Shown one piece after another: positions 1 through 52,751 of a DNA stretch of 52,751 bases; positions within the stretch are counted from its first letter, which is position 1, and each line of letters begins with the position of its first letter. The DNA is from Campylobacteraceae bacterium (lineage in GTDB: Bacteria > Campylobacterota > Campylobacteria > Campylobacterales > Sulfurovaceae), in NCBI GenBank assembly GCA_027038275.1, contig JALVXC010000055.1, forward strand, positions 1 through 52,751, read 5' to 3'. The position numbers were made by a program, and so were the translations under genes. Under the pieces are notes generated by a model. That model saw only the letters and a program-made list of their open reading frames with translations, was not told the DNA's origin and did not search any database.

Positions 1-1
1 T

Positions 2-61
2 AATACTGATGATAAATTAATGATAGTTAGTGCTGGTATTTGGAATCTATTAATAGCTTAG
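2..61 (+). CDS. C-terminal end of an unidentified gene entering from the left edge (partial)
   Basis: Frame 2 is open from the window edge to a TAG at 59-61 and would encode about 19 residues ending in IVSAGIWNLLIA. The codon choice looks like a real gene end, but the stretch is too short to identify a family. It converges on the AAA ATPase gene on the other strand, 31 bases away. It could equally be chance open frame. Confidence 0.25.
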   Translation, partial: NTDDKLMIVSAGIWNLLIA

Positions 62-92
62 AGAGTATGAATTGATATAGATATATGCTTTT

Positions 93-1085
93 TTAGGTGA
101 AAAATTTAATTCGCAACTTCTCTATTAAAAGATTAATAATAATAGGAGTTAGCATAGGATGAATTAGTGAGTCAAATTCATCAATAATTAATGGTGTTCC
201 CATAATTTTCATATAATATACATCTATTAAAATTTTAAGTAAATTTTGTGTTCCAGATGATTCTAAATATAGCTCTAGGGGTTCACTACTATCTATCTTA
301 TGAAATATTTTAATAGATAACAACTCTCTTTTCTTACCAATAGCTTCTTGATACTCTAATTCTATCTTTACAATATCATAACCTATAGATTTAAAGAAAG
401 ACAAAATAAAACTATTAAGTTCTTCTTTAAAAAGCTCATTAGTTAACCATGTACCTATATCCTCATAAGTTAAAGCATTTGAGTTTATTCTATCTATAGA
501 TTGTGAAGTAAATAGAAAAGGTACAAAAAATATTTTTATCTTTTCAAGTGTTTTTGTATCATCAAATTTATAAAACTCAGCAAGTAAAGATTTTTTTTCA
601 CTAAGATTATTAAATATAGCTTCTTGTATGTTTTTATCAATATTTACTACTATCTGTCCCTCTCTATCAAATAGTATCTCTTCTCCTAAAAAAAGTTTTT
701 CATCTTTTATACCAATAATTTCATACTGCTCATTAGATTGAAAAGTAACTACATAAGTAAATTTTCTATTATCTATAACAAAATCTATACCTAATTGACT
801 ATCATCATTGATACTTGAAAATTTATTTTTAAAATAGAGTGGAAAATAATCACTTCGTTCATCTATAATTATTGTAAACAATGCAATTATCGCCTTCAAA
901 ACAGTAGTCTTCCCCGAAGCATTAGCCCCATAAAGAGAGATAACCTTATTATAATACTCCCCATTAAACTCAAACAGTCTCTCAGGATTATTCTCAATAT
1001 TATAAGGCGTTGCTTTAAAGTCAATAGTTACTTCATTTTTGATTGAAAAAAAGTTTTTTATGCGTAAGCTTGTTATAAATGCCAT
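93..1085 (-). CDS. AAA family ATPase, apparently 3'-truncated
   Basis: An SMC/OLD-like AAA ATPase of the AAA_15/AAA_21 type often found in phage-defence settings. Walker A is GANASGKT at residues 53-60, after an N-terminal strand typical of the family (SLRIKNFFSIK). Walker B with the catalytic acid is at about 297-303 (TPLIIDEFD). The protein stops at residue 330, soon after Walker B, at IKFFT. Relatives continue here into the H-loop (TTHN) and a C-terminal region. I could not find that continuation in another frame downstream, so the gene looks cut short by deletion rather than by a simple point frameshift. No partner gene such as an RloB-like protein is visible. The start is supported by a purine-rich stretch upstream. 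The ATPase assignment is firm; the function is unknown, and the product may be inactive. Confidence 0.75.
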   Translation of the reverse strand: MAFITSLRIKNFFSIKNEVTIDFKATPYNIENNPERLFEFNGEYYNKVISLYGANASGKTTVLKAIIALFTIIIDERSDYFPLYFKNKFSSINDDSQLGIDFVIDNRKFTYVVTFQSNEQYEIIGIKDEKLFLGEEILFDREGQIVVNIDKNIQEAIFNNLSEKKSLLAEFYKFDDTKTLEKIKIFFVPFLFTSQSIDRINSNALTYEDIGTWLTNELFKEELNSFILSFFKSIGYDIVKIELEYQEAIGKKRELLSIKIFHKIDSSEPLELYLESSGTQNLLKILIDVYYMKIMGTPLIIDEFDSLIHPMLTPIIINLLIEKLRIKFFT

Positions 1086-1141
1086 AGTTATTTCTCTTCT
1101 ATTTTAATTGAGTGTCATTATAACACTTTTTAATTAAGTCA

Positions 1142-1243
1142 TTAAAACAAAATCTCATACCGAACATTACGCCCTGCACTTCCCTCTATGATAGATTTAA
1201 TCAAGATAATCCTATCATTTTTGATAGGATTAAAAAGAGACAA
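1142..1243 (-). pseudogene. Possible remnant of a gene 3' end
   Basis: Between rsfS and the AAA ATPase the minus strand holds an open stretch ending at a TAA (1142-1144) with protein-like content (EGSAGRNVRYEILF at its end). No start codon or ribosome site goes with it. It also spans the hairpin at 1208-1231. I do not recognise the family. It may be a decayed gene tail or chance. Confidence 0.25.
1208..1231. terminator. 10-bp perfect hairpin downstream of rsfS
   Basis: AATCCTATCA and TGATAGGATT form a perfect 10-bp stem with a TTTT loop, 70 bases past the rsfS stop. Neither strand has a strong U-tract directly after it, so it may be a weak terminator or only a stable hairpin. Confidence 0.4.
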
Positions 1244-1300
1244 TATTAAGATTAAATTAAAACAAAAAATAGACTAATTTAGGTTGGAAGCTCCTAAAGA

Positions 1301-1669
1301 TTAATCTGTAATCTGTTGAGTTCTAAATTTACCTGCTGAAAGTTCAGATAAAAACTCCTCCATAGAGTAGAGTTGACGTGCATCAGAGGTCATAAGATGA
1401 ACCAAAATATCACCTAAATCAATCACTACCCACTCTTCACTTTCATCAACATGTAAAAACTCTTCACCTAAAGGTTTTAACTCTTTTTTTAATTGGTCTG
1501 CCAAAGCCGCTGCATGTTTTGAAGATATAGCATTGGCAATAACCACACGTTTAGCAATATACTCAACATCATCAAGGTTAAAGACCTCTAACTCATCTGC
1601 TTTTTTCTCATCTAAAAACTTAACGATACGCTCTGCTCGTTCCTCTACACTAATTTCACTGTTGCTCAT
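1301..1669 (-). CDS. rsfS: Ribosomal silencing factor RsfS (Iojap/YbeB family)
   Basis: RsfS binds ribosomal protein L14 on the large subunit, blocks subunit joining and so lowers translation during starvation. The 122-residue length fits. The family core is visible at residues 36-115, including the segments around EEWVVIDLGDILVHLM and the REL/RQLYSMEEFL-type end. The ATG at 1669 overlaps the end of nadD by 14 bases, so the two are almost certainly cotranscribed and translationally coupled. The nadD-rsfS pairing is common in bacteria and is also seen beside gap in Campylobacter. Confidence 0.93.
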   Translation of the reverse strand: MSNSEISVEERAERIVKFLDEKKADELEVFNLDDVEYIAKRVVIANAISSKHAAALADQLKKELKPLGEEFLHVDESEEWVVIDLGDILVHLMTSDARQLYSMEEFLSELSAGKFRTQQITD

Positions 1670-2180
1670 CTATTGAACTTTCCTTATTTCTAATTTGGGT
1701 TGAACTAATGTCAGCCTCTACCTCTAAGATTTTAACATCTCTTAGCTTATTGCTCTTTATCTTATAGCCTTTTCTTGTAGCTACTACCCATGTTATTTGA
1801 GAATTTAACCACTCAAACTCATGCCATCTATCAATATGTTCTAAATTATCTGCACCAATAATCAAATACTTAACATTGTATCTTTGTTGAAAATATTTTA
1901 ATGTTTTAGCTGTTGGTGTTGCTTTTAGCTCTTTTATCTCATAATCATCTACTACTACTTTATTAAAATCTTTAAAGAGTTCTCTTGTTAAATTTAATCG
2001 CTCCTCAGTAGTAAAAAATGATGATTTTTTAAAAGGATTTAAAAAAGTAGGTACTACTATTAACCTATCTATATCTAAAATTTTTAATGCCTCTTTAACT
2101 ACACTTTTATGTCCAAAGTGTGGAGGGTCGAAACTACCCCCAAAAAGTGCAATGGTTTCTAAGTTCTCTTTAAACAACAA
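1656..2180 (-). CDS. nadD: Nicotinate-nucleotide adenylyltransferase
   Basis: Catalyses ATP plus nicotinate mononucleotide to deamido-NAD in NAD synthesis. The nucleotidyltransferase signature GGSFDPPHFGH is at residues 14-24, and the second conserved motif ISSTQIR is near residue 158. The start is a TTG at 2180, with GAGG about 8 bases upstream. No ATG sits before the signature, so the TTG is preferred. It is divergent from gap, separated by 64 bases that must hold both promoters. The 174-residue length is slightly short but normal for Campylobacterota. Confidence 0.92.
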   Translation of the reverse strand: MLFKENLETIALFGGSFDPPHFGHKSVVKEALKILDIDRLIVVPTFLNPFKKSSFFTTEERLNLTRELFKDFNKVVVDDYEIKELKATPTAKTLKYFQQRYNVKYLIIGADNLEHIDRWHEFEWLNSQITWVVATRKGYKIKSNKLRDVKILEVEADISSTQIRNKESSIDEQQ

Positions 2181-2244
2181 ATAACCTCTATTTATGTAAC
2201 ATATTGCAATTTTACCATATTAATTCTAAAGGGGTATATATAAC

Positions 2245-3243
2245 ATGGCTGTAAAAGTTGCAATTAACGGATTAGGACGAATAGGGAGATGTGTTGCTCG
2301 AATCATTGCCGATAGAGATGATATTGAGCTAGTAGCAGTAAATGCTAGTGGAGCTGAAAATATTATTGAGTATGGGCTAAAGTATGACTCTGTTCATGGA
2401 AGAAGAGAAGATGTATCTGTAAAAGATGGTTATGTAAATATTGGAGATACTAAAGCAAAACTTTTTGCAGAGCGTGACCCTGCTAAAATTGGATTTGCTG
2501 AATGTGGAGCAGAGATTGTTTTAGAGTGTACAGGAGCATTTTTAACAAAAGAGTCTGTTCAGCCTTATCTTGATAATGGTATTAAAAAGGTAGTCTTCTC
2601 TGCACCTGCAAAAGATGATACAGCTACATTTGTAATAGGTGCAAATGAGAATGACTATGCAGGTCAAGCTGTTGTCTCTAATGCCTCTTGTACAACTAAT
2701 GGTTTAGCTCCTGTAGCTAAAGTTTTAGATGATGCCTTTGGTATTGAGTCTGGGCTTATGACTACTATTCACAGCTATACAGGTTCACAGCCTATTTTAG
2801 ATGCAAAACATAAAAAAGACCCAAGAAAGGGTAGAAGTGGAGCTACTAACCTTGTACCAACAACTACAGGTGCAGCTAAAGCGATTGGAAAAGTTCTACC
2901 TAATCTAGCAGGAAAGATAAATGGTCAAGCTATTCGTGTTCCTACCCCTGATGTCTCTATGGTTGACTTAACTGTAAACCTTAAAAGAGAGGTTACAGTA
3001 GAGGAGGTGCAACAAGCCTTTAAAGATGCAAGTGAAGGTTCTCATAAAGGTATATTGGGTGTAGACTTAGAGTACCGTGTCTCTCAAGACTTTGTAGGTG
3101 AAGAGCAAAGTACAGTTGTAGCAATGGATACAATTCAAGTGATTGATGGGAAAATGGTTAAAGTTCTCTCTTGGTATGACAATGAGTGGGGTTACTCGGC
3201 TCGTCTTGTTGATATGGCTGTTCATGTAGCAAAAGGAGCTTAA
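2245..3243 (+). CDS. gap: Glyceraldehyde-3-phosphate dehydrogenase
   Basis: Interconverts glyceraldehyde 3-phosphate and 1,3-bisphosphoglycerate in the central glycolytic/gluconeogenic pathway. The NAD-binding N-terminus is INGLGRIGR. The catalytic cysteine is Cys149 in SNASCTTN, and the conserved C-terminal [12 protein letters not shown] is present. At 332 residues it is full length. A strong AAAGGGG ribosome site precedes the ATG. The stop is one base before the pgk start, so the two form an operon. In a chemolithoautotroph the pathway would mostly run toward sugar synthesis (inference). Confidence 0.97.
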
Positions 3244-3244
3244 G

Positions 3245-4438
3245 GTGAAAACAATTAAAGATATTGAGATAGATGGGAAAACTGTATTTATTCGTTGTGA
3301 CTTTAATGTTCCAAAAGATGATGATGGAAACATTACAGATGACAGAAGAATTCGAGGAGCTTTACAGACTATTCGTTACTGTTTAGACCGTGACTGTAAA
3401 GTTATATTGGCTTCACACTATGAGCGTCCTGAACCTGGTAAATATGAAGAGCGATTTTCACTAAAGCCTGTAGTTCAGAGGCTTAGAACTCTTCTTAAAC
3501 TTGCAGACAATATTAGCCTTGCAAAAGATGTTGTAGGAGAGGATGCAAAGGCTAAAGCAAAAGCTCTAAGTGCTGGTGATGTATTGGTCTTAGAAAATCT
3601 ACGTTATGAAGCTGGTGAGACAAAGAACGATGTTGAGTTTGCTAAAGAGTTAGCATCTATGGTTGATGTCTATATTAACGATGCATTTGGTGCATGTCAT
3701 AGAGCTCATGCCTCTATTGATGCGATGGCTCGTCTATTTGATAGAGATACAAAAGCAGCAGGATTTCTTCTAAATAAAGAGGTAACCTTTTTTGACAAAA
3801 CTTTAGAGAATCCTATTCGTCCATTTGTAGCAGTTGTTGGTGGTTCAAAGGTTTCAGGTAAACTTGAAGCTTTAAGACAACTACTTGACAAAGTAGACAA
3901 AGTTATTATTGGTGGAGGAATGGCATTTACTTTCCTAAAAGCCCAAGGGTACGAGATTGGTAACTCATTAGTAGAAGATGAGCTACTTGATGAAGCACGA
4001 ACAGTTATGATTAAAGCTAGAAAAAAAGGTGTAAAGTTCTACTTACCTGTTGATGTAATTGTAGCTCCTGAGTTTTCAGAAAATACACCTGTTAAGTTTG
4101 TAACTTTCCAAGAGATTCCAGAGAGTTGGATGGGTCTAGATATTGGACCTGCCTCTTCAAGGCTATTTAGAGAGGTACTAGCAGATGCTCAAACTATTCT
4201 TTGGAATGGACCAATGGGTGTTTATGAAATGGAAAAATTCTCAAAAGGAAGCTTAAAGATGTCACACAATATTGCTGACACTCATGCAACAACTATTGTT
4301 GGTGGTGGAGATACAGCAGATGTTGCTCTAAGAGCAGGAGATGTCGATGAGATGACATTTGTAAGTACTGGTGGTGGAGCAAGTCTTAACCTCTTAGAGG
4401 GTAAAACTCTTCCAGGAATAGAAGCACTTAAAGCATAA
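3245..4438 (+). CDS. pgk: Phosphoglycerate kinase
   Basis: Transfers phosphate between 1,3-bisphosphoglycerate and ADP, the step next to gap. The N-terminal signature [10 protein letters not shown], the central [12 protein letters not shown] segment and the C-terminal nucleotide loop with GGGDTA and STGGGASL are all present. The 397-residue length is normal. The start is GTG at 3245, one base after the gap stop. The AAGGAG ribosome site lies within the end of gap, which points to coupled translation. It is followed by 186 bases with three palindromic repeats before tpiA. Confidence 0.97.
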
Positions 4439-4446
4439 TTTTAACT

Positions 4447-4472
4447 CGTTCCCATGCTCTGCGTGGGAATGC
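4447..4472. repeat. Palindromic intergenic repeat, TTCCCA...TGGGAA type
   Basis: TTCCCATGC and GCGTGGGAA form a 9-bp stem (one wobble) with a TCT loop, flanked by CTCG and TGCATAT. It lies 8 bases after the pgk stop. A related copy in inverted orientation follows at 4524-4551. It resembles short hairpin repeats scattered through many bacterial genomes. Confidence 0.6.
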
Positions 4473-4523
4473 ATATAGGAGTTATTTTATTAAATAAAGC
4501 TCTTTTATAGATTAAATTCTAAT

Positions 4524-4551
4524 ATGCATTCCCAACGAGGACGTTGAGAAT
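4524..4551. repeat. Palindromic intergenic repeat, inverted partner of 4447-4472
   Basis: ATTCCCAACG and CGTTGAGAAT form a stem with one mismatch and an AGGA loop. The ATATGCATTCCCA end is shared, inverted, with the copy at 4447-4472, while the inner stem sequence differs. Confidence 0.6.
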
Positions 4552-4582
4552 AAAAGTAATACAAGCAGAAATACAATAATAT

Positions 4583-4608
4583 GGTGTAGTCGGGGACTAC
4601 ACCCTACA
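4583..4608. repeat. Palindromic repeat, TAGGGTG family
   Basis: GGTGTAGTC and GACTACACC form a perfect 9-bp stem with a GGG loop. On the minus strand it is preceded by the family end CTGTA. It is the third hairpin between pgk and tpiA and ends 17 bases before the tpiA start. Other copies of the family are at 17574, 32650, 42846, 42913 and 44896. Confidence 0.65.
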
Positions 4609-4624
4609 GAAAAAAAGGTACTAA

Positions 4625-5320
4625 ATGATATACGCAGCAAACTTTAAAACAAATCATACAAGAGAGACAACAAGAGAGTATTTAACTAAACTCCAACTTC
4701 AACTATTTAAGAAAAATCCAAAGGATAAAGTCTACGTTTTTCCACCACTTACAGCATTAGATGACTACCAAAGTAACGATGTAACAATTGGAGTGCAAAA
4801 TGCTTATCCTGTTAAAAACGGTGCATTTACAGGAGAGGTTGGCTTAGAGCAACTTACAGAGTTTAACATAAAAACTATTCTTATTGGTCACTCTGAAAGA
4901 CGTGAAATTTTGGGTGAGACACAAGAAAAGGTAGCCGAAAAATTCAACTTTTTTAAAGAGCAGGGTTTTGAGATTATCTACTGTATTGGTGAGTCTTTAG
5001 AGATAAGAGAAAAAGGGCTTGATGCTGTTATGGAGCATTTAACTTCACAATTTGAAGGAATTGATACTACTTATAATAACTTTGTAGTAGCTTATGAGCC
5101 TATTTGGGCAATTGGTACAGGAAGAACAGCATCTGTTGAAGAGATTACTCAAACACATAATGCTCTTAAAAAAGTTGTAGACAAGCCTTTGCTATACGGA
5201 GGTTCTGTAAAAGGAGCAAACATTAAAGAGATAGCCCAAATTGAAAATGTAGATGGTGTTTTGGTTGGTGGGGCTTCGCTTAAAACAGAGACTTTTTTAG
5301 AGTTAGTTTTACATCAATAA
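4625..5320 (+). CDS. tpiA: Triosephosphate isomerase
   Basis: Interconverts dihydroxyacetone phosphate and glyceraldehyde 3-phosphate. Catalytic residues are Lys8 in AANFKTN, His89 in GHSERR and Glu158 in AYEPIWAIGTG. The phosphate-binding GGSVK and GVLVGGASL are near the end. The 231-residue length is short for the family but normal in Campylobacterota. It follows pgk in the same orientation, but the 186-base gap with three hairpins may uncouple its expression from gap-pgk. Confidence 0.96.
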   Translation: MIYAANFKTNHTRETTREYLTKLQLQLFKKNPKDKVYVFPPLTALDDYQSNDVTIGVQNAYPVKNGAFTGEVGLEQLTEFNIKTILIGHSERREILGETQEKVAEKFNFFKEQGFEIIYCIGESLEIREKGLDAVMEHLTSQFEGIDTTYNNFVVAYEPIWAIGTGRTASVEEITQTHNALKKVVDKPLLYGGSVKGANIKEIAQIENVDGVLVGGASLKTETFLELVLHQ

Positions 5321-5364
5321 TTTATAGTTGGGAAATAAACCCTTATATAGAGTAAAATACCCTC

Positions 5365-6354
5365 ATGACTGTAAAGACCACCATAAGATTTTTACTATAC
5401 CTAGTTCTCATCGGCTTAACCCTACCCTTTCTGTTGGGTTACCTAAATATGCTACACCCCCTTTTTGACTCCTTTTCACACTTTAGGATTCATCTGCTCT
5501 TGGGGATTTTGCCTCTTTTGCTACTTATAGCTTTTTTTCATGAAAAGGTTATTGCCTTTGTCTACCTTTTACTTGTTGGGGTAGGAGCTTTTTATCTCTA
5601 CACCATTACCCAACCCTTTAAACTAGAGAGTGTTGACCATAACAAGACCCACCTACTCAAACATCTACAGTTCAACCTAAGTTTTAGAAACAGACGTATG
5701 GAAGATTTTAAAAGCTATCTTAAAGAACATAAACCCGATGTAGTAACCCTACAAGAAGTCACCCCTGCCCATCAAAAAGAACTAAAAAAGCTTATGGGGT
5801 CGCCTTTTGCTTTTGATTTATCTACCTCTTTTCCTTATGTCTCAAAAGAGAGAGGTGAATACCCTTACCAAATCTATTGTAATTTTCAAGCTGTAGGTGG
5901 TGTTGCTATTTTGTCAAAACACCCATTTAACGAAGAGAAATCTATCTGCATGGAGGGGCAAGGGTTGGTTTCGGCTCAGATTAGTGTTAACCATCAAGCC
6001 ATCAATATTGTCTCCATTCACACCTATTGGCCCTACCCTTATGACCAACCTCAGCAGATTGAGACGATTAAAGAGATTTTTCACCATATCAAACCCCCAA
6101 CACTTATTGCAGGAGACTTTAATGCTGTGGCATGGAGTCATAGTGTTAAAGAGATTGAAAAAGCCTCGCATACAAAAGTGGTCAATGGTCTAAGGTGGAC
6201 AATTTCACTTGAAGAGCAAGTTCCATTGATTCCTAATTTTAAACTTCCTATTGACCAAGTGTTGGTCTCTAAAGAGCTAGAGGTACGCAAAATATTTGTT
6301 GAGAAGAGCTTAGGTTCTGACCATTTTCCTGTGGTTTCTGAGATTTGGTTTTAA
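5365..6354 (+). CDS. Membrane-anchored endonuclease/exonuclease/phosphatase (EEP) family protein
   Basis: Two or three hydrophobic segments at residues 8-30, 40-58 and 62-82 are followed by an EEP domain of the DNase I/sphingomyelinase fold. The metal and catalytic motifs are VVTLQEVTP (about residue 125), IAGDFNAVAWS (about 248) and the terminal GSDHFPV (about 318). The layout matches YafD-like proteins with the catalytic domain outside the cytoplasmic membrane. The substrate cannot be told from sequence; phosphodiesters in nucleic acid or lipid are both possible. It lies 44 bases after tpiA and 64 before exbB. Confidence 0.82.
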   Translation: MTVKTTIRFLLYLVLIGLTLPFLLGYLNMLHPLFDSFSHFRIHLLLGILPLLLLIAFFHEKVIAFVYLLLVGVGAFYLYTITQPFKLESVDHNKTHLLKHLQFNLSFRNRRMEDFKSYLKEHKPDVVTLQEVTPAHQKELKKLMGSPFAFDLSTSFPYVSKERGEYPYQIYCNFQAVGGVAILSKHPFNEEKSICMEGQGLVSAQISVNHQAINIVSIHTYWPYPYDQPQQIETIKEIFHHIKPPTLIAGDFNAVAWSHSVKEIEKASHTKVVNGLRWTISLEEQVPLIPNFKLPIDQVLVSKELEVRKIFVEKSLGSDHFPVVSEIWF

Positions 6355-6418
6355 AACTCATATTTCTCTCATTTATTTACAATATAATACTCAAATGAAA
6401 TAACACAGAGGGAAAAGA

Positions 6419-6853
6419 ATGAACATAGAACTACTAAGCCAAATTGTCGACTACGGAGTCTTAGGACTACTTGCCTTTATGAGTTTTTTAACTCTCTTCT
6501 TTTGGATTGAGCGTCTGCTCTTTTATAGAAGTGTTAAAGTCTCAAACTACAATACCCTAGAGGAGCTAGAGATAGATGCAACAAATAACCTATCAATTAT
6601 CTCTAGTTTTGGAGCAAATGCACCATATATTGGACTGCTTGGAACGGTTTTGGGAATTATTATTACCTTTTATACCATGGGGCAGACAGGGGAGATGGAG
6701 GTTAAAGCCATTATGACCTCTTTGGCTTTGGCACTTAAAGCTACTGCTATGGGTCTTGTGGTGGCTATTCCTGCTATTTTTTTCTACAATCACCTTAACC
6801 GAAAAGTTGAAGTCATTATGAACAAATGGATTATCCATAACAAGGAGAAGTAA
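6419..6853 (+). CDS. exbB: ExbB/TolQ/MotA-type proton channel subunit
   Basis: The proton-conducting inner-membrane subunit that energises TonB. Three membrane segments lie at about residues 10-30, 62-84 and 100-127, with the family signature GANAPYIGLLGTVLGI between them. At 144 residues it is the short epsilon-type ExbB. An AGAGGGAAAAG ribosome site precedes the ATG, and TATAAT occurs about 40 bases upstream. It overlaps exbD by one base (TAATG). TonB follows, which favours ExbB over TolQ. Confidence 0.9.
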   Translation: MNIELLSQIVDYGVLGLLAFMSFLTLFFWIERLLFYRSVKVSNYNTLEELEIDATNNLSIISSFGANAPYIGLLGTVLGIIITFYTMGQTGEMEVKAIMTSLALALKATAMGLVVAIPAIFFYNHLNRKVEVIMNKWIIHNKEK

Positions 6854-7233
6854 TGCGACGCTCCTCTAAGTTTGACAGCATTAATGTTGTGCCATTTATT
6901 GATATTATGTTGGTGCTTTTTGTCATTGTTCTTACTACTGCTTCATTTATACAGACAGGGGTTATTAAAGTAGAGCTACCAACAGGCTCAACAGAAGTTA
7001 AAGAGAAACCTAAAAAGGAACTTGCTATCTCTATTAAAAGCAATGGCGATGTATTTTTTGGAAAAGAGAAGATTGCTCACTCTAAAGTAGAAGAGGAGTT
7101 ATTAAAACATAACAAAAAGACCCCTATTCAACTCTACTCTGATAAAAATGCTAAGTTTGAGAGTTTTGTTTTTATTTTAGATTTGTTAAAAAAACATGAG
7201 TATGAAGATTTAGGGATTGTTACAAAAAAATGA
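6853..7233 (+). CDS. exbD: ExbD/TolR-type biopolymer transport protein
   Basis: Partner of ExbB in harnessing the proton gradient. A single membrane helix at residues 11-33 carries the essential aspartate (Asp17 in VVPFIDIMLVLF). The periplasmic domain follows. The 126-residue length is normal. It is translationally coupled on both sides: one-base overlap with exbB and a 4-base ATGA overlap with tonB. Confidence 0.9.
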   Translation: MRRSSKFDSINVVPFIDIMLVLFVIVLTTASFIQTGVIKVELPTGSTEVKEKPKKELAISIKSNGDVFFGKEKIAHSKVEEELLKHNKKTPIQLYSDKNAKFESFVFILDLLKKHEYEDLGIVTKK

Positions 7234-8108
7234 CCTATCAACGCTATAGACTCTCTTTTTTACTCTCTACGCTTATCTCTCTTATTGTAGGTATGGGTGT
7301 TTTTTCTCTGTTAGATATTGAAAAAAAATTACAAGCACCCAAAAAAGAGCATCTTGTTAAGGTTGCCCTTTTGACTCTACCTAAACCAGTTAAAAAGGTA
7401 GCTCCTCCAAAGCCAATTGAGCCTAAAAAGATTGTGCCTCCTACTCCACCTGTTGTTAAAGAGAAGCCAAAGCCTAAACCTATACCAAAGAAGATAGTTA
7501 AAAAGCATAAGCCTAAAAAAGTTGTTAAAAAGCACAAGCCTAAACCAAAAAAGATTATTAAAAAACATAAACCAAAACCAAAAAAGATACATAAAAAAGT
7601 TATAAAAAAGCATAAACCAAAGCCACCACATAAAGTACATAAAAAAGTTGTAAAAAAATATAAACCAAAACCTGAACCAATTTATGAAGAGGTTATTATT
7701 CCACCTCAAATCATAGAAGAGCCTATGCCAATAGCACCTCAACCAATTATGAGAACTCAACCTCAAATTATAAAAGAGGTTACACCTGCACCTAAAACGT
7801 CTACTCCAACCGATAATGGTAGAGCTAAAAGAGCCTTTTTACAAAAAATTCGCAATAAAATTATTGCCAATAAAAAGTACCCAAAAATAGCTCTTAGACG
7901 ACATATTGAGAGTGATGTAAAGGTGAGATTTGACATTACAGCTACAGGGCAAGTTAGCAATATTCGCTTTATTAGTGGCAAAAGGGTCTTTTACAAAAGC
8001 ATTAGAACAACTTTAGCCAATACCTTTCCCGTAGCAATTCCATCTAACATGAGAGGTCAACTACCTATATCTGATGTCTCTGTTGTGTTACATTTTAATA
8101 TTCGTTAA
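7230..8108 (+). CDS. tonB: TonB energy-transducing protein with long Lys/His/Pro spacer
   Basis: Transmits proton-motive force to outer-membrane TonB-dependent receptors. The N-terminal membrane anchor is at about residues 8-27. A periplasmic spacer at about 45-180 is built from repeats of the type KKHKPKPKK, and the TonB C-terminal domain is at about 205-292 (KYPKIALRR..., VRFDITATGQV). The spacer alternates lysine, histidine and proline more heavily than the usual Pro-Lys/Pro-Glu rod and could bind metal (inference). No TonB-dependent receptor is encoded in the window, so the ligand is unknown. Confidence 0.88.
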   Translation: MTYQRYRLSFLLSTLISLIVGMGVFSLLDIEKKLQAPKKEHLVKVALLTLPKPVKKVAPPKPIEPKKIVPPTPPVVKEKPKPKPIPKKIVKKHKPKKVVKKHKPKPKKIIKKHKPKPKKIHKKVIKKHKPKPPHKVHKKVVKKYKPKPEPIYEEVIIPPQIIEEPMPIAPQPIMRTQPQIIKEVTPAPKTSTPTDNGRAKRAFLQKIRNKIIANKKYPKIALRRHIESDVKVRFDITATGQVSNIRFISGKRVFYKSIRTTLANTFPVAIPSNMRGQLPISDVSVVLHFNIR

Positions 8109-8152
8109 ATTAAAAATGTTATAATGTGTTCAAATATTTTAAAGGCTTTATA

Positions 8153-8995
8153 ATGAAACATCCATTCAAAAAGACTATTGTACTACTCAACACAACAGAC
8201 AATATAAAAAATGCTCTAAAAAAAGGTGTTGAGTTCTCAAAACAGCACAATACTATTTTAGAGGTTCTATTTGTTCATGAAGAGCCTCTTTTTGAACTTC
8301 CTGACATCTTTACACTAAAAAGAGAAGAGAATAGCTTAGATAAAGAGAGCATTAAAAAAGAGATTAACTCACAACTCTTAGAGTTAAGCCCAAATGAGAA
8401 ATATGCTATATTTGTATATGTTGATGATACTCTTCATAGACTAGAGACTATTGCAAAAGAGCCAAAAGAGACATTAGTCATAACATCTTATCATAAAGAG
8501 ATTACACCTACTCTCATAGAGGAGACCTCTTATGCCTTTTGGGTTTTAAAAGAATCAAAAGAGAGTTACAACAAAATCTTACTACCTACCGACTTAAAAG
8601 AGCCTACAATGAAAGCTATTAACTATGCTCTACATATTTTTAAAGAGAGTAGACTCTTTTTAGTTCATGACCATCGCTATCTTGTCGATACACTTGCCAT
8701 TCAAGCTGACTATCTAAATGTTGCTCCTCTAACTTCCCCTATAACTATTGAGTTAAATGAAGAGATTAAAGAGGCACATAAAAAAGAGTTTGAGAACTAT
8801 CTTAAAGAGTTTGGTATAGAGGGTGAGTTTATTGAAGCAAATGGTGAAGTTGATGAAGATTTAATAGAGTATACAAAAAAGAATGGATTTGATTTACTTT
8901 TTATGTATCGTAACGATGAAGAGATGTTTAGCTCTTCGGTTTTAATTTTAAGATTAATGGAAAAACTTAAAGTAGACTTTTTTATCTCTTTTTAA
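8153..8995 (+). CDS. Universal stress protein-like, two-domain protein
   Basis: About 280 residues with two UspA-like halves. The first begins KKTIVLLNTTDNIKNALKKGVEF and the second begins YNKILLPTDLKEPTMKAINYALHIF. Each has the beta-alpha pattern that opens a Usp domain, but the ATP-binding GxxG-9x-GS/T motif is not clear, so nucleotide binding is doubtful. I prefer the ATG at 8153, with AAAGG 8 bases upstream, over an in-frame GTG at 8126. It stands alone 44 bases after tonB and converges on the next gene. Confidence 0.6.
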   Translation: MKHPFKKTIVLLNTTDNIKNALKKGVEFSKQHNTILEVLFVHEEPLFELPDIFTLKREENSLDKESIKKEINSQLLELSPNEKYAIFVYVDDTLHRLETIAKEPKETLVITSYHKEITPTLIEETSYAFWVLKESKESYNKILLPTDLKEPTMKAINYALHIFKESRLFLVHDHRYLVDTLAIQADYLNVAPLTSPITIELNEEIKEAHKKEFENYLKEFGIEGEFIEANGEVDEDLIEYTKKNGFDLLFMYRNDEEMFSSSVLILRLMEKLKVDFFISF

Positions 8996-8999
8996 TAGA

Positions 9000-9416
9000 T
9001 TAATATGAGGAGATAAGAACTTTTGCTCTATCTCCTGTAATAGAACCACCTATATATGCCTCTTCTGTAGTATCTATTTTATTTAATAGATTTTTCTTAA
9101 AATCACCATCATCTATTATTCGTTCTTCAACAAAATTATGCATTAAAGAAAACTTTGGGAAAAGCCCCATCATTTCACGTTTTAAAGGAGAGATGTTCCA
9201 TATTTCTCTTTTTTTATCTTCTGACAAACCATTTAAAACTAAAATTTGTTCACCAATAACATTTGTCTCATAATACTTTTCACTATCTATTTGTGCAACT
9301 TTTTTACTATAACTACTAGGTTGGTCTACTTCCTCTTGCAAATCATTAATAAAATTTATTAAATTAGAGACTATAAAAAATAGTATAATCCCCCCCAAGA
9401 TAACTGTCTTATTCAT
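9000..9416 (-). CDS. Hypothetical protein with N-terminal membrane anchor
   Basis: A 138-residue protein I do not recognise. A single hydrophobic helix at residues 4-24 is followed by an acidic, probably periplasmic domain. An AAAGG site lies just before the ATG. It converges on the Usp-like gene with 4 bases between them, and its upstream neighbour in the same direction is rtcB1 at a distance of 67 bases. Readthrough from rtcB1 is possible, but nothing ties it to RNA repair. Confidence 0.6.
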   Translation of the reverse strand: MNKTVILGGIILFFIVSNLINFINDLQEEVDQPSSYSKKVAQIDSEKYYETNVIGEQILVLNGLSEDKKREIWNISPLKREMMGLFPKFSLMHNFVEERIIDDGDFKKNLLNKIDTTEEAYIGGSITGDRAKVLISSY

Positions 9417-9483
9417 GATAAACCTTTAAAAAAAATATTATTTTTTAACATTATAGTAATATTAACCTTAGTAGAACATTCAT

Positions 9484-10821
9484 CTAATATCTACTCTTAA
9501 CACTATCTTTCACATTAATTAGCACCCTAATATGCTCTTCAACCTCCACTAAATCACTCTGTAGCTCCATCACCTCAAAAATATCTTTATAGGCAAATGG
9601 TGACTCATCTAAAGTATTCTCATCAACTGTTCCTCTAATACCTTGCATTGATGTCTCAAAATCTTCTAAAGAGACTCTCTCTCTAGCCTTTTTACGGCTC
9701 ATTACTCGCCCTGCCCCATGAGAAGAGGAAGATAGAGACTCTGCATTTCCTTTTCCAATAACCACAAAAGAGCCATCTCTCATGTTCCCTGGTATGACCC
9801 CTCTCATTCCCTTTTGAGCATGAGTTGCTCCTTTTCGGTGAATCCACTCTCCTAGCTTTTCATCAAACTCTGCGTGGTTATGGTTTCGGTTTATAAATCT
9901 CTTCTCATCTTCATCTTTAAACTCAAATGAGCCTCCAAAGGCTTCATTCATAATATTATGAATAGTAGCAATCATTCGTTTTCGATTCTCCAAAGCAAAT
10001 GCCAATGCAAAGTTTTGGTCTTTGATATACTCTTTTCCAAGTTTAGAGTTTACATCTAAAGGCAAAATCTCTTTAATATTGTCAATATTGGCTCTTTTAA
10101 GAAGCATCATCTCCTGCTTTGTAGTAAACTTCTTAAGTGCCTTCTCAAACCCCTCTGGATTCTTCTCTTTAAAGACTCTATTTCGCTCTTTAAAGTCAGC
10201 AACTAAAGCCTCTAGTTTACCCTCATTTGGATTTTTAAGCTCATATGCTTTTTTTATGTAGTGTGAAGCAATCTTATGTCCAAATCCACGGCTACCAGAG
10301 TGAATAACAATCCAAGCTTTTTCATCAGCTCCATACCCAACCTCAATAAAGTGATTTCCCCCACCAAGTGTTCCTACCTGTTTGAGTCCTATGGTATTTA
10401 AAACATGCTCTGCAAACTCTGTTTTAGGTAAATCTATAGATAGTGATTGATGGTTTTTATGCGTCTTAAACCCTAAAGGAATTCGCTCTACAATCTGCTC
10501 ATAGATAAAATCTGCCTTACTCTCTACCTGCTCTTTGGTATAGTCTGTCTTATAAGCACACATTCCACACCCAATGTCAAACCCTACAAACTGTGGTACT
10601 ATCATATCTTTTGTAGAACATACCCCACCAATAGGCATGGTATACCCTGCATGAGCATCAGGCATTAATGCTCCATAGGTTACATAAGGCTCTGCTAAGA
10701 CATTACAAAACTGCTCTTGGCAAGTATTGTCTAAAAGCTCTGCATAGATTTTATATGCTGTTTTAGTTTTGTCAAATATTGTATTGTCTATCTCGGTAAA
10801 TCCGTACTTTTTTAAGTCCAT
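9484..10821 (-). CDS. rtcB: RtcB-type RNA ligase, long form (RtcB1)
   Basis: RtcB joins RNA 2',3'-cyclic phosphate or 3'-phosphate ends to 5'-OH ends using GTP and Mn2+. The 445-residue protein keeps the active site: Cys85 (DIGCGM), His157 (GGGNHF), His174 (IHSGSRG), the NHNHAEF stretch at 313-319, and the guanylated His368 in HGAGR. A strong GGAG site precedes the ATG, and TATAAT is at 10851-10856. The promoter shares a 14-bp element with rtcB2 (see 10869-10882). No archease or RtcA gene is in the window. The likely role is general repair of nuclease-cut RNA such as tRNA (family knowledge). Confidence 0.93.
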   Translation of the reverse strand: MDLKKYGFTEIDNTIFDKTKTAYKIYAELLDNTCQEQFCNVLAEPYVTYGALMPDAHAGYTMPIGGVCSTKDMIVPQFVGFDIGCGMCAYKTDYTKEQVESKADFIYEQIVERIPLGFKTHKNHQSLSIDLPKTEFAEHVLNTIGLKQVGTLGGGNHFIEVGYGADEKAWIVIHSGSRGFGHKIASHYIKKAYELKNPNEGKLEALVADFKERNRVFKEKNPEGFEKALKKFTTKQEMMLLKRANIDNIKEILPLDVNSKLGKEYIKDQNFALAFALENRKRMIATIHNIMNEAFGGSFEFKDEDEKRFINRNHNHAEFDEKLGEWIHRKGATHAQKGMRGVIPGNMRDGSFVVIGKGNAESLSSSSHGAGRVMSRKKARERVSLEDFETSMQGIRGTVDENTLDESPFAYKDIFEVMELQSDLVEVEEHIRVLINVKDSVKSRY

Positions 10822-10850
10822 AATTGACTCCTTTGTGTTTTGTTAGGAGT

Positions 10851-10882
10851 ATTATAGTCTGTTTTTTGGTCGTATTTTGTCC
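10851..10882 (-). promoter_or_regulatory. rtcB1 promoter with shared GGACAAAATACGAC element
   Basis: Reading toward rtcB1, GGACAAAATACGAC (10882-10869) is followed after 12 bases by TATAAT (10856-10851). It overlaps the expected -35 position. It contains a 10-bp-spaced direct repeat (GACAAAA, then GACCAAAA). The identical 14-mer with the same spacing lies in front of rtcB2, so a shared regulator is likely. Confidence 0.65.
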
Positions 10883-10971
10883 GAAGTTTTTTTTGATTTA
10901 GTTAAATTTAAGTATTGTTTAGCTCATGAAATTAAGTTATAAAAGATACAATAATTAAAAAAAGGTTCAAA

Positions 10972-11436
10972 ATGTCCATAATTAATAAAATAAATAATTT
11001 TTTTTCAAATAAATTATATAAACTATTATATGGTGCAAAATTAGAAAATATAAAAAAAGAGAGTAGTAATTATTTTAATAAAAAAGAGCAATTATTTTTT
11101 TTAATTAAAAATGAAATGGAAAAACCTTTTATAAAAATAGAAGAGATAAACACACATATTGACTCTTGGGAAGAATACACTATTGAACATATTTATGCTG
11201 ATATGCAAGTTCTAAAAAAGGCATTTATAAAAATTCGTTTACTTCCCAATATTAAAGATATACAACTTAACTCAAATACTTTAAGCTACGATTTTATAAT
11301 GGAACAAGGTAAAGCTTCCATAGTTGTTGATTGTTATAAAATAAGATTAATAGCATGGAATTTATCTAAGGAGAAGTCTATAGAAATTTTAAATTTATGT
11401 ATTGATGAAATTATAAAAGTTCAAGGGAGTAGCTAA
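10972..11436 (+). CDS. Hypothetical protein, 154 residues
   Basis: No family recognised. The protein is lysine- and isoleucine-rich with no membrane segment, and looks mainly helical at the N-terminus with an alpha/beta end. It is divergent from rtcB1 with a 150-base intergenic region. Its DNA is notably more AT-rich than the flanking ligase genes, which suggests separate acquisition. Its stop codon lies at the edge of a stretch resembling part of rtcB2 (11431-11480). It could be cargo of the RNA-repair island or an unrelated insertion. Confidence 0.55.
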   Translation: MSIINKINNFFSNKLYKLLYGAKLENIKKESSNYFNKKEQLFFLIKNEMEKPFIKIEEINTHIDSWEEYTIEHIYADMQVLKKAFIKIRLLPNIKDIQLNSNTLSYDFIMEQGKASIVVDCYKIRLIAWNLSKEKSIEILNLCIDEIIKVQGSS

Positions 11437-11480
11437 AGAGTAATTTGACTTTTAGATGTTTGCTATTGTTTGAACAAAGT
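11431..11480 (-). pseudogene. Decayed fragment resembling rtcB2
   Basis: About 41 of 50 bases match 13061-13110 inside the intact rtcB2 gene, in the same orientation. In the matching frame the minus strand reads KSNYSLA as in the RtcB2 active-site segment but also has an in-frame stop, so it is not functional. It looks like the remnant of a second rtcB2-like gene or of a partial duplication. Confidence 0.5.
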
Positions 11481-11543
11481 TTTTCTTGCAATCCTCTTCC
11501 ATAATCTCTGATTTGGGAGAGGTTAGAGAAAAACTTTGTTCAA
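11470..11543. repeat. Inverted repeat with 17-bp perfect arms
   Basis: TTGAACAAAGTTTTTCT (11470-11486) and AGAAAAACTTTGTTCAA (11527-11543) are perfect inverted copies 40 bases apart. A weaker inner pair (CCTCTTCC / GGGAGAGG) lies between them. It could be a large hairpin terminator for the preceding gene or the ends of a small lost mobile element. The left arm overlaps the rtcB2-like fragment. Confidence 0.6.
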
Positions 11544-11573
11544 TTTAAAATTTAACATAGGACTAAAGTATAA

Positions 11574-12128
11574 ATGAAAAAGAAAAAATTGTCACTAAAA
11601 ACTTTAATAGAAAATTATCTTGTAACTTTTTTTATAATGTGGGGTACAGCTATATTTATAATGGGTTCTGATATTATTGATGATTGGAATATATTTTTAC
11701 CCTATATAATAATAAGTGCATTTTTTTACCTCTCTCACTTATTTTTATATAAATATCTCTCATATAAACATAATCGTATAGCTAAAAATATCTTATTTAT
11801 CTTTTTGCCATTTGTTATTATTTTTTCCATGTTTCTACTAATTACAGTTACTGAAAAACCTACTTTAGAAGAATTTACTATAGTACATACAAGTAGATTA
11901 CCATGTGGAGAAAAAACTATCACTCCTCGAAAATATTGTAATGGTTTTATGATAAAAAGGGAATATAAATCCCAATTTCAACTAAAGAGAAATGGTCATA
12001 CTATTACTTGGTATCCTAATGAAGAGAACTACTACAAGTATAAACAAGGTGATGTCATTAAAGTAAAAGTGAAAAAAAACTTTTTAGGTATGGAAGTTAT
12101 TGTTCAGCAAAATAAAGATGAAGATTAA
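11574..12128 (+). CDS. Hypothetical membrane protein, 184 residues
   Basis: Three hydrophobic segments at about residues 15-33, 42-58 and 70-90 are followed by a soluble beta-rich region resembling DUF3592-type extracytoplasmic domains (QGDVIKVKVKKNFLGMEVIV near the end). Two cysteines (residues 110 and 123) might pair outside the membrane. It converges on prfH. There is no visible link to RNA repair except location. Confidence 0.6.
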   Translation: MKKKKLSLKTLIENYLVTFFIMWGTAIFIMGSDIIDDWNIFLPYIIISAFFYLSHLFLYKYLSYKHNRIAKNILFIFLPFVIIFSMFLLITVTEKPTLEEFTIVHTSRLPCGEKTITPRKYCNGFMIKREYKSQFQLKRNGHTITWYPNEENYYKYKQGDVIKVKVKKNFLGMEVIVQQNKDED

Positions 12129-12223
12129 AATAGTATATATGCTTAATTACCTATCCTTCATCATTTAGGATTACTTTTAATGGCATGTTTTATTCTTTAT
12201 ATTATTTTAATTAGATACTATAC

Positions 12224-12814
12224 TTATTTTCTGTTAAAATTAATGCCCTCAAATACCAAAATACTTTTACCTCTCTCTAAAAGCTTACCCTCTCTCCAAC
12301 GCTCATTTTTTTTACTATTCTCTTGTTTATACTCCATTATATCTATCTTTTGTATAAGCCTCTCTAGTGCTATCTTTTTATTTCTATATTGGCTACGCTC
12401 ATCATAACTTATAGCCTCTATTCCCAGTGGTTCATAGATAGCTCTAACCCCTGAAGAGGTAGTATTGACATGCTGTCCACCTTTTTTAGGGCTTTTCATG
12501 GTTTGATAAACTACCTTGCTTTTGTCTATCTCTACACTCTTTTGTTGCTCTACAATAGACAAAGAGAAGTACCAGTTTTTTCTCTTGTGCTTTGGTCTAA
12601 ATGGGCTTTGACATCGCCAAAGGTGCGTTCCCTCTAGTGCTAAAAACTTCTCATCTTTACTCTCTAAAAGTATAGATTTATAACCATCTTCACACCGTGC
12701 ATACTCTAGGTTAAGTACATTAAAAGTATACTTTCCCTCTAGCCAATTTAAAAAGTGAAACAACGCTCTGCACACCTCATCTACTCCATTTCCACTACTT
12801 ATCTGTATAAGCAT
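12224..12814 (-). CDS. prfH: Peptide chain release factor homologue PrfH
   Basis: PrfH is a class I release-factor relative that, with RtcB2, acts on ribosomes whose 16S decoding centre has been cut. It releases the stalled peptide so that the RNA can be repaired. The peptidyl-tRNA hydrolysis motif GGQ is at residues 112-114 (KKGGQHVN), after an RF-like beta domain (EGTHLWRCQSPF, 61-72). At 196 residues it lacks the N-terminal helical domain and the usual codon-recognition domain, as expected for the family. It lies 3 bases after rtcB2, so the two form one operon. Confidence 0.92.
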   Translation of the reverse strand: MLIQISSGNGVDEVCRALFHFLNWLEGKYTFNVLNLEYARCEDGYKSILLESKDEKFLALEGTHLWRCQSPFRPKHKRKNWYFSLSIVEQQKSVEIDKSKVVYQTMKSPKKGGQHVNTTSSGVRAIYEPLGIEAISYDERSQYRNKKIALERLIQKIDIMEYKQENSKKNERWREGKLLERGKSILVFEGINFNRK

Positions 12815-12817
12815 TGG

Positions 12818-13888
12818 CTACTCCTTGTAGGTGAGTATGGGGCGAAATGTTGCCACAACTGTAGCTAACCCTGCTTCAACCAAGTCATCTATGACAATAT
12901 CTATATTTTTATAGGCTTGTGGTGCTTCTTCGTAAAGCAATTTACTATCAGCACACAAGACACGTGAGCCTATGCTAGTACGCTCTAAGTCTGTTTTTGT
13001 ATAACGGTTACGTAGCTTTGCTTCTGCTGAGCTTCTCTCCCATTTTCTACCTGCTCCATGAGCTAAAGAGTAGTTTGATTTTTGGGTGTTTGCTGTTGGC
13101 TGAACCAAATAGCTTAGACTCCCACGACTCCCTGCAATAATGACCAAACCTTTGTTAGTAGGTGTTGCTCCTTTTCGGTGTAACCACCCCTTATTGGTCT
13201 TTAAAATACTATTGTGAGCTGTGTCACTTACATACGTACACTCTTCTCCAAAACCTATGGCTTTTAAAATCCTTTTGGCGATAATTTTTCGACTCTGCAT
13301 AGCATATTTTAGGGCTTCATTATGATTTTCTAAGTAACTCTGTGCCTCTGTACTCTTTTCATCTAACCCCTTATTTGGGTCGTACGCTCCTGCTACTCTA
13401 TTAAAGACTATCTGCCCAAAAGCACGTGAACCACTGTGAACTAAACAGTAGAGTGACTTTTCATCTAAGCCATACTGCTTAAATGCTTGGGAATCTTTTA
13501 CTTCATCTACAATATGTAACTCTGCAAAGTGGTTGCCCTTTCCAATGCTTCCTAAGTTATAGCCCAAGTTCACCTCTTGCTCTAAAGCAACATCATCTAA
13601 ACTCTCTAACTTTTTGAGCTTTTTTTCAAACTTTTCTACTTTTATCTTTTTGTTTTTCCCCTTAACCTCAAAAAGGCTCATACCACAGCCAATGTCACCA
13701 CCTATAAGATGAGGATAAACTCTATCTTCTACCAAAACAGCCATACCATTTGGTACTCTGCCTACACTTAAATCAGGCAATCCTACTACTTTTTTTACAC
13801 CTTTAAAGCGTGTAATCTTCTCTAATGTCTCAACGCTTCTTGTATCTATCCAATTTCTCTGCGAAGCAATAATGGTTAAATTATCCAT
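12818..13888 (-). CDS. rtcB2: RtcB2-type RNA ligase paired with PrfH
   Basis: The shorter, 356-residue RtcB paralogue, typically found beside prfH. Active-site residues are intact: Cys68 (DIGCGM), His120 (GKGNHF), His151 (VHSGSR), His225 (DTAHNS) and guanylated His277 (LAHGAGRKW). In the known system RtcB2 rejoins 16S rRNA cleaved by ribotoxins such as colicin E3-like nucleases, after PrfH has emptied the ribosome. The ATG at 13888 lies inside the end of a 25-codon upstream ORF (13881-13958), with AAAGGAAAAG in front. The promoter carries the element shared with rtcB1. Confidence 0.92.
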   Translation of the reverse strand: MDNLTIIASQRNWIDTRSVETLEKITRFKGVKKVVGLPDLSVGRVPNGMAVLVEDRVYPHLIGGDIGCGMSLFEVKGKNKKIKVEKFEKKLKKLESLDDVALEQEVNLGYNLGSIGKGNHFAELHIVDEVKDSQAFKQYGLDEKSLYCLVHSGSRAFGQIVFNRVAGAYDPNKGLDEKSTEAQSYLENHNEALKYAMQSRKIIAKRILKAIGFGEECTYVSDTAHNSILKTNKGWLHRKGATPTNKGLVIIAGSRGSLSYLVQPTANTQKSNYSLAHGAGRKWERSSAEAKLRNRYTKTDLERTSIGSRVLCADSKLLYEEAPQAYKNIDIVIDDLVEAGLATVVATFRPILTYKE

Positions 13889-13958
13889 CTTCTTTTCCTT
13901 TAATTATAGTTATTTGTTTTTGCGTTTTTAAATCTTTTTTATGGTTTATTTGTCTCAT
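13881..13958 (-). CDS. Small leader ORF (25 codons) overlapping the rtcB2 start
   Basis: An ATG at 13958, preceded by AAAGGAATAAAC, opens a lysine-rich 25-residue ORF (it begins MRQINHKKDLK). It ends in a TAA eight bases inside rtcB2, so the rtcB2 ATG is contained in it. Its Shine-Dalgarno sequence is at least as good as that of rtcB2. This looks like a translated leader that couples or gates rtcB2 expression to ribosome state (inference). No homologue is known to me, and it may be untranslated. Confidence 0.4.
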   Translation of the reverse strand: MRQINHKKDLKTQKQITIIKGKEDG

Positions 13959-13985
13959 GTTTATTCCTTTAGTTTTAATGTTTGA

Positions 13986-14017
13986 ATGGTAGTGAAATTT
14001 TTTGTCGTATTTTGTCC
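13986..14017 (-). promoter_or_regulatory. rtcB2-prfH promoter with shared GGACAAAATACGAC element
   Basis: GGACAAAATACGAC (14017-14004 read on the minus strand) is followed after exactly 12 bases by TACCAT (13991-13986), in the position of the -10 box. The 14-mer and spacing equal those of rtcB1. The -10 is weaker (TACCAT against TATAAT), so stronger dependence on an activator is possible. Confidence 0.6.
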
Positions 14018-14042
14018 ACTTTAAAATTAACTATATTTATTA

Positions 14043-14070
14043 ATATTTTTTTAAAAAAATATAGTATAAT
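14043..14070 (+). promoter_or_regulatory. Probable promoter of the 14100-15669 genes
   Basis: A perfect 20-bp palindrome of ATA, seven T, seven A and TAT (14043-14062) abuts a TATAAT at 14065-14070, about 30 bases before the 14100 start. The A/T runs may bend DNA or serve as an upstream element. The low complexity makes it weak evidence for a specific operator. Confidence 0.35.
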
Positions 14071-14099
14071 TTAAAATAAATAAATTAAAAGATTATAAA

Positions 14100-14666
14100 A
14101 TGAAAAACAATACATCAACTGTTCACTCCTTCTACTCAGATGCTCCTAGTTATAAAGTAGAAACTAGAAAAAACAATAAAGGAATAGAGTTTAATTATGA
14201 TGAAAAGAATCCTATTCTTATCTATACGATTATTCCCTTAGGTATTATATTTCTGCTATTACTTGACGATGTCTCTTTTTTGGCTATAGCTATATTTTTA
14301 GGAGTTATTGTTAGTGTGGTTTTCTTTCACAGTATCTTAAAAAATGAAATGCTAGTATTTGATACACAGAGAAATATGTTTTATAGGTTCAATAAAAAGA
14401 GTAAAAAGAAGAGTGATTTGACCTCTTTTTCTAAAATAAATGCTATTCAGATTTTACATTTTGTACATACAACGACCCATACAGATACCGATGATGATGG
14501 TTTTGACAATAGCTATAAAACCTATACTGATGCCTATGAGCTAAATTTAGTTTTGGAGAACAAAAGGATTAATGTGGAAGCAAACTCTGACTACAAAGAG
14601 ATACAAAAAAATGCTCGAAGAATATCTAAGTTATTAAATGTCCCTATTGTTGAAGTGAAACAATAG
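14100..14666 (+). CDS. Hypothetical membrane protein, 188 residues
   Basis: Two adjacent hydrophobic segments at about residues 38-55 and 58-76 are followed by a cytoplasmic beta-rich domain with an acidic loop (THTDTDDDGFDN) that resembles PH-like membrane-associated domains. No firm family. It is divergent from rtcB2 across a 211-base region that holds the shared element, and it lies upstream of the WYL regulator in the same direction. All starts and stops from here to the regulator overlap by one base, so it is probably cotranscribed with the regulator. Confidence 0.6.
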   Translation: MKNNTSTVHSFYSDAPSYKVETRKNNKGIEFNYDEKNPILIYTIIPLGIIFLLLLDDVSFLAIAIFLGVIVSVVFFHSILKNEMLVFDTQRNMFYRFNKKSKKKSDLTSFSKINAIQILHFVHTTTHTDTDDDGFDNSYKTYTDAYELNLVLENKRINVEANSDYKEIQKNARRISKLLNVPIVEVKQ

Positions 14667-14746
14667 TGCTTATTTCATCATACTTAACAGGAATAGATGA
14701 ATTTATAGAGTTTTCAGATAGAAAAAATATTAAATTTGAGGTTTAA
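14666..14746 (+). CDS. Small ORF (26 codons) bridging the membrane protein and WYL regulator
   Basis: A GTG at 14666 overlaps the preceding stop (TAGTG), and its TAA overlaps the WYL start ATG at 14746 (TAATG). The product would be acidic and protein-like (GIDEFIEFSDRKN within it). It fills the gap between the two genes exactly. It may be a coupling peptide or the tail of a degraded gene; there is no clear ribosome site. Confidence 0.3.
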   Translation: MLISSYLTGIDEFIEFSDRKNIKFEV

Positions 14747-15669
14747 TGATGAGCCAAAAATCAAGCCTATACCGAACCATTGAAATCTTAAAACGCCTAA
14801 ATGAAAGCAAACAACTCTGTGTAACTAGACTAGCCCAAGAGTATGAAGTAAGCGAACGAACTATTCGCCGTGACTTTGAGCTAATTCGTGAACTCTTTGG
14901 TGACTTTATGAGTAAAGAGGGTGAATGCTATAGAGCATATAAAAAAGTTCTACTCCAAGATGTACTCTCTGCTACAGACCTTATGACACTAGCAAATATT
15001 GTAAATATTTTTGATATTACATCTAAGGAATCTCTCATTACAGAGCAGACCGAAGCACTTATAAAAAAGTCTATGATTGTCTATGACTTTAAGTCACGCC
15101 CTTTTGAAAATATGAGAAACCAAGAGATAATTAAACAACTCGAACATGCCATTAAGTTTAACAAAGAGATAAAGATTGTCTACAAAACAGAACGTACTGT
15201 AAGTAAGCGAAATTTTCACCCCTACAAAATACTTTTTCTAAATGAAAACTTCTATTTAGTAGGTGAAAATGTTAGCAAATCGAACTTTGAATTTTTGCGT
15301 ATCTCTCTAATTGAAGAGGTTAGTTACACTAAAAAAACTTTCTTTGTCCATAAAGATATAGTTGAGTTTATAAAAAAGGTTCAAACACCTTGGGCTGTCT
15401 TTGGAAGAGAAGAGACAACAGTTCGTTTACGTGTTGACTGCTCTATTCGTCGCTACTTTATCTTAAAAAAGTATCTCCCTAGCCAAGAGGTAGTAGCCTA
15501 CTTTGACAATGGAGACATAGAGGTTCAATACAGAGTCTCAAACTTTAAAGAGCTAGAGGAGTTAGTTATAAAATGGTTACCTAAAATTCGTGTTATATAC
15601 CCTCGTCCTTTAAAGAAGATGGTAAAGAGGAGTTTGCAGAAGAAGCTTAAGGGGTTACTAGATTCCTAG
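14746..15669 (+). CDS. WYL-domain transcriptional regulator (YafY/DeoR-like HTH)
   Basis: A 307-residue regulator. The N-terminal winged HTH at residues 9-60 (VTRLAQEYEVSERTIRRDFELI) is followed by a WYL ligand-sensing domain at about 130-205 and a C-terminal dimerisation region (WCX) to the end. WYL regulators often sense nucleic acid or nucleotide ligands and control RNA-repair and phage-defence genes (family knowledge). It is the only regulator in the island and so the natural candidate for binding the 14-bp elements before rtcB1 and rtcB2 (inference). Its last 4 bases overlap the end of the Uma2 gene on the other strand. Confidence 0.88.
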   Translation: MMSQKSSLYRTIEILKRLNESKQLCVTRLAQEYEVSERTIRRDFELIRELFGDFMSKEGECYRAYKKVLLQDVLSATDLMTLANIVNIFDITSKESLITEQTEALIKKSMIVYDFKSRPFENMRNQEIIKQLEHAIKFNKEIKIVYKTERTVSKRNFHPYKILFLNENFYLVGENVSKSNFEFLRISLIEEVSYTKKTFFVHKDIVEFIKKVQTPWAVFGREETTVRLRVDCSIRRYFILKKYLPSQEVVAYFDNGDIEVQYRVSNFKELEELVIKWLPKIRVIYPRPLKKMVKRSLQKKLKGLLDS

Positions 15670-16193
15670 CCTTCAAAAATCTCTTTAACCTCCACCTCTT
15701 CATCAAAACACTCAATCATCATCTTATCTTCAAGACCAAAAGCACCAATATATCTATAGACCCCATCAATCAACATAAACTTCTCAACAAGCTTGTACTC
15801 TACATTGATTAAAAAATACTCTTTAATACCACTCTTCTCATACAAATCTTTTTTAACCGTTTTGTCTTTGTAGGCAGTAGAGGGTGAGAGAACCTCAAAA
15901 ATAGCACAAGGTAGCTCACTATCACAAAAGAGCATAACATCAGGTTGAACAACATTTGTTTGGTTATCTATAGTAAGCTTTAAATCAAAAGGGGCTACAC
16001 GAGGTTGACACCTCTCTTTGGCTCTACTCATATTTTTTAAGATAATCGCTATATTTAAAACAGCATCTTGATGTTGGGCTGTAGCTCCTGCCATCATATA
16101 GATTTTTCCAAAAATAAGCTCTACTCGCTCTTTTGTGGAGTTGTCTATGGCTATATAATCTTCGTAACTATAGTTTTTCAACTTATACTCCAC
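15666..16193 (-). CDS. Uma2-family (DUF820) putative restriction-fold endonuclease
   Basis: A 175-residue protein with the Uma2 PD-(D/E)XK-like core: Asp85 in VVQPDVMLF, Glu100 in AIFEVLSPST, and the following KKDLYEKSGIKEYFLIN helix-strand. The start is GTG at 16193, whose G is shared with the TAG of the upstream gene. It is therefore the last gene of the envelope operon by position and coupling. Uma2 proteins are abundant in cyanobacteria and some mobile contexts, but their substrate is unknown. It may be a passenger at the operon end rather than part of the lipid pathway. Confidence 0.82.
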   Translation of the reverse strand: MEYKLKNYSYEDYIAIDNSTKERVELIFGKIYMMAGATAQHQDAVLNIAIILKNMSRAKERCQPRVAPFDLKLTIDNQTNVVQPDVMLFCDSELPCAIFEVLSPSTAYKDKTVKKDLYEKSGIKEYFLINVEYKLVEKFMLIDGVYRYIGAFGLEDKMMIECFDEEVEVKEIFEG

Positions 16194-17611
16194 TAAAAAC
16201 TATAACTAATATCAGCAAAGACCATATCGCTGTTATGCACCCTATCAAAGAGTTTACTACCTCCAATATAGTCAACCACACCTACATTGGTGTAGACTCC
16301 ATCGGCAATATCGTACTTAAACCATGCTCTTTGAAAACCACCCTCATCTAATTTCTCTCCAAATAGAGAGATAAGATAGTTCGCATGAAGTGTAGCATTA
16401 AGAAAATCGGAACTTATACGAAAGGCTTGTTGGTAGGTATTTTTTTGAACAGGTATAGGGTTGTTTTTTAGAGCATTATCATAGCTATGTACCCTTCTAA
16501 GCGATACATCGTAAGAGATAAGTGTGTCAGCAATACCTTTGTACTCAACCCCTACTAAGCCATCGGTTCGTTTAAAGGTTTTATCTTGTGTAGCCGTATA
16601 TTTTAGACCATCAAAATGGGCTAGTTCACTCTTAAATAGCCATGAGCCACTAAGCACATTTAGAGCTGTACCAAACATCTTTACTTTGTCGTGGTGTAGC
16701 TTTCCATTTTTAAAGTAGCCTGTATCATTGTGTAGGTTACTAGCATAGAGGTTAATATCCCACCCTGAAAACTCTGCTCCAATGCTAAGTGCTGGAGTTA
16801 CATCGCTATAGCTCTCATCGCTTGGCAGAGAGTTTGGTGAGGGATTGTAGGTTGAACCTGCTGGAGGGTTTTTAGAGAATCTCTGCTCTACCACAGCTAT
16901 AGGGGTAATTCGCCAATCTCCTACATAGTAGTCAAACTTTGCCATTCCTACAGGTAGGCGTAAATCCTCTATATCTACAATAGCAGGACGACGGTTATCA
17001 AGAGGGTTTAGTACATCGGTAATACGAATAGTATCACTCCTTCCCCAAACAACTACTTGACGACCAAGTCTCATATCTAAGTTGTCGGCTAAACTCCCCT
17101 CAATATAGGCATCATAAAGCTCTATCTCATGTTCATACTCTTTTAGTTCATCTTTTGAGTACTTATCTCGTCCTCTAATACTATAAATAGCATCATAGTA
17201 GGCTTTTGCATTAGTTTTTAGTTTAAAACCGTTGTCAAATTTGTGTTCATAGTCTAAAAGTAGAGATGACTTTAGAGATGAGAGGTTATCGTGAGGGGTT
17301 TTGTCATTATATGAAAATGTTGCTTGTTCGGTTAGCTTTCCTGTAAAATCACCTAATACTCCTACTAATCTACCATCTTCTCTTTGGGCAGAGTTTACTA
17401 TAGGTTCATCATCAAACCCCTCCATAATATCATCTTCTTTTGTATTGGAAGATTTCTTTGCTGTTTGGGTTGTTGTTGGTTCATCATCAAAACCCTCTAG
17501 GGCTTCATCTATACTTTCAGCATTTAAAAAACTTGCTATTAGAAGTGTTGAGAGTAGTAGTTTTTGTTTTGATGGTGTTTTCAGAGAAAACACCCTACAG
17601 TTTTTTGACAT
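16193..17611 (-). CDS. DUF1302-like outer-membrane beta-barrel protein
   Basis: A 472-residue protein with a signal peptide (hydrophobic core about residues 18-31) and a predicted beta-barrel. The segment LGRQVVVWGRSDTIRITDVLNPLDNR (about residue 180 on) is typical of DUF1302-like proteins, and it ends in an aromatic residue (DISYSF), as outer-membrane barrels do. The mature N-terminus carries two acidic EGFDDEP motifs (39-45 and 64-70). The signal peptide n-region (residues 5-13) is encoded by a palindromic TAGGGTG-type repeat. The ATG overlaps the stop of the LolA-like gene (TAATG), with AAAAGGA before it. It probably forms the outer-membrane end of the MMPL pathway. Confidence 0.78.
   Translation of the reverse strand: MSKNCRVFSLKTPSKQKLLLSTLLIASFLNAESIDEALEGFDDEPTTTQTAKKSSNTKEDDIMEGFDDEPIVNSAQREDGRLVGVLGDFTGKLTEQATFSYNDKTPHDNLSSLKSSLLLDYEHKFDNGFKLKTNAKAYYDAIYSIRGRDKYSKDELKEYEHEIELYDAYIEGSLADNLDMRLGRQVVVWGRSDTIRITDVLNPLDNRRPAIVDIEDLRLPVGMAKFDYYVGDWRITPIAVVEQRFSKNPPAGSTYNPSPNSLPSDESYSDVTPALSIGAEFSGWDINLYASNLHNDTGYFKNGKLHHDKVKMFGTALNVLSGSWLFKSELAHFDGLKYTATQDKTFKRTDGLVGVEYKGIADTLISYDVSLRRVHSYDNALKNNPIPVQKNTYQQAFRISSDFLNATLHANYLISLFGEKLDEGGFQRAWFKYDIADGVYTNVGVVDYIGGSKLFDRVHNSDMVFADISYSF
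17574..17599. repeat. Palindromic TAGGGTG-family repeat inside a coding region
   Basis: GGTGTTTTC and GAAAACACC form a 9-bp stem with an AGA loop, plus the CTACAG end. It lies fully within the 5' end of the DUF1302-like gene and is translated in frame as CRVFSLKTP. A near-identical copy is at 44896-44920. Confidence 0.7.
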
Positions 17612-18411
17612 TAGAGTCCTTTTTCTAATCTTCTTGTCGTGAAGACGCTGTCGTCTATTGGTTTATTTAACTCAATATTATCAAATGTCAAAATGGTTTT
17701 ATGAAGAGTTGTTTTACCTTTTTTAGTAGTCATTGTCATCTCATCTACAAGCCAAATACCACTCTCTTGGTGTATCTTTTTTAGGTCAAGGTACTTCTTT
17801 TTTCCATTGGTCATAAAGTTAATAGCACGAACTACCATGTAGTTATCTTTTCTTACAATAGCAATAGTTTTATTGTACCCTGACTCATCAATCACCTCTT
17901 GATTTCTAGGTGTTGCCTCTATCATCCATGCGTCATGCCCTCTAACTTTTGTCTCTTTAAGAACTTTAAAGTCATAATCTTCTAAATCACGGTCGGTCAT
18001 ATCAAAGTAAGAAAAATCTGAACCCATAAAACTTGAACTCTTATCTGCTGATGGAATACGCTTTACCTTTTTAAGTGCAGGTAGGTAGAGCCATTGGTCA
18101 TCATCTTTTGAAGCATCATCATAGTCGTAAGTTAAAAAGGCTGTATTTTTAACATCTGCTGGGCTTTTAAAAAAGAGAGTTTTATGCTCATCTGCTCCAA
18201 AATCTTTTTCGTATGATTTTAAGTCACGTTTACGCTCATTTCCATTTTTGTCAATAAGTACCATAAGCATATCTTGCTCTAAGGTCTGCCCATCATCTCT
18301 AGCATCAACCTTCTCCATAATAGCTCTTGCATTGGCATCATCTGCCATGACATTTGTAGTTAGAAGCGTTGCTCCAACACCTAGTAAAAATAGTAGTTTT
18401 TTTGCATTCAT
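17611..18411 (-). CDS. LolA-like outer-membrane lipoprotein-sorting family protein
   Basis: A 266-residue periplasmic protein with a cleavable signal peptide (residues 1-23, ending VMA). The rest matches the LolA-like family that accompanies MMPL/RND exporters (LMVLIDKNGNERKRDLK, DDQWLYLPALKKVKRI, SSSFMGSDFSYFDM). Such proteins are thought to carry hydrophobic molecules across the periplasm. It sits 24 bases after the MMPL gene and overlaps the DUF1302-like gene by one base, so it is placed between inner-membrane exporter and outer-membrane barrel in both gene order and inferred pathway. Confidence 0.88.
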   Translation of the reverse strand: MNAKKLLFLLGVGATLLTTNVMADDANARAIMEKVDARDDGQTLEQDMLMVLIDKNGNERKRDLKSYEKDFGADEHKTLFFKSPADVKNTAFLTYDYDDASKDDDQWLYLPALKKVKRIPSADKSSSFMGSDFSYFDMTDRDLEDYDFKVLKETKVRGHDAWMIEATPRNQEVIDESGYNKTIAIVRKDNYMVVRAINFMTNGKKKYLDLKKIHQESGIWLVDEMTMTTKKGKTTLHKTILTFDNIELNKPIDDSVFTTRRLEKGL

Positions 18412-18435
18412 TTTTTTATCCTTTAATTAAATATT

Positions 18436-20835
18436 TTATTTTATCCACCCTCTTTTAGCCACCACCATCATCAAAGCAGGAGCTAAAAGCAAGTCAGCAA
18501 AGAGGGCAAATAAAATAACTGAACCCGTAATCATACCAAAGTTTTGAACAGAAATCATATTAGCTGCCAAGTAGGCAAAGAAACCAAGTGATAGAACAAC
18601 AGAGGTAATTACCATTGCTTTACCTGTTGTAAAGAATGTCTGCTCTATTGCTTTAGCAGGGTCGCCACTCTCTAGGTAGTATCGCTTAAAATTGTGCATA
18701 AAATGTATGGTATCATCAACAGCTAAACCAATGGCAATAGAACCTATAAGTAGAGTAAACATATCTAGTGGCATATTGCCTACGTACATTACAAGTAAGC
18801 CTAAAATAATTGGAGTTACATTTGGAATCATACTTAAAAGCCCCAATCTAACTGAACCTAAAATAAGCATCATCATTAGAGTAATCCCTGCACCTGCTAT
18901 AAGATAACTAACTATAGATGAATGAATAGCTTGTGAGAAGGTATTTACCAAAAGTGGTGTCATTCCTGTTGTCTCTACACTATCTTTAGCAAATGTTTTT
19001 TGAGCCTCTTTAGTTACATAATCTAGCACTTTAGTTGAGTGGATTGCATCTTGCCATGGTAGCTTAATGGTAATTCGTGCTTTAGAGAATTGACTGTCAA
19101 CTACATCTTCTAAATCATCAGAACCAGAATTTTCAAATAGTAGTAGCTCTTGAGATACCAAGTCCTGTTTAGTTGGAATAGTGTAGTACTCCTCTTTGTT
19201 CTCATGTAAAGCTCGGTTTGTCTCTTTTACAATAGTTGCTAGAGAGACTACTTTACCCACATGGGTGTACTCATCTTTATACTTCTCTAACTTTGCAGAG
19301 AGTTCATTTAGCTTTTTAAGTCTATCTGGGTCTTGCCAACCATTTACTTTACCTGTGTCTACTACTAGCTCAATAGTAACTGAACCATTCATTTTCTGGT
19401 CAATTACCTCTGTAGCAACACGGACAGGCACATTTGGCTGAAACCACTTTAGAGGATTGTGAGAGAGTTGAACTTGTGTAGAGGCAACTAGTGCCAATAC
19501 CACTAAAACAGCACTAAGAGTTAAAACTGTTTTAGTGTATTTAACAGGGATAATTGCTAACTTTTTCATTACCTCATCTAGTGCATCAGTAGCCTTACTT
19601 CTTTTTGGTTTAAGTTTAGTTATAGATAAAAGTGCAGGTAGTAGAGTCAAGGTTAAAAATAGAGAAATCAAAACCCCAAGTGAAGCAAAAATACCCAAAT
19701 CAGAGATAGGTGCAACTTGACTTCCAGAAAACGAGCCAATACCAATAGCAGTAGTAATAGATGTCATAGCAATAGCTAACCCAGAGTGTCTAAGAGTATA
19801 GGAGAGAGCCTCTCTTTTATCTCCTGTTTTATTAAATTCATCAAAGAAGATAGACAAAATATGCACCGTCGCCCCAACAGAGACCACAATAAGAAGCGAT
19901 GGTACAATCTGCGTTGGTAACTTAAAGGCTGTTCCACTCCATGCCATAGTTCCAACGGTTGCTAAAAGAGATAGAACAATTACTAAAAGAGGATAGAACA
20001 CAGCTGTAGCACGTCTAAATACAATAAATAGGAAAATCAAAATAATCACAAAGGTAATACGCATAAACTTCTGAATATCTGAACTCATTTGAGCTTTGAG
20101 TTGATTGTTTACAGCGGGTGAACCTGCCATATAAATTTTAAGCCCTTGTGCTTTGTATTTGTCGGTTACCTTTTGTAGAGCCTCTAGTATTTGATGGTTC
20201 TCTTGGTCGGTTAGAAACTTTCGGTTATCTTTTGTGTTTTGAGTTGCCTCATCATCAAACCCCTCACTAAACTCATCTTCTACACTAAACTCCTGCTCCC
20301 CCTCATGAGAGTAGGCATCGGTCTCAATAACAATAGTAGTCATCTTTCCATCTTGACTTAAGAACAAATCTTTGTAGAAGTGTGACTCCATAGCTCTCTT
20401 TTTAATATCTGCTACATCTTTAGCTGTTTTTGGAAATGGTTCTAACAAATCATCGGTAATAAGCTTGTCACCCTCTCCTCTTGTATTTCGTACATTGTAT
20501 AAAGAGGTAACATCATCAAGATAGGGAACACTATTTTCTATGTCTTTGTGAAGATTACGAAGTTTAGTTAAAAAGTCTATAGAGAAGATATTGTCATCTT
20601 CAATAGCCAAGATAATCCTCTCATCTCGTCCAAATTGAGCTCTAAACTTATTGTAGGTGAGCAAAACAGGGTCATCTTCGTGCATAAACCCCTCAGTAGA
20701 GGTATCCATCTTTATCTGTGGAATATGGGCTATAGGGAAAGCTAGTAGTAAAACCACTAGCAATATAACTTTAAAGGGGTTATCGTGAACAAAGCCACCA
20801 AAACGACCTAGCATATCTTCTAATTTTTTGTGCAT
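18436..20835 (-). CDS. MMPL/RND-superfamily lipid exporter
   Basis: A 799-residue protein with the RND two-fold repeat: membrane segments at about residues 22-40, 235-400 and 430-450, then a second periplasmic loop and 635-795. Conserved GLAVDDTIHFMHNF lies in the second half. The family includes HpnN and mycobacterial MmpL transporters of hopanoids and other lipids. The first periplasmic loop carries EGFDDE at 191-196, the same motif found twice in the DUF1302-like partner. AGGAG precedes the ATG. It lies 77 bases after the FadL-like gene. The substrate is not determined. Confidence 0.9.
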   Translation of the reverse strand: MHKKLEDMLGRFGGFVHDNPFKVILLVVLLLAFPIAHIPQIKMDTSTEGFMHEDDPVLLTYNKFRAQFGRDERIILAIEDDNIFSIDFLTKLRNLHKDIENSVPYLDDVTSLYNVRNTRGEGDKLITDDLLEPFPKTAKDVADIKKRAMESHFYKDLFLSQDGKMTTIVIETDAYSHEGEQEFSVEDEFSEGFDDEATQNTKDNRKFLTDQENHQILEALQKVTDKYKAQGLKIYMAGSPAVNNQLKAQMSSDIQKFMRITFVIILIFLFIVFRRATAVFYPLLVIVLSLLATVGTMAWSGTAFKLPTQIVPSLLIVVSVGATVHILSIFFDEFNKTGDKREALSYTLRHSGLAIAMTSITTAIGIGSFSGSQVAPISDLGIFASLGVLISLFLTLTLLPALLSITKLKPKRSKATDALDEVMKKLAIIPVKYTKTVLTLSAVLVVLALVASTQVQLSHNPLKWFQPNVPVRVATEVIDQKMNGSVTIELVVDTGKVNGWQDPDRLKKLNELSAKLEKYKDEYTHVGKVVSLATIVKETNRALHENKEEYYTIPTKQDLVSQELLLFENSGSDDLEDVVDSQFSKARITIKLPWQDAIHSTKVLDYVTKEAQKTFAKDSVETTGMTPLLVNTFSQAIHSSIVSYLIAGAGITLMMMLILGSVRLGLLSMIPNVTPIILGLLVMYVGNMPLDMFTLLIGSIAIGLAVDDTIHFMHNFKRYYLESGDPAKAIEQTFFTTGKAMVITSVVLSLGFFAYLAANMISVQNFGMITGSVILFALFADLLLAPALMMVVAKRGWIK

Positions 20836-20912
20836 CTAATCTCCTGATGAAGTAGTAGTATATGGAATATATACTACCAAGATGAACTGAATATTGATTT
20901 AAGGTGTATTTA

Positions 20913-22148
20913 TTAAAACTTATACGATACCCCAGCTGTTAACAAATCAGCTCCACCTCCTGAAAATTTCCCAATAATTCCATTTTTATTCTCTCCTTGA
21001 GCTAAAGAGAATGACTCTTTCTCATCACGCAAATAGGCAAAACCATACGAGAGGTTCTTATTGGCTTTTATGCGAAATCCAAAAGTATATATATTGGCAT
21101 CTGCATCAGGTAACTCATAAGAGACATACTCTTTAGGAATAGGTGTTTCATCTTTTGAGTATCCTGCCATAAGTGTTAACTCTGGTGAGACTTTTGCTGT
21201 AAATCCAACTCTAAATGTATCTGTATCTCTCCAATTTTTAGGTTTTGGGTCATCAAAAGCTCCAACTAGTGCAGATGGAATAGCAGAACCATAATTAAAA
21301 TCTAAATTTTTATACTCAGACCAATAGGTCTTCTCATAGTTTAACTCTAAGGTATATCTATCTTGCCATGTTTTACTAACTGCTAGATTTAGTGCAGCAG
21401 GAAGAGGAATAGTCACATCAGTACTATATTGCTTTCCTAAATTTCCTAAATATAAGTTAGCATCTCCCTCCTCTTTTAAGTCTATATTTGAACGATAGGT
21501 TACAGCCATATTAATATCAGAAGTTGGTCTATAACTCATGGCTAGATTATAACCATACTCAACCGTATCTCCCTCCATATCACGTTTTATTGGCTTAATT
21601 GCTCCTCCATCAGACTTTACAACCCCTTCTGAGTAGATAAATCGTAAACCTCCACCTACTGCAAAATTATCAGAGAGTTTGTAAGAGGCTACAGGGTTGA
21701 ACTCTATTATTTTTAGAGTAAACTCCTCAGCAAATAGCTTTTGGTGTCCACTCTTCCACTCTTTACTCAATCCTCCTGGTACACTTAAACTAGCACCCCA
21801 ACGAAACTGCTCTATAGAATTAGAGACATAATGCAAAAATGGAATCTGTAAATTCTCAATCTCTGATTTATTGGAAGCAGGATAGATTTCATTAACAGAG
21901 TATGCTTGAAGACCCTGAAACCTATTGCTAGGTAAATGAACTAAAGTTAAACCAGCTTCGGTAAACTGTGCATCACCCATAAATGCCATATTAGCAGGAT
22001 TGTAGTAGGCTGTATCTGCTCCATCTGTATGAGCCACATAGGCTGCACCAAGTGCCATAGAGTTAACTGACTGTTCTGGAACTTTATATGCACCTGCTGT
22101 TAGTGCTGAACTTACTATTATACTTAACGCTATACTTTTTTTCATCAT
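20913..22148 (-). CDS. OmpP1/FadL-family outer-membrane transporter
   Basis: A 411-residue beta-barrel for uptake of hydrophobic compounds such as long-chain fatty acids or hydrocarbons. The signal peptide ends near residue 19. The mature start YKVPEQSVNSMALGAAYVAHTD with DTAYYNPANMAF is the FadL hatch-type N-terminus. The C-terminus ends in VSYKF, an outer-membrane signature. AGGAG before the ATG overlaps the lipase stop. With an upstream lipase, a model is local release of fatty acids and import through this pore (inference). Confidence 0.88.
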   Translation of the reverse strand: MMKKSIALSIIVSSALTAGAYKVPEQSVNSMALGAAYVAHTDGADTAYYNPANMAFMGDAQFTEAGLTLVHLPSNRFQGLQAYSVNEIYPASNKSEIENLQIPFLHYVSNSIEQFRWGASLSVPGGLSKEWKSGHQKLFAEEFTLKIIEFNPVASYKLSDNFAVGGGLRFIYSEGVVKSDGGAIKPIKRDMEGDTVEYGYNLAMSYRPTSDINMAVTYRSNIDLKEEGDANLYLGNLGKQYSTDVTIPLPAALNLAVSKTWQDRYTLELNYEKTYWSEYKNLDFNYGSAIPSALVGAFDDPKPKNWRDTDTFRVGFTAKVSPELTLMAGYSKDETPIPKEYVSYELPDADANIYTFGFRIKANKNLSYGFAYLRDEKESFSLAQGENKNGIIGKFSGGGADLLTAGVSYKF

Positions 22149-22154
22149 ATTCTC

Positions 22155-23429
22155 CTAATACCCAATAGTCTTTTTTCTAACTTCTGCAAACATTGCTGTT
22201 GTTATAGAATAAGCAGGTGAACCACAATCTCCATGAGTTAAATTTAAATCAGCAGGGTATTTAGAAGGATTGATTGCAATTAAAGTCTGTTCAACAGGAA
22301 TAATTTCTACATCAGAAGCTCCTAAAGACTTCATTGTACCCTCCGTTAGTTGCGAAATAGCATAAGGAATAACATTGTCCCCCTTACAATGTACTAAACG
22401 TACTGGCGTTTTAGGAGACCAAGTGTGTAGGTTGTTGCTAGTTACTGCCTCTTTAAACCAATTATTGTCATTAGCAAAGTAATCATTAACAAAATTAGGT
22501 TCAAAGAGTCCTGTTTTACCTGTTGTATCAGTTGTTAGTTTTGGGTCAATCTCTACTCTAGTTAAGTCACCATTAAACAGTGTTGGTAGTTTAGAAGCGT
22601 ATGGTTCATTGATTATACTATTTACTGGTTGAGTATATGCTTTAGCATAAGCATACCCCACATTTGCCATAAAAGAGGGAACAGATAGTTTTGGTTGACT
22701 AAGTACTACATCTGCCATTGTCTTTAAAGCATAAGGACCAGCCATTGGAGCAGCCATTGTTACACTTAGACCTGTATCTTCCTCCTCTATCTTCTTAAGT
22801 GTTGCCATAGATGCGTAACCACCCTCAGAGTAACCTGTTAAGAAGAGTTGACTGTTTAGAGTAATGTTGTTATCTGCTGCAAATTTTTTAACCTGTTTAA
22901 TAAAATCAACTGTAGAGTTTGCTAAGGAGTCTTTTAAAATAAAAGGGTGATAGTGGCTATTGGAGTCACCAAAACCAATATAGTCTGGCTGTAGAGTAGC
23001 AAAACCACCTAATGATGTTAAGATAACAGAAGAACCAGCAGGTGTTCCAATATTTTTTGCATTTACAGAAGGAGCTTCTGCATTAGCAAAAATAGTTCCA
23101 TGGTCATCGGAGACCATAGAGAGTCCTAGTTTTGTTGTTATAATAGAAGGCAGACCTGTAGGAATAACAAAAAGACCTGAAGCCTTTACCTCATTGCCCT
23201 CTTCATCTGTTGTTGTATATGGAATTTTATAGGCTTTATACCCATAGACTGTTTGGTTTTCATCAATAACTCCTTTACTTAGTAGAGTTGACTTCATTGC
23301 ATCATCTGAAAAGTCAACAAGAAGTTCTCCTCCTTTAACTGATTCAGAAGTAGGAGCAGACAAATCACTACCACAACCTATAAATAGTAGAGGTGTTGCA
23401 ACTACCACTAGCTTTAATATATTTTGCAT
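22155..23429 (-). CDS. Secreted lipoprotein alpha/beta-hydrolase (secretory lipase family)
   Basis: A 424-residue lipoprotein: signal peptide with lipobox IGC (Cys19). Alpha/beta-hydrolase catalytic residues are Ser201 in GYSEGG, Asp351 in HCKGDNVIPYA and His399 in LTHGDCG. The overall pattern (oxyanion DYIGFGDS, about residues 149-156) resembles LIP-type secretory lipases. Two cysteines (348 and 402) near the catalytic Asp and His may form a disulfide. It is the first gene of the envelope operon, with a TATAAT 24 bases upstream in a 56-base gap after nfo. Confidence 0.82.
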   Translation of the reverse strand: MQNILKLVVVATPLLFIGCGSDLSAPTSESVKGGELLVDFSDDAMKSTLLSKGVIDENQTVYGYKAYKIPYTTTDEEGNEVKASGLFVIPTGLPSIITTKLGLSMVSDDHGTIFANAEAPSVNAKNIGTPAGSSVILTSLGGFATLQPDYIGFGDSNSHYHPFILKDSLANSTVDFIKQVKKFAADNNITLNSQLFLTGYSEGGYASMATLKKIEEEDTGLSVTMAAPMAGPYALKTMADVVLSQPKLSVPSFMANVGYAYAKAYTQPVNSIINEPYASKLPTLFNGDLTRVEIDPKLTTDTTGKTGLFEPNFVNDYFANDNNWFKEAVTSNNLHTWSPKTPVRLVHCKGDNVIPYAISQLTEGTMKSLGASDVEIIPVEQTLIAINPSKYPADLNLTHGDCGSPAYSITTAMFAEVRKKTIGY

Positions 23430-23452
23430 ACATTCTCCTTTAGTTGGAATAA

Positions 23453-23458
23453 TGTATT
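23453..23458 (-). promoter_or_regulatory. Probable -10 box of the lipase-FadL-MMPL operon
   Basis: TATAAT read on the minus strand, about 24 bases before the lipase ATG, in the short AT-rich gap after nfo. TTATCA about 15 bases upstream may serve as -35. AAAGGAG precedes the start codon. Confidence 0.45.
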
Positions 23459-23485
23459 ATAACAGTTTATGTTTAATGATAATTG

Positions 23486-24376
23486 TTAATTTTCAACTAA
23501 ATTATACAACTCCTCTATCTCTCTATCCCAAATAGTCTCATCTATTGTCTCTAGTATAAGAGGTATATCCTCCATACGCTCATCGTTCATAATAAACCTA
23601 AAAGCCTCCCAACCTATCTCAGCTTGTCCTAAAGAGTGGTGACGGTCTACACGGCTTCCAAGCTTTGGTTTAGAGTCGTTAAGGTGCATTCCTGCTAGAT
23701 ACTCAAACCCTACAATGCGTTCAAACTCATCCATCGTTTTGTCGTAAGATTCTCGTGTTCGTAGGTCATAACCACTTGTAAAAGTATGACAAGTATCTAA
23801 ACAGACACCTACTCGACTCTTATCTTCTACTCTATCTATAATATGTGCCAAGTGTTCAAATCTATACCCAAGATTAGTACCCTGCCCTGCTGTATTTTCA
23901 ATGACCAATTTAACGTTTGAGTCTTTTGTAGCCTCTATAGCAATATTGAGTGATTGGGCAATTACATCTAAACAATTTAACTCTGCCTCCATAATTTTAT
24001 CATCATAATTTGGGTCACGTTTTCCTACTTTAACCAAGTGGCTTCCAGGATGAAAGTTAAGTAGCTCTAAACCAAGCTGTTCACAACGCTCTAACTCATC
24101 TATAAAGGCTTTACGAGACTTCTCTAACTTCTCTGCTTCGGGGTGTCCTAAGTTAATAAGATAGCTATCGTGAGGCAAAACATGCTTAGGTAAAATACCT
24201 GATTTTTCAAGATTAGCTTTAAAGCTCTCTATCATCTTCTTCTCTAAAGGTTTAGCAACCCACTGTCTTTGGTTTTTAGTAAAGAGAGCAAAAGCCTTTG
24301 CTCCTATCTTCATGGCATTTAGAGGGGCATTGTCTACTCCACCACTTGCACTTACATGTGCACCTACAAACTTCAT
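23486..24376 (-). CDS. nfo: Endonuclease IV (AP endonuclease)
   Basis: Cleaves DNA at abasic sites in base-excision repair using three zinc ions. Metal and signature motifs present are [14 protein letters not shown] at the start, NFHPGSHL (about residue 109), VIENTAGQG (about 148), [10 protein letters not shown] (about 180) and [22 protein letters not shown]-like (about 223-243). The 296-residue length is normal. Its ATG directly follows the stop of an upstream lipoprotein gene. Confidence 0.95.
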
Positions 24377-24862
24377 CTACTGCTTTCTCACTTTTATTAA
24401 GATTTTATTGAGCTTGTCACGAAAAACTCGCTCTTTTTGATTTACGCTGTAAGATATATCATAAATACCCTCTTTTGTCAATTTTTGAGAGAATGAGCCA
24501 TTTTTGTCTTTTTCTATATTCTCACCTTTAAAAATAGGCTCTCCTCTAAATATATTCTCCAACAAATCTTTGTCATAAGCTCCATTTAAAATCTTTTCAT
24601 TAAAAGCCATCTTATCCATACACTCAAATTTTGACATACAGATATTTAGCCCACCAATCTCTAACTTCATCAAAGGTTGTCCTGCTCCATAAATCTCAAC
24701 CTTAACATCACTAGGAGAAGCTGATATAAACCCCATGTCAGCATATCTAATTGTTGGTGTCTTAAGTACAATAAATGCACTCTCTTCTTTTTTAGGCTTT
24801 AACCCTACACAAGCTGTCAATAGACCTAAAATAGTTAAAGCTAAAACTACTCTTTTTTTCAT
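24377..24862 (-). CDS. Hypothetical lipoprotein, 161 residues
   Basis: A signal peptide with lipobox LTAC (Cys18) indicates a lipid-anchored envelope protein. The rest (FISASPSDVKVEIYGAG, LNICMSKFECMDKMAFNEKIL) is a small domain often annotated only as hypothetical in Campylobacterota. Two cysteines, C74 and C80, are spaced CMSKFEC. The stop is directly adjacent to the nfo start, so the two share a transcript. Confidence 0.75.
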   Translation of the reverse strand: MKKRVVLALTILGLLTACVGLKPKKEESAFIVLKTPTIRYADMGFISASPSDVKVEIYGAGQPLMKLEIGGLNICMSKFECMDKMAFNEKILNGAYDKDLLENIFRGEPIFKGENIEKDKNGSFSQKLTKEGIYDISYSVNQKERVFRDKLNKILIKVRKQ

Positions 24863-24928
24863 AAAAATCCTTTTTTAGAAATTATACCTAAGATTGTATT
24901 TTTTAAGAATATTTTAAGTCTTTTTGGC

Positions 24929-24934
24929 TATAAT
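24929..24934 (+). promoter_or_regulatory. Promoter of the tandem tRNA-Glu genes
   Basis: TATAAT 21 bases before the first tRNA, with a T-rich TTTTTG region upstream. This gives a leader of about 15 bases. There is no separate promoter-like sequence in the 31-base gap between the tRNAs, so both are probably cut from one transcript. Confidence 0.55.
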
Positions 24935-24955
24935 TTCGTCCATAAGTTGTTAAAT

Positions 24956-25030
24956 GGCCCCTTCGTCTAGCGGTTAGGATCCATGGTTTTCATCCATGTT
25001 ACAGGAGTTCGAGTCTCCTAGGGGTCACCA
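24956..25030 (+). tRNA. tRNA-Glu (anticodon TTC), copy 1
   Basis: A 75-base cloverleaf with acceptor pairs GGCCCCT/AGGGGTC and an encoded ACCA 3' end. The anticodon stem is CATGG/CCATG with loop TTTTCAT, and the T arm is GGAGTTCGAGTCTCC. The anticodon UUC reads GAA/GAG. Confidence 0.97.
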
Positions 25031-25061
25031 TTTCATAGCTTATCTCCTTTTATAATTTAGT

Positions 25062-25136
25062 GGCCCCTTCGTCTAGCGGTTAGGATCCATGGTTTTCATC
25101 CATGTTACAGGAGTTCGAGTCTCCTAGGGGTCACCA
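25062..25136 (+). tRNA. tRNA-Glu (anticodon TTC), copy 2
   Basis: Base-for-base identical to the copy at 24956-25030, 31 bases downstream in tandem, also with encoded CCA. It is probably the product of local duplication. Confidence 0.97.
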
Positions 25137-25159
25137 CTAAATTCTATCAAAAAACTTTA

Positions 25160-25399
25160 TTAACTCTCTGGATAATCTTTTTGTCTATTATAGACATGTA
25201 CTGTTTTTAATGCTGAATAGCTTAGAGCCAATATAAAAACTAAAATAGTCCAAATACTCCACTCTAAAATATTAAAATTTAACTCAATTAACGTTAAAAC
25301 AAGCCATACGGCTGTAATCTCAGCCATAAAATAAACGATAGGAATAAATATCCGTTTACGTCGTCGTTCAACTGTACGAATCTCTCTATCTTGATACAT
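25160..25399 (-). CDS. Small membrane protein, 79 residues
   Basis: Two hydrophobic helices (about residues 17-40 and 46-66) follow a strongly basic N-terminus (RERR-type cluster, positive inside). No family recognised. The ATG follows the stop of the upstream lipoprotein gene with no spacer, with AAGGAG 10 bases before. It is therefore coupled to that gene. Confidence 0.65.
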   Translation of the reverse strand: MYQDREIRTVERRRKRIFIPIVYFMAEITAVWLVLTLIELNFNILEWSIWTILVFILALSYSALKTVHVYNRQKDYPES

Positions 25400-27097
25400 T
25401 TAAAATAATCTCCTTATATTATCTGAACACTCTTGAACTCTACTCCCCTTAAGTACATCTTTAATTTGACGTTTACCTATAAAGCGATTTGCAGTATCTA
25501 TAAGTATCTTCTCTATCTTTAAAGTTCCTTTTGATGTTAATTTATAAAATATTATATCAACTTCATTTTGCTTATTAACTGAAATTGCCATATAATCATA
25601 TTTAACACCATGAGCATAGTTTGGGTGAATTAGATAATCTTGCACTGTCAATCTTCCTAAATTTCCACTCTTTAGCTGAATTTTAATTCCTCTTTGAAGA
25701 GCTGTGTAGCAACCATAATCTTTAACATTTGAACTACGGTCATATCTCTGTTGTAGCTCTTTAAATGTAAGAGTCTCCCCTGTTGTCATTTTTATCTCAC
25801 TATTTGGAGTAAACATCTCTGGTATATACCCAACAGTTACTACAGGTCTAAAGAAGTTCTCTATGCCTTGTATAGCAATCTGATAAGCTAACTGCTCTTG
25901 GCGAAGCCTCTCTGCCTCTTCTCGTTGTTTAGCCTCTAACACCTCTTGAGCTTTTATTGCCTCTTGTGCTTGATACATCAAACTATAATACTCAATATTG
26001 GTAACCTTTAACTCATTTGTTAAACGAAGTAGAGGATTTCGCTTATCATGCAAAATCTTTACAATCTGTTTTAAAAAAGAATTTTTTTTACTCTTAAGTG
26101 CTTGAACTAACTCTCTATATAGGTTACTCTCTCGCAGAGCAAGTGACAAAATTAAGGCTCTATCAAAACGCGTAAAACGATTCATTAGTTGAGTATTTAA
26201 AGAGCTAAGTGCCTCAACTACATACTCATCTGCTACCTGTTTAAAGTTCTCTACCAAAACTTTAATAGGAGTTTTTCTTGCAGGTAGCACATAATCCATC
26301 AAATCAGCAACTCTAGGGTCACTACTATTGTAGACAAATCTAAAGTTTGGAATGCCATTTATAGTATCTACTGTTGTTAGAGTAGAGCGATATTGTGGCT
26401 TTAATAGAATATATCCTAACTCTTTTGTCTCCTTTTCTTGTGGAACATAAAGTTTTACCTTTAAATTAGCTACTTTGGTAGTAAAATCTCTATTTTTAGT
26501 TCCATCTATATCACCATTTTTAAATGACTCATCTAAAAGATTCAGATAATTTTGTGTAACAGGGTCTTTAATAATATTATTTGCTCTCATTAAAAAGTTG
26601 GCTGTACGAGGAACGAAGAGAGAAACTACATCTATCAAAACTCCTAACTCTTGAACAGGAACTGTTGTTGCAGCCTCATTTTTCTGTAAAATCTTAAGTG
26701 AGAGTTTATCTGTACTATTTACTACAAATGGCTCTTCATTAATAAAATTTGTACTTTTATATTCACACAAGATATTACTTGCATCATCATTTAACAAAAA
26801 CCATATTGGATACTTCCCTACTCTACTCTGCTTTGTCCTCTCATTAGTTACTTTAATATAGGTCTCAGTGGAGAACTTATCATCTGCTAAGTAGCTTCGT
26901 TGGTCGTTACAATACTCTCTAATTGGGTAGCGTTTATTGTCATAATACTCTTGTGTAAATGACATATAGTAGTCTCTATGTTTTAATGGAATAGAGTTAC
27001 GCTCTTGAAGCTTTATCTCTCCAATATTAATTTGATGCTCATGAGCACAACCTGTTAAGAGTAAAATTCCAACTAATCCATATATATACTTTTTCAT
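25400..27097 (-). CDS. Large hypothetical lipoprotein, 565 residues
   Basis: I start at the ATG at 27097, which gives a proper signal peptide and lipobox (LLTGCAH, Cys17) and has a GGGAG site upstream. An in-frame ATG at 27145 would add 16 residues that spoil the signal. The body has no recognisable domain. A glutamate/glutamine-rich coiled-coil-like stretch (about residues 375-410, AQEAIKAQEVLEAKQREEAERLRQEQ-like) divides an N-terminal half from a C-terminal domain of mixed strands. It is probably anchored in the envelope and cotranscribed with the 79-residue membrane protein. Confidence 0.7.
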   Translation of the reverse strand: MKKYIYGLVGILLLTGCAHEHQINIGEIKLQERNSIPLKHRDYYMSFTQEYYDNKRYPIREYCNDQRSYLADDKFSTETYIKVTNERTKQSRVGKYPIWFLLNDDASNILCEYKSTNFINEEPFVVNSTDKLSLKILQKNEAATTVPVQELGVLIDVVSLFVPRTANFLMRANNIIKDPVTQNYLNLLDESFKNGDIDGTKNRDFTTKVANLKVKLYVPQEKETKELGYILLKPQYRSTLTTVDTINGIPNFRFVYNSSDPRVADLMDYVLPARKTPIKVLVENFKQVADEYVVEALSSLNTQLMNRFTRFDRALILSLALRESNLYRELVQALKSKKNSFLKQIVKILHDKRNPLLRLTNELKVTNIEYYSLMYQAQEAIKAQEVLEAKQREEAERLRQEQLAYQIAIQGIENFFRPVVTVGYIPEMFTPNSEIKMTTGETLTFKELQQRYDRSSNVKDYGCYTALQRGIKIQLKSGNLGRLTVQDYLIHPNYAHGVKYDYMAISVNKQNEVDIIFYKLTSKGTLKIEKILIDTANRFIGKRQIKDVLKGSRVQECSDNIRRLF

Positions 27098-27350
27098 ACC
27101 TATGACACTCCCATGACATTTACTCTTATTGTAACATAATTTCAAAATAATAAAAAATATGTTAAATAGTTCATCTAAAGTACTAATATTATTCTGCTAT
27201 AATCTTTAAAAATTAAAGGATAATTTTAAAGAATAACTTTCTTAACTTATGATAAAATCCCACTTGGAAAAATTCAAAAGAGACTGTTTAGAGTATCATC
27301 TTAGCCTTACAAAATGAGAGAGCTCTTCACTAAAAGAGATGTAATATTTT

Positions 27351-28106
27351 ATGGAAAATATCTATACTTTTAAAAATCTTACTCAACAGACAATGTGTCA
27401 CCACTTGGTGACACAAAAAGAGCCAACAGCCCCCTACTCTTTCTCTTTAGCTCTTCATACCAATGAAGAGCCTAGCCAAATTCTAAAAAACAGAAACCTC
27501 TTAAAAGAGTATTTTCCTAAAATGAATTTTGTTGTTGCCAACCAAACACACTCTTCAAATATTCATATTGTCACTAAAAGCCAAGAGATAGGTTGGCAAA
27601 AACTAGAAGAAGCTATTGAAGATTGTGATGCACTCATTACCAACCAACCAAACATTATGCTCACTATTCTAACAGCCGATTGTGTACCTATTTTACTCCT
27701 TGACCCAAAACAAAAAGTGGTCTCTGCCATTCATGCAGGGTGGAAAGGAACAGAGCAAGAGATTGTTTTTAAAACCGTAGAGAAGATGAAAGAGAAGTTT
27801 AACTCAAATCCTAGTGACATCATAGCAGGAGTTGCCCCTTCTATTGGAAAGTGCTGTTACGAAGTCGATTGGAACGTGGCTCAACATTTTGAAAATATAG
27901 AAAATGCTTATGAAAAAATAGGTGAAAAATATATGTTAGACTTACCTTATATTAATAAGAGTCAACTTCTAAAAGCTGGGCTAAAAGAGGAAAATATTGA
28001 ACTCTCCAATGTTTGCACAGCTTGTGAAGTTGAACACTACTTCTCTTATAGAAAAGAGAATGGTTGTTCTGGTCGGTTTATGAGTATGATAGGAATAGTT
28101 ATATAA
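27351..28106 (+). CDS. pgeF: PgeF/YfiH-family multicopper-like protein (laccase domain)
   Basis: A cytoplasmic enzyme of the DUF152 family. Members act as peptidoglycan editing factor, removing wrongly inserted serine from UDP-MurNAc, and as purine nucleoside phosphorylases/deaminases. Zinc ligands are His67 (NQTHSS), Cys111 (TADCVPILL) and His128 (HAGWKGT), with GVAPSIGKCCYEV following. The 251-residue length is normal. It is a single gene that converges on the nuclease gene, with a 205-base AT-rich upstream region and no neighbour in the same direction. Confidence 0.88.
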   Translation: MENIYTFKNLTQQTMCHHLVTQKEPTAPYSFSLALHTNEEPSQILKNRNLLKEYFPKMNFVVANQTHSSNIHIVTKSQEIGWQKLEEAIEDCDALITNQPNIMLTILTADCVPILLLDPKQKVVSAIHAGWKGTEQEIVFKTVEKMKEKFNSNPSDIIAGVAPSIGKCCYEVDWNVAQHFENIENAYEKIGEKYMLDLPYINKSQLLKAGLKEENIELSNVCTACEVEHYFSYRKENGCSGRFMSMIGIVI

Positions 28107-28110
28107 AAAA

Positions 28111-28815
28111 TCAATAACTTACCGTATTACAATTTACCTTATGAGAAGCAAGAGTATCACTACCACTATTGGAATTTGGCTTATTATCATAGTAGTAGCA
28201 CTCTTTATAACCATTATCTTCATTATATAGTACCTTATAGAAGCCTTTTGAGACAGCTATTTTATCTTCTCCTATATGCTTTGGTTTAGAGCTATATTTA
28301 ACTATATTTAAAATATTTACAGCCCCCAACTCCACAGCCTTATCTCTAGCGTACTTTTCAACCTTTACCCACATATCTTGGTTCACTTCAGGAACTTGTG
28401 GAATAATATTTGCTAAAGAGTAAGTAGCCTTTAAACTCTCCCTACTCCAATCAAAAGCTGCATCTGGAGCTAAATGTCCACGGTCATAGCCAGAGTTAGT
28501 ATAGTCAGAGTATTTTGCTCTCTTGTTTGGTTCAAGTGCCTCCTCCTCATAAAAGAGTGGTCGCTCTTTAATATTTGTCTCATTAACTAAATCACCATCA
28601 AGTCTATAGGCAACACTCTTTGCTGCTTTATAGTCATAGCTATAGCAGATTTCAAAAAACTCTTTGTCTACAATAGTATCACAGTTAGCATCATTAATAA
28701 ATTGATTTTTCATATCTACTTTAGGGGTACTATTATCACATTTTGGTGGAGTAACTTGTGTACTACCACAGCCAATAAAAAAGAGGGTTGTTGCAAAAAT
28801 AAGAGTTTTTGTCAT
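28111..28815 (-). CDS. DNA/RNA non-specific endonuclease, lipoprotein
   Basis: A 234-residue nuclease of the NUC/EndA beta-beta-alpha-metal fold. The catalytic DRGH is at 111-114, and the metal-ligand asparagine lies in SLANIIPQ with NQDMW following. The signal peptide with lipobox FIGC (Cys16) places it on a membrane surface, outside the cytoplasm. Likely roles are nutrient acquisition from external DNA or defence against incoming DNA. Several cysteines (C26, C45, C57 and later) could form disulfides. Confidence 0.88.
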   Translation of the reverse strand: MTKTLIFATTLFFIGCGSTQVTPPKCDNSTPKVDMKNQFINDANCDTIVDKEFFEICYSYDYKAAKSVAYRLDGDLVNETNIKERPLFYEEEALEPNKRAKYSDYTNSGYDRGHLAPDAAFDWSRESLKATYSLANIIPQVPEVNQDMWVKVEKYARDKAVELGAVNILNIVKYSSKPKHIGEDKIAVSKGFYKVLYNEDNGYKECYYYDNKPNSNSGSDTLASHKVNCNTVSY

Positions 28816-28881
28816 AGTGTAAATTTCCTGTATATTTAATTTATATTAATTATTATATCTAAAAATATATTTTATAATAAC

Positions 28882-30540
28882 TTAAATTCTATAAGTAACC
28901 AACTCTCCACGTTGCAAACGTGGCAAAATATCCATCTTTATCTTACGAATCAAAAAACTCTTTTTCTTCAAAGGTATCGAGCTATCAGTAGTTATCTTTT
29001 TTAACTCAGCTGAGTAATACCGAAAAAGGAAAGAGGCAAGAGAACGAGAAAGTTCCTCTTCGTCCATACTTTTGATACTCTCATCTAACATTAAGCCTGA
29101 AAGTTGAGAAGTCTCTTCTCCTTTCATTGCAGATTCGAGTAGTGAACTATAGTTTCCAAACATAGAAGGTTTAATGACACTAGAGACCTTATTAACTAAC
29201 TCTCTGTTTTCAATTAATGTTTTTACAATACTTAACTGCCCAATATCATCTCTACTACTCTCAAAAACTATCTTTGGCTTTTTCTTAGTTACATTGCTAG
29301 AAATATCTCCACCAAATAGTGCAGAGTTTACTCCTAAAACAGTTGAAGCATGTGAGACATAAGCATCTCTAATAATTGGACTAAGCTTATCAAGATAACT
29401 CTTTATATTGCCAAAAGCTACCTCTTTCTCTCTTGGATTATTAAGGTCATACGATTTTGCCATCATCTCAATTACAAAAGGAATAAGAGCTTGACCCGAA
29501 CGTAAAAGGTTAGCTACCTCTTGAGTTTTTCCTGTGGCTATCATATCGGCAGGGTCTTGTCCATCAGGAAAAAGAACTACAGAGCCATCAAAACCACCCT
29601 CACTTAACATTGTTGAGGCTTTTAGTGCTGCTGCAACTCCTGCTTTGTCTCCATCGTAGGCTAAAATGATGTGAGGTTCACCCTTACGTAGAATTGGTAG
29701 ATGTTCTGTTGTTAAAGCTGTTCCAAGAGTAGCTACTGCCTCTTTAAACCCAGCTTGATGAAACATAATAACATCTAAATACCCCTCACAAACAATGAGC
29801 TTTTTATTTTTATAAATATACTCTTTTGCTTTAGAATAACCATAGAGTAGACGAGACTTATTAAAGAGTTTAGTTTGAGGTGAATTTATATATTTTGCAG
29901 GGTGGTTAGTAATGGTTCTCCCCCCAAATCCAACTATTGCTCCACTTGGTGAGTAGATAGGAAATGTAATACGCTCTGTCAAACGTGCATAAAATCCACC
30001 TCTATCACGTTGTGCTACTACTCCTGCCTCTTGGGCTTTTGGAATAGGTAACATATTGGCAGATAAAAAATTCATAAGCTCATAAGAAGCTCCAACATAA
30101 CCTATCCCAAAATACTCTATAGATTGTTGGGTAATGCCTCTTTGTTTTAGATACTCTATAGCTACATGGTTTTTGTCTAAATTTTTAACATACCACTGCT
30201 GAACCTGCTCTAAAAGACGACGAGCCTCACTATTGTCACTTCTACCTTTAGTATATGTTAGAGAGAAGTTCATTAAAGAGGCTATCTTCTCTAAAGCTTC
30301 AGGGTAGTTTAACTTCTCATACTCTTGAACAAACTTTATGGCATCGCCACCAACTCCACAACTAAAACAGTGATAAATCTGCTTAGTAGGGCTAACAACA
30401 AAACTTGGGGTCTTTTCTTGATGAAATGGACAATTTGCCTTAAAATTAGCTCCTGCTTTTTTGAGTTCAATATAGTTAGAGATAATATCAACAATGTCAA
30501 TGCTATTTTTGAGTTGTTCTACTGAGTTGTTGTCAATCAT
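28882..30540 (-). CDS. dnaG: DNA primase
   Basis: Makes RNA primers for replication. The CHC2 zinc-binding domain has C37, H40, C58 and C61 (CPFHQEKTPSF...HCFSCG). The catalytic TOPRIM core begins with LIVCEGYLDVIM (about residue 250) and continues with the acidic DGDKAG (about 294). The C-terminal helicase-binding region runs from about 430 to the end. The 552-residue length is normal for Campylobacterota. It lies near a TPR protein-rnhA-rnc-aroC set, matching the Campylobacter arrangement. Confidence 0.96.
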   Translation of the reverse strand: MIDNNSVEQLKNSIDIVDIISNYIELKKAGANFKANCPFHQEKTPSFVVSPTKQIYHCFSCGVGGDAIKFVQEYEKLNYPEALEKIASLMNFSLTYTKGRSDNSEARRLLEQVQQWYVKNLDKNHVAIEYLKQRGITQQSIEYFGIGYVGASYELMNFLSANMLPIPKAQEAGVVAQRDRGGFYARLTERITFPIYSPSGAIVGFGGRTITNHPAKYINSPQTKLFNKSRLLYGYSKAKEYIYKNKKLIVCEGYLDVIMFHQAGFKEAVATLGTALTTEHLPILRKGEPHIILAYDGDKAGVAAALKASTMLSEGGFDGSVVLFPDGQDPADMIATGKTQEVANLLRSGQALIPFVIEMMAKSYDLNNPREKEVAFGNIKSYLDKLSPIIRDAYVSHASTVLGVNSALFGGDISSNVTKKKPKIVFESSRDDIGQLSIVKTLIENRELVNKVSSVIKPSMFGNYSSLLESAMKGEETSQLSGLMLDESIKSMDEEELSRSLASFLFRYYSAELKKITTDSSIPLKKKSFLIRKIKMDILPRLQRGELVTYRI

Positions 30541-30643
30541 AAAGGTATTATATCAGAATTAAGATAGATGATAAGCAATATAAGAGTATGAATAGATAGC
30601 CGTTATATCAGACGACTTCTATTCTGTAGTTTTAAGTAGTAGT

Positions 30644-30865
30644 TTAGGCAACACGATGAAGTTGTGTATACCAATCCTCCGATTCATCAGCATCGACAAT
30701 AGTGACCTCCAAGCCCTCTTCACCCATTGCGACATCGACAATATGCTCTTCAGGAATATCAAGTATCTCTTCACAATAGCAAAGTGCATTGCTATACTCA
30801 TACAAATCACTTATATTCCAACTCTTATCTAATTTCTTTCTTGCAATAACAAAAAACTCCTCCAT
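30644..30865 (-). CDS. Small acidic hypothetical protein, 73 residues
   Basis: An acidic cytoplasmic protein with no known domain. The start is the ATG at 30865, preceded by AAGGAG at 7 bases; a TTG six codons earlier lacks such a site. The sequence (YSNALCYCEEILDIPEEHIVDVAMGEEGLEVTIVD in part) looks like a compact alpha/beta fold. It lies 103 bases upstream of dnaG in the same direction. The acidic composition could point to an inhibitor or nucleic-acid mimic, but this is speculation. Confidence 0.6.
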   Translation of the reverse strand: MEEFFVIARKKLDKSWNISDLYEYSNALCYCEEILDIPEEHIVDVAMGEEGLEVTIVDADESEDWYTQLHRVA

Positions 30866-30883
30866 ATCAAACTCCTTATACAA

Positions 30884-31118
30884 AATTGATATTTTAAATT
30901 TTAATATAAAAACTATTTATTTGCCAAATTTTTTATTAAAAAAATAAGAAATTTCTCTATTTTTTAAAAAAAATGTCAAAAAGTCATATATAAAAGAATT
31001 AAATTATGTAAAAAAGAATTGTTTTTATTTGTTTATATTAAAAATAGTTTATATCTGTACCTATATAGAAAAAAGAGCTATTTTCTCTCACTAAATAACT
31101 CACCTTATTAAGTCCAAT
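30884..31118. other. AT-rich divergent intergenic region
   Basis: No gene seen. The region is very AT-rich, with many A and T runs, and lies between the divergent acidic-protein gene and the TPR gene. It must hold both promoters. No clear inverted repeat stands out. Confidence 0.5.
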
Positions 31119-32201
31119 ATGTTAAAATTATTAAAAAAAAGGCTAACTTTGGACAATATACTTCCTGCCTATAATGACCCACTTTTTAGTATTTTGGTTA
31201 TTATTATTTTAGTTCTCATTGTTGCAATTAGCTCTTTTGTTGTAGGCAATATTAAAGAAAAAAATAAGCATAAAACGCTTAATAGTTTTCTTGAAAGTTT
31301 TAATAAACAACAAAAACCTCTTTTAGAAATTGAAGAGATGCCCTTTGAACCAACACTTATAAAACCTCTATCTCTATTAGCCCAAGCATTTTCAAAGCAA
31401 GGAGAGTACCAAAAATCAATAAACCTAAATCTATATCTTATTGAGAATATTGACTCTTTTTTTGATAAAGAGAAAATTTTAGAACAACTAGGAACTACCT
31501 ATCTAAAAGCTGGTTTTCTAAAACGTGCAGAGTCTATCTTTTTACAAATTCTTCATAAACATCCACGAAATATAGAGACACTTTATAACTTAGGAGTTGT
31601 TTATGAACTACTTCATGAGCATGATAAAGCTCTTAATACATTAATACCTCTAAATATATTAGAAGAAGATACAAAGAGTTTAGAAGCACATATTAAACTA
31701 AATAAGCTACTTTACAATAGAAAACTATCAAAAGAAGAGAAAGTAAAAGAGTTAGAAGCTCTTTTATCTAATAAGCACTATACCTATAGAAGAGTTATTC
31801 AAGCACTTTTTAGATTAGATTTAGAGGTAGCATGGAACAATATTAAACTAAATAAAATAGATTCTATACTTGATATATTGTGGTTCTTACCCTCTTCAAA
31901 CCTCAACTTAGATATAATTTCATCTAGTGAAACACTATTGGCTATCTATATTGCAAAAGGATATATTCAACCCAAAGATGTAATACCAAAAAGTAATATC
32001 TTTGCAATAGATACTATTATTAATGTTAAACAAACAGGTATAGACAATGTTGATTTACTCTTTAACTATGGTTGTAAAAAGTGTAAACAGCACTTTCCTA
32101 TAGATTTTACAAGATGTCCAAAGTGTTACGCCATAGATTCTATTCAAATTAAGGAGTCCCTTGTCGAAAAGAAAAAACAAACAGGTTACTCTCTACTCTG
32201 A
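31119..32201 (+). CDS. LapB/YciM-like TPR protein with zinc-ribbon end
   Basis: A membrane helix at about residues 22-42 is followed by TPR repeats (about 75-260, for example NIETLYNLGVVYELLHEHDKAL) and a four-cysteine zinc ribbon at 319-336 (CKKC...CPKC). This is the layout of E. coli LapB, which controls LpxC turnover and lipopolysaccharide synthesis; the exact role in this lineage is not proven. An alternative start is the TTG at 31149, with AAAAGG before it. That start would put the helix nearer the N-terminus and may be the true one. The 3' end overlaps rnhA by 41 bases. Confidence 0.82.
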   Translation: MLKLLKKRLTLDNILPAYNDPLFSILVIIILVLIVAISSFVVGNIKEKNKHKTLNSFLESFNKQQKPLLEIEEMPFEPTLIKPLSLLAQAFSKQGEYQKSINLNLYLIENIDSFFDKEKILEQLGTTYLKAGFLKRAESIFLQILHKHPRNIETLYNLGVVYELLHEHDKALNTLIPLNILEEDTKSLEAHIKLNKLLYNRKLSKEEKVKELEALLSNKHYTYRRVIQALFRLDLEVAWNNIKLNKIDSILDILWFLPSSNLNLDIISSSETLLAIYIAKGYIQPKDVIPKSNIFAIDTIINVKQTGIDNVDLLFNYGCKKCKQHFPIDFTRCPKCYAIDSIQIKESLVEKKKQTGYSLL

Positions 32202-32604
32202 TGGCTCTAGCCTTGGAAACCCAGGTCCTGGAGGTTATGGAGGTATTTTAGAGTATAATGGTCATAAAAAAGAGTTCTTTGGAGGTGAAGCAAATACAAC
32301 CAACAATCGCATGGAGCTTCGTGGGGTAATTGAGGGACTAAAGCTCATTAAAGAGCCTTGTGATATTACTGTTATCTCCGATAGCTCTTATGTGATAAAT
32401 GCCATTAACTCTTGGCTAGATGGGTGGATAAAAAAAGATTTTAAAAAGGTTAAAAATGTTGACCTTTGGAGAGAGTATATAGAGGTATCTAAACCCCACA
32501 ATATAAAAGGGGTTTGGGTTCGTGGTCATAATGGACATGAAGAGAATGAACGTTGTGATGAACTAGCTTTTAATGAAGCTCAACGGCAAAAAGAGTTATT
32601 ATAA
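32161..32604 (+). CDS. rnhA: Ribonuclease HI
   Basis: Removes RNA from RNA-DNA hybrids. Catalytic carboxylates lie in YSDGSSLGNPGPGG (Asp), NNRMELRG (Glu), ISDSSYV (Asp) and the final ENERCDELA (Asp). The start is TTG at 32161 with AAGGAG 4 bases upstream, inside the end of the TPR gene. No later start would keep the first strand. At 147 residues it is complete. It belongs to a TPR-rnhA-rnc-aroC set with a 148-base gap, including a palindrome, before rnc. Confidence 0.94.
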   Translation: MSKRKNKQVTLYSDGSSLGNPGPGGYGGILEYNGHKKEFFGGEANTTNNRMELRGVIEGLKLIKEPCDITVISDSSYVINAINSWLDGWIKKDFKKVKNVDLWREYIEVSKPHNIKGVWVRGHNGHEENERCDELAFNEAQRQKELL

Positions 32605-32649
32605 ACTTGAACTTACTAGTTCTCATTGTCCTTGTTAAATCCATTGAAC

Positions 32650-32685
32650 TTTTGTAGGGTGCGATAGCAATCGCACCCTACAAAA
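32650..32685. repeat. Palindromic TAGGGTG-family repeat, perfect 16-bp stem
   Basis: TTTTGTAGGGTGCGAT and its perfect complement flank an AGCA loop. Further out, TCCATTGA and TCAATGG are also inverted. It lies between rnhA and rnc and may act as a terminator or RNA processing site as well as being a dispersed repeat. Confidence 0.75.
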
Positions 32686-32752
32686 ATTTAAACTCAATGG
32701 CATTGATAAAAATATTGGGGACGAGAAAAAATAAAAAAGGAAAAAAAGAACA

Positions 32753-33430
32753 ATGAAACATTTTAAAGCATTAGAAAAGGCTTTAAACTACAAATTTAAA
32801 CGAGATGACCTCATCACCGAAGCACTCACTCATAAAAGTTATAAAAAACCTTATAACAATGAACGACTTGAGTTCTTAGGTGATGCTGTACTTGACTTAA
32901 TTGTAGGAGAGTATCTTTTTAAAAAATTCCCAAAAGAGGATGAAGGTGTTCTCTCAAAGATTCGTGCCTCTTTAGTTAACGAGAAAGGTTTTACTAAACT
33001 AGCTCTCAACATTAACCTTGGGGAGTCTCTACTTATTTCAGGGGCAGAAGAGAATAACAAAGGACGAACAAAACCCTCTCTACTCTCAAATGCCTTTGAA
33101 GCTGTCATAGGTGCAATCTATTTGGAGTCAGGACTTGAAGTAACAGCAAATATTGCTACAAGACTTATTGAAGAGGCTTACGATAGCATTGACCTCAACT
33201 CACTCTCAAAAGATTTTAAAACAGCACTCCAAGAGCTTACTCAAGCCGACTTTGGAGAGACACCAAACTACAAACTAATTCGTGCATTTGGACCAGACCA
33301 TAAAAAAGAGTTTGAGATAGCTGTAGAGCTTCAAAACAAGATTATTGCTTCTGCACTAGGTCGCTCCAAAAAAGAGGCTCAACAGAAAGCAGCTCAAATT
33401 GCTCTAAAGAAATTAAAAGGAGAGAGTTAA
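32753..33430 (+). CDS. rnc: Ribonuclease III
   Basis: Cuts double-stranded RNA in rRNA and mRNA processing. The signature [20 protein letters not shown] is at about residues 36-55, and the second metal-site segment is [14 protein letters not shown] (about 112-125). A double-stranded-RNA-binding domain runs from about 150 to the end. The 225-residue length is normal. The stop overlaps the aroC start by one base (TAATG). Confidence 0.96.
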
Positions 33431-34509
33431 TGAACAATACCTTTGGAAGAGCCTTCAGTATAACTACCTTTGGTGAGTCTCATGGTAAAGCTTTAGGGTG
33501 TATTGTCGATGGAGTTCCTGCTGGACTTACTATAGATGAAGAGTTTATTCAGTCAGAACTAGATAGACGAAAACCAGGGAAATCAAAGCTTGAAACTGCA
33601 CGAAAAGAGGACGACAAAGTAGAGATTTTCTCTGGAGTATTTGAGGGAGTCTCAACAGGAACACCTATTATGATGATAATCTTCAACAGCAACCAAAAGA
33701 GCCGAGACTATGACAACATAAAAGATATATTTCGCCCAGGACATGCAGACTTTACCTACTTTCACAAGTATGGATTACGAGATTATCGTGGTGGTGGAAG
33801 AAGTTCTGCACGAGAGACAGCAGCAAGAGTAGCAGGAGGAGCGATTGCTAAACTTATGCTCAAAACTATAGGTGTAGAGATTTACTCTGGACTTTGTGAA
33901 GTAGATGGAATAGAGGCTAAGAATTATGACTTTAACTATGCAAAAAGCTCTAAACTTTATGCACTAGACAAAGATATAGAAGCTCAACAAGAAGAGGCAA
34001 TCTTAACTGCTAAAAATCGACATGACTCAGTAGGTGGAGTAGTATTAACAGTTGCTAAAGGCGTACCTATTGGACTAGGTGAACCACTCTACTACAAACT
34101 AGATGCTAAGTTAGCTGATGCCATGATGGGTATAAATGCAGCTAAAGGAGTTGAGATTGGAGAAGGAGTAGCTAGTACATTACTAAAGGGTAGCCAAAAC
34201 AATGATGGCATTACTCCAAATGGATTTACATCTAACCATGCAGGTGGTATCTTAGGTGGAATCTCAAATGGAGATGAGATTGTAGTTAAGACACACTTTA
34301 AACCAACCCCATCTATTTTTCAAGAACAAGATACCATCAATACCTCAAATGAAGCACAAAAGTTTGAACTGAAAGGTCGCCATGACCCTTGTGTTGCCAT
34401 ACGTGGTTCTGTTGTATGTGAAGCCATGATGGCACTTGTTTTAGCAGATATGGCACTTCTAAATATGGGGTCTAAAATGGAACATCTTCAAGATATTTAC
34501 AATAAATAA
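33430..34509 (+). CDS. aroC: Chorismate synthase
   Basis: Last step of the shikimate pathway: EPSP to chorismate with reduced FMN. Family signatures are [19 protein letters not shown] at the N-terminus, RPGHADFTY and [21 protein letters not shown] in the middle, and the C-terminal [10 protein letters not shown] region. The 359-residue length is normal. It is translationally coupled to rnc. Confidence 0.96.
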
Positions 34510-34530
34510 ACAGTTTTTTTCTGTTTATTT
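34504..34530 (+). terminator. Hairpin at the end of aroC
   Basis: AAATAAACAG and CTGTTTATTT form a perfect 10-bp stem with a seven-T loop that includes the aroC stop codon. The U-tract after it is poor, so efficiency is uncertain. Confidence 0.5.
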
Positions 34531-34708
34531 AAGTTAAAAATTACTTTTATAAAAAAAACTAATTAAAATTTATTACACAATATACAACAAATTTACACTA
34601 TAATTCTTTATAACGTTATTTAAATATAAACTTTATAAAAAAGTTATCCTATATACTTAATAATATTTTAAGTATAATAACTTTAATACTATTTATCAGG
34701 AATATCTT

Positions 34709-35329
34709 ATGTCACTATTTAAACTTTTTATATATATTTTTACATTAATAGGGCTACTACTTTTTTCAGGATGTGGAGACAGCAAAAATGGTCTCTCTCA
34801 AACTACAGCACTAGGGGAAGCAACATCTATTCTAATTAATGACCCAAATGCAACTATGACTCCTGCATCTACAACTCTTAAGAGTATCACTTCAAAACTT
34901 GCTAAAATTGTAGAGATAGATGTATTAACAGAAAATCAAAAAGATGCTACATCATTTACTAAAGAGATTCGATATTGTGATGTTTCAGGGGTAAAAGAGT
35001 TTGAACACAAAGGAACACTGCAAAAAATTATAAAATTAGAAAAATTTAATTCTTGTAAAACAACTGAGTATACACAAAATGGATATATTACTCTCAACTA
35101 TGAACAGTTAGATAGAGAAGGGAAATACCCTCAAATTGTTAATATAACAGTTAATGAAGATTTTACTTTTAATGATATTTTACTTAAAAAGGGTTCAAAT
35201 ATTGAAAGTCATATTGATTATAATAGTAATAAAAGCATTAAAAGAATCTCTATAAAAGTAAATGGAGTTGTTACTTACCAGTATGGGACATATAAACTTA
35301 TTAACGACCAAGATATAGTTGTTTTATAA
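34709..35329 (+). CDS. Hypothetical lipoprotein, 206 residues
   Basis: A signal peptide with lipobox FSGC (Cys22) is followed by a low-complexity serine/threonine region, then a beta-rich domain (KGSNIESHIDYNSNKSIKRISIKVNGVV) with a CDVSG segment and a second cysteine that may pair. No family recognised. It lies 199 bases after aroC in very AT-rich DNA and 17 bases before the methyltransferase gene. Confidence 0.65.
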   Translation: MSLFKLFIYIFTLIGLLLFSGCGDSKNGLSQTTALGEATSILINDPNATMTPASTTLKSITSKLAKIVEIDVLTENQKDATSFTKEIRYCDVSGVKEFEHKGTLQKIIKLEKFNSCKTTEYTQNGYITLNYEQLDREGKYPQIVNITVNEDFTFNDILLKKGSNIESHIDYNSNKSIKRISIKVNGVVTYQYGTYKLINDQDIVVL

Positions 35330-35346
35330 ATCTTAGGGGGTAACAT

Positions 35347-35784
35347 ATGACAAATAATCCACTATATCCAAAACTTTTAGTATTTTTACAATTCTCCCTT
35401 ATGGGGCTTATGCTTCTTTTTTCACAAGGAGTCTCTTTTATAGGAGTTTTAATCTTTTTAGTTGGTGCTATTATTGGTCTATTTGCACTTACTCATAATA
35501 GACTTGGGAACTTCAATATTCAACCTAAAATGAAAGAGAATGCAAAACTTATTACAACAGGTATCTACGCTTACATTCGCCACCCTATGTACCTCTCTGT
35601 ACTACTTATGATGTTAGGTGTTTTTATTGGTTCTCCATCTATTGTTGAAGCTCTATTTTTACTACTACTCACCATTGTCCTAGTTCTAAAGGCAAAAAGA
35701 GAAGAGAGCATTTGGCTCAAAGAGACTAAGGAGTATGTAGAGTATAAGAAGAGAACTAAACTTTTTATCCCTTTTATCTTGTAA
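35347..35784 (+). CDS. ICMT/PEMT-like membrane methyltransferase
   Basis: A 145-residue multi-pass membrane protein (helices at about 10-27, 28-47 and 80-110) with the signature of the isoprenylcysteine carboxyl methyltransferase/phospholipid methyltransferase group: GIYAYIRHPMYLSVLLMMLG at 67-86 and REESIWLKETKEYVEYKKRTK near the end (SAM-binding RHP and EE motifs). The substrate is unknown; small bacterial members methylate lipids or other hydrophobic groups. AGGGGG precedes the ATG. It is probably cotranscribed with the upstream lipoprotein. Confidence 0.82.
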   Translation: MTNNPLYPKLLVFLQFSLMGLMLLFSQGVSFIGVLIFLVGAIIGLFALTHNRLGNFNIQPKMKENAKLITTGIYAYIRHPMYLSVLLMMLGVFIGSPSIVEALFLLLLTIVLVLKAKREESIWLKETKEYVEYKKRTKLFIPFIL

Positions 35785-35855
35785 AGAGTAAAATCGTTAA
35801 CACTATCTGTGATACAATGCCAAAAAATATTTATTCTAAAAAACAAAGAGAAACT

Positions 35856-37109
35856 ATGAAAAGAAAATCACAACTTTTAGTACTATTTGGCATTCTATCT
35901 GTTACAACTCTATATTCTAAAGCTGAAACAAAAGAGCAAATACCCTACACTCTCTATGAACAAGAAAAGAGAGTATGTATTCACCGTCTACCAAAAAAAT
36001 CAAAAAAGAAAGACAACTCACTCTGTCAAGAGTATCGCTTAGAGATACCCGAAGTTAATTCGCTTAAACTAAATGATAAGCTTACAAAAAGAATAGAACA
36101 GAGTTTAAAACCTTATCTTAAAAAATTCAGAGAGAAACTCATTCAAGAAGATGAGCTTAAAGAGTTTAAAAATGATTCTGATGCTAAAGGAACATGGTAT
36201 GAACATATTCGCATAATACCCTTTGCTTATACAGACTCAACCTATACTCTGTTAGAGAATCGTGTTACTTATACAGGAGGAGCTCATGGTAACGATGAGA
36301 TACTTCTTCATATTTACGATAGAAAAAATAATAATGAGTTAGAGTTAAAAGATATTTTTAACAAATCAGAGCTTGAGCAACTTAGTAAAATAGCAGAGAA
36401 GAAATATAGAGAAGAGCAAAAATTAAAAAAAACTGACTCAATGAAAAAAGCAGGTTGGTTTAGTGATGAGTTTCAATTGACTAAAAACTTCTGTTTAACA
36501 TCAAAGGGTATACTTTTCCACTATAACCCTTACGAGATTAAACCCTATTCAGAGGGAAGTACAGAAATATTCTTAACCAATAAAGAGTTAACTTCTATTG
36601 TAAAAGAGAATCCCTACTTTGCCTCAAAAAAACCATTTTTTCAAAGTGATGTTGGAGAGGATTTAACTCTATATGCCTATACAATTGATACAGATACCAT
36701 AGAGCTTAAAATTGTAAACACTTCTAAAAAAATCAAGACACATAAAAATTGGCTAAGTCTCTCTTTCCCAAATTTAAAGCTTAAGAAGAGAAATGTCCAA
36801 CTTTTGAAAAGTGATTTTAAGAGATTTTATGTCTATGAAAAAGGTAGAAAAATTTTTAACAAAGAGCTTAAAAAAGATATAAAGGCAAAATACCCTCTAC
36901 TTGAAGCAGAGGGTGAAGCAAGAAAAGAAGAAGATAAAAAAGTTCTTGATTTTAAAATGAATATACCACGAGATATAAAAAATATACAACTCTATATTAG
37001 AGCCACATATAAAGATAAAAATGAGACCATAACCTCACCAAATAACAATAAAAACATAGGTCAGCAAGGCTATTCAAATTATCAAATATCTATTCCTGTA
37101 GAGAAATAA
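35856..37109 (+). CDS. DUF3298-domain exported protein
   Basis: About 417 residues. I start at the ATG at 35856, which opens a normal signal peptide (MKRKSQLLVLFGILSVTTLYSKA) after AAAGAG; an in-frame ATG at 35817 adds 13 unlikely residues. The DUF4163/DUF3298 (RsiV-like) region spans about residues 40-250, with the telltale YTGGAHGN and KDIFNKSELEQL. In RsiV this fold binds lysozyme, but a role in this organism is unknown. The C-terminal 160 residues are a separate beta-rich domain. The stop is one base before the next gene. Confidence 0.75.
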   Translation: MKRKSQLLVLFGILSVTTLYSKAETKEQIPYTLYEQEKRVCIHRLPKKSKKKDNSLCQEYRLEIPEVNSLKLNDKLTKRIEQSLKPYLKKFREKLIQEDELKEFKNDSDAKGTWYEHIRIIPFAYTDSTYTLLENRVTYTGGAHGNDEILLHIYDRKNNNELELKDIFNKSELEQLSKIAEKKYREEQKLKKTDSMKKAGWFSDEFQLTKNFCLTSKGILFHYNPYEIKPYSEGSTEIFLTNKELTSIVKENPYFASKKPFFQSDVGEDLTLYAYTIDTDTIELKIVNTSKKIKTHKNWLSLSFPNLKLKKRNVQLLKSDFKRFYVYEKGRKIFNKELKKDIKAKYPLLEAEGEARKEEDKKVLDFKMNIPRDIKNIQLYIRATYKDKNETITSPNNNKNIGQQGYSNYQISIPVEK

Positions 37110-37110
37110 A

Positions 37111-37791
37111 ATGACTTTTAAAGGTTTTCCAAAAGAGGGGTTAGAGTTCCTTGATAACATCATTTTAAACAACTCAAAAGAGTGGTTAGATGAACATAGA
37201 GAGGAGTATGAGAGGTTTATTGTTGCTCCAAACAAAGCATATATTCAGGAGATGGGGGAGCATTTACAAATATTAGTTCCCAATATCAATGCCATACCAA
37301 AGATAAATAAGTCGCTCTTTCGTATCTATAGAGATGCACGTTTTCATCGACTCGACCCAATCAAAGAGCGTATAGGCATTATCTTTTGGCAGGGTGAGAC
37401 CCACCGAATGCAGAGTGCCTCTTTCTATATGCACTATGACCCATTTGAGGTCTTTGTAGCTACAGGCATACGCAACTTTAAACCACCTCTTCTTAGTGCC
37501 TATAGAGACTATATCCAAAATGAACAAAAGAGAGAGGAGTTACACCTCATATTGGAGGAGTTAAAGAAAAAAGGTTACCAAATTGTAAAGCCAAAGTTTA
37601 AACGCTACCCAGCAAATATGAACCCCAAAGAGAAATACTCCTACCTCTACCTTTTTGGCTCAATGTATGCCTTTAAAACCTTTACTCCTAATAAGACTTT
37701 TCACTCTGAAAAGATTATTGAACATAATTTTAAAATTTATGAGGATTGTTTTGCTCTTCATCAGTGGCTTTTTGGGTTGACGGTGGTTTAA
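37111..37791 (+). CDS. DUF2461 (TIGR02453) family protein
   Basis: A 226-residue protein of the widely conserved but uncharacterised DUF2461 family. Characteristic segments are FLDNIILNNSKEWLDEHREEYE near the start, NKSLFRIYRDARFHRLDPIKERIGI (about 66-90), and a FYMHYDPFEVFVATGIRNFKPP-type stretch. It is cytoplasmic, with no membrane segment. It lies one base after the DUF3298 gene, so the two are cotranscribed. Confidence 0.85.
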   Translation: MTFKGFPKEGLEFLDNIILNNSKEWLDEHREEYERFIVAPNKAYIQEMGEHLQILVPNINAIPKINKSLFRIYRDARFHRLDPIKERIGIIFWQGETHRMQSASFYMHYDPFEVFVATGIRNFKPPLLSAYRDYIQNEQKREELHLILEELKKKGYQIVKPKFKRYPANMNPKEKYSYLYLFGSMYAFKTFTPNKTFHSEKIIEHNFKIYEDCFALHQWLFGLTVV

Positions 37792-37822
37792 AAAAATTCA
37801 AATTTATTGGCATTTTAAATAT

Positions 37823-37907
37823 GGGTAGACACATTGGTCTACCTCTACAAATCAAATGAATTTAAAATACGAACAAACCGTAGGGACAGACCCGATGTGT
37901 CTGCCCA
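37823..37907. repeat. Pair of palindromic repeats in inverted orientation (GTAGAC / GTAGGGACAGAC type)
   Basis: GGTAGAC and GTCTACC form a hairpin at 37824-37843. GGGACAGAC and GTCTGCCC form a second at 37883-37906. Their conserved ends (CTCTAC and CGTAGGG) face each other, 35-40 bases apart. Near-identical TTGGCAT words flank the pair. The pair lies between convergent genes and may also terminate transcription. Confidence 0.6.
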
Positions 37908-37925
37908 CAAATTGGCATATTAAAT

Positions 37926-38651
37926 CTAATGAAAAAACCACTTCCCATCATAAGGTAAAATAATATCTGTAAAGCTCAACCACGCCTCTTTAGAAAATAG
38001 TGCTGTCTGAACAAGCTCTGTATCTGGGGCTATGCTAAAGAGTAGAGGAATAAGCAGATATATTACAACTGTTTGAATCTGCTGTTGTCTATTTTTAAAC
38101 ATTCCAAATTTAAGTGCTGTCCCTGATGACTTTTTCATACGTCTATTTCCTAAGTCAACACTATAGATTTCATCTAATATCAAATGAACAAAGTACCCTA
38201 ACGTAATCATAAACCCATAAACCCAAGAAACCAATGAGTTCAAATCAAAAAACCATTGAGAGACAATAGCAATAACCAAACCCCAAAGAAAGGCAACAGG
38301 AATGCTGTGGAACATTCCTCTATGTTTTGATATTTTTCTAAAAAACTCCAAAAAAGCATAGCGAATAGCCACAAATACTAAAGAGGCAACAACTACCATC
38401 TCAACTAAAGAGTAGGTGGAGGACTTAACAAATATAATCAAAATTGTCATAAGCAATGAGAGTATATTAAAAGCAACTTTTATAGATGTAGAGCGAGGAG
38501 AGTCAACATCAGGGAGAAGTCCACCAAGTGTACCTAAAAAGAATGCTACAACAGCCTCTTGTGGAGAGACCACCTCCATAGAGAGAAGTGTTGCAGAGAC
38601 TACAGCAGAAGCCCCTGCTGCTACATTAAAATGTGTATTAAAATTTGCCAT
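37926..38651 (-). CDS. YdjM-like membrane-bound metal-dependent hydrolase (DUF457)
   Basis: A 241-residue membrane protein with about five hydrophobic segments. Conserved metal-type motifs are GGLLPDVDSPRS (about residues 43-54), HRGMFHSIP (about 113-121) and HLILDEIYSVD (about 154-164), as in the LexA-regulated YdjM family. The reaction is unknown. It lies one base after the lipoprotein gene upstream and converges on DUF2461. Confidence 0.83.
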   Translation of the reverse strand: MANFNTHFNVAAGASAVVSATLLSMEVVSPQEAVVAFFLGTLGGLLPDVDSPRSTSIKVAFNILSLLMTILIIFVKSSTYSLVEMVVVASLVFVAIRYAFLEFFRKISKHRGMFHSIPVAFLWGLVIAIVSQWFFDLNSLVSWVYGFMITLGYFVHLILDEIYSVDLGNRRMKKSSGTALKFGMFKNRQQQIQTVVIYLLIPLLFSIAPDTELVQTALFSKEAWLSFTDIILPYDGKWFFH

Positions 38652-38652
38652 T

Positions 38653-39078
38653 TTACTTGTCCACTATGGTAATAAGTTTATGAGAGCTTCCTAAAATATC
38701 CTCTACAATCTGGTCACCCGAAAAGAGAACCAAGTGAGGTTTTGGGGAGTGGTATCTTCCTGTTCTACTCTGCTCAGCAATATCTGCTTTTACTAACCAC
38801 CCTTTCCACTCGACATCTCCACCATAAGCTAAACCCTTTCGTTTGTAGGCTCTTTTTGGTACAGATATTTGAAAACTTGCCCCTTGTGGGTGTTTAAGTC
38901 TACTTGAAAAGTAGTCTCGAATGGCAGAGGCGTAGTTTCTAGGTGGACGACCATACTCCAAATCACTGTTTTGTGTTGAGCTACCTATACCTGTACCCAG
39001 ACCAATAGTCGGTTTTGGTGCAGGGACACAACCTACAAAAAGAACAGAGAGTGCCAATATGCTTAATCTTTTTTTCAT
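38653..39078 (-). CDS. Hypothetical lipoprotein, 141 residues
   Basis: A signal peptide with lipobox FVGC (Cys17). The mature part (PPRNYASAIRDYFSSRLKHPQGASFQISVPKRAYKRK in part) resembles small Campylobacterota lipoproteins of unknown role. The gene sits between purN and the YdjM-like gene with short gaps (23 and 1 bases), so all are probably one transcript. Confidence 0.72.
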   Translation of the reverse strand: MKKRLSILALSVLFVGCVPAPKPTIGLGTGIGSSTQNSDLEYGRPPRNYASAIRDYFSSRLKHPQGASFQISVPKRAYKRKGLAYGGDVEWKGWLVKADIAEQSRTGRYHSPKPHLVLFSGDQIVEDILGSSHKLITIVDK

Positions 39079-39101
39079 CTATTTCCTTTTTTCTTAGTAT
39101 A

Positions 39102-39656
39102 CTAAACTTCCTCTAAAACCTCTATAATCGCTTCACAAAGAGCTAACTTTTCTACTCTTTTTACCTCTGCTTCATACTCCTCAAATGATTTATTAGCTTT
39201 TTGAACTATCTTTTGTAAAATAATCTTACCACCGTCAAGCTCAGAGTTTACCCAATGAACAGAGACCCCACCCTCTTCATTTTCATCTTCATAACTTCTC
39301 TCTATTGCCATCATACCCTTATGAAGTGGTAACAGAGATGGGTGTAGATTTATCGCTTTAATTTCATTAGTAAAAACAGGGGTCAATATTCGCATAAATC
39401 CTGCTAAAACAGTTAAATCAGGCTTATAGTAGTGTAGAGCATGAACCAACTCTTGGTCAAACTCCTCTCTAGTTTTAAATGCCTTAGAGTCAATAATCTC
39501 CAAAGGAATATTATGCTCCTTAGCAAAAGCTACTCCCCCTGCATTGGGTCGGTTAGTAATGGCTACTACTACCTCTAACTCTTTTTTATGTAGATGTTCT
39601 AAAATGTACTTTAGGTTACTACCTGTTCCACTAAATAGTACGGCTATCTTTTTCAA
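39102..39656 (-). CDS. purN: Phosphoribosylglycinamide formyltransferase
   Basis: Transfers a formyl group from 10-formyl-tetrahydrofolate to GAR in purine synthesis. The substrate loop is VLFSGTGSNL (7-16). The catalytic Asn/His lie in NLHPSLLPLHKG (about 101-112), and the Asp lies in SELDGGKII (about 136-144). The 184-residue length is normal. It overlaps the nnr 3' end by 26 bases. Confidence 0.94.
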   Translation of the reverse strand: MKKIAVLFSGTGSNLKYILEHLHKKELEVVVAITNRPNAGGVAFAKEHNIPLEIIDSKAFKTREEFDQELVHALHYYKPDLTVLAGFMRILTPVFTNEIKAINLHPSLLPLHKGMMAIERSYEDENEEGGVSVHWVNSELDGGKIILQKIVQKANKSFEEYEAEVKRVEKLALCEAIIEVLEEV

Positions 39657-41052
39657 GTTTGGCTATCTCCTCTATTAAATCTGTTGGAAGCATAGCATAA
39701 GAGCTACCACTATAAGCTTTTGCCCCCATAGTTAAAGCCAAAGAGCCTTGAATTGCTGAGTTTAAAGCAGAGTAACCTTGAGCCAACAACGCCCCAATAA
39801 GCCCACTTAAGACATCTCCACTTCCACCTTTGCTTAGTTTTGCACTTCCAAAGGAGTTAACAAAAAGTCTGTCATCTTGAGCAATAATCATATTTGCCCC
39901 CTTTAGAAGTAGTGTTACATGAGGGAAAAGCTCACAAAACTCTCTAACCTTCTCAAAACGGTTAGCTTGTAAAATGGCTATATTTAAGGGACTATCTATG
40001 GTCATATTCCACAGGTTTACAAACTCTTTTGGATGTGGAGTTAAAACTATCTCTCGGTCTCTCTGTTCTAAAAACTCTAAAATTATCTCATTTGAAAAGA
40101 CTCCAGCATCTAACACCACAGGGGCTTGGCTCTCTAAAACCTCTTCTACCATCTCATCTTCAAACTCTAAAAAGCCCATACCAAAAGCAATAGCTGTTGT
40201 ATTGTTAGGCAAGGAGATATCTTGCATAAGTGAAAAAGGAAGAGAAGATTCAACCTCTCCAACAACAGTTACAAGTCCTACTCCAAAACGCAAAGCAGAC
40301 ATAGCCGACATAATTCCTGCCCCCTCTTTCTCTCCCACCATAACTGCTAAATGCCCAAAGTTTCCTTTGTGGCTATTGGCTTTAGTTCGTATAGGTAGTT
40401 TTAAGTCACTCTCTTCAAGCAGATGAGCATTACTCTTAAATCCAATAGTATACTTCTCATGACTTACCCCCAAATCGACACAGATAACCTCACCCACATA
40501 ATCTTTTGCCATATCGGAGTACAAACACTCCTTTAAAGCCCCCATAGTAATGGTTACATCACAAAAGAGAGCCATAGGCAGAGGGTTACCGTCAACATCA
40601 ATTCCTGTAGGAACATCACAAGCTATCTTAAAGCTATTGAGTTTTTCTAGTTGGACAATAAGCTTTCGTGTCTTCTCATCTAACTCTCGACTAAGCCCTG
40701 CTCCAAATATGGCATCTACAACTACATCTGCCTCTTGCACTTCATCTACAAACTCAATGTCTAAACACTGCACACGCTCTAGTTGCACCTCTGCCATAAC
40801 AGAACGCACTCCAAAAGGAATATAGAGTTTAACATCATACTCACTCTGTAAAAGCCTAGCCAAAACAATACCATCTGCTCCATTATTTCCAACTCCAGAG
40901 ACAATTAGAATAGAGCTTTTAGGTTTGAAATTGGCTCTAATGTAGTTAGCCATACCACTAGCGGCGTGTTCCATAAGTATATCTTCGGTTAGAGCGTAGT
41001 CGTCGTAACATCTTTGGTCTAGGGGGTAGCAGGATTTGTATAGGGGTTGCAT
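39631..41052 (-). CDS. nnr: Bifunctional NAD(P)HX epimerase/dehydratase
   Basis: Repairs hydrated NADH and NADPH. The N-terminal epimerase (YjeF_N, about residues 1-200) has GVGNNGADGIVLARLL and DAIFGAGLSRE. The C-terminal ADP-dependent dehydratase (about 210-473) has NSHKGNFGHLAVMVG and the nucleotide motif KGGSGDVLSGLIGALLAQG. The fused length of 473 is normal. The ATG at 41052 directly follows the stop of the PtuB-like gene, and its AAAGG site lies inside that gene. Confidence 0.94.
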   Translation of the reverse strand: MQPLYKSCYPLDQRCYDDYALTEDILMEHAASGMANYIRANFKPKSSILIVSGVGNNGADGIVLARLLQSEYDVKLYIPFGVRSVMAEVQLERVQCLDIEFVDEVQEADVVVDAIFGAGLSRELDEKTRKLIVQLEKLNSFKIACDVPTGIDVDGNPLPMALFCDVTITMGALKECLYSDMAKDYVGEVICVDLGVSHEKYTIGFKSNAHLLEESDLKLPIRTKANSHKGNFGHLAVMVGEKEGAGIMSAMSALRFGVGLVTVVGEVESSLPFSLMQDISLPNNTTAIAFGMGFLEFEDEMVEEVLESQAPVVLDAGVFSNEIILEFLEQRDREIVLTPHPKEFVNLWNMTIDSPLNIAILQANRFEKVREFCELFPHVTLLLKGANMIIAQDDRLFVNSFGSAKLSKGGSGDVLSGLIGALLAQGYSALNSAIQGSLALTMGAKAYSGSSYAMLPTDLIEEIAKLEKDSRTI

Positions 41053-41739
41053 CTATTTTTTACCTTTTAATTGTAGTTTTTTTCTTAGAAAATAGACTAT
41101 CATTTCACAATAGGGTTCAAACTTGCCATTATGTTTCTCTTGATAATAGGTTAAAATCTTTTGAATATTTGCAATAGTATAGCCTTTTGATTTCAAGTTT
41201 TGCATAACTCTATCATAAACATGTTTTCTATTTTTTTGTAAAATATCAACATTGAGGTTTAATACACTATTGAGTTCATTGTCAATATTTTTATCTTTGG
41301 AGTGAATGGCAATAGCTTTTGCAGACTTTTTATATACTATTTTCTTCTCAATAGAGGTTAAAAGCTCAATGTAGTGTAACTCCTCTTCACCTTTTTTACC
41401 GTCACAAAATTGATTTTTATGTTTTTGACCTTCGCCACCACTACAAGCTATAAAAAGATTTTGATACTCTATTTGAAGTTTTCTATACTTTGTTTGTGGT
41501 TTAAAGTGTTCTATCTTGCTATTATCACAATCTATGCGACTCATACAGTAACAGCAGATATAACCTTGCTCTTGAAGTAGTTGTTTCCTTAGATTTTCAG
41601 CTCTATCTTCTCTACACTGCTCTTTTGTTTTCTCTTTAAAATCTTCATAAATATTTGAGTCTTCTAAATTTTTATGAGAGATTGTACTTCGATAAGCAGT
41701 TAAACTTTTTGGCTCTTTTGTCTTAATTATCTTCTTCAA
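41053..41739 (-). CDS. ptuB: PtuB-like HNH endonuclease (Septu system effector)
   Basis: A 228-residue HNH nuclease of the TIGR02646/PtuB kind. Zinc and HNH motifs are ICCYCMSRI (62-69), SKIEHFKPQT (74-83) and QNLFIACSGGEG (93-104), followed by a cysteine (CDGKKG, 112-117). In Septu defence PtuB is the DNA-cutting partner of the ATPase PtuA. The gene overlaps the PtuA-like gene by 17 bases, so the two are translated together. No reverse transcriptase lies nearby, so this is stand-alone Septu rather than an Ec78-type retron. It ends exactly at the nnr start codon, which is unusual. Confidence 0.8.
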   Translation of the reverse strand: MKKIIKTKEPKSLTAYRSTISHKNLEDSNIYEDFKEKTKEQCREDRAENLRKQLLQEQGYICCYCMSRIDCDNSKIEHFKPQTKYRKLQIEYQNLFIACSGGEGQKHKNQFCDGKKGEEELHYIELLTSIEKKIVYKKSAKAIAIHSKDKNIDNELNSVLNLNVDILQKNRKHVYDRVMQNLKSKGYTIANIQKILTYYQEKHNGKFEPYCEMIVYFLRKKLQLKGKK

Positions 41740-42835
41740 AATCTATCCGTTCAAAAGCTAAATCATTTCTAAGAGCTAAAATATCTTTATCGTTCTCTCC
41801 TATTACATACTCTAGCTTATCTAACGCACTCTCTGCTTTATCGAACTCTTGATTATTAATTAGCTCTTGTATCTCATTAAATCGTTTTGTTATTTTAGGT
41901 ACTCTTGTATCTGTTACACCCATCTGTTCTAAAACCCACTCTATATCTCGACCGTAAGCTGTAATATTCTCTATAGCTTCTATTTTTCCCTCTTTATTTT
42001 TTATTAAAAAGCGTAAATATTTATTTTTAGCACTTGATATAATATGTGGCGAATGTGTAGCTATAATGATTTGACAGTTATTTTGTTTTGCAAAGTTTTC
42101 ATAGATTTTTAGGACTTTGTTTTGCCAACTTGGGTGTAGGGAGAGTTCGGGTTCGTCTATTAGGATTACCTTATCTTTATAATCTTGGAAATATAGATAT
42201 AAAACTTTTGAGAGTAGTGTTTTTTCTCCTGTTGAGAGTTCATCAATGGTAAACAGAGTTCTATTATCATTTTTCTTTGATGTATAATAATATTCTTCAT
42301 TTTCACTACTTGAAAACCAAACATTATCATCTTTATCTAAATGGCTATATTTAAAACTAATATCTAAATCATCAAAAATATTTTTCATATAGTTATGAAA
42401 ATGTTCGGTTATTTCACTTGGACGATAATCTTTTTCTTTTAAGAAGAAGTAGAATGTATTTACAAATTCTTCTGCAACTTTTTTTGTATCGTCTATTCCT
42501 GATGAAAAATAAATAATATTTTTAGTAAAATAATCCATATCATTCTCAGAAGAAAATTGAGCTAACTGTCTTATCTCATTATTTATATTAATAAATTCAT
42601 AAATATCTTTTTTAGATAATGGTCGTCTTAAAGTATACTCTCTTCCAAAATTTTCATGAAATATTGACTCTACAGCTTTAATACGACCTATAAGTTCAAA
42701 AAGCGAAGTCTTCCCACTCCCATTAACCCCAGCCAAAACAACAATAGGCAAAGCCTCATCATTCTCATCCACAAAACTAATATCAAAATCTTTAAACATC
42801 TTATAATCGTCTATATGCAGTTTTCGTAGCTTCAT
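41723..42835 (-). CDS. ptuA: PtuA-like ATPase (Septu system)
   Basis: A 370-residue AAA/ABC-type ATPase. Walker A is GVNGSGKT (36-43), the signature LSTGEK is at 200-205, Walker B is VILIDEPELSLHP (223-235) and the H-loop is ATHSPH (259-264), so all catalytic elements are intact. The C-terminal helical region (about 300-370) may contact PtuB. In Septu, PtuA senses the infection and licenses the nuclease. The ribosome site AAGGA directly abuts the TGTAG end of a palindromic repeat at 42846-42870. Confidence 0.78.
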   Translation of the reverse strand: MKLRKLHIDDYKMFKDFDISFVDENDEALPIVVLAGVNGSGKTSLFELIGRIKAVESIFHENFGREYTLRRPLSKKDIYEFININNEIRQLAQFSSENDMDYFTKNIIYFSSGIDDTKKVAEEFVNTFYFFLKEKDYRPSEITEHFHNYMKNIFDDLDISFKYSHLDKDDNVWFSSSENEEYYYTSKKNDNRTLFTIDELSTGEKTLLSKVLYLYFQDYKDKVILIDEPELSLHPSWQNKVLKIYENFAKQNNCQIIIATHSPHIISSAKNKYLRFLIKNKEGKIEAIENITAYGRDIEWVLEQMGVTDTRVPKITKRFNEIQELINNQEFDKAESALDKLEYVIGENDKDILALRNDLAFERIDFEEDN

Positions 42836-42845
42836 TGGAGTTCCT

Positions 42846-42870
42846 TGTAGGGTGCGATTGCTATCGCACC
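42846..42870. repeat. Palindromic TAGGGTG-family repeat at the 5' end of ptuA
   Basis: GGTGCGAT and ATCGCACC form an 8-bp stem with a TGCT loop and a TGTAG outer end. It begins 11 bases upstream of the ptuA ATG, so its edge makes part of the ribosome-site region. A second, inverted copy follows 42 bases away. Confidence 0.7.
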
Positions 42871-42912
42871 TTTAAAATTATTTGCACAAATAAAACCTTT
42901 TATCTTTAAAAT

Positions 42913-42936
42913 GGTGCGATGGCAATCGCACCCTAC
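42913..42936. repeat. Palindromic TAGGGTG-family repeat, inverted partner
   Basis: GGTGCGAT and ATCGCACC with a GGCA loop, then CTAC. The orientation is opposite to the copy at 42846-42870, with the same stem sequence. The pair could form a larger cruciform-like structure between ptuA and rpsU. Confidence 0.7.
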
Positions 42937-43060
42937 GGTTTTTATTGCATCAATTTTACCATAAAACATCTAACTATAATAAACATTGAGCTATAATTCG
43001 CCCCAATTTATCACTTTTGACTTTTGTTCAAAAAATCAGATAAGAAAGGGGGTGATGTAT

Positions 43061-43273
43061 ATGCCAGGGATTAAGCTATCTCCAAGAGACAACTTTGATG
43101 ATGCCTATAGAAAGTTTAAGCGTCAATGTGACAGAAACCTAATCGTTACTGAAGCAAGAGCAAGACAACACTACGAAACTCCAACTGAGAGACGTAAAAA
43201 AGAGAAGATTGCAACACGTAAAAAGATTCTTAAGAAACTTTACATGCTTAGAAGATACGAGGCTAGACTGTAA
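43061..43273 (+). CDS. rpsU: Small-subunit ribosomal protein bS21
   Basis: A 70-residue ribosomal protein of the 30S platform that helps mRNA binding at initiation. The start at 43061 ([22 protein letters not shown]) matches the epsilon-proteobacterial form exactly in length; upstream in-frame starts are spurious. A strong AAAGGGGG site precedes it. The basic C-terminus ends [11 protein letters not shown], as in Helicobacter and Campylobacter. Confidence 0.96.
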
Positions 43274-43291
43274 CAAGTCCCCTCTCTCTTT

Positions 43292-43311
43292 TGTGGGTAG
43301 AGATGCCCACA
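43292..43311. terminator. Short hairpin between convergent rpsU and SLOG genes
   Basis: TGTGGG and CCCACA form a 6-bp stem with an 8-base loop, 19 bases after rpsU and just before the stop of the convergent gene. TCTACTTTT follows on the plus strand. It may be a weak bidirectional terminator. Confidence 0.4.
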
Positions 43312-43313
43312 GT

Positions 43314-43811
43314 CTACTTTTCCCGTTTACAAACAAAATGAACCACCTCTTTTCCAATGCTACTAGCATACTCCACCACATCACCTGTACCTCCAAGTTT
43401 TCCATTGAAAGTACCATCCCAAAGGGCTAACAATACATCTGAGTTATCTACCACATATCGCCCTACATCTACATAGCCACTCTTACTTACACGTTTCACA
43501 GCAAAAACAGAGTCTGCTTTTGTCAAAAAATCTAAAAACTCCTCTTTAGAGTTCTCATCAAAATCCTCCTCATAACGCTCTTGCTCAAATGGCATAGGTA
43601 CAACCAAGCTCAAATGTCCATTCTCTTTTTGCAGTTCTAAAAATATCTCTGCAACAAATCGGTCAGCCCCATCTGCCAAAGGAGAGAGCAGAACAAGCTC
43701 TTCACTATTTTCTAACTGTTCCTTAAAGAAGTTAAAAACTTTTTGTCTTAGCTCTTTAGTCTCTATCATGTCCCTGTGTCCTGTTATGGCTATGGTTGTT
43801 ATCTTTTTCAT
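43314..43811 (-). CDS. SLOG-fold (YpsA/DprA-like Rossmann) protein
   Basis: A 165-residue cytoplasmic protein. The start TTIAITGHRD (residues 4-13), the central LSPLADGADRFVAEI (43-57) and the later NSDVLLALWDGTFNGKLGGTGDVVEYA (about 127-153) fit the SLOG superfamily. SLOG domains bind or make nucleotide-derived ligands and often serve as sensors in defence or stress systems. A specific role is not known. Its promoter (TATAAT at 43842-43847 plus a tandem repeat upstream) is nearly the same as that of the next gene upstream. Confidence 0.7.
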   Translation of the reverse strand: MKKITTIAITGHRDMIETKELRQKVFNFFKEQLENSEELVLLSPLADGADRFVAEIFLELQKENGHLSLVVPMPFEQERYEEDFDENSKEEFLDFLTKADSVFAVKRVSKSGYVDVGRYVVDNSDVLLALWDGTFNGKLGGTGDVVEYASSIGKEVVHFVCKREK

Positions 43812-43841
43812 ATTTTAAATCCTTTGTACTTTTCTATTTTT

Positions 43842-43877
43842 ATTATAACTTATGATATTTGGACTATTTGGATTTTA
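43842..43877 (-). promoter_or_regulatory. Promoter with tandem TCCAAAT repeats before the SLOG gene
   Basis: Reading toward the gene: AATCCAAATAGTCCAAAT, a 9-base spacer and TATAAT, 30 bases before the ATG. In all, 30 of 35 bases match the promoter at 44860-44895. Confidence 0.6.
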
Positions 43878-43903
43878 ACTATTAATATAAAAATCCATCG
43901 TAT

Positions 43904-44830
43904 TCATTCTACACTCAATTCATTACTATAGATATAAGAGTAAATTCTCTCTTTTATCATGCTACATCTATTGGGAGCTTTCTCTTTTACTAAATCATTA
44001 TTTTCATTATAGATGTACTCTACTTTGGTTGCTCCATGAATAGCCATAGGTCTAATATTTTTCCCTCTTAAGCTTTCCCATCTCTCCTCTATTTTATTTC
44101 CTCGTTCATCATATTTACGATAAGTAATAAAGTGTGTATGAGGATGAGAAGCATCATAATCTTTAGCTCTTTCTCTAGCAATAATTTTATGCTTATCATT
44201 CAATGTAACAGGGTAAAAATTTATATAATTCAACTTCTCTTCTTTGATGATATTACTATTTTTATCGTAACTATAGAGCATAATAATTTGTCTTCCTTTA
44301 GAACGATTTTCATCATCTTTAACAACTTCTTCAACTCTCTTAAAAACTACTCTTCCTTGTTTATCATATCTGTTTTCTATAACTTTAAAGGGTTTTGAGT
44401 GAATATTAACTTTAGGCTCTAAAAGAAAGTTTCTATGGTCATAAACTCTTTTTTCTACTCTTCCATGGTGATTTTTTTCAAAATAGACAGGTGTTATTGT
44501 TTCAGTCTTATAGTCCCATGCTTTAACTAACATAGAGACTCTCTTTTTTTCTCCTTGCTTAGAGACAACTTCCACACTTACATAGTGTTTCCCTTTAGAA
44601 AAAGAGGCTTTTAGTGGGTTGGTACTTCCCAAGGTTCTATTTCCCTCTTTCCAAACATAACTGTAGCTACTATTGACATCTTTTGATACAACATTAACAT
44701 AAAGAGTTACATTACTATCTCGTAAGACATCTCTCTGTTTTGCAACTTTAAGGCTAAATGTGTCTGCACTAAGAAAAGTACTCGATAGAGTTAGTATTGT
44801 GATGAATTTAATTAATGATGATTTTTTCAT
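43904..44830 (-). CDS. Exported protein with YD/RHS-like repeats
   Basis: The start at 44830 gives a clean signal peptide (MKKSSLIKFITILTLSSTFLSA) after GGAAAAG; an upstream in-frame start adds 10 residues. An Ig-like segment at about 25-105 (SYVWKEGNRTLGSTNPLKASFSKGKH-type) is followed by repeats resembling RHS/YD strands (KVIENRYDKQGRVVFKRVEE, HFITYRKYDERGNKIEERWE, KVEYIYNENNDLVKEK). It is much shorter than toxin-bearing RHS proteins and has no C-terminal toxin domain. It ends SIYSN-type after two cysteine-poor strands. Its role is unknown, perhaps at the cell surface. Confidence 0.65.
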   Translation of the reverse strand: MKKSSLIKFITILTLSSTFLSADTFSLKVAKQRDVLRDSNVTLYVNVVSKDVNSSYSYVWKEGNRTLGSTNPLKASFSKGKHYVSVEVVSKQGEKKRVSMLVKAWDYKTETITPVYFEKNHHGRVEKRVYDHRNFLLEPKVNIHSKPFKVIENRYDKQGRVVFKRVEEVVKDDENRSKGRQIIMLYSYDKNSNIIKEEKLNYINFYPVTLNDKHKIIARERAKDYDASHPHTHFITYRKYDERGNKIEERWESLRGKNIRPMAIHGATKVEYIYNENNDLVKEKAPNRCSMIKERIYSYIYSNELSVE

Positions 44831-44859
44831 AAGCTTTTCCTTTTTTATTAGATAAATCA

Positions 44860-44895
44860 ATTATAGCTTATTGAATTTGGACTATTTGGACTTTA
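44860..44895 (-). promoter_or_regulatory. Promoter with tandem AGTCCAAAT repeats before the 44830 gene
   Basis: Reading toward the gene: AGTCCAAATAGTCCAAAT, a 9-base spacer and TATAAT (44865-44860), 29 bases before the ATG. It is a near copy of the SLOG promoter at 43842-43877. It directly abuts the palindromic repeat at 44896. Confidence 0.6.
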
Positions 44896-44920
44896 GTGTT
44901 TTCAGAGGAAAACACCCTAC
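44896..44920. repeat. Palindromic TAGGGTG-family repeat at the end of the DUF4143 ATPase gene
   Basis: GTGTTTTC and GAAAACAC with an AGAG loop, plus the conserved CCTAC end. The stop codon of the ATPase gene (44917-44919) lies inside the conserved end. The stem sequence is almost identical to the copy at 17574-17599. Confidence 0.65.
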
Positions 44921-46182
44921 TCCCAAAAATACTTCCAAAAAGGAACAACCTCTATTTTCTCTATTGACTCCTCTTGATTATATGTCAAAAGTATCTGCTT
45001 ACTCACTTTAAACTTCTTAGCAATACTCAACAAACCTTTAACCTCTCGCTCTTGATTACCACTATGAAGCTCATAACAGACCTGAATAGCTAAAAGTTCA
45101 CTCTCTTTTTTAACCAAAAAATCACACTCAAAAGAGCCATCGTTAAAGACAAAAATCTCATAACCTCTCTTTTGTAACTCACTATAGACAAGATTTTCAA
45201 AGAGTTTCCCTCGGTTTTGTGAAAAACGAAAAGAGATATTTCCCAAAAAACCATTGTCTATAAGGTAACCCTTTTTTTTGGAACGAACTTGACCTTTTAG
45301 TGAGTAGGAGAACTGTTTTAACTCTTGGTAGAGATAGGCATCTTCCAACGCATAGATGTAATTTTTAATGCTATTTTCATTAATACCCAATGCTTTAGAG
45401 ATAGTACTATAAGCATAGAGTGAAGCCCCATTACTTATGAGGTAGTTGCTCAACTCTTTAAACTGTTTAACCTCTCGTATGCCATGATTTGCCACACAAT
45501 CTTTTAAGATTATGGTCTCATAGTAGTTCAAAATTAACGCTCGTTGGTACTCTTTGTCCTCTTTTTTATAGACCTCTGCAAATGAGCCAAACTCCATCAT
45601 CTTATCGACAATATTTAAGACTTTTGGGGTACTATCAAGTAGGTCAAAGTAGCTGTTTATCTTCTCTATAGTATATATCTCTTTAAGTGAAAGGGGGTAA
45701 ACAACAGTTTTTAAGTACCGACCTGAAAGAGTCACAGCATACTCTGAACTCAAAAGTGAAGAGTTAGAGCCTGTCACATAGATTTTCTTGACTACCTCAT
45801 TGTCATAAATGGCTTTAATAAACTTCTCCCACATCTCTACATTTTGAATCTCATCAAAAAAGACATAGTCTGGTTTGACACCATTGATTTTTTCAGAGAG
45901 TTCTAAAAGAGTATAAAGCTTTTTAGAGTCACTCCAAAGCTCAGAAAAATAGGGGTCATCAAAGTTAATGTAGAGAATAGAACGAGGGTTTACTTTTTGC
46001 ATTAGATGGTTAATAAGAAGTTTAAATATGGTCGATTTACCAGAGCGACGAATACCTTGAATGACCTCTATCTCTTTGTAATCTATCTGTTTTATGAGTT
46101 TTGAAGCAATATCTCTGCCAAAAAGCCCCTCATAGGGTTGTGCTTTCCAATGTCTGTTGTGTGATATTATTGCTTTTTCCAT
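44917..46182 (-). CDS. AAA_14/DUF4143 family ATPase
   Basis: A 421-residue ATPase. Walker A is GIRRSGKST (43-51) and Walker B is YVFFDEIQNVEMWEKF (about 106-121), followed by the GSNSSLLSSEYAVTLSGR sensor region. The DUF4143 restriction-endonuclease-like C-terminal domain (about 210-390) includes SFECDFLVKKESELLAIQVCYE, an E/D-x-K-like site. This family is common, often in multiple copies, and of unknown role. The last codons and stop lie in a palindromic repeat. An 18-bp palindrome sits 27 bases upstream of the start. Confidence 0.85.
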   Translation of the reverse strand: MEKAIISHNRHWKAQPYEGLFGRDIASKLIKQIDYKEIEVIQGIRRSGKSTIFKLLINHLMQKVNPRSILYINFDDPYFSELWSDSKKLYTLLELSEKINGVKPDYVFFDEIQNVEMWEKFIKAIYDNEVVKKIYVTGSNSSLLSSEYAVTLSGRYLKTVVYPLSLKEIYTIEKINSYFDLLDSTPKVLNIVDKMMEFGSFAEVYKKEDKEYQRALILNYYETIILKDCVANHGIREVKQFKELSNYLISNGASLYAYSTISKALGINENSIKNYIYALEDAYLYQELKQFSYSLKGQVRSKKKGYLIDNGFLGNISFRFSQNRGKLFENLVYSELQKRGYEIFVFNDGSFECDFLVKKESELLAIQVCYELHSGNQEREVKGLLSIAKKFKVSKQILLTYNQEESIEKIEVVPFWKYFWE

Positions 46183-46208
46183 AGTATAGTTCCTATAATT
46201 TACTTTTT

Positions 46209-46226
46209 ACATAATTATAATTATGT
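46209..46226. promoter_or_regulatory. 18-bp perfect palindrome upstream of the ATPase gene
   Basis: ACATAATTATAATTATGT is its own complement and lies 27 bases before the ATPase ATG, in a typical operator position. It is AT-only except for the end pairs, so chance is possible in this AT-rich genome. Confidence 0.4.
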
Positions 46227-46344
46227 TATTTATTATAGTATAATAATTGTGATTAATATACTCTTTCGTAGTCAAATGAAAATTGGCATAAATTCAAAAA
46301 ATTCAATTGTATACTATTTTTTTTAGTTACTTTTAACCTAGTAA

Positions 46345-46797
46345 CCTGAGTTCGACGGAATACCATATCCACAATTTTACGAGGTTTTTCTCGAAGAGAG
46401 TGCAAAAAAGAGCTTTCCAAATGCTATAAATGCCTATAAAGAAGATTTAAGAGAATATAAAGATGAACTAAGACACTACTACTTAGAGCTAGACTCATGG
46501 AAAAGGAAAATAGAGTTTACCAACTTAGACCTCAAACACTATAGAGATAGATGTCAACAAAATAATAAATATGAGTGTAACCGTGCTAATGAAATTAGAG
46601 ATAGTTTAAACCATTTAGAGTATGATAAACCTACAAAACCCCAAAAACCAACTCGACCAAGCCTAGCCTCCGAGATTCAAGAAGCTCAAAGAGTTTGTAG
46701 CAAGAATTGTGGCTGTAAAGATGAATACAATAGCTGTTTCTCCTCTTGTGGTGGAATAGTACGCTATGAGAAGTTTTGTGTAGAAAATTGTAAATAG
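46345..46797 (+). pseudogene. 5'-truncated gene for a cysteine-rich protein
   Basis: An open frame of 150 codons after a TAA at 46342-46344 has clear coding character but no ATG, GTG or TTG near its beginning. It begins EFDGIPYPQFYEVFLEES, continues as a charged helical region, then a Pro/Lys linker (KPTKPQKPTRP), and ends in a cysteine-rich stretch with nine cysteines in its last 35 or so residues. The N-terminus, probably with a signal peptide, seems lost. The family is not recognised. A non-standard start or an upstream frameshift cannot be excluded. The rest of the 46183-46861 interval holds only AT-rich DNA and the palindrome at 46209. Confidence 0.55.
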
Positions 46798-46861
46798 ATT
46801 TAAACACTTTATGTTAATAATTTGCTAAAATTACCTTACTTTTTTAGTAAGGTTAAATTAA

Positions 46862-48958
46862 ATGCACTCTTTTTTTAAACTCTATATTTTAATAGCTATC
46901 TTTCCTATTTTATTACAAGCAGAATACTATCTTGAAGAGAAAGAACCCATTGACCTCTCTATGGTCATCTCTGGTGGGGTGAGTTTAGGGGCTTATGAGG
47001 CTGGGTATAACTGGGCAATGGTTAAGATGTTGAGCAATGCACGAGAGAGAAACAAAACACTTGACATTAAACTACGCTCAGTTACAGGGGCTTCGGCAGG
47101 GTCTATAAATGCTCTTTTGACAGCCATGTACTGGTGTCAAGAGCCAACTGTTGATGATAAAAATAGTGTAGATGACAACCTCTTTTATAACACTTGGGTT
47201 GACCTTGGGTTAAGTGACCTACTAATTACTGACGACAACAGCAATAACCAATCGACACTCTTTACAAGAAAAAAGCTTCGTCTTAAAGCAAAAGCCATAA
47301 TGGAACAGCTCCAAAAACCTATCTATAGAGAGGGGTGTGAAGTCCCTTTAGGTTTTGCAGTTACTAAAGCAAAGCCAATGATTATTGAGTTTAAAAACTC
47401 TGGAGCAAAGATTAAAAACCAACACTTCTCTGTACCAGTTACACTAAAAGAGCAAAATGGACAACTCAAACTTAGCAACAGAGATATGCCTAAAAGTACA
47501 GACTTCTATCTAAAAATTCCAAACCTAGACAACGACAACTCAAAGATAGTAGATGTACTATTTGCCTCCTCTGCTTTCCCTGGAGCTTTTCAGCAGATAA
47601 AGTTGGACTATGTCTATGAGGGGAAGAGAGATTCAGCCTACTTTATTGATGGTGGAGCTTATGACAATCTGCCCTTGCAACTTGCTATAGAGCTAGACAA
47701 GAGAGCTAGAGATTTTATATTTATTGACCCTAGTAATGTAAGAGGAGAAGAGAAGAAACCAAGCGTTGAAGAGGAGAATGCTCCTATTGGTTTTTTAAGT
47801 TCAAATGCTATTCCTCTTTTGGATAGCTTAGATATATTTCAATCTATGCGTCTCTATAATACTATTACTCAATATTTTGGTGAGAACTCAGACAAAAGAC
47901 TTATTCTCTCCTCTCGCTACCACCCTATTACAGGAAAGTTTCTTGGACACTTTGGAGCTTTTTTAGACAAAGACTTTAGAACCTATGACTACTATGTTGG
48001 AGTATATGATGCTATATATCATCTTGCTAAAAGTATGAAAGAAAGAGGTTTTGCAAAAGGTGTAAAACAAGAGGTTCTAATGAGAAAGTTTAAGCAAGAT
48101 TTAGACATAGACAAAAGCAAAGATGCAAAGTTAGCCTATAAGCTTCTCTTTGAGAGTGAGTTTAAACACAAAAAGCCAAAAGAGGCAAACAAATTTACTA
48201 CTATATATAACGCATTTAACCATAAACTTAGAGATGAAGAGCGTTATAACCTAACTGAGTTTAAAAATTTTTTAAGTAGACTTGATTTGAGTTTAATGCA
48301 CGATGAGAACTCATTTATTCCTAAAAGAAAGCAAGATATTCAAAACTGGTACAAACGACCTCTTGAGCTTCTAATTAGACGAATTACAACTCTTGAAAAT
48401 AGATATGCAAGTATAGAGGGGAACTCTAAAATTCTTGCACGTGCAACAAATATTGTAGCATGGCTTAGTAACAACTTTGTTAAAAAGAAGAACGGTTTTA
48501 ACCTCTTGCCTATGAATCTACCACAAGAGGTAAAAAACCCTATATTAGCCAATACACTAAGACTCTTACCAAATGAGTTTAATACAGATGTTAAAAATGG
48601 AGGTATAGGAGCAGGATATAACATCTACTCCTACCAAACCGAAGAGAGTTCAAATGCCTTTGAGAGTAAACTCTCTTTTCAACTTAGTGATGACCTCGAT
48701 AACTTTGTACGTTTAGATATGAATGCTTACAGAAATTATAAAGATTTTGTAAAGTATGGTGTGGGTGGCAGTCTCTTTGGAAGTTTAGAGAACTCATTTT
48801 ACAACAAAGATAGTTTTTATGGGGTAAATGCCTATGTAGACTTATTGGATATTTTTAGATTTACCTATGTTCATAGGTTTGGAGACACAAGAGAGAAAGA
48901 TTTTTTCTATTTTGGAGTTGAAAACCTACCATCGTTAATATATTGGTTACAACGTTAG
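46862..48958 (+). CDS. Exported patatin-like phospholipase with C-terminal beta domain
   Basis: A 698-residue protein. The signal peptide ends near residue 20. The patatin domain (about 30-330) has the oxyanion loop SGGVSLGAYEAG (37-48), the catalytic Ser79 in GASAG, and the Asp of the dyad in DGGAYDNLPL (about 262-271). A helical middle region (about 390-570) follows, then a C-terminal beta-strand region (about 580-698). This recalls type Vd (PlpD-like) patatin autotransporters, but the C-terminal part is too short for a full 16-strand barrel. Its probable activity is phospholipase A at the envelope or outside the cell. The end overlaps the convergent gene by 4 bases. Confidence 0.85.
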   Translation: MHSFFKLYILIAIFPILLQAEYYLEEKEPIDLSMVISGGVSLGAYEAGYNWAMVKMLSNARERNKTLDIKLRSVTGASAGSINALLTAMYWCQEPTVDDKNSVDDNLFYNTWVDLGLSDLLITDDNSNNQSTLFTRKKLRLKAKAIMEQLQKPIYREGCEVPLGFAVTKAKPMIIEFKNSGAKIKNQHFSVPVTLKEQNGQLKLSNRDMPKSTDFYLKIPNLDNDNSKIVDVLFASSAFPGAFQQIKLDYVYEGKRDSAYFIDGGAYDNLPLQLAIELDKRARDFIFIDPSNVRGEEKKPSVEEENAPIGFLSSNAIPLLDSLDIFQSMRLYNTITQYFGENSDKRLILSSRYHPITGKFLGHFGAFLDKDFRTYDYYVGVYDAIYHLAKSMKERGFAKGVKQEVLMRKFKQDLDIDKSKDAKLAYKLLFESEFKHKKPKEANKFTTIYNAFNHKLRDEERYNLTEFKNFLSRLDLSLMHDENSFIPKRKQDIQNWYKRPLELLIRRITTLENRYASIEGNSKILARATNIVAWLSNNFVKKKNGFNLLPMNLPQEVKNPILANTLRLLPNEFNTDVKNGGIGAGYNIYSYQTEESSNAFESKLSFQLSDDLDNFVRLDMNAYRNYKDFVKYGVGGSLFGSLENSFYNKDSFYGVNAYVDLLDIFRFTYVHRFGDTREKDFFYFGVENLPSLIYWLQR

Positions 48959-49284
48959 GGAAAAATCTTACTCATCTGCTCTTTAATAAGTTTAGAATCG
49001 AACGCCAATCTGCTATCAACATCTCCCATTGTGATAATAATTGGCATAAAATTCTCTGGGTAGCTAAAGTCCCTATTCTCTACACTACTCATAAACTCCT
49101 CTATTGTGACTCTCTTTTGGTTATGGCTTAACCAAAGCTTTAGCTCTGCATTTTCATGTTGAACTTGAAACTCTTGGTCTCCCTTAAAGTAACGATTTGT
49201 TGAAGCATCGTACTCAAAGCCATAATCTCTGCGAAGAAAGTCAAAATGCTTAAGAAACAGACTCTTAAGATTTCTCACTCGCAT
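48955..49284 (-). CDS. Hypothetical protein, 109 residues
   Basis: A small cytoplasmic protein of mixed alpha/beta character with no recognised family (RRDYGFEYDASTNRYFKGD, LWLSHNQKRVTIEEF). It converges on the patatin gene with a 4-base stop overlap, and is divergent from the macroglobulin gene. The coding pattern and codon use look real. Confidence 0.55.
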   Translation of the reverse strand: MRVRNLKSLFLKHFDFLRRDYGFEYDASTNRYFKGDQEFQVQHENAELKLWLSHNQKRVTIEEFMSSVENRDFSYPENFMPIIITMGDVDSRLAFDSKLIKEQMSKIFP

Positions 49285-49479
49285 AGCAATTACTCTCCTA
49301 GCAATAATTTCCCTATATTTAGCTTACAGAAAAAGAAATTATATTTAACTTATGTATAACTTTTCAAAATATATTAATATATTTAAATAATTTTATAACA
49401 AATCCCAATAAATAGAGGAGTAGTATTTATTTACATATTTTAGATATACTTTATAAAATTTAAAAAAAAAGGCTCTAGT

Positions 49480-52400
49480 GTGAAAAAATTACTCATTTTG
49501 TCTCTAATATTCCCTCTTTTGCTCTTCTCTTTTGACTACCAAGCCTCTTGGAAAAAGGTCGAAGAGTTTAACTCACAGCGTCTTCCAAAGAGTGCATTGG
49601 CAGAGGTAGAGAAAATCTATACAAATGCCAAGAGTAAGGGAGATAGCATTCAGTTTATAAAAGCAACACTATACAAAAAAAACTACATCTCAACTCTTAA
49701 TGAAGATGGAGAGGTAAAAGCTATCAAGAGTGTTGAAAAGGCACTAAAAGAGGCTACCTCTAGCGATGAGAAAGCCATCTTAAACTCTATTTTAGCCCAA
49801 ATGTATAGTAACTATCTACAAGAGAACTACTACCGTATTCACAAGCGAACAGCCATCAAAAACAGCACAAATAGCAATATCTTAACTTGGAGTAGTGAAG
49901 ATTTTTTAAATAAAATTTATAAACTTTATCAGAAATCTTTAGAAGAAAAGACAAAACATATTGCACTAGAGAACTATAAAGATATTTTAACCCCCTCTAA
50001 AAATACCCAAGCCTTACGACCTGACCTCTATGACTTTTTGGTCTTTAGAGCATTGGAGTACTTTACCAATACAGGCTCTTATGTTCATAAAACTAAAGAG
50101 AGTTTTTACTTTAAAACAGAAGATGCTTTTAAAGATGCACTACAGTTTGCTACAATGCTATTTAGAAGTAGTGACCCTAAAGATTTTGTCTACCAAAGCA
50201 CCCTACTCTACCAAAAGCTACTAAACTACTATCAAACTAACAACTACAAAAAAGCACTAGATTATGCTGATGTATTACGTCTAAAGTTTGTTAAACAGCA
50301 CTATCAAGGGGACAATGCTCAAAAGTATTATATTGAAGCACTAAATCGTCTAGTAGAGGCTAACCCTAACTCTGAAGCAGTTATTGAGCTTATGAATTAT
50401 GAGATGCAAAGTGGCAACTACAACAGAGCTTTAGAGCTTGTAGAGTTGGGCTTAAAGAGTAGTAATATTTTTGTAAAGCAAAGAGCAAAAGAGATTAAGT
50501 CAAATATTTTACAACAACATCTACAAGCAACACTTGAAGAGGTAAACTTACCCAATGAGAATATTTTAACTAAGATAGATTATCGAAATATTGACCAACT
50601 CTTTGTCAAGATATATAAGCTTACCCCTCAACAAAAGATGCGTCTTATGCACGAAAAGACTCCTTATAAATTTATAAAAACACTAACTCCTTTTAAAGAT
50701 ATTAACTTTAGCCTACCTAAAACTACAGACTACAAACCTCACTCAACAGAGCTATCGTTAGGAAAACTAGATATTGGGAGCTATATTCTACTCCTATCTC
50801 CTAACTCATCATTTGAAAAGAAGCATATATTTAGAGAGTTTACAGTCTCTAAACTTAGCTATCTACAAAGAGGAGAGAGACTTTTAATAGTAGACAGAGA
50901 GAGTGGTGAGCCACTAGAGGGGGTTGAGGTAATGCTACAAAATCGTAAAGGGAAGCTAACTAAAAAGAGTAATAGTCAAGGTTTTGTTACTCTTGAGAAC
51001 TTAAGAGATAGCTACCATATCTCTCTTACAAAGGGAGAAGATAGTTTAGATATTGACCACAACCAACTCTACCAACAATACTATGGCAACGACAGAGACA
51101 AAGGAAGCAAAAGAGTCCTTTTCTTTACCGACCGTTCAATCTACCGACCAAAACAGACCATCTACTTTAAAGGGTTGGCTCTTAAACGCTACAGTAAAAA
51201 GAAGCCAAAGATTTTAGCTAACCAAAGAGTAACTGTAACCTTTAGAGATACAAACCGTCAAATCATTGCTAAAAAAGAGTTTACAACAGATGAGTTTGGA
51301 GCATTTCATGGAACATTTACAGCTCCTAGTAGTGGGCGTTTAGGCTCTATGTATCTTGTCTCTTCATTGGGTGGACAACAACGCATTCAGGTAGAGGAGT
51401 ATAAACGTCCTAAATTTGAAGTAAGCTTTAAACCAAACAAAGAGAAGTATGCACTAAATGATACCATTCACATTAAAGGTGTAGCCAAAGCATACACAGG
51501 CAATGCCCTCGATGGAGCAAAAGTAAGCTATAGAGTTCAAAGAACTACCCACTATAATTGGTACTGTGGCAGATTTATACCACGACACACCCCATCTGTT
51601 CAGATAACATCAGGAACTCTTACTACCAATAAAAATGGAGAGTTTGAGATTGCTTTTGAGGCTAAAGAGGACAAATCAGATGCCCAAAACTACCCAAGTT
51701 ATGACTTTACTATCTATACAGATGTAACAGATACTACAGGAGAGACACACTCAGCCTCAACCACTTTGCATATTGGAAAGATTAACTTTGTGTTAAATCT
51801 AAAGCTTAACAAAGAGCAGAACATAGATGAAAACAGCACCTTAGAGCTAGAGAGCCAAAACCTAAATGGAGAGTTTACCCCTCTTAGTGGAACTATTGAG
51901 ATTTACCGTTTTAAACCTCAAAATAGACTCTATGTCAAACGCTATTGGCAACAAGGGGACAAAAAGAGCTACACAAAAGAGGCATTTGAACAACTCTTCC
52001 CTAAATATCGTTATGATGAGAATAACAAAGGAGAAAAAGAGCTTGTAAAAAGTGTTACTTTTGATACCTCTAAAAGCAGAGATATATCACTAAAGAGCCT
52101 ACCACAAGGGGAGTATCAACTTGTAGCTAGAGTAGATGGAACACCTAAAGATGTAAACCAAACCAAAGAGTTTAGCCGTTACTTACTTAACTCTAAAGAG
52201 CTAGTTAAACCTAGCTACCTTTGGCATAAACTCTCTAAAAAATCATATAAAGTAGAAGAGGAAGCAAACCTTACACTTAAAAGCTCTACTCCAAATGCAA
52301 AAGTGCTTTTCACTCTCTACCAATACAACCAACCTATTGAAGAGAAGTGGATAGAGCTAAAGAACTTTAAGCAAGAGATAATCAAAATCAAAAAGAGCTA

Positions 52401-52751
52401 CCAAGGCAATATAGACTACCAACTCACTATGGTTAAAGATAACCGACTCTTTTCAAGAGGTGGGCTTGTTAGAGTTCCTTGGAATGACAAGCTTAATATA
52501 GAGTTTATAAGTTTTAGAGACAAACTAAAACCAAACGAGAAAGAGCAGTGGAGAGTTAAAATTTCAGGTAAAGATAAAGAGAGAGTTCTAGCACAGATAG
52601 TAGCAACTATCTATGATGCCTCACTAGATGCCCTACTTCCACACAACTTTAACCTACCATCTCTCTACCCATACTCTAGGGTTAGCTATAATCAGTGGCG
52701 TGGAAAAAACTTCTCCTATTTAACTTTAAATCAAACTTGGAGCAAATCTAT
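49480..52751 (+). CDS. Alpha-2-macroglobulin family protein, Bacteroidetes-like (3' end outside window)
   Basis: The frame is open from a GTG at 49480 (AAAAGG 7 bases upstream) to the window edge, about 1090 codons. The signal peptide is MKKLLILSLIFPLLLFS-like. A helical N-terminal region (about 20-380) has repeated TPR-like helices, including LRPDLYDFLVFRALEYF (about 178-194). A macroglobulin MG2 domain is recognisable by FTDRSIYRPKQTIYFKG (about 548-564), followed by further MG domains (EEYKRPKFEVSFKPNKEKY, about 640). This N-terminal helical region with MG domains is typical of Bacteroidetes A2M proteins, thought to trap proteases or act at the surface. The thioester and C-terminal domains would lie beyond the window. 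No penicillin-binding protein 1C gene is visible beside it. Confidence 0.85.
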   Translation, partial: MKKLLILSLIFPLLLFSFDYQASWKKVEEFNSQRLPKSALAEVEKIYTNAKSKGDSIQFIKATLYKKNYISTLNEDGEVKAIKSVEKALKEATSSDEKAILNSILAQMYSNYLQENYYRIHKRTAIKNSTNSNILTWSSEDFLNKIYKLYQKSLEEKTKHIALENYKDILTPSKNTQALRPDLYDFLVFRALEYFTNTGSYVHKTKESFYFKTEDAFKDALQFATMLFRSSDPKDFVYQSTLLYQKLLNYYQTNNYKKALDYADVLRLKFVKQHYQGDNAQKYYIEALNRLVEANPNSEAVIELMNYEMQSGNYNRALELVELGLKSSNIFVKQRAKEIKSNILQQHLQATLEEVNLPNENILTKIDYRNIDQLFVKIYKLTPQQKMRLMHEKTPYKFIKTLTPFKDINFSLPKTTDYKPHSTELSLGKLDIGSYILLLSPNSSFEKKHIFREFTVSKLSYLQRGERLLIVDRESGEPLEGVEVMLQNRKGKLTKKSNSQGFVTLENLRDSYHISLTKGEDSLDIDHNQLYQQYYGNDRDKGSKRVLFFTDRSIYRPKQTIYFKGLALKRYSKKKPKILANQRVTVTFRDTNRQIIAKKEFTTDEFGAFHGTFTAPSSGRLGSMYLVSSLGGQQRIQVEEYKRPKFEVSFKPNKEKYALNDTIHIKGVAKAYTGNALDGAKVSYRVQRTTHYNWYCGRFIPRHTPSVQITSGTLTTNKNGEFEIAFEAKEDKSDAQNYPSYDFTIYTDVTDTTGETHSASTTLHIGKINFVLNLKLNKEQNIDENSTLELESQNLNGEFTPLSGTIEIYRFKPQNRLYVKRYWQQGDKKSYTKEAFEQLFPKYRYDENNKGEKELVKSVTFDTSKSRDISLKSLPQGEYQLVARVDGTPKDVNQTKEFSRYLLNSKELVKPSYLWHKLSKKSYKVEEEANLTLKSSTPNAKVLFTLYQYNQPIEEKWIELKNFKQEIIKIKKSYQGNIDYQLTMVKDNRLFSRGGLVRVPWNDKLNIEFISFRDKLKPNEKEQWRVKISGKDKERVLAQIVATIYDASLDALLPHNFNLPSLYPYSRVSYNQWRGKNFSYLTLNQTWSKS

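Follow-up and report, generated by a model that had tools for sequence, protein, structure and literature searches.

Two genes on the minus strand of a Campylobacteraceae contig (JALVXC010000055.1; the 52,751 nt analysed are referred to here as the window) are preceded by nearly the same promoter-like sequence. By its gene content, the genome looks like that of a Sulfurovum-like member of the Campylobacterota. This raises the question of whether the genes share a regulator, whether one promoter was copied from the other, or whether both simply carry a general promoter form. One gene encodes a YspA-type SLOG protein of 165 amino acids (43314..43811, minus strand), which was assigned to PF06908 in a Pfam search (E 2.7e-10; 40.9 bits against a gathering cutoff of 27.7). 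Its neighbor encodes a protein of 308 amino acids (43904..44830, minus strand) that, judging from its signal-peptide-like N terminus, is probably exported. The earlier note had labeled this product a YD-repeat protein, and this label could not be upheld, since searches of Pfam and NCBIfam gave no domain and thus no YD or RHS repeat. Kinship with an RHS-repeat protein of a related genome (G021) was also considered and rejected, as the similarity is not significant (E 0.053).

Two matching elements in the window

On the minus strand, operator-promoter 1 occupies 43842..43872 and operator-promoter 2 occupies 44860..44890, and each is composed of a direct repeat (TCCAAATAG/TCCAAAT), a 9-nt spacer, and a TATAAT box. 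Element 1, read from 43872 to 43842, is TCCAAATAGTCCAAAT-ATCATAAGT-TATAAT, with the ATG of the SLOG gene 30 nt downstream at 43811; element 2, read from 44890 to 44860, is TCCAAATAGTCCAAAT-TCAATAAGC-TATAAT, with an ATG 29 nt downstream at 44830. Rereading the strand thus reproduced the spacer length and both ATG distances reported earlier. The two elements are identical at 30 of 35 positions, which is the top ungapped 35-base match when the 100-nt upstream regions of the window are all compared pairwise, while the maximum reached by 66,000 simulated upstream pairs with the same dinucleotide composition was 28 of 35. The exact 16-mer TCCAAATAGTCCAAAT is present at only two places in the 2.54-Mb genome, both of them in the window. 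Since the 16-mer pair is unique and the match exceeds the simulated range, the observation that two tandem-repeat promoters stand before these genes is real.

A repeated hairpin, GGTGTTTTCCTCTGAAAACACT (44895..44916, minus strand), separates operator-promoter 2 from the upstream AAA_14 gene. We rejected it as a part of the operator because copies of it are dispersed over several other places of the genome, and it is probably a dispersed palindrome or a terminator lying outside the operator. Dispersed palindromes sharing the border GTAGGGTG...CACCCTAC are found in the window at 32654-32681, 42847-42936, and 44895-44920; their inner stems differ (CGATAGCAATCG and TTTTCCTCTGAAAA), the border sequence GTAGGGTG has 8 occurrences in the window versus 0.65 expected, and the form GGTGTTTTCCCCTGAAAACACC recurs at several further genomic positions. 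These palindromes possibly constitute a REP-like family; a search for RNA families in the region from 42000 to 46500 found none. The product of the AAA_14/DUF4143 ATPase gene directly upstream of operator-promoter 2 (44917-46182, minus strand) strongly matches the PADLOC candidate PDC-S01 (E 4e-112), and a Septu-like pair near the S21 and SLOG genes (41053-42835, minus strand) was recognized by PADLOC as PtuB (41053-41739, minus strand; E 4e-56) and PtuA (41723-42835, minus strand; E 1e-65).

Distribution in the genome and in related species

A wider element, TCCAAAwArTCCAAAw, includes the 16-mer as one of its variants and has more genomic copies; in it, two TCCAAA units stand head to tail and repeat every 9 bp. 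When this genome was searched with the relaxed pattern TCCAAAnAnTCCAAA-N10-TAnnnT, seven sites matched exactly, while the reversed control matched nowhere; in 175 genomes of the family, the counts were 12 and 1, respectively, with 7 of the 12 again in this genome. When two intact TCCAAA units were required and the spacer was left free between 5 and 15 nt, a spacer of 9 was observed seven times, whereas spacers of 8 (contig C28) and 14 (contig C5) were each seen once. A search allowing up to two mismatches returned 30 matches in the genome. Ten of these are intergenic with a co-oriented start 25 to 38 nt downstream (76 nt in one case), one of the starts being that of a 37-aa membrane peptide, and all ten reside on contigs C33, C55 (the window), and C65. 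Most of the other 20 fall in reading frames. No intergenic site followed by a co-oriented start in the next 90 nt is among them; one does have a start at such a distance but is itself located inside another reading frame. Some near matches to the 16-mer are likewise intergenic with the same layout, and those on C44, C89, C103, C167, and C2, all within coding frames, were discarded as sites. Counting the C28 site with its 8-nt spacer, the total comes to 11 sites in four loci, a number obtained by pattern searches that may miss weaker members. The -10 boxes are TATAAT, TATACT, or TAAACT, and their spacing from the repeat is 9 nt, or 8 nt in two cases.

On C33, one site precedes genes for the 37-aa membrane peptide, a 102-aa exported protein, and a TIR-caspase protein (Peptidase_C14); another precedes a SLOG protein, 39% identical to that of the window, and a TPR-S protein; a third precedes a 119-aa exported protein and a TIR-nSTAND1-TPR protein; and additional sites stand before other exported proteins. 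The C65 sites precede a 101-aa basic protein, an exported WD40-like protein, and a series of exported proteins, after which come ExbB/ExbD-like proteins and a TIR protein; the C28 site precedes a 53-aa lipoprotein-like peptide and a TIR-ATPase-like protein. The WD40, lipoprotein, ExbB/D (by eye), and C28 TIR labels were read from the sequence, and the other domains come from searches. Judged by these assignments, the element mostly precedes conflict-type loci of the TIR/SLOG/caspase/STAND kind, in which the first gene usually encodes a small protein that is exported or located in the membrane. Several C33 and C65 promoters (L046 5211, 8771, 8807, and 11466; L047 4845) also resemble one another farther downstream, where they have either the letters TTATCTTAAA or a hairpin, CTCCTTATCAnnnnAAGGAG; this may be a second leader element, and the window pair does not have it. 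A small gene and a PIN-type (toxin-antitoxin-like) gene are situated directly before the operator on C65 (L047 9855-10528) and in the related genome G030 (L117 771-1393), in both cases downstream of a TIR-associated gene.

The architecture is conserved before SLOG genes of other species. Upstream of the G030 orthologue (60% identity) we found TTCAAACTGTTCAAAT-N9-TATAAT, and upstream of the G021 orthologue (53% identity) we found TCCAAAAAGTCCAAAA-N8-TATACT; the paralogue on C33 has the architecture as well. Any such architecture arose in shuffled versions of the G030, G021, and C33 upstream regions at rates of 0.4 to 1.2% each. Another site of the G030 locus, TTCAAATCGTTCAAAT-N9-TACAAT, is divergent from the first and precedes the gene for a 97-aa exported protein, and both halves of both sites at this locus have TTC instead of TCC, a joint change of the kind expected if an operator tracks its putative regulator. 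In G008, a site is retained before a homologue of the C65 exported gene. In G021 (L116 278-400), a near-identical and intact operator-promoter precedes a 40-aa remnant of the orthologue of the 308-aa exported protein, in which the N-terminal 18 and the C-terminal 22 residues are joined in frame; an RHS/PKD-repeat exported protein is encoded downstream of this remnant. The element was not found upstream of the SLOG orthologues of G027 and G096 or of the second G030 copy. The exact 16-mer was rejected as a genus-wide element, since it has just one extra copy, in G030.

These results bear on the interpretations offered in the earlier note. Separate promoters under common control agree with what we found, but a regulon restricted to two genes does not, given 11 sites with one geometry in four loci and more in related species. 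Simple recent duplication of a promoter is unlikely because the flanks and spacers differ and because the architecture is kept before SLOG orthologues elsewhere with other letters (TTCAAA twice).

A candidate regulon and its regulator

We consider it likely that the elements are copies of one operator-promoter through which a single regulator would control a dispersed TIR/SLOG conflict-type regulon. The existence of such a regulon is well supported by the sequence, which shows the sites, their geometry, their confinement to these loci, and their conservation before orthologues; binding by a protein, repression, release upon infection or stress, and the identity of the regulator are inferred. 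If the -10 box is set at -12 to -7, the repeat would span approximately -37 to -22 and replace the -35 element. One DNA-binding protein could occupy the direct repeat, either as a dimer or cooperatively, and the simplest action of a protein seated on two TCCAAA units in this region would be to block RNA polymerase, as CtsR does at its own operator. Repression is proposed because the repeat overlaps the -35/spacer region; by this placement the regulator is probably a repressor, which would be released upon infection or stress. Its target set would amount to about 10 transcripts from four dispersed loci, encoding TIR, TIR-caspase, TIR-nSTAND, SLOG, TPR-S, and WD40 proteins and, alongside these, small exported or membrane proteins. 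Such a set could represent a conflict regulon of the immune, abortive-infection type, with the SLOG gene and its exported neighbor as the share of the window.

The same repeat could also be a site for an activator, acting as a class II factor or by bending the spacer, at promoters that need help for want of an extended -10 TGn; we regard this as possible but doubtful. Class II activator sites usually lie farther from RNA polymerase than about -29, which is where the repeat is centered here, and several of the -10 boxes are perfect TATAAT. What speaks for an activator is that a TG is missing from the extended -10 position of the window pair and of most other sites, whereas Campylobacter promoters are without a clear -35 box and have instead an extended -10 box, TGxTATAAT, with about 89% of Campylobacter jejuni promoter regions fitting a motif that contains it (PMC3656092). 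The fixed spacing between the repeat and the -10 box would suit an alternative sigma factor that reads TCCAAA as -35 and TAnAnT as -10, but a tandem repeat of the whole hexamer, with copies that are equally conserved and change together in G030, is unexpected for a sigma -35 element, and the -10 box is sigma70-like; this reading is therefore very improbable. Scarcely more probable is that the elements are regulator-free, A-tract or periodic promoters general to Campylobacterota, whose similarity is compositional or due to recent duplication. The most informative part of the element is the CC of both units (1.8 bits per C column), composition-matched simulations fall short of the observed 30 of 35, and the sites are limited to four loci, mostly of the TIR/SLOG kind. 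A general promoter form, which the earlier note had named as the finding that would refute its reading, was rejected on the basis of the genome-wide pattern searches: outside the four loci, matches carrying at most two mismatches are mostly coding, none being intergenic with a nearby co-oriented start.

With respect to the identity of the regulator, we tentatively name the neighbor of SLOG, the HTH-like TPR-S protein, as the best candidate, an assignment that we hold to be less likely than not. The TPR-S gene adjoins SLOG on C33 and in G030, G021, G144, G068, G149, and G096, and its product has an N-terminal HTH-like segment ahead of the TPR part. An HTH_3 match was obtained for one of seven TPR-S proteins, with an E value of 0.0022, which does not reach the cutoff; the matches of this member to PHROG regulators are weak, and a TPR-S profile search against the PDB gave nothing usable. 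PF20308 (TPR-S) was above the cutoff for the C33 (44.6 bits) and G096 (33.3 bits) members, to which the other TPR-S proteins, sub-threshold or missed in this search, can be aligned. On C28 and in G030, the operator is situated between divergent TPR-S and exported/TIR genes. The order in G021 is TPR-S, operator, SLOG, pssA; on C28, pssA directly follows TPR-S, with the flank TAAATAATCTAAAATAGGATAGAATA conserved between the two (L048 2978-3030 versus L115 4706-5300), and SLOG and its operator are not between them; a SLOG gene with the operator is in the window. It is conceivable, at a still lower level of confidence, that the scattered TIR/caspase/SLOG/STAND loci form one trans-acting regulon in which the HTH-like TPR-S protein that pairs with SLOG would control transcription through the common operator, and a nucleotide produced by TIR would serve as the signal that SLOG/TPR-S sense and that switches on the whole set, including the periplasmic proteins.

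There is about an even chance that the regulon is real but is governed by some other protein (WYL, Xre, or two-component) whose gene lies elsewhere, with TPR-S being a mere signaling partner. This alternative concerns only the identity of the regulator and overlaps our preferred explanation of a single regulator acting on shared operators. WYL regulators are described as controlling other defense systems in PMC9122601 and PMC9122588, and a WYL-type gene, identified by sequence, is present in the window at 14746-15669; another stands beside the SLOG gene of G027. However, that SLOG gene has no operator, and among the sites found none precedes a recognizable regulator gene. CtsR, the repressor with the most similar operator, was rejected as the regulator, since no PF05848 match was found in the genome under conditions in which the Lactococcus lactis control was detected.

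Relation to known conflict systems and operators

Little is known of how TIR/caspase/STAND loci are regulated, and the regulators described mostly serve their own system. If our interpretation is correct, such loci, although scattered, would be run as one program to which small exported proteins are joined, and the operator would be a sequence handle for finding further members and the regulator.

The TIR, SLOG, STAND, and caspase modules are in common with the NTP-dependent conflict systems described by Kaur et al. in 2020 (PMC7159879); the word "promoter" is absent from the main text of that paper, which thus describes no shared promoter element there, and our literature search on Sulfurovum and TIR promoters found nothing relevant. 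In both plasmid records inspected, Bacillus subtilis pBS72 and R. bangladeshense p3, the relatives of the window SLOG protein belong to TIR-caspase-SLOG operons. SLOG, TIR, and caspase are likewise together on C33, where SLOG adjoins TIR-caspase and each has its own operator. In contrast, the window SLOG is a stand-alone YspA-type protein encoded apart from the TIR-caspase gene, and the shared operator is their sole link. Thoeris also combines TIR with SLOG, in the form of the SIR2-SLOG protein ThsA, which is described as being activated by cADPR isomers (PMC11204291), whereas no SIR2 domain was found in the window SLOG.

With regard to control, the WYL regulators BrxR and CapW and the regulator RptR similarly act on the transcription of immune genes, as described in PMC9122601, PMC9122588, and PMC12255303. 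They are portrayed there as tied to their own system or island, while here the operator is common to dispersed loci to which no such gene is linked. The closest likeness in DNA is the operator of CtsR, the class III heat shock repressor of Firmicutes, a direct repeat of the form A/GGTCAAA-NAN-A/GGTCAAA (PMC12634643). Both operators have a short direct-repeat unit ending in CAAA, a NAN linker, a position over the -35/-10 region, and use throughout a regulon; they differ in that the unit here is TCCAAA, the period is 9 bp rather than 10 bp, and the targets are TIR/SLOG genes instead of clp genes.
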